Position numbers and translations under genes: made by a program | Notes under the pieces: model-generated | Databases searched by the model: none | Seen by the model: only the letters and a program-made list of their open reading frames with translations | What the model was told of the DNA's origin: nothing | DNA from: a virus | DNA: 32,813 nt | IMG/VR virus record: IMGVR_UViG_3300005253_003496 | Span: 1-32,813 of that record | Reading direction: 5' to 3' (one strand) | Shown: positions 1 to 32,813 of the stretch, in pieces | Layout: every line of letters begins with the position of its first letter | How positions within the stretch are numbered: the stretch's first letter is position 1

Positions 1-1758
1 TCATCCAATAATCTCCATTCTTGCCGTATTGGCGCCGTTTCGGCCTTCAAGCGGCTCGTTGTGTAGTGCATGAAAAAGTGACCACGCCAAATCTGCGTGG
101 CCGGTATCGTCTGTGCGGCCAGCCACAAAGGTCATCTGTCTACCGCTGGGGGTCATGGTTTTGCGAATAGCCATCAAGCTGGCGGCCAGGTCGGTCCAGC
201 CGGCATCAAACTGCAGGCGGGCGTTGCGAATCACGTCCATGGCTTTCATCACCAACCGCACCTTGACCTCTGGCGAGTAGCTGAATGTGGTTAAGCCTGG
301 GAAGAACTGCCGCACTAGCTGCGCCACGCCTGAGCCCATGCCGGTGGTATCAAGCCCGATATAGGTAACCCGGTAACGCTGCGTGACCTTGCGGATAAAC
401 TCAGCCTGGGCCTGAAAGTCCATGCCCCGGAACTGATGGCGCTCTATTACCCGGAATGGCCCACCAGCCACTAACGGTGGAGCAACTACCACCAAGCCGG
501 CGCTGTCGCCATTTTCAGCAGGGTCATAACCCACCCACACCGGACGGTCAGCCAGTGGCCTGGCGGCAAACGGCTTGTAGTCATCCCACGCCTCCCAGGT
601 ATCCACCATGCAGGGCTGCAATAGCTTGAGCGGGAAGATCGAATCACCGTCATCAATAAACAGGCACATCAGCAGGTTGTTGAACTCTTCCGGGCTGTAC
701 TCTTCGCGCAGCTCTTCCAAATCAAACAGGTCACATCCCCGCCCGGCCGCATCCAAAATTGTGACGATCTGCCGCCATATACGGTCTTCACTCAGCCGGC
801 CAGGCTGCAAGGTGTCATGGCCAACATCAATCTTGACGCGCTTATCAGCGGGCAAACGCTTGTTTCGCCGCTCGCCAGTCCAAAGGGTGTAGGCCTCATG
901 CGCCATGGTGGATGGCGTACTGAAATAGGTTTTGCGCCACTTCTTGTGCAGGGCCATGCCGCTGGCCACTTTGTTGATCTGGTCGAAGCCCTGGACCCAA
1001 AAAAACTCATCAAAGTAAAAGTTTCCGCTGCGGCCTTGCGCCGTTCGGTAGTTGGTACCCAGAAAATGCAGCTCTGCCCCGTTCCATAAGACAATGGGAT
1101 CGCCGGTCAGCTTCACGCCGACTACTTCCATCAAGAACGTCTGCATGTAGGTTTTAAACTGGTGCGCTTGCGCCTTACTGGCGGATAGAAAAATCTGGTT
1201 GCGCCCGGTGGTGATCGCATCGATCAGCGCCTCGCGGGCGAAGTACCAGGTAGCGCCAATCTGCCGAGACTTTAGGATCATGCGCGTGCGCATGTTGCCG
1301 GCGCGGTACCAGTCCAGCTGGTAATCGAAACAACCCTCACGGAAAGCATCAACCAGCTTCTCGATTTGCTCTTCGCTCAGCTCGTTGCGCGTCGGCGGCT
1401 TTTTCGGGCCATCGTTGCGAGCAGCGATGTTGGGGTTGAGATCAGTTTCAGTGCCACCGCCCTGATAGCGCTGGATCCGCGCTTGGCGTTCTAGCTGCCG
1501 GTGCAGCAAATCGATCTCTTTGAAGTCCCCCCCGGTTTTCTGATCCTTGACGATCAGCTGCACCAAGCGGGCTTCCAATGCACCGCCCACTCGCTCTACA
1601 GTATCGGCGCGATCCCAGCCGTCTCGGTCCTTCCAGCTGTGAACTGTCTTTGCTTTCTCGCCCAGGTAATCAGCGATATCGCAGACGCGCCAACCCGTCC
1701 AGAACAAGAGTTTGGCGTGGCGTCGGCTGTCGGTTGGAGCTTGAGCAATAGCATTCAT
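1..1758 (-). CDS. P: Phage terminase large subunit, P2 gpP-like
   Basis: ATPase and probable nuclease subunit of the DNA packaging motor, acting with small subunit gpM at the empty capsid. The 585-aa product is close to P2 gpP (590 aa). An N-terminal helix-turn-helix-like stretch lies at about residues 14-46. A Walker-A-like segment, KSRQIGATW, is at 163-171 and a Walker-B-like segment, FYFDEFFW, at 247-254. A C-terminal nuclease-like part begins near VGYDPAENGDSAG, and HADLAW is near the end. I chose the ATG at 1758; the frame stays open upstream to 1875, but that stretch runs through the divergent control region and would exceed family length. It is the only leftward late gene in the window, which matches P2, where P and the portal gene Q are divergent from O. 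Q would follow directly beyond position 1. Identification is firm; the exact active-site residues are inferred. Confidence 0.95.
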   Translation of the reverse strand: MNAIAQAPTDSRRHAKLLFWTGWRVCDIADYLGEKAKTVHSWKDRDGWDRADTVERVGGALEARLVQLIVKDQKTGGDFKEIDLLHRQLERQARIQRYQGGGTETDLNPNIAARNDGPKKPPTRNELSEEQIEKLVDAFREGCFDYQLDWYRAGNMRTRMILKSRQIGATWYFAREALIDAITTGRNQIFLSASKAQAHQFKTYMQTFLMEVVGVKLTGDPIVLWNGAELHFLGTNYRTAQGRSGNFYFDEFFWVQGFDQINKVASGMALHKKWRKTYFSTPSTMAHEAYTLWTGERRNKRLPADKRVKIDVGHDTLQPGRLSEDRIWRQIVTILDAAGRGCDLFDLEELREEYSPEEFNNLLMCLFIDDGDSIFPLKLLQPCMVDTWEAWDDYKPFAARPLADRPVWVGYDPAENGDSAGLVVVAPPLVAGGPFRVIERHQFRGMDFQAQAEFIRKVTQRYRVTYIGLDTTGMGSGVAQLVRQFFPGLTTFSYSPEVKVRLVMKAMDVIRNARLQFDAGWTDLAASLMAIRKTMTPSGRQMTFVAGRTDDTGHADLAWSLFHALHNEPLEGRNGANTARMEIIG

Positions 1759-1805
1759 GGGGCTGATGCTGACTCCCTCCCGCGCGCGGAGCCTCCCCGC
1801 TAACG

Positions 1806-1820
1806 TGTAGCGCCCCCCGC
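1806..1820 (+). promoter_or_regulatory. Candidate late activator site 1 (upstream of O)
   Basis: TGTAGCGCCCCCCGC, one of three near-identical copies in the window (others at 8279 and 14593), lying 101 bases before the O start in the divergent P/O gap. The flanking CGCTA-N5-TAGCG inverted repeat at 1798-1812 is found only at this copy. In P2, Ogr activates late promoters at this position, so I infer an Ogr-type binding site. The classical P2 pattern TGT-N12-ACA is not matched; here it reads TGT-N15-ACY. I see no clear -10/-35 boxes. Confidence 0.55.
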
Positions 1821-1906
1821 CCCACTTGCTGCGCGTTGCTGGCAGCTCTCCCACTGCCGACCATGCCCTCAACACCTATCAGGTTTCAGGATTGAGGACG
1901 CAAGGC

Positions 1907-2752
1907 ATGCCAACCAAATTTCGCTCCAAGTTCTTCCGCGTCGCCGTAGAAGGCGCCACCACCGACGGCCGCAAGATCGAACGCCAGTGGATCGAAGACG
2001 CCGCCGCCAGCTACAACACCAACACCTACGGCGCACGGGTGTGGCTGGAGCATTTGCGTAGTCTCACCGCCGATGGTCCCTTCCGCGCTTATGGCGACGT
2101 TGTAGCGCTCAAGTCAGAAGAAGTGGAAGTCGCAGGGGTCAAGCGCCTAGCACTGTTCGCTCAGATTGAGCCCACCGATGAACTGATCGCGCTGAACAAA
2201 AAGCGCCAAAAGATCTACACCAGCATCGAGCTCAACCCGCGCTTTTCGGATACCGGCAAGGCCTACATGGAAGGGCTTGCAGTCACCGACAGCCCCGCCA
2301 GCCTCGGTACTGAAATGCTAGCTTTCTCAGCGCAGCACCCAGACGCCAACCCATTGTCAGGCCGCAAGCTGCACCCGGAAAATCTGTTTTCAGAATTGGT
2401 AGAGATCGATCTCGACTTCGAGACCGTTACCCCTGCCGAGCCAAGCAAAGCCGATGGTCTCTTCGCCCGCGTGCGCGAGATCATGGGTAAGCAAAAGGAC
2501 AAAGAAGGCAAGGACGCCACCCTCTTCAATGAGCTGGGTGAAAGCGTCGAAGCCATTGCCCAGCACCTGGCAGACCAGGACAAAAACCACACCCAGATCA
2601 AGGCTGATCTGGACACTTTGCGCAACGACTACAAGAGCACTTCACAGCAGCTCGACGAACTGTTGAAGAAGCTCGAAGGCGAGCCAGAACGTGACTACAC
2701 CCAGCGCCCACCGCTACCAGGCGGGAGCGGCCAAACGCTGGCCACGTACTGA
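1907..2752 (+). CDS. O: Capsid scaffolding protein with serine protease domain, P2 gpO-like
   Basis: Internal scaffold for procapsid assembly that also carries the head maturation protease. The 281-aa product matches P2 gpO (284 aa). Asp20, His49 and Ser106 (in TSIEL) fall almost exactly where the P2 catalytic triad lies (about 19, 48 and 107), so the protease looks intact. The C-terminal third is charged and helical (roughly residues 190-255), fitting the scaffolding helix. The frame is open from 1826, but the ATG at 1907 gives the family N-terminus (MPTKFRSKFFRV) and is preceded by GAGG. It is the first gene of the rightward head operon, downstream of candidate late site 1. Confidence 0.95.
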   Translation: MPTKFRSKFFRVAVEGATTDGRKIERQWIEDAAASYNTNTYGARVWLEHLRSLTADGPFRAYGDVVALKSEEVEVAGVKRLALFAQIEPTDELIALNKKRQKIYTSIELNPRFSDTGKAYMEGLAVTDSPASLGTEMLAFSAQHPDANPLSGRKLHPENLFSELVEIDLDFETVTPAEPSKADGLFARVREIMGKQKDKEGKDATLFNELGESVEAIAQHLADQDKNHTQIKADLDTLRNDYKSTSQQLDELLKKLEGEPERDYTQRPPLPGGSGQTLATY

Positions 2753-2803
2753 CCTCAAATCAACCTGACAACGCTGATCAAACCCTGACGCACGGAGCAC
2801 CTC

Positions 2804-3814
2804 ATGCGCAAAGATACCCGAATTGCTTTTAACGCTTACCTAGGCCAAATGGCCAAAATTAACGGCGTAGCCGAAGCTGTACACAAGTTCAGCGTCGAAC
2901 CCTCGGTTCAACAGTCGCTTGAAACAGCCATTCAAGAATCAACCGACCTGCTCACCAAGATCAACATCATGGGTGTAACCGAGCAGTCCGGACAGGCGCT
3001 GCTGCTGGGCGTTAATGGCCCCATTGCCAGCCGCACCAACACCGCCGTCGGGAACCGCCGTAACCCTGGCGACCGTAGCTCGCTGAGTAAAGATGAATAC
3101 ACCTGTAAGAAGACCGACTTCGACAGCGCCTTCCCTTATCAGCTCCTGGATCAGTGGGCCAAGTTCCCCGACTTTCAGCCACGCTTGAGCGGCGCTATCG
3201 CTAAACGCCAAGGGCTTGACCGCATCATGATCGGCTTTAACGGCGTGAGCGCTGCGGCCGAGACTGATATCGACGCGAACCCACTGGGCGAAGACGTCAA
3301 CATTGGCTGGCTGCAGAAGGTCCGCGTCGGCGCACCTGATCGTGTAATGGACGAGGTTGTGGTCGATTCCGAAGAGGTCACCATCGGCGCCACCGGCGAT
3401 TACAAGTCGCTCGATGCTTTGGTGTACGACGCCGTGCAAATGCTCGACCCATGGCACCGCAACCATCCTGACCTGATCGTAATGGTTTCGCGCAATTTGC
3501 TGCACGGCAAACTACTGAAAGCCGTTGAGCGTGGCGCGGCATCCAACCAGGAAGAATTGGCAGCGGATGAAATCATCAGCAACGCCCGCCTTGGTGGCCT
3601 TCGCCCTTACGACGCGCCCTACTTCCCCGACAACACCGTGCTGGTGACCACGCTGAGCAACCTGTCGATCTACTGGCAGGAAGGCGCCCGCCGCCGTCAC
3701 ATTAAGGAAGAGCCCGAATACGACCGCATTGCTGATTACCAGTCTTCCAACGATGCCTACGTCATCGAAGACTTCGGCCTGATCGCCCTGATCGAGAACA
3801 TCGCAGAGGTATAA
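2804..3814 (+). CDS. N: Major capsid protein, P2 gpN-like
   Basis: Main shell protein of the icosahedral head, normally cleaved at its N-terminus by the O protease during maturation. The 336-aa product is slightly shorter than P2 gpN (357 aa). It has the typical helical N-terminus (MRKDTRIAFNAYLGQMAKI), a conserved central block around GVTEQSGQALLLG, and the C-terminal AYVIEDFGLIALIENI segment. The ATG at 2804 follows CGGAGCACC, a ribosome site close to those used elsewhere in this phage. It sits between the scaffold and the small terminase, the standard P2 order. Nothing unusual is seen. Confidence 0.96.
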   Translation: MRKDTRIAFNAYLGQMAKINGVAEAVHKFSVEPSVQQSLETAIQESTDLLTKINIMGVTEQSGQALLLGVNGPIASRTNTAVGNRRNPGDRSSLSKDEYTCKKTDFDSAFPYQLLDQWAKFPDFQPRLSGAIAKRQGLDRIMIGFNGVSAAAETDIDANPLGEDVNIGWLQKVRVGAPDRVMDEVVVDSEEVTIGATGDYKSLDALVYDAVQMLDPWHRNHPDLIVMVSRNLLHGKLLKAVERGAASNQEELAADEIISNARLGGLRPYDAPYFPDNTVLVTTLSNLSIYWQEGARRRHIKEEPEYDRIADYQSSNDAYVIEDFGLIALIENIAEV

Positions 3815-3816
3815 CC

Positions 3817-4524
3817 GTGCCACTATCACCCGCACAGCAGTCACAACAACGCAAGCGCGCCGCCAAGGCGGCCGCTTCCGTTGGGCCGGCGTTGACCATG
3901 CAAGGCGCTACCGCCTACGAGATGCAGCTCGCCCAGCTGCATCAGCACCGCCTGCAGCTAAAACAGGTGCAAAGCCAAGAGGCCAAAGCCGAGCTCAAGC
4001 GCCGGATCCTGCCTGATTACGGCCCTTACATCGACGGCGCACTCAGCGCCGGCAAAGGTGCTCAAGATGAGGTGCTCACAACCCTCATGCTTTGGCACCT
4101 CGACGCTGGTGAGATCGACGTCGGCCTGCGCATCGGCGAATACGTGCTGCAGCACAAAATGATCATGCCGGATCGCTTTAACCGCTCCGCCGCTTGCCTG
4201 ATCGCCGAAGAGCCTGCCGAGCTGGCCCTGCGCGCCATGAAGGCCGGCAACAGCTTTCCGGTAGCGTCTCTGCTCGAAGCGCAGCGCATCACTGCCGATC
4301 ACGACATGCCCGATCAGGCCCGCGCCAAAATTCACTTGGCCATCGGTCGCGCCTATGCCTTTGGCATCGACAAAGACCAGGTGACCGAAGATCAAGCCGA
4401 GCTGCTCGAAAACGCCCGTGAGCACATCACCCGCGCCATCGAGCTCGACGACAAGTGCGGCGGCAAAAAAGATCTCGAAGGCGTTGCCCGCCTTCTCAAG
4501 AAACACGCCGGCACTCCCGGCTAA
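3817..4524 (+). CDS. M: Terminase small (endonuclease) subunit, P2 gpM-like
   Basis: DNA-recognition and cos-cleaving partner of the large terminase. The 235-aa product is close to P2 gpM (247 aa). The N-terminus is basic and helical (SQQRKRAAKAAA), the middle holds ILPDYGPYIDG, and the C-terminal half consists of helical hairpins. The start is a GTG at 3817, only two bases after the capsid stop, so translation is probably coupled to the capsid gene. The only in-frame alternative starts lie well inside the conserved region. A 97-base gap follows before L; it contains an imperfectly placed 7-bp inverted repeat (4551-4557 with 4590-4596). Confidence 0.93.
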   Translation: MPLSPAQQSQQRKRAAKAAASVGPALTMQGATAYEMQLAQLHQHRLQLKQVQSQEAKAELKRRILPDYGPYIDGALSAGKGAQDEVLTTLMLWHLDAGEIDVGLRIGEYVLQHKMIMPDRFNRSAACLIAEEPAELALRAMKAGNSFPVASLLEAQRITADHDMPDQARAKIHLAIGRAYAFGIDKDQVTEDQAELLENAREHITRAIELDDKCGGKKDLEGVARLLKKHAGTPG

Positions 4525-4621
4525 CCGAGCGTTCCCCACGCACCGGCGGCTCGGGGCTGATCAGCGGTTTAATCCTTTCCAGCTGTGACGCCCCGACCAC
4601 CGCCGACTATTTGAGGTATTC

Positions 4622-5083
4622 ATGAGCGGATTCGTCGGCCAGGCTCAAACCGAGCCATTCATCCTCAGCAACGACGGCTTTTTTCCCGCCATTGACGCCA
4701 CCGCCTTGCGCGCCGGCATTCGCCTATCGGGCGACGTCTCAGACGCCCGCCTCGAAGGCAGCATCATCAGCGCCATGATCACTACCAACCGCGAACTCAA
4801 AGTGCGCAAAGCCATGTGGCAAGCAGCAGGCCACAGCACCCTGGCAGCCGTTGACGACATGACCATCGGCGGCAAAAACGCACTTGAAGTGACCTATACG
4901 CGCGCCGTACAAGCACTGGTCGGCGCCGAACATGCAGAGCGCTATCGCGGTTACGACCCCACCAACAGCGGGGCCAGCAAAGGTGACGAGATCCTGCCCA
5001 CCGCAGACGACTACCGCCGCGACCACCGCCACGCACTGCGTGACCTGCTCGGCACCGGTCACGCCACGGTAGAGCTCATCTGA
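4622..5083 (+). CDS. L: Head completion/stabilization protein, P2 gpL-like
   Basis: Head completion protein that in P2 is needed to stabilise filled capsids before tail joining. The 153-aa product compares with P2 gpL at 169 aa. It has the family's helical pattern with ATALRAGIRL near the N-terminus and a C-terminal DDYRRDHRHALRDLLG segment. The ATG at 4622 follows TTGAGGTATTC, a usable ribosome site. The stop overlaps the start of the X gene (TGATG at 5081-5085), so the two are probably translationally coupled. Confidence 0.93.
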   Translation: MSGFVGQAQTEPFILSNDGFFPAIDATALRAGIRLSGDVSDARLEGSIISAMITTNRELKVRKAMWQAAGHSTLAAVDDMTIGGKNALEVTYTRAVQALVGAEHAERYRGYDPTNSGASKGDEILPTADDYRRDHRHALRDLLGTGHATVELI

Positions 5084-5292
5084 TGGAACAGGCCCGCTCG
5101 ATCCAGGGCGACACGGTGGATGCCATCGCCTGGCGTTACTACGGTCGCACCGCTGGCGTGGTCGAGCAGATCCTGCAAGCGAACCCCGGCTTGGCAGATC
5201 AAGGGCCGGTAATAGCCAACGGCACGTTGGTCGCCTTGCCCACAGCACCCGCAACAACCGAAACCGCCAAAGCGGTCAACCTCTGGGATTAA
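5083..5292 (+). CDS. X: Tail protein X, LysM-like
   Basis: Small essential tail protein of the P2 group, 69 aa here against 67 in P2. The sequence has a LysM-like pattern: GDTVDAIAWRYYGR near the N-terminus, a central ILQANPGLADQGP, then GTLVALP. LysM folds bind peptidoglycan-type glycans, and in P2 gpX is assigned to the tail tip or hub; the exact role here is inferred from the family. The start overlaps the L stop, and the lysis genes begin 13 bases downstream, the order seen in P2 (X before the lysis cassette). Confidence 0.93.
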   Translation: MEQARSIQGDTVDAIAWRYYGRTAGVVEQILQANPGLADQGPVIANGTLVALPTAPATTETAKAVNLWD

Positions 5293-5304
5293 CAAGGAAG
5301 TCAC

Positions 5305-5670
5305 ATGGCCGACCCCACCACTAGCACCGTCATTGTTACTGCCGCCGCCGGCGTTGGCCTCTCAGCCATGGCACCGCAGTTGGATGGCAACGCCCTGTTT
5401 GGCGCCATCATCGGCGCCGCCTTGATTGCCGTGAATCAGCACGACCTCAAAGCCTGGCAGCGCCTGCTCGGTTTGCTGGTATCCATCGGCGCCGGCTATG
5501 TGTGCGCCGCCGAGATCGTCACCCAAACACCCCTCACCCGCACTGCACCCGCAGCCTTTATCGGCGCTGTGCTGGTGGTGCCTGTCGTACTGAAAACGCT
5601 GGACGTCATCGACAAAACCGACTTCGCCAGCTTCGTTCCCAGTTGGTTCAAACGGGACAAGGGAGAATGA
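5305..5670 (+). CDS. Putative holin (first of two lysis membrane proteins)
   Basis: A 121-aa hydrophobic protein at the head of the lysis cassette, in the place of P2 Y. Three hydrophobic segments are visible, at about residues 8-22 to 42 (GAIIGAALIAV), 52-68 (LLGLLVSIGAGYVCAA) and 80-98 (APAAFIGAVLVVPVVL). The C-terminus is charged (SWFKRDKGE). This pattern fits a class I-type holin, which forms inner-membrane lesions to release the endolysin. It starts 13 bases after X with AAGGAAG upstream, and its stop overlaps the next holin-like gene (ATGA at 5667-5670). Which of the two is the holin and which the antiholin cannot be told from sequence. Confidence 0.75.
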   Translation: MADPTTSTVIVTAAAGVGLSAMAPQLDGNALFGAIIGAALIAVNQHDLKAWQRLLGLLVSIGAGYVCAAEIVTQTPLTRTAPAAFIGAVLVVPVVLKTLDVIDKTDFASFVPSWFKRDKGE

Positions 5671-5945
5671 CCATGCTCAGCACCCTGTTCGCCACCTTCG
5701 TTGCCACAGCGCACATCATCACCGCGCTGCGGCTGGTCTGCTTTCGCCGCCGTGGCTCACGCATCCGACGGGGTATTGCCTTGCTGGCTGCGCTGCTCAT
5801 CGGCACCCTGCTGTGCAACGCCGTAGACATCATGGTGTTTCAGCAGCCCGTCACCATCTGGCAAGGCTCACTCGCCATTCTGCTGCTGATCCTCGTGTAC
5901 CGCTCACGCGGCAATCTTGCCGCCCTGATGAGGCCCACACCATGA
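5667..5945 (+). CDS. Holin-family membrane protein (second; holin or antiholin)
   Basis: A 92-aa protein with three hydrophobic segments: about residues 3-20, 33-50 (IALLAALLIGTLLCNAV) and 62-78 (WQGSLAILLLILVYR). A basic loop, FRRRGSRIRRG, lies between the first two. It resembles the small three-helix holins that pair with a muramidase in Pseudomonas P2-like prophages. I chose the ATG at 5667, which overlaps the previous stop (ATGA), over the much longer upstream frame that would run antisense to good sense in the previous gene. ATG at 5673 is a second possible start, so a dual-start holin/antiholin arrangement is possible but unproven. Its own stop overlaps the endolysin start. Confidence 0.72.
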   Translation: MTMLSTLFATFVATAHIITALRLVCFRRRGSRIRRGIALLAALLIGTLLCNAVDIMVFQQPVTIWQGSLAILLLILVYRSRGNLAALMRPTP

Positions 5946-6784
5946 CCACCACCCTGCGCCACGGCGCCACCGGCCAAGCCGTTAGCCGCTTGCAAAAGCA
6001 GCTCAACCAGCAAGGCGCAAACCTGCTGACCGATGGGGATTATGGCGACGCCACCGAGCGCGCCGTGCGTAGCTACCAACTGCGTCTGGGTTTGGTGGCT
6101 GATGGCATCGCCGGCCCCAAGACGCAACATGCTTTGGCCGGTGGCGACTGCGCCCTGCTGTTGCGCAACAGCACCCTACAGGCCGCAGCGCAGCGCCTTG
6201 GTTTGGAGCTGGCCGTGGTTTATGCCGTGAACGAGGTAGAGAGCAGCGGCGAAGGATTTTTGCTTAACGGCAAGCCCAAGATCCTGTACGAGCGCCACAT
6301 CATGCATCAGCGCCTCAGCCTCATGCGCACCGATGACGACGACGCCACCTTGCTCAAGGCCCACGCCGATCAGCTCGCCGAGTGTTACCCCAACCTGGTC
6401 AACACCAAGCCCGGCGGCTATGCTGGCGGTACCGCCGAGCACCAGCGCCTAGCGCAAGCCAAAATGATCGATGCTGTTGCCGCGTTGGAATCCACCAGCT
6501 GGGGCGCGTTCCAGATCATGGGCTACCACGGCGAGCGGCTCGGATATGCCAGCGTGAGCGACTTTGCGCAGCGCATGGCACAGGATGAAAACCAGCAATT
6601 TGAAGCATTCATCCGCTTCATCGAGGCAGACCCCGCCCTGCACAAAGCACTCAAAGCCAAGCGCTGGACCGAGTTCGCCCGCCGCTACAACGGCCCCGCC
6701 TACGCCCGCAACCTGTACGACATAAAACTGCAGCGCGCCTATCAGCGCCATACTGACTGTGAGTGCGGAGCAAAAGCCGCATGA
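5942..6784 (+). CDS. Endolysin: peptidoglycan-binding domain plus N-acetylmuramidase (DUF3380-type)
   Basis: Cell-wall hydrolase that releases progeny, 280 aa. Residues about 5-65 form a PG_binding_1 domain (LRHGATGQAVSRLQ, then DGDYGDATERAVRSYQ and DGIAGPKT). From about 75 on is an N-acetylmuramidase of the DUF3380 family: a likely catalytic glutamate in NEVESSG, then KPKILYERH, STSWGAFQIMGYH and ARRYNGP. There is no signal peptide or anchor, so export should depend on the holins. The ATG at 5942 overlaps the holin stop (ATGA), and the stop overlaps the i-spanin start (ATGA). P2 itself uses a different endolysin (gpK), so this is a lysis-module exchange that is common in Pseudomonas relatives. 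Confidence 0.92.
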   Translation: MTTTLRHGATGQAVSRLQKQLNQQGANLLTDGDYGDATERAVRSYQLRLGLVADGIAGPKTQHALAGGDCALLLRNSTLQAAAQRLGLELAVVYAVNEVESSGEGFLLNGKPKILYERHIMHQRLSLMRTDDDDATLLKAHADQLAECYPNLVNTKPGGYAGGTAEHQRLAQAKMIDAVAALESTSWGAFQIMGYHGERLGYASVSDFAQRMAQDENQQFEAFIRFIEADPALHKALKAKRWTEFARRYNGPAYARNLYDIKLQRAYQRHTDCECGAKAA

Positions 6785-7242
6785 CCACCCTACGCCAAAG
6801 CCTCTACGGCCTCGCCCTCCTCGCCGCCCTCGCTGGGCTGGTCTGGATCCAACATCAGCGGGCAGAAATTGCGCAGGGCGAAACCAAACTAGCCACCAAC
6901 CGCGCCCAACAGGCCGAGCAGCAAAGCGTCTCACGCCAGCAAACCATCGGCGAGCTCACCACCGCGCTGGCCACCGAGCGCACCAGCCAACAGCACCTGC
7001 AGGCCCAGCAATCAGACATCCGCCAGCAGCTGCGCACCAGCCAACAGAGAATCGAGGCGCTAACCCGTGAAAATGAAGAACTACGCCAATGGGCTGATGT
7101 TGAGCTGCCTGCTATTGCTCGCAGCCTGCGGGACCGTCCCGCCATCACCGGCGCCGCAGACTATCAGGCTTGGTTGTCCCGCCGTAACGCCCTGCACGCT
7201 GAGCGCAACCCAACCCCAGCGCAACGGCAACCTGCTGACTGA
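6781..7242 (+). CDS. lysB: Inner-membrane spanin subunit, LysB/Rz-like
   Basis: The 153-aa protein has one N-terminal membrane anchor (about residues 7-23, LYGLALLAALAGLVW). A long helical coiled-coil part rich in Gln, Ala and Glu follows (about 27-105), and then a short tail with DVELPAIARSL and PAITGA. This is the layout of i-spanins, which link to an outer-membrane lipoprotein and fuse the two membranes at lysis. The start overlaps the endolysin stop. The o-spanin gene starts inside it in the +1 frame at 7067, as in lambda Rz/Rz1 and P2 lysB/lysC. Confidence 0.88.
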   Translation: MTTLRQSLYGLALLAALAGLVWIQHQRAEIAQGETKLATNRAQQAEQQSVSRQQTIGELTTALATERTSQQHLQAQQSDIRQQLRTSQQRIEALTRENEELRQWADVELPAIARSLRDRPAITGAADYQAWLSRRNALHAERNPTPAQRQPAD

Positions 7243-7360
7243 CACTGACGTCATCGAGGCCGACTGGGCCGAATGCGCCGCCAAGGTCGATATGCTTTAC
7301 CAGTACCAGGAGCAACACCATGTACAAACCCAGCAGCCTCAAACAACACCTGATCACTAG
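7067..7360 (+). CDS. lysC: Outer-membrane spanin lipoprotein, LysC/Rz1-like, embedded in lysB
   Basis: A 97-aa lipoprotein starting inside lysB in the +1 frame. It has a lysine start (MKMK), a short hydrophobic stretch (LMLSCLLLLAAC) ending in a lipobox LAAC, and then a Pro-rich mature region (GTVPPSPAPQ), all typical of o-spanins. The start is GTG at 7067 or ATG at 7073; the choice changes only two residues. It overlaps lysB by 176 bases and continues past it, and its last 41 bases overlap the tail gene R. Two genes share almost every base of this stretch, which limits how any of them can drift. Confidence 0.87.
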   Translation: MKMKNYANGLMLSCLLLLAACGTVPPSPAPQTIRLGCPAVTPCTLSATQPQRNGNLLTDTDVIEADWAECAAKVDMLYQYQEQHHVQTQQPQTTPDH

Positions 7361-7835
7361 CGTCGCCGAGCTGCGTCCATCGCCTGATCGCGTGCTGGTG
7401 TTCATGGATGATGGCAACGTGGTTTGCTCCAGCGCCGCCGGCCTGTCGTTTGAATACCGCTACACCCTCAAACTGATCATCACCGACTTCGCCGGCGATC
7501 CCGATGCCGTGTTCATTCCCCTGCTCGCCTGGATCGGTGAACACCAACGCGAGCTGCTCGACAACCACGACCAACGCCAGACCGCCATCGGCTTTGATGC
7601 CGAAGTGCTCGCCAACGACCTGGTAGACATCGAGATCAGCCTGCCGCTCACCGAGCGCGTGATCGTCAAGCGGCAAGAAAACGGCACACTCACCATCACC
7701 CACCCAGCAGAGCCTCAGTTAGACGCGCCCCTGCCCGCCGGCAACTACCAGCTAATGACCGCAAACGGCGATATCGCCGCCGAGTGGCAAAGCGGCGAGC
7801 CTCTTGAGGCCTACGGAACACCCGCCAGTGAGTGA
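7320..7835 (+). CDS. R: Tail completion protein, P2 gpR-like
   Basis: Tail completion protein that in P2 is needed with S to join or finish tails. The 171-aa product compares with P2 gpR at 155 aa. It shows MYKPSSLKQHL at the N-terminus and FEYRYTLKLIITDFAG in the first half, both typical of the family, followed by LLAWIGEHQRELL. The ATG at 7320 lies inside the end of the o-spanin gene, with GGAG about ten bases upstream. The C-terminal extension beyond the P2 length (APLPAGNYQLMTANGDIAAEWQ) resembles a short beta repeat. Confidence 0.88.
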   Translation: MYKPSSLKQHLITSVAELRPSPDRVLVFMDDGNVVCSSAAGLSFEYRYTLKLIITDFAGDPDAVFIPLLAWIGEHQRELLDNHDQRQTAIGFDAEVLANDLVDIEISLPLTERVIVKRQENGTLTITHPAEPQLDAPLPAGNYQLMTANGDIAAEWQSGEPLEAYGTPASE

Positions 7836-8283
7836 CGATCTGCAAGCGCTGGAAGACTGGGCCGGCGCCCTGCTCAACCGTCTCGACCCAAAAGAACGGC
7901 GGCAAATAAGCCAGAGTCTTGCCCGCGATCTACGCCGCAGCCAACAGCAGCGCATCAAGGCCCAGCAAAACCCCGATGGCACCGCCTACGCACCCCGCAA
8001 AAAGCAGCTGCGCAGTAAGGCTGGCCGCATTCGCCAGCGCAAGATGTTCACCGGCCTGAGCAAGGCCAAGTTCCTCAAGGCCAGCAGCAACGCCAATGGC
8101 TTTAGCGTTGGCTTTGTGGGCCGCACTGCCTGGATTGCCCGCGTGCACCAACGCGGCCTGCGCGACAGCGCCGCCAAAGGTGGCCCCAAGATCGACTACA
8201 CCCAACGCCGCTTGCTAGGCCTCACCAAAGCCGAGCTCAACATGATCCGCGACGGCCTGCTCAATCACCTCGGCGGCGTGTAA
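7828..8283 (+). CDS. S: Tail completion protein, P2 gpS-like
   Basis: Tail completion protein (virion morphogenesis family), 151 aa against 150 in P2. Family features include LNRLDPKERRQISQSLARDL near the N-terminus, PDGTAYAPRKK in the middle, FVGRTAWIARVHQRG, and the C-terminal RRLLGLTKAELNMI. I chose the GTG at 7828, overlapping the R stop by 8 bases, because it gives the family length; a TTG at 7804 would add eight residues inside R. The stop codon lies within candidate late site 2, so the V promoter region starts immediately. Confidence 0.9.
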   Translation: MSDDLQALEDWAGALLNRLDPKERRQISQSLARDLRRSQQQRIKAQQNPDGTAYAPRKKQLRSKAGRIRQRKMFTGLSKAKFLKASSNANGFSVGFVGRTAWIARVHQRGLRDSAAKGGPKIDYTQRRLLGLTKAELNMIRDGLLNHLGGV

Positions 8284-8293
8284 CGCCCCCCGC
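8279..8293 (+). promoter_or_regulatory. Candidate late activator site 2 (upstream of V)
   Basis: TGTAACGCCCCCCGC, identical to the copy at 14593 and one base different from the copy at 1806. It overlaps the S stop codon and lies 66 bases before the V start. P2 has its Ogr-dependent V promoter here. If the activator site centres near -55 as in P2, transcription would start within a few bases of the V ATG, leaving almost no leader. That is consistent with the weak ribosome site seen before V. The function is inferred. Confidence 0.55.
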
Positions 8294-8344
8294 CTAACCG
8301 CCAATCTGCTGCACCTCACCCGCGCGTGAGCAACCATCAGCGGC

Positions 8345-8881
8345 ATGAACCCAATCGCCGAACTCCGCCGCCGCTTAGATAACATGATCCGCCCCGGTAC
8401 CGTTTACGCCGTGGATGCAGATCGCGGTTTTGTGCGCGTCAAAAGCGGCCAGCTGCTCACTGATTGGCTGCGTTACTTCGTTGGCAGCGCCGGCAGCGTC
8501 CGGCATCACGCCACGCCCACCTTGAACGAACAATGCGTGGTATTCAGCCCCAGCGGTGAGATGGGCGCAGGCTTTGTGCTGGTCGGCCTCAACAGCGATG
8601 AATTCCCCGCCCCCAGCCAGAATCCCGAGCTGGATAGCACCACCTACGCAGATGGCACTTGGTTCGGTTATGACCAAGGTACAGGCGACATGACAGTGGT
8701 CATGACAGCCGATGGCCAAATCCATATCAGCGCACCGGGGGGTATCAACATCACCGGCCCTCTAAACATCAGCGGCCTGGTCACTGTCAGCGAAGACGTG
8801 ATCGCCGCAGGCATCAGCCTGGTCAACCATCAAACAACCGGTGTTACCAGCGGCAACGACCTGTCAGGGCCTCCGCAATGA
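8345..8881 (+). CDS. V: Baseplate spike/assembly protein, P2 gpV-like
   Basis: Trimeric central spike of the baseplate that pierces the outer membrane. The 178-aa product is shorter than P2 gpV (211 aa). The N-terminal half holds the OB-fold part (GTVYAVDADRGFVRVKSG, TDWLRYFVGSAG, LNEQCVVFSPSG). The C-terminal half has short beta repeats (HISAPGGINITGPLNISG). At the tip the P2 group usually carries an HxH iron-binding motif; here the matching stretch reads NHQTTG, so only one His of the pair is present. The start ATG is at 8345 with no strong ribosome site; the stop overlaps W (ATGA). Confidence 0.92.
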   Translation: MNPIAELRRRLDNMIRPGTVYAVDADRGFVRVKSGQLLTDWLRYFVGSAGSVRHHATPTLNEQCVVFSPSGEMGAGFVLVGLNSDEFPAPSQNPELDSTTYADGTWFGYDQGTGDMTVVMTADGQIHISAPGGINITGPLNISGLVTVSEDVIAAGISLVNHQTTGVTSGNDLSGPPQ

Positions 8882-9225
8882 ACGGCATGAGCACATCAGG
8901 CAAAGCCATCAGCGGGCTGGATCACCTGCGCCAGTCGATTGCCGATATCCTCACCACGCCCATTGGTTCGCGCGTGATGCGGCGCGACTACGGCAGCTTG
9001 CTGCCCAGCCTGATCGATCAGCCGCAAAACGACGCCACCACCGTGCGCCTATACAGCGCCATCACCTCCGCACTGATGCGCTGGGAGCCACGCATCAGGC
9101 TCAGCCGTGTCAGCATCGAGCACACCGCCGCTGGCAAAAGCGCGCTCACGCTTGAGGGTGAAAACATCGAGTCTGGTGAGCAAACAGTGCTGCAGGTACC
9201 GCTGCAACTGGGTGCTGCCACATGA
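8878..9225 (+). CDS. W: Baseplate wedge protein, P2 gpW / T4 gp25-like
   Basis: A 115-aa baseplate wedge subunit, the same length as P2 gpW. It has the GPW/gp25 pattern: GLDHLRQSIADILTTPIGSRVMRRDYGS followed by LLPSLIDQP and a WEPRIRL segment. The pattern is given in full by residues 13-41, with key GSRVMRRDYGS. Start ATG at 8878 overlaps the V stop; a second ATG three codons later is equally possible. Acts in the wedge that triggers sheath contraction. The stop overlaps the J start (ATGA at 9222). Confidence 0.94.
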   Translation: MNGMSTSGKAISGLDHLRQSIADILTTPIGSRVMRRDYGSLLPSLIDQPQNDATTVRLYSAITSALMRWEPRIRLSRVSIEHTAAGKSALTLEGENIESGEQTVLQVPLQLGAAT

Positions 9226-10121
9226 CCGAATTCACCGGCGTAGACCTCTCACAACTGCCACCGCCCAACGTCATCGAGCCGCTCGACTACGAGACCATTC
9301 TCGCCAGCAAGCTGGCCCGGCTCATCGAGCTGGATCCCACATTCGACGCCCTGGTCGAATCAGATCCCGCCTACAAGATCCTGCAAGCCTCGGCCTACGA
9401 TGAGCTGCTGCTGCGCCAGCGCGTAAACGAAGCCGCCAAGGCCGTGATGCTCGCCTATGCACGAGATGCAGACCTCGAACAGATCGCCGCCAACTTCAAC
9501 GTGCAGCGTCTGCTCATCACACCCGGCAACCCACAAGCTGTGCCACCGGTGCCGGATGTGTACGAATCAGATGAAGCCCTGCGCCGGCGCGTGCAACTCA
9601 GCTTTGAAGCCTTCACCACCGCAGGCAGCCAGGGCAGTTACATATTTGCAGCGCTCGGCGCCAGTGGCCTGGTGCGTGACGCCAACGCCATCAGCCCCGG
9701 CCCTGCGCTGGTCTCGGTCTACGTGCTATCGCAAGAGGGCAACGGCACCGCCTCCGAGCAGCTGCTCGAAACAGTCACGGCGGCTGTTAACGCCGAAAGC
9801 GTGCGCCCCATGACCGATCAAGTGAGCGTGCTGTCAGCCGCCGTGACCGAATACCAGATCGAAGCCGTGCTCACCGTCTACCCCGGCCCAGATGCCGAGG
9901 TAGTGCGCCAAGCCGCCCTGCAAAGCGCTCAAGCTTATGCAGATTCAATGCACCGCATGGCGTACGACGTGACCATTTCCGGGCTCTATGCCGCACTGCA
10001 TCAGGCCGGCGTGCAATCTGTCGCCTTGGTAGCGCCCGTGGCCAGCATCGTCAACGGCGATGGCGAAGCGTCGTACTGCAGCAGCATCGCCCTGACCGTC
10101 GCAGATCAGCCCGATGTCTAG
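9222..10121 (+). CDS. J: Baseplate J-like protein, P2 gpJ
   Basis: Baseplate wedge component, 299 aa against 302 in P2 gpJ. It begins with the family's VDLSQLPPPNVIEPLDYE and has ILASKLARLIELDP, DADLEQIAANF, and the DEALRRRVQLSFEAFTTAG block that defines baseplate J proteins. Start and stop both overlap neighbours: the ATG at 9222 lies in the W stop, and the I start lies 8 bases before the J stop. This gives the tightly coupled V-W-J-I chain found in P2. Confidence 0.95.
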   Translation: MTEFTGVDLSQLPPPNVIEPLDYETILASKLARLIELDPTFDALVESDPAYKILQASAYDELLLRQRVNEAAKAVMLAYARDADLEQIAANFNVQRLLITPGNPQAVPPVPDVYESDEALRRRVQLSFEAFTTAGSQGSYIFAALGASGLVRDANAISPGPALVSVYVLSQEGNGTASEQLLETVTAAVNAESVRPMTDQVSVLSAAVTEYQIEAVLTVYPGPDAEVVRQAALQSAQAYADSMHRMAYDVTISGLYAALHQAGVQSVALVAPVASIVNGDGEASYCSSIALTVADQPDV

Positions 10122-10746
10122 TTTCGTGCCGCTACCCCCCAACGCCACCCACGCGGAGCGCAGCCTCGCCGAAGCCGCTGGGCACTTCAACAACGTGCCC
10201 GTCATCGTGCGTGAAGTCTGGAATGCAGATCCCTGCCCCGCCGAGCTGCTGCCCTGGCTAGCTCGCGTGGTATCCGTCGACGTGTGGGATCCCAACTGGA
10301 CCGCAGAGCAGAAGCGCGCAGCGATCAAAGTCTCGCTCGCCGTGCACAGAAAGAAAGGCACCATCGGGGCCGTGGTCGATGCCCTGGGCGCACTAGGTTT
10401 TCGCGCAAAAGTGCAGGAATGGTTCAACCAGATCCCCCAGGCCGCGCCCTACACCTACCGCTTGATCATCGAAGTCGACCAGGTCGGCTTCGACCTTGAA
10501 GACGTCGCCCTGCTGCTCGATGTCGTCGACAGCGCAAAGAACCTGCGCTCACACCTGACCGAGATCGTGCCGATTGTTCGCACCCAGGTCGGCCCCGTTC
10601 TGGCTTCGGCAGTTCTCATCGGCACCGAGCTCCATCTCAAGGCTGGAGCGGCCCAAGAGGAAGTGGTTTTCCCCACCTTCGTGGCCGAGGAAGCTCTGCT
10701 GAACACAATCACAAACGTCAGGTTGCCTGATTCGTTGGGAGTTTGA
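10114..10746 (+). CDS. I: Tail/baseplate protein I, P2 gpI-like, with C-terminal extension
   Basis: Baseplate protein that in P2 anchors the tail fibres. The 210-aa product is longer than P2 gpI (176 aa). Residues 1-150 fit the family: PPNATHAERSLAEA, CPAELLPWLARVVSVDVWDP, and HRKKGTIGAVVDALGALGF. The final ~55 residues (from about TQVGPVLASAV) do not resemble the family core and may be an adapter for the tailspike that follows. The stop, TGA at 10744-10746, lies two bases before the tailspike ATG. The core call is sure; the role of the extension is a guess. Confidence 0.9.
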   Translation: MSSFVPLPPNATHAERSLAEAAGHFNNVPVIVREVWNADPCPAELLPWLARVVSVDVWDPNWTAEQKRAAIKVSLAVHRKKGTIGAVVDALGALGFRAKVQEWFNQIPQAAPYTYRLIIEVDQVGFDLEDVALLLDVVDSAKNLRSHLTEIVPIVRTQVGPVLASAVLIGTELHLKAGAAQEEVVFPTFVAEEALLNTITNVRLPDSLGV

Positions 10747-10748
10747 AT

Positions 10749-12455
10749 ATGTCCGATTACCTGCCTTTCACAGAAGCAGTTGAGCGTTTCGGTGGAAACG
10801 AGGAACGCATCCACCAGTTCGTCAATGATCCTGCGAACACCGGCGCCTATACCGATAGCGAAGGGCGGCAGGTTGAAACACTGCCTGTGTTGGCAGCAAG
10901 GTCTGCAGACCTTGAAAACAGGATGGGCGACGCCACCGACCCGACCGACCCCACAAAGGCGGCGGCCATTTTGGCCTTTAAGCAAGATAGCCCTAGCGCG
11001 GTTCCGACTAATGCCTATAACAAGCTAAGTTATTTTGTGGAGGCGGAAGACTACGGCGCAAAGGGCAATGGCATAGACGACGACACCCTGGCTATCCGGA
11101 AAGCGCTTGATGAGAAAAAATACGTGCTGCTGCGCCCAGGCCGCACTTATGTGGTTCATGGACTTGATTCAGTTGAACGTGGCGCACTTATGTGCATCGT
11201 GGGTCGAGCAAAAATCAGGGTGCCCGATGGTATAGCCAGTTACGGATTCCGGATCATACATTCCAACTTCGATTTCTGCGGCGTGGATATCGACGGTGGA
11301 GACATGGGGCCGTATAACACGCCGCTAGCGCCACCACCTCCGGGCGAGCGCGTTGGGCTGCACATCGGAAACTCTTTCGGAACAGGAGCGCAACTACAAA
11401 ATATATCTGTTCAAAACTCTGAGATATATGGGTTTGACTACGCGGGGATGTATGGTGCGGAGGTGCAGATCGGGTTTGTTTTCGGTCACCGAGTTTCATT
11501 CCACAACGTGAACTGCCACCACAACTATGTTAACTGGTGGCTGTCGCCGCGCTTTGAATACATACAAGGTACGCTTTGTTATGGGTACGAGGGGTATGTA
11601 GGGATACTTGTTCAAGCTGGCAACATTAAGTTCACCGGCGGGGCTTTTGAAAACAACGCGGAGAATTGCCAGCTTGCCACGGGCGAGAATGATGCCCACG
11701 GAGGCTTTGTAAATACCTCGTTTAACCATGCTATAGGTTGGGGTTTACGTGCAGCCAACATTCAGAACGGCATGGCGTTTACGGGCTGTTTCTTCTGGTA
11801 TGGGCCTATTGAATTAAACAACTGTACCGGGATTCAGATTCGGAACGGCGAGATTGTTAATTCGCCCATAACAATTGCCGGGGGTGGAGTTAACTCGATT
11901 GACGATAATTATACCCGTGACCCCATAACTCCGACTCTAATAGGCTACACGTTCACTACGTTCCGCAGAAACCGGACAAGCAGCACAGACACTTCTTTTG
12001 TGCCCGTTTACGGCGATGTATATGCGCAGGCTCAGGCAACAGGTTACGGCGCGCTGCCTACTGCAATATCTACAGCTGGTGCAAAGGTTTCGCTGAATTG
12101 CGTGTACGGCACTTTGAAATGGCAGGGGGCGGACGCTCCATGGCTGCAACTAGGAAGCAAGCTAGCCGTTGGCCGCACAGGGATGTACCAAGTAGATGCA
12201 AGCCTGACGCTAACAATCGGGGATAGTGATGAAATAATAGGTCTCTCGGCAGCGCGGTATAACTCTGCATCAGAACTTATGGAGGAGTTCCCGGTGTCCA
12301 GTCCTTATGGAGCAGGTGAAGTCGAGTGTTCGGTATCCCTATCCAACCGCATGCTGTGCCAAACAGGAGACACGATAGATTTTCTCATCAGTACCCGAAC
12401 GGCCAGCAACTCGACCCTAAACAAAATCAACGTCAAGGTTTCTAGCGTTGACTAG
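10749..12455 (+). CDS. Tailspike with pectate-lyase-type beta-helix
   Basis: A 568-aa receptor-binding or depolymerase-type tailspike. The first ~95 residues form an attachment part. It is followed by EAEDYGAKGNGIDDD (about 97-112), the entry motif of pectate-lyase-3-type right-handed beta-helices. Irregular beta-helix repeats run to about residue 400 (for example NISVQNSEIYGFDYAGMYG and GGAFENNAEN). The C-terminal ~140 residues look like a beta-sandwich trimer head (GKVSLN-type strands, TGMYQVDASLTLTIGD). Its bases are clearly more AT-rich than the genes around it from about 11000 on, which suggests recent exchange. The ATG at 10749 is preferred over a TTG at 10743. P2 has no gene here. Whether it degrades a polysaccharide cannot be read from sequence. 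Confidence 0.82.
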   Translation: MSDYLPFTEAVERFGGNEERIHQFVNDPANTGAYTDSEGRQVETLPVLAARSADLENRMGDATDPTDPTKAAAILAFKQDSPSAVPTNAYNKLSYFVEAEDYGAKGNGIDDDTLAIRKALDEKKYVLLRPGRTYVVHGLDSVERGALMCIVGRAKIRVPDGIASYGFRIIHSNFDFCGVDIDGGDMGPYNTPLAPPPPGERVGLHIGNSFGTGAQLQNISVQNSEIYGFDYAGMYGAEVQIGFVFGHRVSFHNVNCHHNYVNWWLSPRFEYIQGTLCYGYEGYVGILVQAGNIKFTGGAFENNAENCQLATGENDAHGGFVNTSFNHAIGWGLRAANIQNGMAFTGCFFWYGPIELNNCTGIQIRNGEIVNSPITIAGGGVNSIDDNYTRDPITPTLIGYTFTTFRRNRTSSTDTSFVPVYGDVYAQAQATGYGALPTAISTAGAKVSLNCVYGTLKWQGADAPWLQLGSKLAVGRTGMYQVDASLTLTIGDSDEIIGLSAARYNSASELMEEFPVSSPYGAGEVECSVSLSNRMLCQTGDTIDFLISTRTASNSTLNKINVKVSSVD

Positions 12456-12556
12456 GGCCTGCAGTTTACGGCATCGGTTGAGCATGGCCGGGGCAGGCAT
12501 CAACCTAACCCAAATGGCTGATGAAAATTTAGGCCAAAAAGTCTGAGGACGAGAAA

Positions 12557-13903
12557 ATGCCAACCTACAAATCCATCCACACTGCCCTCGGCCTACAAGC
12601 CATTGCAGCGGCCGAGGCAGCGGGCACGCCGATCAACATCACCCACATGGCCGTGGGTGATGGCAATGGCAACTTCGTGGATCTCGCCGACACCATGACG
12701 ACCCTGGTGAGCGAACGTTTTCGCGACCCGATTAACAGGGTTTACCAGGATCCCGAGCGAGATAACAAATACACCGCCGAGCTGGTGATCCCTGCCAGCG
12801 TGGGTGGCTTTACGATCCGCGAGATGGGGCTGTTTGATGTCGACGGTAACCTGTTCGCGATCGGCAACGTGCCTGCATCGGTCAAGCCGGCCGAGGGCGA
12901 GGGCGCCTTTGCCGATACCATCGTGCGCTTCGAGTTCCTGGTCACCAACGCCACCGTGGTCACGCTGCAGATCGACCCCAACGTCGCGGTGGCCACGCAG
13001 TCCTGGATCCTCAACAACATCACCATGGCAGCGCTTTTACCCGGTGGCACCACTGGCCAGGTGGCGCGCAAGCAATCTAACGCGGACGGCGACATCATCT
13101 GGGCGGATCCGGACCAGGCCAACATCACCGTTGATACCATTGAAGAGAAACAAGAGCTGGTCGACGGGCAAACCGTGGTCACCCTGGCGATCTGCACCAC
13201 GCGCGGCCTGGCTGTGTATGTGGACGGTGAGCGGGTACCCAGCGACGAATGGACACCGCACCCCACCGACCCCACCGAGTTCACCTTCAATACCGCGATT
13301 GTCGGCACGCATGAGCTGATCTGCGCGCAGAACGAACCCACGGGCAACGCACCAGCACCGCTGGAGCGCAGCAAGAACCTGGCAGACGTCGAGAGCAAAG
13401 CCACATCGCGGGACAACCTGGACATATTCAGCCGCGCTGAAAGCCGGCAGATGTCACCAGCCGGCATGCTGGCCCACTTCGCACGCAACAGCGCGCCCAA
13501 TGGCTGGCTCAAGGCCAATGGCGCAGCAGTGGGTCGGGTAGCCTATGCGGATCTGTTCGCCGCAATCGGCACCACATTCGGCGCCGGCGACGGCTTCAAC
13601 ACCTTCAACCTGCCCGATCTGCGCGGCGAGTTTCTGCGTGGCTGGGATGATGGGCGCGGCGTGGATGCAGGGCGCGTGCTTGGGAGTTGGCAAAACGCAG
13701 CAAGCCCACCCATCCCGACCGCTGGCTGGGATAGCGTACCTGGCGGGCTGGGTTTAGCAGAACAGGGCAGGCTCATCATCGGTTCAGGCACGCGAGAGAT
13801 CAGCGAGACACTGGAAAGCGTGCGGCAAGGCACGGGTTCGCGGTCGATTACCGGCACGAACCATCCCCGCAACCGCGCCATGCTCGCCTGCATCAAATTC
13901 TGA
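12557..13903 (+). CDS. H: Tail fibre protein with collar domain, P2 gpH-like
   Basis: A 448-aa fibre. Residues 1-150 are the P2-type fibre N-terminus: MPTYKSIHTALGL, NITHMAVGDGNG, and GGFTIREMGLFDVDGNLFA. This is the part that docks to the baseplate. A middle region (about 190-280) has strands such as TVVTLAICTTRGLAVYVDG. The C-terminus (about 300-448) is a tail-collar domain: APNGWLKANGAAVGR, FGAGDGFNTFNLPDLRGEF, then NHPRNRAMLACIKF. P2 gpH is longer (669 aa), so this is a short fibre. ATG at 12557 follows GAGGACGAG. It is followed closely by its assembly gene. Confidence 0.92.
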   Translation: MPTYKSIHTALGLQAIAAAEAAGTPINITHMAVGDGNGNFVDLADTMTTLVSERFRDPINRVYQDPERDNKYTAELVIPASVGGFTIREMGLFDVDGNLFAIGNVPASVKPAEGEGAFADTIVRFEFLVTNATVVTLQIDPNVAVATQSWILNNITMAALLPGGTTGQVARKQSNADGDIIWADPDQANITVDTIEEKQELVDGQTVVTLAICTTRGLAVYVDGERVPSDEWTPHPTDPTEFTFNTAIVGTHELICAQNEPTGNAPAPLERSKNLADVESKATSRDNLDIFSRAESRQMSPAGMLAHFARNSAPNGWLKANGAAVGRVAYADLFAAIGTTFGAGDGFNTFNLPDLRGEFLRGWDDGRGVDAGRVLGSWQNAASPPIPTAGWDSVPGGLGLAEQGRLIIGSGTREISETLESVRQGTGSRSITGTNHPRNRAMLACIKF

Positions 13904-13913
13904 GGGCCACACC

Positions 13914-14198
13914 ATGAACGCCTACCAAACAAACAGCGCTGGCCTGCTCACCGGCGCGACCTCAGCAGACGAAAGCCCACTCGAACCCGGTGTATACCTC
14001 ATGCCCGCCGGCGCCGTATCTGTCGCCCCGCCTATCGAATGGCCGCAAGACAAATGGCCGCGCTGGGATGGTGCCCAGTGGCTGCTGGTGAATAAGCCCA
14101 CAACGCCGGCGGAGCTCACACCCGAGCAAAAGCTCGCTCAGTTCCTGCAAGCCAATCCAGACGTCGCCGCACTGGTCGAGCCAGCTGAGCCCGTGTAG
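13914..14198 (+). CDS. Tail fibre assembly-type protein, P2 gpG position
   Basis: A 94-aa protein ten bases after the fibre gene. It reads as a short fibre-assembly or fibre-tip accessory protein: YLMPAGAVSVAPPIEWPQDKWPRWDGAQWLLV near the middle (residues 29-60, with the Trp-rich PRWDGAQW core), then a helical LTPEQKLAQFLQANPDV end. PxWDG(x)W patterns are common in caudovirus fibre assembly proteins, and the position next to H fits P2 G, but P2 gpG is about twice as long. ATG at 13914 follows GAGGGCC. A terminator candidate comes 25 bases after the stop. Confidence 0.7.
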   Translation: MNAYQTNSAGLLTGATSADESPLEPGVYLMPAGAVSVAPPIEWPQDKWPRWDGAQWLLVNKPTTPAELTPEQKLAQFLQANPDVAALVEPAEPV

Positions 14199-14222
14199 CA
14201 TCAAACCGCTGGGTCGAATCAG

Positions 14223-14246
14223 CCCCCCGTTTCGGCGGGGTGTTTT
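14223..14246 (+). terminator. Rho-independent terminator candidate after the fibre genes
   Basis: CCCCCCG, a TTT loop, and CGGCGGGG (one bulged C), followed by TGTTTT. The GC-rich stem and T-run follow the fibre assembly gene and precede the unknown gene at 14272. It probably ends the V-to-fibre late transcript. Confidence 0.65.
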
Positions 14247-14271
14247 GCAAATCAGTCACGGTGAGCGCGTC

Positions 14272-14583
14272 ATGATCAAACCCAACAGATCGCACATCGC
14301 GGGGCTGAAGCTGATGAGCCACGTATTCGCGTACAACCTGGCACCCGGCGCGGCACCCTCAACAGCGGCAAGCAACTTTTTGGAAAGTGCCGAGCAGTCA
14401 ACCGAGGGCGGCGACGCAATCGAAGAGCTGCGCGCTATCGCAAACTACATACGGGAAACGGGCGTACTACTGCCCGCCGATGAGAACGCAGACCCTGCCG
14501 ATCACAGCCTGGCCCTGGTGCTGGACCGTATCGAAAAACGTATCCAAGCATTGAACGCCATCCCCAACACCCCGCTGCGCTAG
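14272..14583 (+). CDS. Unrecognised 103-aa protein at the P2 Z/fun position
   Basis: I do not recognise this gene. It encodes 103 aa with an N-terminal basic stretch (MIKPNRSHIAGLKLMSHVF), a small-residue linker (LAPGAAPSTAAS), and an acidic helical second half (GDAIEELRAIANYIRETG, DHSLALVLDRIEKRIQAL). No transmembrane segment or cysteine motif is visible. The ATG at 14272 follows GGTGAGCG; the frame also opens at a TTG at 14245 inside the terminator region. It lies between the fibre block and the sheath operon, after a terminator and just before late site 3. P2 carries the non-essential phage-exclusion gene Z/fun in this slot, so it may be cargo with its own expression, but no resemblance to Fun is claimed. 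Confidence 0.65.
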   Translation: MIKPNRSHIAGLKLMSHVFAYNLAPGAAPSTAASNFLESAEQSTEGGDAIEELRAIANYIRETGVLLPADENADPADHSLALVLDRIEKRIQALNAIPNTPLR

Positions 14584-14592
14584 CTCTGCCCG

Positions 14593-14607
14593 TGTAACGC
14601 CCCCCGC
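14593..14607 (+). promoter_or_regulatory. Candidate late activator site 3 (upstream of FI)
   Basis: TGTAACGCCCCCCGC, identical to the copy at 8279, starting ten bases after the stop of the unknown gene and 95 bases before the sheath start. P2 has its Ogr-dependent F promoter in this gap. All three copies share TGT, the C-run, and an ACY triplet 15 bases after the TGT. No standard -35 box is seen in the gap, as expected for an activator-dependent promoter. Confidence 0.55.
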
Positions 14608-14687
14608 ATCACCGTCACCTACTGGCTCCCCTCTCGCACGCGCGTCAACCTCAAGGCTCACAGGTCAACGCACTGCAGGAGCCAACC

Positions 14688-15860
14688 ATGCCAGGCGATT
14701 ATCATCACGGCGTGCGCGTCGTAGAGATCAACGAGGGCACGCGCCCCATCCGCACTATTAGCACCGCCGTCATCGGTATGGTTTGCACTGCAGAGGATGC
14801 AGACGCGGCCGTATTCCCGCTCAACACACCCGTGTTGCTCACTGATGTGCTCACCGCCATCGGCAGTGCCGGTACCGAGGGCACGCTCGCCAAGAGCCTG
14901 GACGCCATCGCCGACAACGCCAGCCCCTTTACCGTCGTCGTGCGCGTAGCCGAGGGTGAAGACGAAGCCGCAACTACCACTAACATTATTGGCGGCGTTA
15001 ACGCTGGCGGTCAGTTCACCGGCCTCAAAGCGTTGCTCGCAGCCAAGGCGCAACTGGGCGTTACACCGCGCATCATCGGCGTGCCTGGGCTTGATTCCCT
15101 GCCCGTGGCCACCGAGATGGTCAGCATCGCGCAAAAGCTGCGCGCCATGGCCTACGCCAGCTGCTGGGATTGCGCCACCAAAGAAGAAGCCCTCGCCTAC
15201 CGCGAAAACTTCAGCGCTCGCGAGCTCATGCTCATCTGGCCAGACTTTCTGAGCTGGGATACCGTCGCCGGCGGAAACGCCGAGGCCTCAGCCGTAGCGC
15301 GTGCGCTCGGCCTGCGCGCAAAGATCGATCAACAAACCGGCTGGCACAAAACCCTCTCCAACGTGGGCGTCAACGGCGTAACCGGCATCAGCCGCGATGT
15401 GTACTGGGATCTGCAAAACCCCGCTACCGATGCTGGCTACCTCAACGCCGCAGACATCACCACCCTGGTACGCGCTGATGGCTTCCGGTTCTGGGGCTCA
15501 CGCACCTGCAGCGATGACCCCCTTTTCGCGTTTGAGTCCGCCACCCGCACCGCACAGGTACTCGCCGACACTATCGCCGAGGCGCACATGTGGGCGGTCG
15601 ATAAGCCCATGCACCCCAGCCTGATCCGCGACATCTTGGAAGGCATCAACGCCAAGTTCCGCGAGATGAAAGCCGGCGGTTACATCATCGACGCCAACGC
15701 CTGGTACGACGAAGCCGCCAACAGCGCCAACACGCTCAATAACGGCCAGCTGTTCATCGATTACGACTACACCCCCGTGCCGCCGCTTGAGGATCTCACC
15801 CTGCGCCAGCGCATCACCGACCGCTACCTGGCCGACTTCGCCAGCCGCATCAACGCCTGA
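14688..15860 (+). CDS. FI: Tail sheath protein, P2 gpFI
   Basis: Contractile sheath subunit, 390 aa against 396 in P2 FI. It starts with GDYHHGVRVVEINEGTRPIR and continues with the ISTAVIGMVCTAEDADAA block, the PRIIGVPGLDS domain in the middle and the C-terminal LRQRITDRYLADFASRI. ATG at 14688 has AGGAG at 14676-14680, a strong ribosome site. First gene of the sheath-tube-tape operon downstream of late site 3. Confidence 0.97.
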   Translation: MPGDYHHGVRVVEINEGTRPIRTISTAVIGMVCTAEDADAAVFPLNTPVLLTDVLTAIGSAGTEGTLAKSLDAIADNASPFTVVVRVAEGEDEAATTTNIIGGVNAGGQFTGLKALLAAKAQLGVTPRIIGVPGLDSLPVATEMVSIAQKLRAMAYASCWDCATKEEALAYRENFSARELMLIWPDFLSWDTVAGGNAEASAVARALGLRAKIDQQTGWHKTLSNVGVNGVTGISRDVYWDLQNPATDAGYLNAADITTLVRADGFRFWGSRTCSDDPLFAFESATRTAQVLADTIAEAHMWAVDKPMHPSLIRDILEGINAKFREMKAGGYIIDANAWYDEAANSANTLNNGQLFIDYDYTPVPPLEDLTLRQRITDRYLADFASRINA

Positions 15861-15866
15861 TCACTC

Positions 15867-15885
15867 GCCCCGGTAGCACCGGGGC
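15867..15885 (+). promoter_or_regulatory. Perfect hairpin between sheath and tube genes
   Basis: GCCCCGG, loop TAGCA, CCGGGGC: a perfect 7-bp GC stem with no T-run. It is followed by ACGGAGAGCACCGCC and the tube ATG. Because there is no T-tract it is more likely an mRNA-stability or processing element than a terminator. The same hairpin-plus-ribosome-site layout recurs before E and before three early genes. Confidence 0.6.
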
Positions 15886-15915
15886 CACTGGCTAACACTC
15901 ACGGAGAGCACCGCC

Positions 15916-16431
15916 ATGGCAATGCCGCGCAAACTCAAAAACATGAACGTCTTCAACGATGGCGGTAGCTACCAGGGCATCGCCAAAGCCATGACCCTGC
16001 CGGCACTGAGCCGCAAGATGGAAGGCTACCGGGGCGGCGGAATGAACGGCCCGGTCAAGGTCGATATGGGCCTATCAGACGACGGCATTGCCGTCAGCTG
16101 GAAGCTCGGCGGCTGGGATCTGCTCGCCATCCGCCAATGGGGCGCCACCAGTGCCAGCGCCGTTGCCCTGCGCTTTGCTGGGGCCGTACAGCGTGACGAC
16201 ACAGGCGACGTAAGCGCCGTCGAAGTGGTCATGCGTGGCCGCCACGAAGAGATCAACTTTGGTGACAGCGAGCCCGGTGCCGACACTGAGCACGAAATCA
16301 CCACCACCTGCACCTACTACAAGCTGACCGTAGACGGCGAAGTGCTGGTCGAGATCGACATCCTCAACATGATCGAGATCGTCGACGGGGTAGACATTCT
16401 CGCCGCGCAGCGCAAAGCCGTAGGCCTGTAA
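15916..16431 (+). CDS. FII: Tail tube protein, P2 gpFII
   Basis: Inner tail tube subunit, 171 aa against 172 in P2 FII. It begins MAMPRKLKNMNVFNDGGSYQG, then EGYRGGGMNGPV, and ends with the TTTCTYYKLTVDGEVLVEID segment (residues shared across the family). ATG at 15916 follows GGAGAGCACC. It lies between the sheath and the tape-measure chaperone, the standard order. Confidence 0.97.
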   Translation: MAMPRKLKNMNVFNDGGSYQGIAKAMTLPALSRKMEGYRGGGMNGPVKVDMGLSDDGIAVSWKLGGWDLLAIRQWGATSASAVALRFAGAVQRDDTGDVSAVEVVMRGRHEEINFGDSEPGADTEHEITTTCTYYKLTVDGEVLVEIDILNMIEIVDGVDILAAQRKAVGL

Positions 16432-16450
16432 TTGCTCGACAATTTCACAC

Positions 16451-16470
16451 CCCCGGCGCGTATGCCGGGG
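16451..16470 (+). promoter_or_regulatory. Perfect hairpin between tube and E genes
   Basis: CCCCGGC, loop GCGTAT, GCCGGGG: a 7-bp stem without a T-run, followed by CCACC, an A-run and AGGAACCCACC before the E start at 16492. It is the second hairpin in this operon placed just after a structural gene made in high copy, so protection of the upstream mRNA is a reasonable guess. Confidence 0.55.
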
Positions 16471-16491
16471 CCACCAAAAAAGGAACCCACC

Positions 16492-16845
16492 ATGGCAACC
16501 CCAGAAACAGAAAAAGCGGCAGAGAAAGCCGCAACGAACACCACCCAGGCTGACGACAACACCAACGTCATCGAGCTGGACGAGCCCATCAAGCGCGGTA
16601 ATACCGAGATCAGCAGCGTCACCCTGCGCAAGCCCGTTTCCGGCGAGCTGCGCGGCGTAAGCCTGATGGATCTCGCCCAGATGGACGTGCTCGCCCTGCG
16701 CAAAGTGCTGCCGCGCATCAGCAACCCCAGCCTCACCGACGCCGAGGTCGGCAACCTGGACCCAGCAGACCTGATGCAATGCGGGGTAGCCGTTGCCAGT
16801 TTTTTGTTGACCAAGAAAATGAAACAGAACTCCCTCGAAGCGTAG
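16492..16845 (+). CDS. E: Tape-measure chaperone gpE (zero-frame product)
   Basis: A 117-aa tail assembly chaperone; P2 gpE is 91 aa. The N-terminal ~25 residues are Ala/Glu/Thr-rich (EKAAEKAATNTTQADD), then the family core: VIELDEPIKRGNTEISSVTLRKP, GELRGVSLMDLAQMD and DLMQCGVAVASFLLTKK (core residues about 27-107). The ATG at 16492 has AAGGAA upstream; the frame open from 16432 includes the hairpin and is not coding. Near its end is a T TTT TTG slippery site giving the longer E+E' product. It is needed for assembly of the tape measure into the tail. Confidence 0.92.
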   Translation: MATPETEKAAEKAATNTTQADDNTNVIELDEPIKRGNTEISSVTLRKPVSGELRGVSLMDLAQMDVLALRKVLPRISNPSLTDAEVGNLDPADLMQCGVAVASFLLTKKMKQNSLEA

Positions 16846-16988
16846 AGGACGCCATGGGCGATATCGCCCTGGTGTATCACTGGGGGCCGAGCGAGATGGA
16901 CCGCCTCGGCTTACCAGAGCTGATGGAATGGCGCACCCGCGCGATCAAGCAATGGAACCAGGTGCATGGCGCAAAATCTGAAACTTGA
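16492..16988 (+). CDS. E': gpE+E' fusion made by -1 ribosomal frameshift
   Basis: Joined product: zero frame 16492-16806, then -1 frame 16806-16988, about 165 aa (P2 E+E' is 142 aa). The slippery heptamer T TTT TTG lies at 16800-16806 exactly in the zero-frame phase (AGT TTT TTG). The -1 frame reads through VDQENETELPRSVEDAMG, then YHWGPSEMDRLGLPELMEW and RTRAIKQWNQVHG, which is the typical E' (GpE family) sequence. Tail phages commonly make a chaperone pair in a fixed ratio this way, and P2 uses the same heptamer. The start of the tape measure gene overlaps the E' end by 23 bases. Confidence 0.9.
16800..16806 (+). promoter_or_regulatory. Programmed -1 frameshift slippery site (E/E')
   Basis: T TTT TTG in phase with the E frame. 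After slipping, the next codon is GTT at 16806. It is the same heptamer known from P2. I did not find an obvious strong stem-loop right after it; the downstream stretch is A-rich. Confidence 0.88.
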
Positions 16989-19476
16989 GGTAGTACTAGG
17001 GATGCTGGATCGGGCCACAAAGCCCATCCGCGCCATCACCAAGGGCAGCGTAGGCCTGGGGCGCGAACTCAAAGCAACCCGTGATCAACTCAAGCAGCTG
17101 GAGCGCCAACAGTCTGATATCAGCGGCTGGCGAACGCTTAACAACGCCACCAAGCAAACCACCCAGGCCATCAGCGCCAATCGTGACCGCGTGCGCGAGC
17201 TGTCGCGCCAAATGGCGCAAACCAGCAACCCCACCAAGGCGCTCACCAACGATTTTAGGCGTGCGGTGCGTGAAGCTCACGCACTCAAGCAAAAGCACCA
17301 GGAGCAACAACGTGAGCTGCAAGGTTTGCGCGGTAGGCTCAACAACGCCGGCATCAGCACTCGCAACCTTGGCGAGCATGAGCGCACGCTGCGCCAACGC
17401 ATCAACAGCACCAACAACCAGCTGCAGGAGCAAGAGCGGCGGCTCAGGGCCGTTACTGCGCAGCAAAAACGCTTAGCCGCGGCTAAACGCCAATACCAAC
17501 GCACACAGCAAATGACCGGCGCCATGGCCGGTACCGGTGCAGCTGGCTTGGCTACCGGCAGCGCCATGCTGTACGCGGGCGCTCGGATCATTACCCCAGG
17601 CATCGACTTCGGCGCTCAGATGAGCGAGCTCCAGGCTATTACGCGGCTGGAGCGTGAAAGCCAGGATTTCCAGATGCTGCGCGATCAGGCCCGCCAACTG
17701 GGTGGTTCCACCGCGTTCAGCGCCACAGAGGTAGGCGCCGGGCAGACGTTCTTGGCACGGGCAGGCTTTACGCCCGAGGCCATCCGCACTTCTATGAAAG
17801 ATGTCCTGAGTCTAGCCCTCGCCAACAACGCGGATCTGGCACGCACAGCCGACATCGCCTCAAACATCAGCAGCGCGTTTAAGATTGATCCGTCAGTCGA
17901 AGGCAACATCACCCGCGTCGCAGACGTGCTTTCCGGCACCGCAGCAAGGGCGAACGTCGATTTAGAAATGCTAGGCGATACCATGAAGTACCTGGGCGGC
18001 AAATCAGACCTTGGCCTCACGCTCGAGCAGGCTGCAACCATGGCCGGACTGCTCGGCAACATTGGTATTCAGGGCAGCCAAGGCGGCACCACAACCCGCG
18101 CATTGGTTAACCGTCTTACTGCGCCCGCAAAAGCTGGTCGCGAAGCGATGGAAGAGCTGGAGCTGCAGGTAGCTAACGCACAGGGGGGCATGCGCGATAT
18201 TCCCGATATCCTCCGCGACATCAACAACGCTACACGCGACATGGGCAACGTAAAGCGCCAAGCCCTTCTTACGGCCATATTCGGTACCGAAGCGGGTTCA
18301 GGCAGTGCAGAGCTTGTGAGTCAGATGGCTGGAGGTGCGCTCGATGATTTCCTCAACGAGCTGATGAACCTGCAGGGCGAGAACCAGCGCATGGCTGACA
18401 TTCTCGCCGACAATCTCGGCGGCGATCTCAAAGGTTTCCGCAGCGCCTGGGAAGATGTCGGTATCACCATCCAGGATCAGAACGATGGTCCGTTGCGTGA
18501 GTGGGTTCAGAGCTGGACGGCATTGCTAAGGGGCGTCACCAACTGGATCAAGGAAAACCCCGAGCTAACCGCCACCATCTTTAAAACAGCCGCAGGCTTC
18601 GCAATGCTGATCACAGTATTCGGCGTACTTACCGTGACCCTAGCCTCGATCCTCGGCCCCTTCGCCATGATCCGGCTGGGCGTCGCCATGTTTGGCATAC
18701 GTGCCCTCGCACTACTACCTATCCTCAAAGCGGTCGGCACCGCGTTCATGTGGCTGGGCCGCCTGCTGCTGCTCAACCCTATTGGACTGGCCATCACGCT
18801 GCTGATCGCTGCCGGCTGGCTGCTGTACAAAAACTGGGATGGCGTCATCGGCGGAGCCAAAGCTCTCTGGCAGGATCTCGGCGGCAGCATTCCCGCCGTG
18901 CTGGCCACCGTTGGAAAGTTCATCCTCAACTGGTCCCCGCTGGGCCTGTTTTACAAAGCCTTCGCCGCTGTTATGAGCTGGTTTGGTGTAGACCTGCCAA
19001 GTAAATTCACTGACTTTGGATCCATGCTCATGCAGGGCCTGGTCACCGGCATAAAAAATAGTCTGGGTGCGGTAAAAGGTGCCATTACCGGTGCAGGCAA
19101 TGCCACGGTTAGCTGGTTCAAAGAAAAGCTCGGCATCCGCTCACCAAGCCGTGTATTCGCCGAGCTGGGCGGCTTCACCATGCAGGGCTTGGCCCAAGGC
19201 ATCCAACGCCAGCAGGGCGAGCCGCTGGCGGCCGTGGCGGGCGTATCGCAGCGCATGGCCAACGCCACCAGTGGTATCAGCTTTGACAGCCGCCGCCCGT
19301 TAGCGGCCCGCAACGCAGCCGCCAGCAACCCCGCCGGCGGACGTTACGAGATCAACATTCACGCCGCACCCGGTATGGATCCGCACGCTATCGCTCGCGC
19401 CGTAGCCGCCGAGCTCGACCGGCGCGAGCGTGAGAGCGCCGCCGGCGCACGTGGCGCCCTGTATGACCAGGAGTAA
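16966..19476 (+). CDS. T: Tape measure protein, P2 gpT-like
   Basis: Sets tail length and is probably threaded into the host at infection. The 836-aa product compares with 815 in P2 gpT. Residues about 40-190 form long coiled coils (KATRDQLKQLERQQSDIS onward). The TP901-type core follows at about 205-420 (GAQMSELQAITRLERES, GGSTAFSATEVGAGQ, GNIGIQGSQGGT). Then comes a hydrophobic region at about 540-625 with several membrane-like helices (AAGFAMLITVFGVLTVTLA, IGLAITLLIAAGWLLY). The C-terminus includes KLGIRSPSRVFAELGG. The start overlaps E'. It is the longest late gene. Confidence 0.96.
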   Translation: MAQNLKLEVVLGMLDRATKPIRAITKGSVGLGRELKATRDQLKQLERQQSDISGWRTLNNATKQTTQAISANRDRVRELSRQMAQTSNPTKALTNDFRRAVREAHALKQKHQEQQRELQGLRGRLNNAGISTRNLGEHERTLRQRINSTNNQLQEQERRLRAVTAQQKRLAAAKRQYQRTQQMTGAMAGTGAAGLATGSAMLYAGARIITPGIDFGAQMSELQAITRLERESQDFQMLRDQARQLGGSTAFSATEVGAGQTFLARAGFTPEAIRTSMKDVLSLALANNADLARTADIASNISSAFKIDPSVEGNITRVADVLSGTAARANVDLEMLGDTMKYLGGKSDLGLTLEQAATMAGLLGNIGIQGSQGGTTTRALVNRLTAPAKAGREAMEELELQVANAQGGMRDIPDILRDINNATRDMGNVKRQALLTAIFGTEAGSGSAELVSQMAGGALDDFLNELMNLQGENQRMADILADNLGGDLKGFRSAWEDVGITIQDQNDGPLREWVQSWTALLRGVTNWIKENPELTATIFKTAAGFAMLITVFGVLTVTLASILGPFAMIRLGVAMFGIRALALLPILKAVGTAFMWLGRLLLLNPIGLAITLLIAAGWLLYKNWDGVIGGAKALWQDLGGSIPAVLATVGKFILNWSPLGLFYKAFAAVMSWFGVDLPSKFTDFGSMLMQGLVTGIKNSLGAVKGAITGAGNATVSWFKEKLGIRSPSRVFAELGGFTMQGLAQGIQRQQGEPLAAVAGVSQRMANATSGISFDSRRPLAARNAAASNPAGGRYEINIHAAPGMDPHAIARAVAAELDRRERESAAGARGALYDQE

Positions 19477-19482
19477 CCCAAG

Positions 19483-19914
19483 ATGATGATGGCCCTGGGG
19501 CTGTATGTATTCAGCCTGAGCACCGCCGCCTACCAACAGCTGCAGCGCCAAACCAGCTGGCGGCACCCTAGTAGTTCGCGCGTCGGCGCATTGCCCGCAC
19601 GCCAGTTTGTGGGCAAAGGCGAAGACACCATCACCCTCAGCGGCCTCATCATGCCGGAGCTCACCGGCGAGCGCGTGTCGCTTGAAGCCCTGCGCCTAAT
19701 GGCAGACACCGGCAAAGCATGGCCCTTGGTAGAGGGCACCGGGCGCATCTACGGGCTGTGGATCATCGAGAGCATCAGCGAAACCGACACGCTGTTTTTT
19801 AGAGATGGGGCCCCACGCCGAATTGAGTTCAACCTCACCCTGCAGCGCGTAGACGACAGCCAAATCGAGCTGCTTGGAGACATCCTCAGCACCATCGGCG
19901 ACATATTGCGATGA
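19483..19914 (+). CDS. U: Tail protein U, P2 gpU-like
   Basis: Tail terminator or completion protein at the head-proximal end, 143 aa against 159 in P2 gpU. It has MMALGLYVFSLSTAAYQQLQ, a QTSWRHPSSSRVG block and DTLFFRDGAPRRIEFNLTL, all typical of the family. Three ATG codons in a row (19483, 19486, 19489) could each start it; AGGAG at 19469-19473 best serves the first. The stop overlaps the D start (ATGA at 19911). Confidence 0.95.
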   Translation: MMMALGLYVFSLSTAAYQQLQRQTSWRHPSSSRVGALPARQFVGKGEDTITLSGLIMPELTGERVSLEALRLMADTGKAWPLVEGTGRIYGLWIIESISETDTLFFRDGAPRRIEFNLTLQRVDDSQIELLGDILSTIGDILR

Positions 19915-21104
19915 TCACCCGCCACCCTACCCCCGCGTATCGCCTGGTGGTGAACGGGCAAGACATCACCCCCAAGATCAACAACCGCCTGGTCAGCCTG
20001 GCACTTACTGACAACCGGGGTTTAGAGGCCGACCAACTCAGCATCAGCCTCACCGATCACGACGGCCTGCTCAGCATTCCCCCACGCGGCGCCGAGGTGC
20101 AGCTCTGGCTCGGCTGGACCGATACCGGCCTGGTATACAAAGGCAGCTATACCGTGGATGAAACCGAGCACAGCGGCGCGCCCGACGTGCTCAGCATCCG
20201 CGCTCGCAGTGCCGATCTGCTCGCCGGCCTCACACGCAAGCGCGAGCGCAGCTGGCACAGCATCACCCTGGCAGACATCATCACCACCATCGCCAAAGCC
20301 TACAGCCTCAAACCGGTGATTGACCTGGTGCTAGGTGCTATCCCGGTACCGCACCTAGACCAAGCCGACGAATCAGACGCCAACCTGCTCACCCGCCTTG
20401 CGCAAGATCATGACGCGATAACGACCGTCAAAGCCGGCCACCTGCTGCTGATGCCCGTGGGGGCCAGCAAAACCGCCAGTGGCGTCAACCTGCCCCACAT
20501 CCGTTACACCCGCGCAGATGGCGACAGCCATCGCTTTCTGCAGGCAGACCGCGACGCCTACACCGGCGTGCGCGCCCACTACTACGATCCCAACAGCGCA
20601 GAGCGTCTAGAAGCCCTCATCGGCACAGACGACAACATCAAAACATTACGCCACGTGTACGCAGACCAAGCCAGCGCCCTGCAAGCCGTGCGCAGCGAAT
20701 GGCAGCGGCTGCAACGAGGCGTATCCACCCTCAGCTACACCCTCGCCCGTGGCCGCGCCGATCTAATCCCGGAAATGACCTACAGCCTCAGCGGCATCAA
20801 ACAGCCAATCACAGACGTGGTGTGGCTCTGCAGCCGCGTGATGCACAACCTGAATGACAGCGGCTACACGGTCGCCCTGGAGCTGGAAAACCAGCTCGCT
20901 GAGGATGAAGATTTAGCAGCGCTGGTAGAAACCGAATACACCGGCGTAATGGCCTGGTACCGGGATAAAGACGGCACCCAGAAGAAAGTGATCGAAGGGG
21001 ATCAAACCAGCCCGCTGCGCCTTACTCACTTGTATGTGAGCAAGGCCAATGCGGAGCGGGCAGTGAAGCGGGAATTTGAGCGATTAAAAGACTCAGGGCT
21101 CTGA
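19911..21104 (+). CDS. D: Late control/tail hub protein, P2 gpD-like
   Basis: Tail hub protein of the P2 D / T4 gp27 type, 397 aa against 387 in P2 gpD. The N-terminal half has PAYRLVVNGQDITPKINNR, DNRGLEADQLSISLTDHDG and AEVQLWLGWTD. The middle has LADIITTIAKAYSL and LDQADESDANLLTRLAQDHD, and the C-terminus has YVSKANAERAVKREFERL. The start overlaps the U stop. In P2 the late activator ogr comes next; here the 3' end instead overlaps, by 12 bases and tail to tail, the last gene of a leftward cargo operon. Confidence 0.95.
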   Translation: MITRHPTPAYRLVVNGQDITPKINNRLVSLALTDNRGLEADQLSISLTDHDGLLSIPPRGAEVQLWLGWTDTGLVYKGSYTVDETEHSGAPDVLSIRARSADLLAGLTRKRERSWHSITLADIITTIAKAYSLKPVIDLVLGAIPVPHLDQADESDANLLTRLAQDHDAITTVKAGHLLLMPVGASKTASGVNLPHIRYTRADGDSHRFLQADRDAYTGVRAHYYDPNSAERLEALIGTDDNIKTLRHVYADQASALQAVRSEWQRLQRGVSTLSYTLARGRADLIPEMTYSLSGIKQPITDVVWLCSRVMHNLNDSGYTVALELENQLAEDEDLAALVETEYTGVMAWYRDKDGTQKKVIEGDQTSPLRLTHLYVSKANAERAVKREFERLKDSGL

Positions 21105-21524
21105 GGGGGTTAAGTTGTGCATTACTAACCACAGGCGGTATCCGATATCGACTAACAGCAATGTGGCGAAAACGAAGAAAAAGAACGCACCGTAGGTGAG
21201 TATTGGCGTTGAGTCTCTCAGCACTGCAGACACAAGTGCTGCGACCATTGCAGCCGCAAATGCCGCTGAGTTTATGAAAAATCTACGCAATAGCACCCTG
21301 TAGTGCCCTGTTCTCTGCATATTCCTTAACAGTCTGTGGCCCGATATGGATGCCAATATCGAAAGCGCTGCAATCAGAAATCCGAGCATGGTTGCGGATA
21401 TCTGAGCAAACAGGCTTATAACATTGTGGATATCATCGCCCAGGGTGGGAATGGTGTTGCTCGTGTGCACCAGCCACGCGAGGGCTACGGCCAGCAAACA
21501 GCTCAGAAACGTCCAATATTTCAT
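21093..21524 (-). CDS. Unrecognised four-helix membrane protein, partner of the upstream 289-aa protein
   Basis: I do not recognise a named family. The 143-aa protein shows four hydrophobic segments: about residues 5-20 (possibly a signal anchor), 36-60 (SLFAQISATMLGFLIAALSI), 82-102 (FFINSAAFAAAMVAALVSAV) and 108-133 (LTYGAFFFFVFATLLLVD). A basic loop, RLLRNMQRTGHYRVLLRR, lies between segments 2 and 3 and should face the cytoplasm if both termini are inside. It starts 2 bases after the stop of the 289-aa gene, so the two are almost certainly translated together. Its last 12 bases overlap the end of D. A small membrane protein paired with a soluble partner in a prophage cargo slot is a layout shared by several phage-defence systems (for example Kiwa, KwaA with KwaB), but I cannot show homology. 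Confidence 0.8.
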   Translation of the reverse strand: MKYWTFLSCLLAVALAWLVHTSNTIPTLGDDIHNVISLFAQISATMLGFLIAALSILASISGHRLLRNMQRTGHYRVLLRRFFINSAAFAAAMVAALVSAVLRDSTPILTYGAFFFFVFATLLLVDIGYRLWLVMHNLTPSEP

Positions 21525-21526
21525 GG

Positions 21527-22396
21527 TTATTCATCCAAAAATTTGGAAAGCTTTATATCCATTCGCAGCGTGGATCTCCATATTTCGTCGTGTACTACCG
21601 CGCTGCTGATTACTCCATTGTCCATCTCTACACTGATTTTGTCTTTAATACGATCAGCGAAAAGGTCTATTGGATCGCTTTGATCTGAGACCTTAATTTT
21701 CAGCTTTTTGGTTTGCTTCGATTCAGCCAACAGACGAAGTTTAGGCACAATATCAGTCAACAACCCTTTCTTCGGTGAGTAGGTCACGACTTTTGCCTGA
21801 AATCTGGTTGCTCCTGAATTATCCATAAATTCGATAGCTTGCTGGGTCCAGGTATCTTCAGGATCCGGCATGTACTTTTTGGCAGTTGGCTTTGCCACTT
21901 TGAATTCAACGTATTGAACCCGCTTTCCCTGCAGCAAAGCGTCTAATGTCTCTTCGGTGACAAGATCAGCAACCATGATAGTCGTTTGTCTATCCGCAAT
22001 ACCGGCTAAATAGCGGCCCAATGCTTGAGCCGAACCACCCTCCATCGTTGACTGATAAGCAAGAACAAACGCCGAGCCTTTCTTGTAAAACGCAAAGTGG
22101 TTTTTATCGATTACCTCTTCGCCTTCCGCCAATTCAACAGGCTTTTCTTCATCATGGTTCCTAGACCCCGCTATAGGGCGATCGTCGCGAAATCGAACCA
22201 AATGTCCTGAATATTTTCCATCCTTCAAACTGACACCACGTAACTGATAATCAGAGCCTTGATCTAAAAGAGAGAGGGCGCGGGTAATGATGCTTTTTTG
22301 CACAATCCCATCAAACAGCAACGAGAGGTCATACTCTTTTCCATCACGGTGTGCCTGAATGCGGTAATACCTAATGGTGTAATGCTTAGTAGTCAT
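21527..22396 (-). CDS. Unrecognised 289-aa soluble protein, first gene of a two-gene cargo module
   Basis: The family is not recognised with confidence. The protein has a beta-rich N-terminus (HYTIRYYRIQAHRDG), a charged middle (SRNHDEEKPVELAEGEEV), then a strand-helix block HFAFYKKGSAFVLAYQST followed by GGSAQALGRYLAGI. A second strand region (KRVQYVEFKVAKPTAKKY) comes next. The C-terminal half is basic, with RLLAESKQTKKLKIKVSD, and ends in strands around VEMDNGVISSAVVHDEIWRS. No nuclease, ATPase or protease signature is visible. The pattern hydrophobic strand, then G-x-S, then Y-L is seen in uncharacterised DUF4868/DUF6731-type proteins, the first of which includes KwaB; this is a weak recollection, not a match. 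The gene has lower GC than the phage backbone. The membrane gene follows after 2 bases. The ATG at 22396 is preceded by AGGCGA. Confidence 0.8.
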   Translation of the reverse strand: MTTKHYTIRYYRIQAHRDGKEYDLSLLFDGIVQKSIITRALSLLDQGSDYQLRGVSLKDGKYSGHLVRFRDDRPIAGSRNHDEEKPVELAEGEEVIDKNHFAFYKKGSAFVLAYQSTMEGGSAQALGRYLAGIADRQTTIMVADLVTEETLDALLQGKRVQYVEFKVAKPTAKKYMPDPEDTWTQQAIEFMDNSGATRFQAKVVTYSPKKGLLTDIVPKLRLLAESKQTKKLKIKVSDQSDPIDLFADRIKDKISVEMDNGVISSAVVHDEIWRSTLRMDIKLSKFLDE

Positions 22397-22404
22397 GCAT
22401 TCGC

Positions 22405-22545
22405 CTAATTCTTAGAGTTGTTCGTTGTTGAAAATAAAGCAGCCTGCCAATGTTCCTCACCCACAATCGAAATCGGCACCCCAGCCTTCCTGGGCTCCAC
22501 CGCTTTCATGAATTCCAGGCCGTTGCTGCCTGACTGCGGCTTAAC
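22405..22545 (-). pseudogene. Possible frameshifted C-terminal remnant of the cysteine-repeat gene
   Basis: Directly after the fourth repeat the +1 frame stays open for about 47 codons (from AVKPQSGSNGLEF through GEEHWQAALFSTTNNSKN). It stops at 22405, only 8 bases before the next gene's ATG. Other gaps in this operon are 2-40 bases, so the otherwise 144-base gap looks like lost coding sequence. Removing one G from the GGG run near 22548 would join the frames. The alternative is a plain leader for the two-gene module; no clear promoter is visible there. Confidence 0.35.
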
Positions 22546-23020
22546 CGCCCTCTTCAATACAATGTTCAACCATGTCGTACTCCATGCCCCATTGCCGCTC
22601 ACACTGATTTCGGAGCGCGCCTGAGTACTGCTCAACACGGCTTTTTGCTGCACGCATCTCTTTCTGGCAGTGATCGCGCATTTCGTAGTCGTCGCGCCAT
22701 TCATTAGCGCAGTAGCCCGCTATGGCGTCACTTGGCCCTGAAGCCACACGGTTCTGAGCTGCAGTCTGCTCTTTAACGCAATGCAGGGTCATTTCAAAAT
22801 CGATGCCCCAGTCATCTGCACAGCGCTCCCGGATTGCACCGCTATGCGCCTGTAAAGTCCGCAGGGCGCTGCTCTGCTCACCGACGCAATAATCGTACAT
22901 CTCTCGATCAGAACCCCACTCCACTGCGCAATGCTCAGTTACGTCTGCATTGGTTTGGGCTGAAATCGTGGTGGCATAGCAGGCAAGAACAAGCACGCTT
23001 AAAAAAATGTGGCGCGTCAT
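22541..23020 (-). CDS. Exported protein with four cysteine-pair repeats
   Basis: The 159-aa product has a signal sequence (hydrophobic residues about 5-20, possible cut after ISA at 21; C14 in VLAC could instead be a lipobox). The mature part has four repeats of 36-37 residues, each with two Cys 14 apart: 31/45, 67/81, 104/118 and 140/154. The repeat reads roughly C-x4-W-x3-[DE]-x-M-x3-C-x2-E. Pseudomonas genomes carry many uncharacterised proteins with such C..W..DY.M..YC repeats; no function is known to me. Even Cys pairing suggests periplasmic disulfides. The fourth repeat ends abruptly two residues after its Glu (GG then stop). The +1 frame continues openly to 22405, so a frameshift may have cut the C-terminus. 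Confidence 0.82.
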   Translation of the reverse strand: MTRHIFLSVLVLACYATTISAQTNADVTEHCAVEWGSDREMYDYCVGEQSSALRTLQAHSGAIRERCADDWGIDFEMTLHCVKEQTAAQNRVASGPSDAIAGYCANEWRDDYEMRDHCQKEMRAAKSRVEQYSGALRNQCERQWGMEYDMVEHCIEEGG

Positions 23021-23035
23021 GGGGCAATCCTTTGC

Positions 23036-23545
23036 TTAGAGTTGCGCGATTAGCTCGGCGCGCTTGGTGGCGAACTCTTCTTCTGTCAGAAGCCCTGCTT
23101 CCTTGAGGCTGGCTAACTTAGTCAGCCTCTCTGCGGGATCTAAAGTTAACGGGAGTGGCACCGCTGAACTGTCCGGCGCTGGGCTCTGAGATTCCCTGCC
23201 GGCATTGATAGCAATGGCCAGCGCCGCCTCACCCTGTTTATCAAACGTCTTGAATTCAAGATGATCATGGCTTGTGTGCAACCTGAGTACGCGATGGCCT
23301 AATATTGACTTACGCTCTACTGAAGTAATGCTCTTGAGCGGCATTGTTTCTAGTACCTCCCCCAGCATGCCCTTGCGATAAAACACGGCGCGTTGCTGCG
23401 TAACAATCATGCAGCCGTTTTGCTGAGCATCTTTACCAGAGCCCATTGCCTTGCCGATGTAACCTTCCGCAGTAGCAACAATCTCTTCGCCTGGCTCAGC
23501 GTGCCGCGTTTTAAAGTTAACGACGTGTTTTGATTCCTTAGCCAT
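23036..23545 (-). CDS. PH-like plus SHOCT domain protein
   Basis: The 169-aa product has a PH-like N-terminal domain (about residues 10-115) of the bacterial bPH_3/YokE type: GEEIVATAEGYIGK, NGCMIVTQQRAVFYRKGMLG and METMPLKSITSVE-like strands, then VLRLHTSHDHLEFKTF. A Ser/Pro linker follows. The C-terminal SHOCT motif spans about 136-169 (DPAERLTKLASLKEAGLLTEEEF, key LASLKEAGLLTEEEF). SHOCT segments are short oligomerisation helices found at the ends of many bacterial proteins. No transmembrane segment is seen. Strong ribosome site AGGGAG before the ATG at 23545. It follows the repressor by 40 bases on the same strand, so it is probably made in the lysogen. Its role is unknown; it could be stress- or envelope-related. 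Confidence 0.82.
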   Translation of the reverse strand: MAKESKHVVNFKTRHAEPGEEIVATAEGYIGKAMGSGKDAQQNGCMIVTQQRAVFYRKGMLGEVLETMPLKSITSVERKSILGHRVLRLHTSHDHLEFKTFDKQGEAALAIAINAGRESQSPAPDSSAVPLPLTLDPAERLTKLASLKEAGLLTEEEFATKRAELIAQL

Positions 23546-23585
23546 TTACCACTCCCTTTAAGACATTGGTCAGCTGGGCTTATGC

Positions 23586-23963
23586 TCAGCCAGATTTCTT
23601 ACTATCTACCGAATGCCGCGCTGCCGATTCCGCAAGCGCATTGGTCAGGCGCTGCACCGACACCCGATCCTCCTCAGGGAGGGACCGATAGTTATCCAGT
23701 ACCACTGATTCCCGTTCACTGAGTCCCTCCACTGGTCTCGGCATCCGTTGCCCTGTCAGTACGTACATCACATCAAATCCAAGAGATGCGAGCCCAGCGA
23801 GCTTATCGCTTGGAATTGCAATGACCTTCTCCCAGCGCCCCACCGTTTTGAGATTCACGCCCAGGGCGTGAGCGATGTCCTGCTGGTCGAGCCCAAGAGC
23901 CTTCCTTTCTTCACGCAAGCGCGAACAGACAGAAAAGTCTTTTTCCTGTTGCGCAATGGTCAT
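23586..23963 (-). CDS. Prophage repressor, Cro/CI-type helix-turn-helix
   Basis: The 125-aa protein has an HTH_3 domain at about residues 13-68: RLREERKALGLDQQDIAHALGV, with recognition helix around NLKTVGRWEKV. A LASLGFDVMYVLTGQR segment follows, typical of short Pseudomonas phage regulators. The C-terminal part (ERESVVLDNYRSLPEEDRVSVQRL) is helical and suited to dimer formation. It lacks a CI-type peptidase domain, so it would not be cleaved by RecA, much as P2 C is not. It is divergent from the early operon, and operator candidate O1 covers its own start codon. AGGA lies 7 bases before the ATG. It holds the lysogenic state and likely leads the leftward cargo operon. Confidence 0.9.
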   Translation of the reverse strand: MTIAQQEKDFSVCSRLREERKALGLDQQDIAHALGVNLKTVGRWEKVIAIPSDKLAGLASLGFDVMYVLTGQRMPRPVEGLSERESVVLDNYRSLPEEDRVSVQRLTNALAESAARHSVDSKKSG

Positions 23964-23977
23964 ATATGTCCTATATT
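23949..23977 (+). promoter_or_regulatory. Early (lytic) promoter candidate
   Basis: -35 box TTGCGC at 23949-23954, 17-base spacer, -10 box TATATT at 23972-23977, pointing into the early operon. The predicted start is near 23984. Operator candidate O1 fills the spacer, so bound repressor would block RNA polymerase. This is the best sigma70-type match in the divergent region. Confidence 0.55.
23958..23971. promoter_or_regulatory. Operator candidate O1
   Basis: GGTCAT-AT-ATGTCC, an inverted repeat with one mismatch, sharing its ATGTCC half with O2. It sits between the early -35 and -10 boxes and overlaps the repressor start codon, so one bound repressor could block both early transcription and its own expression. 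Centre-to-centre distance to O2 is 42 bp, about four helical turns. Confidence 0.6.
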
Positions 23978-23997
23978 CGTCTTACAGAGTTGCACGG

Positions 23998-24015
23998 AAG
24001 GACATAAATGTCCTT
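23998..24015. promoter_or_regulatory. Operator candidate O2
   Basis: AAGGACATAAATGTCCTT, with perfect 8-base arms around AA. It lies about 14-31 bases downstream of the predicted early transcription start. It is the strongest palindrome in the control region and shares the GGACAT/ATGTCC half-site with O1, pointing to a dimeric repressor that binds both sites cooperatively on one DNA face. Confidence 0.7.
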
Positions 24016-24074
24016 CTCCTGAAGGGAGCCGCCCAAGCTCCAAACATCTTACACATTGCAAGGAATCCTAAGAC

Positions 24075-24263
24075 ATGGCCAACCAAAACGCCACCGCTTT
24101 GCGCTCTCCCTCCCCACGCGGGTGCAGCAAACCGTTGATGACCCACCTCACCGCCGAAGAGCGCGCACAGCTCACCAGCCTCGCAGACGCAGAAATGCGC
24201 TCCCTGGCGGCCATGGCGCGTGTGCTGATCGTGCAAGGCATGGCCAGCCGTGCCAGCGCTTAA
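24075..24263 (+). CDS. Small protein, possible ribbon-helix-helix regulator (Cox position)
   Basis: The 62-aa first gene of the early operon. The second half, LTAEERAQLTSLADAEMRSL then AAMARVLIVQGM, looks like the two helices of an Arc/CopG ribbon-helix-helix domain; the preceding strand is short (CSKPLMTHL). P2 has the Cox switch/excision factor in this position, so a role in the lytic switch or excision is plausible but only from context. ATG at 24075 follows AGGAATCC. A 39-base gap leads to the next gene. Confidence 0.6.
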   Translation: MANQNATALRSPSPRGCSKPLMTHLTAEERAQLTSLADAEMRSLAAMARVLIVQGMASRASA

Positions 24264-24302
24264 CACACGTTACTACTGGCTGCCGAAGAGGGATAACAGA
24301 AG

Positions 24303-24773
24303 ATGAGCCGCGTAATTCTTGAAACTCGACGCCAAGTAGTAAGCGCCATCATCCGTGCTTACCCCGGCGGCCGTGAGGGCGCTGCGGGTTTGCTGGGGCT
24401 CTCGCTCAAGCAGTTTGATAACCACGCCTACGAAAACAACGGGCACCGGCCGCTGGATGATTCACAGGTGGCAGCGATGGAGGCCGTGACCAATACCACC
24501 TTTCTGGTGGACTACATCTGCCAGCAATTCAGCGGCTACTTCGTGCACATGCCCGCCGCCGAACTCTTGGACAACATCGACCTACATCAACGCAGCCTGC
24601 GCACCTCCAGCCGCAGCGGCAAAGTCGATCAGTACATCGCCAAAGCACTGGAAGACGGCGAGATATCTGAACGCGAAAAGCTAGAAATACTCGCCCTGCA
24701 CGCCAAGCACCTGTCAGAGCGCCACGGCCAAGTACTGGCCACCATCAACTTGCACACCCGTAAAGAGGATTAA
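24303..24773 (+). CDS. YmfL/CII-like phage regulatory protein
   Basis: The 156-aa protein is typical of the YmfL-type putative regulators of Pseudomonas prophages. It has an ETRRQVVSAIIRAYPGGREG N-terminus, LGLSLKQFDNHAYENNG, RPLDDSQVAAMEA, then LVDYICQQFSGYFVHMP and the C-terminal VDQYIAKALEDGEISEREK helices. The first ~70 residues look like a DNA-binding helix-turn-helix. The family is thought to act in the lysis-lysogeny choice, like CII. ATG at 24303 follows GAGGGATAAC. Three bases separate its stop from the next start, so it is co-translated with the antirepressor. Confidence 0.85.
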   Translation: MSRVILETRRQVVSAIIRAYPGGREGAAGLLGLSLKQFDNHAYENNGHRPLDDSQVAAMEAVTNTTFLVDYICQQFSGYFVHMPAAELLDNIDLHQRSLRTSSRSGKVDQYIAKALEDGEISEREKLEILALHAKHLSERHGQVLATINLHTRKED

Positions 24774-24776
24774 CCC

Positions 24777-25328
24777 GTGAATACAACTACCGCTCTGATT
24801 CCTGTTTTCAATGGTGAGCTTGATGGCCGTCAGCAACACCTATGTAACGCTCAGGATCTGCACCAGCACCTTGCCGTTAGCACCCGTTTTAATGACTGGG
24901 TCAGCCGCCGAATCGAGCAATATGGATTCATCGAAGACGAGGACTTTTACTCAGTTTTGAGTAAAAGTGAGGGTGGCAGGCCTTCCGTTGAGTACCACTT
25001 GACGCTCGATATGGCCAAAGAACTCGCCATGGTCGAAAACAACGAACAGGGCCGTCAGGTTCGCCGTTACTTCATCAGCATGGAGCGCGAAGCACGCGAA
25101 AGCCGGGGGGCGTCTTACCTGTCCGTTTCACAACAGCTCACCATTCACAAGCAAGTGCCCCGCCTGCTGGCGTTACTCAAGAGCGAGACCATCCCGGCAG
25201 TGCGCCAAACCTTGCACGCTCAGCTGGTGCAGCACTGCCACTTGCTAGCCATACCGGTGCCAGCACTGGAGCAGATCGGGCGCAGCGGCCAAAGCGCCAC
25301 CGGAGAGTTATTCCCGGAGGTGCCATGA
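24777..25328 (+). CDS. AntA/AntB-type antirepressor
   Basis: The 183-aa product contains an AntA/AntB domain at about residues 10-110: LCNAQDLHQHLAVSTRFNDWV, RRIEQYGFIEDEDFYS, GGRPSVEYHLTLDMAKELAMVENN, EQGRQVRRYFISMER (each within the conserved core). Phage antirepressors of this group inactivate repressors and favour lytic growth. The C-terminal ~70 residues (LTIHKQVPRLLALLKSE onward) are helical and vary in the family. It starts with GTG at 24777, three bases after the YmfL-like stop. The stop overlaps the ogr start (ATGA at 25325). Its target here could be the 23586-23963 repressor; this is untested. Confidence 0.87.
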   Translation: MNTTTALIPVFNGELDGRQQHLCNAQDLHQHLAVSTRFNDWVSRRIEQYGFIEDEDFYSVLSKSEGGRPSVEYHLTLDMAKELAMVENNEQGRQVRRYFISMEREARESRGASYLSVSQQLTIHKQVPRLLALLKSETIPAVRQTLHAQLVQHCHLLAIPVPALEQIGRSGQSATGELFPEVP

Positions 25329-25645
25329 CAGCCCCAAACCACGGCGGCTACCGCTGCCTTTGCCCTGCATGCGGTGAGCCTATGTTCATCCGCAAGAGCG
25401 AAAAGCAAACCCCGATCTTCCAGACCATGTATGCGCGGTGCAGCAACATGGTCTGCGGAGCGAGCTACGTAGGGGCGCTGGAGTGGCAGTACACGCTTTC
25501 GCCGTCGGGGCTTCCGGCGCCAAAGGTAGAGCTGCCGCTCTCGCCCACCAAGCAGCGGTTACAAGCCATGCAGGATATGGCGCCCAGCGCCAACACAGAT
25601 CAACTCACATTTCTTGAGCAGCTCGACCAGGAGGCCAACGCATGA
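25325..25645 (+). CDS. ogr: Late-gene transcription activator, Ogr/Delta zinc finger
   Basis: The 106-aa protein has the Ogr/Delta signature: C13-x2-C16, 22 residues, C39-x4-C44, with the arginine-rich IRKSEKQTP stretch and a Tyr before the second Cys pair (MYARCSNMVCGASYVG). In P2 and P4 this zinc protein binds near -55 of late promoters and contacts the RNA polymerase alpha subunit. P2 Ogr is 72 aa, so this one carries a ~35-residue C-terminal tail. In P2 the gene follows D; here it lies in the early operon between the antirepressor and an unknown gene. The 15-base motif at 1806, 8279 and 14593 is its likely target. Confidence 0.9.
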   Translation: MTAPNHGGYRCLCPACGEPMFIRKSEKQTPIFQTMYARCSNMVCGASYVGALEWQYTLSPSGLPAPKVELPLSPTKQRLQAMQDMAPSANTDQLTFLEQLDQEANA

Positions 25646-25998
25646 ACGCCATACCGCAGGATTACCAGGACGACATGCAGAGCGCAGCGCTGGCCTACAT
25701 GCAGCGCCACCAGGCAGAGCACTTGGGGTCGAGTCAGGCACTGATTAACCGCGCTGCTGACCACCTGGAATGCGCGCTCGGCGTTGGCCGCCCACTAGCT
25801 GAAAAGCTAGTGCTGCGCGCCTATGGCGAATTGCACAGTGCAGAGCAGCCGTACCGCGTTGATCTCGAAAGCACCAGCCCGCACACAGTTGCGCTGGTAG
25901 ACACCCGCACGGGTTTAACCCACGCCGTGCCGGCAGAGCTGATTGCCCGTTACCTGATTGCTACACCCCGGCGTAAACGGCTAACCGCCGTCAACTGA
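25642..25998 (+). CDS. Unrecognised 118-aa early protein
   Basis: I do not recognise it. The N-terminal two thirds are helical (DDMQSAALAYMQRHQAEHLG, INRAADHLECALGVGRPLAE), followed by strands (RVDLESTSPHTVALVDTRTG) and a basic end (TPRRKRLTAVN). There is no Cys or membrane segment. The start overlaps the ogr stop (ATGA), so it is translated in the same operon. The context suggests an early accessory or regulatory role. Confidence 0.75.
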   Translation: MNAIPQDYQDDMQSAALAYMQRHQAEHLGSSQALINRAADHLECALGVGRPLAEKLVLRAYGELHSAEQPYRVDLESTSPHTVALVDTRTGLTHAVPAELIARYLIATPRRKRLTAVN

Positions 25999-26061
25999 CC
26001 CCCAAACAACCCAGCCCTTGCCCGCTTTACGTGGGTAGGGGGGAGCTGCACCCAGAGCACG

Positions 26062-26379
26062 GTGAACCACATGCAAAACCAGACGCACCAAGCCACACCC
26101 AAACCTCAGCCGCGTTGCTGTGGCATCACCCTCAGCGAGCACCTGAGCACCCTGCCCGCCTTACAGCACGCCGCTGGCAAGCACCCCATGCTGCAGGACT
26201 GGCTGCAGCACATGCTGACCGAAGCCGCAAAGCAGGATCGCACCATGCTCTATTGGTATGCCTCGCGCGCCGACGGTTATCTGCTGGGTGTAGGTGCCGG
26301 TGGCAACTTGCGCGTAACCAGCGAGATGCTTGAGCTGGGCCAACTGTGCCGCCGCCTGAAAGCGGAGCCAGCACAGTGA
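26062..26379 (+). CDS. Unrecognised 105-aa early protein before the primase
   Basis: Not recognised. The sequence has a Gln/Thr/Pro-rich N-terminus, then a helical middle (LSEHLSTLPALQHAAGKHPM, LQDWLQHMLTEAAKQDRTM) and a YWYASRADGYLLGVGAGGNLR strand pair. The start could be GTG at 26062 or ATG at 26071. Its stop overlaps the primase GTG (GTGA at 26376), so it is probably coupled to the primase, and it may help replication. Confidence 0.7.
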   Translation: MNHMQNQTHQATPKPQPRCCGITLSEHLSTLPALQHAAGKHPMLQDWLQHMLTEAAKQDRTMLYWYASRADGYLLGVGAGGNLRVTSEMLELGQLCRRLKAEPAQ

Positions 26380-29138
26380 GAGAGATGCCTGCAGACCTGC
26401 ACAAAGAAGTACTCAAAAACCTTGAACGCGATTACAAGCTGGTGCCAGCTAAAGGCACGAACTGGCTGCGCAAGGGTGTATGCCCCAAATGCAACGGCGG
26501 TAAATCCCGTGAGGCGTCGCTTTTCGCCCATGCGCAATCGCCCTGGGTGCTCATGTGCGGCCGTGGCAAGTGCAATGAGCAGCTGCACATCAAAGAGGTA
26601 TACAAAGACCTGTTTGAAGACGTCAGCAGCCGTCACCCGGCAACGCCAGACAACCCCGCCGCCAGCGCAGATGCTTACCTCACTTTTAACCGCGGCTTTG
26701 ACCCGCTATTGATCCGCGGCTGGTACACGCAAGAGAGCTACTTCGACCGCCGCTTGAACGAAGGCAGCGCCACCGTGCGCTTTGAGCTACCAGAGGGTGG
26801 CTACTGGGAACGCCTGATCGACAAGGCCAGCCGCTTTGGCGGCATGAAAGCGCGGTTCAAGCCGGGCTGGAGCTACAAGGGCAAATGCTGGGTACCACCC
26901 TGTGTGGATTTGCTTGAGGTAAAAGAACTGTGGATTGTTGAGGGCATCTTCGACGCCATCGCCCTGCTGCACCACGGCATTGCGGCTGTCTCGATGATGA
27001 GCTCGGCCCCCTTCCCTGACAAATTTCTGCAGGAGCTGGCCACGCTACGTGAGGCCAAAGGTCTCAAACTGCCCAAACTGGTATGGGCGCTGGATAACGA
27101 GCAATCAGCACACGCCGGCATCCGCAGATACGCACCCCGCGCAGAAGAGCTGGGCTATCGCAACAGCGCCGCCCAGATCCCGCAACGCGGTGGCCGAAAG
27201 CTGGATTGGAACGAGCTGCACCAGCTGCGCTGGGCCACCATCGATGACGACGCCAAGCGCAAAGAGAAAATTGAAAAGGATCTGCGCGAAGCCCGCCACC
27301 ACGGCGATTTGCTGCTGGCTGAGAGTGCCAGCGATTACGGCATGCTCATGTACAGCTGGAAAGAGCGCCAAGAGTTCCCGTTTGTATATGCCCACTGCCT
27401 GTACTGGTTCAAGCTCGATTTAAAAAAATACAACGACGCTCGCAGCGCGTTAGACGACAGCGAGCGCCCAGAAGACAGGTTGCTTAGCGAGAAGCAAAAG
27501 CGCGACCGTGCCTTGCGCTTGGCCGGCGGTGTGGTAGAGCTGGCCAACTGCTCATTCCAGGCCCTGTACTACCAACGCAACCTGGTCACCGATGAGGCCT
27601 GGTATTACCTGCGCATCGACTTTCCACACGATGGCGGCACTGTAAAAGCCACCTTCACCAGCGGCCAGCTGGCAGCAGCTGCGGAGTTCAAAAAGCGCCT
27701 GCTGCACGTGGCCACCGGCGCCATGTACACCGGCAGCGGCGGCCAGCTCGATCATCTCATGCGCAAGCAGCTATATGGCCTCAAGGTGGTCGAAACCATC
27801 GATTACATGGGCTACAGCAAAGAGCACAAAGCCTACGTTTTCGGCGATGTGGCCGTGCGCAACGGGCAGGTGTATCACGCCAACGATGAAGACTTTTTCG
27901 ATATGGGCAACACCCGTCTCAAGACCCTGCAGCGCTCGATAAAGCTGCACCTAGAAACACGCCCCACGCACTACACCGAAGAATGGCTGCACCGCGTTTG
28001 GCTGTGCTTTGGGGCCAAAGGGCTCATCACCCTCGCCTTTTGGTTGGGCTCAACGCTGGCAGAGCAGATCCGTGGCGTGCACAAGTCATTCCCGTTTCTA
28101 GAGCTAACAGGCGAAGCCGGCGCGGGTAAGTCCACCCTCATCAACCTCATCTGGAAGATGTTTGGCCGGCCAGACGACGAAGGCAAAGACCCATCCAAGG
28201 GCAGCGCAGCAGGTCGCCGCCGCTGGATGGGCCAAGTGTCTAACCAGCCCGTGGTGCTGCTAGAAGCCGACCGCAACGACCCCAACGCCGCCAGCAATGG
28301 CCGCCCCAAAAAAGCCTACGACTGGGACGAGCTCAAGCCCCTGTACAACGGTGGCAGCTTGGGTGTAACCGGCGTAAAGACGGCAGGCAACGAAACCTAC
28401 GAGCCACCCTTTCGCGGCAGTATCGTCATCAGCCAGAACGCCGCTGTAAGCGCACACGAAGCGATCCTCACCCGACTGGTAAAAGTGCTACTGCTGCGCC
28501 CTGAAGCCACCCCAGCAAGCCGTGAGGCAGCGGCAGCGCTCGAGCAAATGCAAGTCGAGCAGCTGAGCCACTTCATGGTCAAGGTCATGACGAAAGAGCA
28601 GGCGCTAATGGAATGCTTCACCAAGGCATTCCGCGCGCATGAAATCGTGTTGCGCGGCGTTAAAGAGATCCGCGTCGAACGCATTATCAAAAACCACGCT
28701 CAGCTCATGGCCCTGATCGACTGCCTGGGCATGGTCTGCCCCCTCACCCAGCAACAGATCAACGATAGCCACGCCGAGTGCATCAGCATGGCCATCGAGC
28801 GCCAGTTTGCCATCAGCGCAGACCACCCCGGCGTTGCGCAGTTTTGGGATGTGTACGACTACCTCGAATCCGAGCGCGAAGACGGCATGGTCAACCACCA
28901 CCGCGACGACGGCCTCATTGCCATTCACATCAACGAGTTTGTGCGCCTGGCCGCAGAACATCGCCAGGAGCTGCCCAGTGCCAGCGATCTGCGCAACTGG
29001 CTACCCGATAGCAGCAGCCGCAAGTACCTGGGCCAGCGTTCCGTAAACAGTCGAATCCGTGAGCGGCAGAACCAGCACCGCAGCGGGTTTGATAACCACA
29101 AACCCCTCACCGTTCGGTGTTGGGTGTTTCAAGCCTGA
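26376..29138 (+). CDS. Replication protein: zinc-finger/TOPRIM primase fused to P-loop helicase
   Basis: A 920-aa multidomain replication protein. A zinc ribbon at residues 36-66 (C36-P-K-C39 ... C61-G-R-G-K-C66) resembles DnaG-type CHC2 fingers. A TOPRIM-like primase core lies at about 180-270, with WIVEGIFDAIAL near 186 and VWALDN near 239. A helicase-type P-loop is near residue 579 (ELTGEAGAGKSTL), with a Walker B-like VVLLEADRND near 626 and a sensor-like SIVISQNA near 690. P2 replicates with the rolling-circle protein A; this gene replaces it, so replication probably follows another mode. GTG at 26376, with GGAG 8 bases upstream, overlaps the previous stop; ATG at 26385 is the alternative. 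The domain order recalls P4 alpha, but similarity was not tested. Confidence 0.88.
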   Translation: MREMPADLHKEVLKNLERDYKLVPAKGTNWLRKGVCPKCNGGKSREASLFAHAQSPWVLMCGRGKCNEQLHIKEVYKDLFEDVSSRHPATPDNPAASADAYLTFNRGFDPLLIRGWYTQESYFDRRLNEGSATVRFELPEGGYWERLIDKASRFGGMKARFKPGWSYKGKCWVPPCVDLLEVKELWIVEGIFDAIALLHHGIAAVSMMSSAPFPDKFLQELATLREAKGLKLPKLVWALDNEQSAHAGIRRYAPRAEELGYRNSAAQIPQRGGRKLDWNELHQLRWATIDDDAKRKEKIEKDLREARHHGDLLLAESASDYGMLMYSWKERQEFPFVYAHCLYWFKLDLKKYNDARSALDDSERPEDRLLSEKQKRDRALRLAGGVVELANCSFQALYYQRNLVTDEAWYYLRIDFPHDGGTVKATFTSGQLAAAAEFKKRLLHVATGAMYTGSGGQLDHLMRKQLYGLKVVETIDYMGYSKEHKAYVFGDVAVRNGQVYHANDEDFFDMGNTRLKTLQRSIKLHLETRPTHYTEEWLHRVWLCFGAKGLITLAFWLGSTLAEQIRGVHKSFPFLELTGEAGAGKSTLINLIWKMFGRPDDEGKDPSKGSAAGRRRWMGQVSNQPVVLLEADRNDPNAASNGRPKKAYDWDELKPLYNGGSLGVTGVKTAGNETYEPPFRGSIVISQNAAVSAHEAILTRLVKVLLLRPEATPASREAAAALEQMQVEQLSHFMVKVMTKEQALMECFTKAFRAHEIVLRGVKEIRVERIIKNHAQLMALIDCLGMVCPLTQQQINDSHAECISMAIERQFAISADHPGVAQFWDVYDYLESEREDGMVNHHRDDGLIAIHINEFVRLAAEHRQELPSASDLRNWLPDSSSRKYLGQRSVNSRIRERQNQHRSGFDNHKPLTVRCWVFQA

Positions 29139-29178
29139 CCGGCGCGGCAACGCCGGCCACCACACAAAGGAGAGCACC
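29139..29178 (+). promoter_or_regulatory. Leader cassette 1: CGGCAA-loop hairpin plus ribosome site
   Basis: CCGGCG, loop CGGCAA, CGCCGG (29139-29156), then AAAGGAGAGCACC directly before ATG at 29179. The hairpin begins one base after the primase stop. It has no T-run, so it is not a standard terminator. The loop and ribosome site are repeated before the genes at 29349 and 30140. Confidence 0.65.
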
Positions 29179-29301
29179 ATGCAACCCAACCACCGCACTC
29201 AAAACCTAGCCAGCCTGGCCGGCAGCGCACTGCTGATGGCCCTGCTGATCACCCTCGGCTACTACGTGCCAGACGGCCTAATCGCCCTGGCCCACAAGTG
29301 A
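29179..29301 (+). CDS. 40-aa single-helix membrane peptide
   Basis: A small protein of 40 aa with one hydrophobic segment at about residues 12-33 (LAGSALLMALLITLGYYVP), a basic N-terminus and a short LIALAHK tail. Function unknown. The call rests on the strong ribosome site (AAAGGAGAGCACC) and on the repeated leader layout, which encloses this gene exactly. The longer open frame upstream (from 29059) lies inside the primase gene and the hairpin and is not used. Confidence 0.7.
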   Translation: MQPNHRTQNLASLAGSALLMALLITLGYYVPDGLIALAHK

Positions 29302-29306
29302 TACAC

Positions 29307-29348
29307 GCCCCAGCGCGGCAACGCTGGGGCAACTCAAAGGAGAGCACC
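29307..29348 (+). promoter_or_regulatory. Leader cassette 2: CGGCAA-loop hairpin plus ribosome site
   Basis: GCCCCAGCG, loop CGGCAA, CGCTGGGGC (29307-29330), a perfect 9-bp stem, then AAAGGAGAGCACC and ATG at 29349. The stem bases differ from cassette 1 but pair correctly. This compensatory change points to selection on RNA structure rather than on sequence. Confidence 0.7.
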
Positions 29349-29729
29349 ATGCAAACAATCGCAAACCATTCAGAAGAGCTGGCCCAGCAGCGCACCGCCG
29401 AAAGCCTCTACAGAAAAATGCAGGTAATGCAGCACCAACGCGCAGCTGTGCAGGCATCCGGTCTGCCGGCACTGCGCCGCCTGGTCAACACCGCTCAGGG
29501 CAACAGCAGCCAGAGCGCCGTGGTCGGGCGCTTCCTACTGGGCCTGTACAACGCCCCCACGTTCCCGTTCACCCTCACCGAGCTGCGCGCACTCGACCAG
29601 GAGCTGCACAGCGACTGCATGGCAGTGCTAATGATGGATTGGTCACCAGAGCGCGAAGTGCACGAGATGATCGAGGGCGGACATTACATTTTTCAAAGCC
29701 TGGTTGCGCGCTGGGGGGATCGGTCATGA
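29349..29729 (+). CDS. DUF7673-like small phage protein
   Basis: A 126-aa protein resembling the uncharacterised DUF7673 group of Pseudomonas mobile elements: GLPALRRLVNTAQGNSSQSA, VVGRFLLGLYNAPTFPFTLTE, LRALDQELHSDCMAVLMMD and a C-terminal W. No catalytic motif is visible. The ATG at 29349 belongs to leader cassette 2; the upstream frame (from 29298) crosses the hairpin. Its stop overlaps the next start (ATGA at 29726). The family name is from memory. Confidence 0.75.
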   Translation: MQTIANHSEELAQQRTAESLYRKMQVMQHQRAAVQASGLPALRRLVNTAQGNSSQSAVVGRFLLGLYNAPTFPFTLTELRALDQELHSDCMAVLMMDWSPEREVHEMIEGGHYIFQSLVARWGDRS

Positions 29730-30079
29730 ACCTGCACTTGATATCAGGCCCGGAAGGGTCCGGCAAAACTACGATGCTCCGCAACCTGATGCGTGAATCC
29801 ACCGGCGAGGTCATGCAAAGCGATCCCGGCCGCTGCACGATGGCTGGACTGGCGAGGCTCGTGCGCATGAGTTTCACAGACCCGCAGGTCAAACTAGTGG
29901 TTTTCGACGGAGTGAATTCAGAGCAGTTGTTCGAGCTGACAAGACTGAGCAGGAGTCTGAACGGTCGCAAGGATCTAACCATAGCCGCCGCACTGGCCTG
30001 CTATGTACAGGCCCCGGACTACCAGTTCGAGAACCTGAAAATATCTCACCTGCCAGCTCGGCAACCCCAGCCAGTCTGA
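29726..30079 (+). CDS. Small P-loop NTPase-like protein
   Basis: A 117-aa protein with a clear Walker A at residues 7-16 (GPEGSGKTTM) directly after the first strand (MNLHLIS), and a Walker-B-like LVVFDGV around residue 55. It ends after a third strand (LTIAAALAC), so it is a minimal P-loop fold, about the size of the core of an AAA or KAP-like ATPase without its helical parts. Substrate unknown. The ATG overlaps the DUF7673-like stop. It may work with that gene; no transport or terminase-like features are seen. Confidence 0.72.
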   Translation: MNLHLISGPEGSGKTTMLRNLMRESTGEVMQSDPGRCTMAGLARLVRMSFTDPQVKLVVFDGVNSEQLFELTRLSRSLNGRKDLTIAAALACYVQAPDYQFENLKISHLPARQPQPV

Positions 30080-30081
30080 GC

Positions 30082-30117
30082 AAAAAAAAGCCCCGGCGAG
30101 CGGCAACTCACCAGGGC
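30082..30117 (-). terminator. Hairpin with T-run on the minus strand (also leader cassette 3)
   Basis: On the + strand an 8-A run (30082-30089) comes before GCCCCGGCGAG, loop CGGCAA, CTCACCAGGGC (two mismatches). Read on the minus strand this is a GC-rich hairpin followed by eight T, the form of a rho-independent terminator. It would stop antisense transcription entering from the right. On the + strand the same hairpin heads the third leader cassette. Confidence 0.55.
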
Positions 30118-30139
30118 CAACCACAGAAAGGAGAGCACC
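30090..30139 (+). promoter_or_regulatory. Leader cassette 3: CGGCAA-loop hairpin plus ribosome site
   Basis: Hairpin 30090-30117 with the same CGGCAA loop as cassettes 1 and 2, then AAAGGAGAGCACC and ATG at 30140. The stem is 11 positions with two mismatches. Confidence 0.62.
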
Positions 30140-30592
30140 ATGCAAGCAACTCAACCCAACAGCGGTACCCCGCAGGCTACCACTGACAGCAATATCAAGC
30201 GATACCGCGTCAGCGAAGACTTTCGCGATTACTCGGTTATGTTCGAGGTCGACCACGGCGTTCTGACCCCGCAATTCGCCCAGCAGATAAACGAGTTCTG
30301 GACCGATCACGAAAACAGAGCAGACGAAGAGGAAGGCGACCACGTAAGGGCCGTCATCCGCATGGCCGGTCATCTGGTCATTGGCCTGATGCTCCAAAGC
30401 GGTTGGGATGTCGACTTCGCGATCGGCCAGCTAGACCAGGGCAAACACTGGTCCGAAAAATTCCGCGACGAAGAAGGCTGGGGCGCTGAGAACGGCAACC
30501 CATACGGTCGCTGCGGGATCCGCATAATCGCCGCTACGGTAGAACAAGCAGGGTTTGAATCGCTGAGTTTAGAGGAGGTGATCAATGAATAA
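30140..30592 (+). CDS. DUF2528-like phage protein
   Basis: A 150-aa protein resembling the DUF2528 family found in early regions of Pseudomonas temperate phages: IKRYRVSEDFRDYSVMFEVD, HGVLTPQFAQQINEFWTDHE, GDHVRAVIRMAGHLVIGLML and a C-terminal RIIAATVEQAGFESLSLEE. Acidic, soluble, with no catalytic motif. The ATG at 30140 is served by AAAGGAG of leader cassette 3. The end overlaps the next start by 8 bases. Function unknown; the family name is recalled, not searched. Confidence 0.78.
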   Translation: MQATQPNSGTPQATTDSNIKRYRVSEDFRDYSVMFEVDHGVLTPQFAQQINEFWTDHENRADEEEGDHVRAVIRMAGHLVIGLMLQSGWDVDFAIGQLDQGKHWSEKFRDEEGWGAENGNPYGRCGIRIIAATVEQAGFESLSLEEVINE

Positions 30593-31094
30593 GCCAGACA
30601 GCAATGATTTAGACCTATTCGTGACGCTTCCTGAATGGGCTATTGGCCATACCCACGGCGAATACGTTATGGGTGCGCATCTACCAACCCGCGATGGAAG
30701 GCGTTGTGGCAATGCCCACATCATCGCAGCTGAAAGAGCCAAATGGGATGAAGCCAAAACCGTCTACATCTGCCTGACTGATGCTGGCCGGGAGATGCGG
30801 TTAACTAAAAACGAACTGGAAGAAATGTTTCATCCAACAGAGTGGATATCCGATATCGACGAGGTAAAGCGGAAATTCGGGATGCAGGCCGACCTATCCA
30901 ACATTGAAAAAGCAAGCCAGCAGCAAGACCCACTCGCACCGGGCCTACAATGGGCGACTAGACGCTGTGAGGCACTTTTGCAGCAGGGCTTCGACCGTGT
31001 ACGCCCCGAGCTTCTTGTTAAGGATTTTAAAAATTGCTTGGAATCTGCCTCAAAGATATACACCTCGAATAGAGAGGTGCGAAGTGATGATTAA
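30585..31094 (+). CDS. Unrecognised 169-aa early protein
   Basis: I do not recognise it. It begins with DLFVTLPEWAIGHTHGEYVMGA, then RRCGNAHIIAAERAKWDEAKT, a VYICLTDAGREMRLTKNELEE block, and a C-terminal helical region (PGLQWATRRCEALLQQGFD). The order strand-strand-helix with paired His and Cys residues is odd but no metal-binding pattern can be named. Strong GAGGAGG before the ATG at 30585 supports real translation. Base composition is slightly lower in GC than its neighbours. Its stop overlaps the next start. Confidence 0.75.
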   Translation: MNKPDSNDLDLFVTLPEWAIGHTHGEYVMGAHLPTRDGRRCGNAHIIAAERAKWDEAKTVYICLTDAGREMRLTKNELEEMFHPTEWISDIDEVKRKFGMQADLSNIEKASQQQDPLAPGLQWATRRCEALLQQGFDRVRPELLVKDFKNCLESASKIYTSNREVRSDD

Positions 31095-31329
31095 TCAATT
31101 CGGCCTCACCATTTTCAGCCTACTCGCCATCTGGCTCACCCAAGAGAAGCGCATCGAGCGCCGGCGCTGGGCCAGCGTCTTTGGCCTGATCAGCCAGCCT
31201 TTCTGGTTCTGGGCTGCGATCAGCTCCCAGCAGTGGGGAATTCTCCTGTTGTCCCTGCTGTATACGGCCGTCTGGGCCAAGGGCTTTTACACGCATTGGA
31301 TTGCAAAGCAGGAGGCCACCAATGCCTGA
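31087..31329 (+). CDS. Small three-helix membrane protein
   Basis: An 80-aa protein with hydrophobic segments at about residues 5-17 (FGLTIFSLLAIWL), 28-46 (ASVFGLISQPFWFWAAIS) and 50-68 (WGILLLSLLYTAVWAKGF), with a basic loop KRIERRRW between the first two. Function unknown. ATG at 31087 (GTG at 31084 is possible) overlaps the previous stop; the longer open frame upstream reads out of phase inside the previous gene and is not coding. Its stop overlaps the next start. Confidence 0.68.
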   Translation: MINQFGLTIFSLLAIWLTQEKRIERRRWASVFGLISQPFWFWAAISSQQWGILLLSLLYTAVWAKGFYTHWIAKQEATNA

Positions 31330-31552
31330 TCAAATCCTATTCAAGCCTGGCAACCCAGACGACAAGCCCGTTAAACAGCAGCTGCTCGAAGCTGAGGCCC
31401 GTTCGTGGATCCGCCGAGGTTACCGCACGACAGAACGCCTCGAAGCGCTGAAAGCACTGCTCAGGGAGAAAAAACGGCCGGAATCTAATATCAGTACGCT
31501 GGTGGAAGAAATGCGCCGGCAATGGCTGCGACGCGGCGAGTGGCTCAGCTAA
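31322..31552 (+). CDS. Unrecognised 76-aa basic protein, last gene of the early operon
   Basis: A 76-aa helical, basic protein: QQLLEAEARSWIRRGYRTTE, RLEALKALLREKKRPESN and STLVEEMRRQWLRRGEWL. The two similar helix-RRG halves (SWIRRGYR and QWLRRGEW) suggest an internal duplication. Size, charge and the position just before the integrase would suit an excision or DNA-bending factor, but no family is recognised. The ATG at 31322 overlaps the previous stop. A terminator follows 22 bases after the stop. Confidence 0.65.
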   Translation: MPDQILFKPGNPDDKPVKQQLLEAEARSWIRRGYRTTERLEALKALLREKKRPESNISTLVEEMRRQWLRRGEWLS

Positions 31553-31573
31553 GAATCAAGGCGCTGTAATTCT

Positions 31574-31596
31574 CGGCCCCATAGGGGGCCGTTTTT
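31574..31596 (+). terminator. Rho-independent terminator at the end of the early operon
   Basis: CGGCCCC, loop ATAG, GGGGCCG, then TTTTT. A perfect 7-bp stem and T-run between the last early gene and the integrase. It separates early transcription from the integrase gene, so int probably has its own promoter in the 31597-31643 gap or depends on readthrough. Confidence 0.85.
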
Positions 31597-31643
31597 ATGC
31601 CAGCCAGTTATTCTGGCTACAACACATCAGCGTGGGGACGCAC

Positions 31644-32813
31644 ATGGCAGAGGGTGTAGAGGTACGCGGTAACCGCGTGCGCGTGTACTTTCGGTACCAG
31701 GGGGAGCTGTGCCGCGAGTCAATCAGCGGCGAAGCAACGCCGGCCAACATTGCCAACGCGCAGCGCCTGGTGGGCACCATCAACTATGAAATTCAGCAAG
31801 GCGTGTTCAACTATGCCCGCCACTTCCCAGATTCGCCCAGGGTACAAACCAGCACGCTGGGGCACTATCTGGATCTGCTGCTCGATATCAAGCGCAATGA
31901 AATGGCGGTTTCAGGCTATCGGGCCTACGCCAGTAAGGTGAAAAACCATATTCGCCCTCACTGGGCACACCGGCAGGCCGATAGCGTCGATAACATTGAG
32001 GTGATGGCGTGGGTGCAGCAGCTGCTGATGCCCAAGCTGCACAATAAAACCATCCGCGATATCGTCAACATCCTGCATCAGACCTATACCCTGTACCGAG
32101 CGCGCAACCGCTCGGCGCACGATCCAACACTCGGCATTGCGATTAAGCTGCCAGACACAGAAGACGTTGACCCCTTCGACCGGGACGAGATCACCAAGAT
32201 TCTCACGCCGGATCTCGACCACCTGCAGGAACTCAACCTCGCCCAGTTCATGCTGTGGAGCGGCCCCCGCGTGTCTGAGGCCATATCGCTGGCATGGGAA
32301 GACGTGATCGATCTGGAAGCCGGCATCATTCGCTTTCGGCGCGGCCAGGTGCGCGGGCACTACAAGGTAACCAAAACCCGCCGTTCAAACCGCGAGCTCA
32401 AGCTGCTCAAACCAGCACATGACGCCCTGCTCGCCCAGGCCAAGCTGACAGCACACCTAACACCTATCGAAGTGGACGTAACAGATCGAGACAACCGCAC
32501 GGTGCGCAAACAGCGCCTGCGGTTCGTATTCCACAAAACCAGCACGCGCGCCGCCTGGACCAGCTCTGATGTGCTGCTGAAAAACTGGTGGGTAGGCCGC
32601 CTGGCTGCTGTCGGCGTGCGGTACCGCAGCCCCAACAACTGCCGCCACACCTTCGCCAGCCAGATTTTAAGCACCGGCGTGGCGCCGGTTGAGTGGGTCG
32701 CTGAATACATGGGGCACACCAACACGGCAATGATTCACCGCCACTACGGCACCTGGATACCAAAGCGTGCACACAATCAGCTAGATATAATCGCCGAAGC
32801 CCTGAATTGCTGA
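31644..32813 (+). CDS. int: Tyrosine-type site-specific integrase
   Basis: A 389-aa integrase. The N-terminal arm-binding part (about 1-60, VRGNRVRVYFRYQGELCRES) is DUF3596-like. A SAM-like core-binding domain covers about 70-170. The catalytic domain has Arg209 (WSGPRVSEA), Lys241 (HYKVTK), Arg334 (NCRHTFAS), His358 (YMGHTNT) and nucleophile Tyr368 (HRHYGTW). The box II position usually held by His in HxxR is Asn331. This position varies in related integrases, so activity is still likely. I chose ATG at 31644; GTG at 31632 is possible. In P2-like phages the attachment site usually lies beside int, so it should be just past 32813. Confidence 0.95.
   Translation: MAEGVEVRGNRVRVYFRYQGELCRESISGEATPANIANAQRLVGTINYEIQQGVFNYARHFPDSPRVQTSTLGHYLDLLLDIKRNEMAVSGYRAYASKVKNHIRPHWAHRQADSVDNIEVMAWVQQLLMPKLHNKTIRDIVNILHQTYTLYRARNRSAHDPTLGIAIKLPDTEDVDPFDRDEITKILTPDLDHLQELNLAQFMLWSGPRVSEAISLAWEDVIDLEAGIIRFRRGQVRGHYKVTKTRRSNRELKLLKPAHDALLAQAKLTAHLTPIEVDVTDRDNRTVRKQRLRFVFHKTSTRAAWTSSDVLLKNWWVGRLAAVGVRYRSPNNCRHTFASQILSTGVAPVEWVAEYMGHTNTAMIHRHYGTWIPKRAHNQLDIIAEALNC

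Follow-up and report, generated by a model that had tools for sequence, protein, structure and literature searches.

What is the role of two adjacent genes, one for a soluble and one for a small membrane protein, that lie between gene D and the repressor of a P2-like phage? The window, the whole stretch of 32,813 nucleotides analysed here, is a P2-like phage genome. Among named phages, those nearest to it by DNA are from Pseudomonas aeruginosa, for example Dobby and D14A (genus Citexvirus). The 289-aa soluble protein is present at 100% identity in a metagenome assembly of Halopseudomonas sabulinigri, and those stretches of the window that were compared with this assembly agree at 100% with two of its contigs; therefore, the window is most likely a prophage there. 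The initial annotation of the window described two open reading frames 2 bp apart on the strand opposite to the late genes, and we confirmed both of them, with this 2-bp gap, on the minus strand (Table 1). Their minus-strand block runs leftwards in the order repressor, bacterial-PH/SHOCT gene, 159-aa gene, 289-aa gene and 143-aa gene.

Table 1. Positions of the gene pair and of the surrounding genes in the window.
Feature	Position	Strand	Evidence
RexB-like gene, 143 aa, four membrane helices, probable effector	21093..21524	-	PADLOC RexB; model m7a71fc1951ba
RexA-like gene (DUF6731), 289 aa, probable DNA-binding sensor	21527..22396	-	Pfam PF20505; model m6c377ff8c6be against 8twq
159-aa gene between repressor and rexA-like gene, signal-peptide-like start, Cys-containing repeats	22541..23020	-	Sequence
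169-aa bacterial-PH + SHOCT gene	23036..23545	-	Pfam bPH_3 1.3e-8, SHOCT 4.6e-7; phrog_2700 1.4e-42
Phage repressor (HTH), head of same-strand block	23586..23963	-	Pfam HTH_3 7.2e-7; PHROG transcription-regulation matches
AntA antirepressor gene, precedes Ogr/Delta gene	24777-25328		
Ogr/Delta zinc-finger gene, early region, after AntA antirepressor gene	25325-25645	+	

We compared the position and composition of the pair with the rest of the window. The GC content is 0.44 for the 289-aa gene and 0.50 for the 143-aa gene, lower than in gene D (0.61) or in the window overall (0.587), in agreement with the earlier remark that the pair is AT-richer than the backbone. The reduced GC content spans the entire minus-strand block, with values of 0.52–0.55 for the next three genes. 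The pair had been assigned to the slot of ogr; the Ogr/Delta gene lies elsewhere, in the early region (Table 1) and not beside D where P2 has it, and the pair forms the distal end of the repressor block. The stop of D ends at 21104 and that of the 143-aa gene is at 21093, giving convergent 3′ ends that overlap by 12 bp. This end-to-end overlap with D is real as first described, but overlapping stops do not prove the precise insertion that had been read from it. In Dobby and D14A, the interval from D to the repressor also carries differing genes, which marks the tail end of the repressor block as a place of variable cargo. In D14A, this interval (L037:3938-6905) is occupied by a DNA methyltransferase gene, a gene with a ParB domain and one further gene of no known function, and thus takes up different cargo. 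A scan for sigma-70 promoters found none on the minus strand of the block, and its site count was below that of shuffled sequences.

Regarding the two genes that separate the pair from the repressor, the bacterial-PH/SHOCT protein is about 50% identical to proteins of Vibrio and Salinivibrio phages. For the 159-aa protein, Pfam and PHROG gave no confident family match, and a tblastn search of phages found nothing. In four related loci (L005, L011, L015 and L018), the gene directly upstream of the rexA-like gene likewise encodes a small protein whose start resembles that of a signal peptide or lipoprotein, and at a glance these upstream proteins and that of the window show no evident mutual likeness.

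The soluble 289-aa protein belongs to Pfam DUF6731 (PF20505), with an E value of 4.5e-12 and a score of 46.5 bits against a curated cut-off of 27 over residues 5–274; this is the family that the initial annotation had named as a check. It also matches three PHROG families of no known function. In an alignment of 15 sequences, the invariant positions include Arg70, Lys98, Phe101, Pro170, the motif P242-I-D-L and Asp248. The AlphaFold model has a pLDDT of 84.3 and a pTM of 0.80. The structure search that had been proposed was carried out on this model with Foldseek, and lambda RexA (8twq) is the sole PDB match below an E value of 0.001 (2.1e-6). Re-alignment (VIA) of the model with 8twq gives a Z score of 12.6 and an rmsd of 3.4 over 146 residues. 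The next matches are the kinetochore proteins Chl4, Iml3 and CENP-N with Z scores of 6.0–7.5, followed by bacterial RdgC with 5.8–5.9. The authors of the RexA structure reported RdgC, IML3 and CHL4 as structural relatives of RexA (PMC11077077), and the match to RexA is more convincing because these runner-up folds are the published relatives of RexA itself.

Sequence comparisons of the soluble protein with lambda RexA gave a different picture. The hhalign profile comparison does not rise above shuffled controls, since 27 of 100 shuffled RexA sequences score as well, and the Pfam search returned no match of the 289-aa protein to the lambda RexA family, PF15969. A profile search of PDB sequences returned nothing useful. 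The putative kinship with RexA is visible in the predicted fold and undetected by sequence comparison alone. Similarity to PF15969 is, however, not a defining feature of the RexAB type, because the Pseudomonas putida and Sbash systems were likewise recognized by remote homology and structure.

The 143-aa partner contains four hydrophobic segments, and its model shows four long helices with a short helix between the second and the third, consistent with the four-helix membrane protein of the initial annotation. The RexB profile of PADLOC matches this protein with an E value of 3e-4 and matches 11 of the 13 members of the membrane-protein family, the best at 2e-6; with the Pfam RexB model, significance is not reached. 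When the RexB-like family is compared with lambda RexB, the score, which arises around the second helix and the following loop, exceeds those of all 100 shuffles. In a viral structure library, a protein of phage ctylc9 is the best match for the 143-aa model and a 165-aa Sbash protein is third, both weakly (E values of 0.003 and 0.24, respectively). The best match for the soluble protein in this library is also from ctylc9.

Kiwa (KwaA/KwaB), which had been named as an example of such pairs, has a similar outline, with a soluble protein and a membrane protein of four helices at a position that varies. The structure and profile matches point to RexA and RexB instead. Neither KwaA nor KwaB matched in PADLOC at E values up to 5 and DUF4868 did not match in Pfam at E values up to 1, in libraries that presumably contain the KwaA, KwaB and DUF4868 models. 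A Kiwa-like system is therefore rejected as extremely improbable on the profile matches; the absence of KwaB among the structure matches listed excludes nothing by itself.

To analyze the association between the two genes, we gathered relatives from phages, viral contigs and bacterial genomes. A scan of the viral contigs with the single protein recovered zero relatives, and an alignment of three sequences then recovered them; the plasmid search gave no match. Pairing was counted over distinct loci that were found by the family profile or by a strong Pfam score and had enough downstream DNA. In all 19 such loci, which are not all independent (AUS531phi and L015 are close relatives, as are L014 and L016), a same-strand reading frame of about 140–200 aa with three or four hydrophobic segments adjoins or overlaps the end of the DUF6731 gene. 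L018, which is cut off downstream of its DUF6731 gene, lies outside this count. The co-occurrence survey suggested earlier thus finds the pair kept in every confident locus, and only two borderline hits at the Pfam cut-off (L030 and L031) are without the membrane-protein neighbour. In both of these, the DUF6731 gene stands tail to tail with a helicase-like gene; they probably represent another DUF6731 subfamily, and possibly this fold with another function. Since many other genomes carry homologues of both window genes side by side, the two are not chance reading frames.

The homologues are also rare. Of 298 genomes from the family to which G004 belongs, 5 carry them; the order of G005 gives 4 of 245 genomes, and other samples give 2 of 399, 2 of 369 and 1 of 399, where some counts include the centre genome. 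The family is thus found in about 0.3–2% of the sampled genomes, mostly with phage genes, as expected of prophage cargo and unlike a housekeeping gene. A housekeeping role was rejected on these grounds: instead of standing mostly alone in housekeeping positions, the homologues are rare, prophage-associated and paired.

A same-strand repressor lies upstream in at least 11 of the 19 loci (the window and ten others), and a domain search found repressor domains (HTH or S24 peptidase) in all ten of the upstream same-strand genes tested. By eye, L026 looks like a twelfth repressor-associated locus. The repressor directly adjoins the rexA-like gene in Aaphi23, AUS531phi, L004, L013, L017, L041 and L042, as in lambda. 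Several loci lie away from any repressor; for example, L014 and L016 are among phage structural genes and L020 is near a restriction-type methylase gene, as labelled by sequence reading. The position of the pair within the repressor block also fits a role mainly in the lysis–lysogeny switch of the phage itself, exerted by a RexA-like protein that binds DNA non-specifically, with exclusion minor or absent. The RexA structure report describes that lambda RexA without RexB can bias the bistable switch towards lysis (PMC11077077). We consider this role quite improbable, as all confident relatives retain the RexB-like partner, even away from repressors (L014, L016 and L020).

The pair thus combines the traits of the RexAB type, namely a predicted RexA fold, a four-helix RexB-like partner, conservation as an adjacent pair and a same-strand position downstream of the repressor, the last of which is not universal in the family. 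From the RexA fold match, the RexB profile match, the constant pairing, the upstream repressor and the gene order of P. putida, we consider it highly probable that these two genes, which close the repressor block of the prophage, encode an exclusion system of the RexAB type. The initial proposal of a prophage cargo pair of the anti-phage defence or exclusion kind is supported by this predicted homology to RexA and RexB; the further idea of a new kind of defence system gives way to a kind that is already known.

We next compared the pair with known systems. Lambda RexA and RexB (PF15969/PF15968) share with it the two-gene order downstream of the repressor and on its strand, the RexA fold (Z score of 12.6) and the RexB profile match, and the sizes are near-identical (279 and 144 aa in lambda, 289 and 143 aa here). 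The window differs in having DUF6731 and not PF15969, with RexA-like sequence similarity not above shuffles, in the two extra genes between the repressor and the rexA-like gene, and in being a P2-like and not a lambdoid phage. By January 2026, five RexAB-like systems in all had been described, and the one published in that month, RexABpp of P. putida prophage 1 (PP_5643/PP_5644), resides in a prophage of a related bacterium (PMC12894663). RexABpp consists of a RexA-fold DNA-binding protein and a four-helix membrane protein (PMC12894663), as predicted for the pair of the window. Its reported gene order of repressor, two genes, rexA and rexB is shared with the window. Phage defence is proven for RexABpp (PMC12894663), whereas it is predicted by analogy for the window pair.

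True homologues by sequence are ORF16/ORF15 of Haemophilus phage Aaphi23 and QGF21354/QGF21355 of Pseudomonas phage AUS531phi; these correspond to both genes and immediately follow cI, with about 23–26% identity between the RexA-like proteins and that of the window. All are annotated as hypothetical, and the two phages are of other types than the window. Mycobacteriophage Sbash has, in gp30/gp31, a two-gene prophage defence of proven activity whose RexB-like protein has four helices (PMC6426596), and the 165-aa Sbash protein that ranks third and weakly (E value of 0.24) in the structure search has the length of gp31. However, gp30 is longer than the RexA-like protein here (372 compared with 289 aa), and profile comparisons with Sbash gp30 and gp31 are not above shuffles. 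The PADLOC profile PDC-M67A weakly matches the RexA-like protein (3.2e-4, over about a third of the profile) and PDC-M67B weakly matches one member of the RexB-like family (0.014); PDC-M67, a PADLOC candidate system without a described function, may be a system of the same kind. We also considered the exclusion genes of phage Fc02 (PMC9936078), which are unlike this pair.

By analogy with these systems, the pair likely keeps other phages from multiplying in its host. Lambda, Sbash, CarolAnn and P. putida are the basis for inferring DNA binding, exclusion that needs both genes and membrane damage. Low levels of the RexA-like and RexB-like proteins would arise in the lysogen from the repressor transcript or a local promoter, and translation of the rexB-like gene would probably be coupled to that of the rexA-like gene across the 2-bp gap. 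A dimer of the RexA-like protein would bind DNA and sense DNA or protein–DNA intermediates of the infecting phage. It would then activate its four-helix partner, the RexB-like protein of the inner membrane, and the resulting loss of membrane integrity or polarization would stop growth and abort the infection. Neither sequence nor fold tells the effector from its partner, and a system that is RexAB-type by descent may also work the other way, with a toxic RexA-like effector that the membrane protein restrains until infection. The P. putida report describes such reversed roles in the same gene pair for gp30/gp31 of mycobacteriophage Butters, and it describes RexB as the effector in four of the five characterized systems, including that of P. 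putida with the same gene order (PMC12894663). We therefore regard the reversed arrangement as unlikely, and favour the RexB-like protein as the effector of a RexAB-type exclusion system.

RexAB-type systems are already known, and a prophage-borne Pseudomonas example with the same gene order has been published. What is added here is a connection of DUF6731 with the RexA fold and, for its constant partner, with RexB; no mention of DUF6731 was found in the literature searched. A tentative further suggestion is that the pairs of DUF6731 and RexB-like proteins make up a branch of their own within the RexA/RdgC fold, distinct from lambda Rex and with a trigger of its own, spread over many proteobacterial prophages and including PDC-M67. 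In summary, DUF6731 and three unnamed PHROG families are tied to RexA, and a set of membrane proteins without names to RexB, which opens such prophage pairs to annotation and to exclusion testing. What triggers lambda Rex is not yet known, and the natural pairs aid the search for conserved contacts. The locus puts the RexAB arrangement in a P2-like phage.
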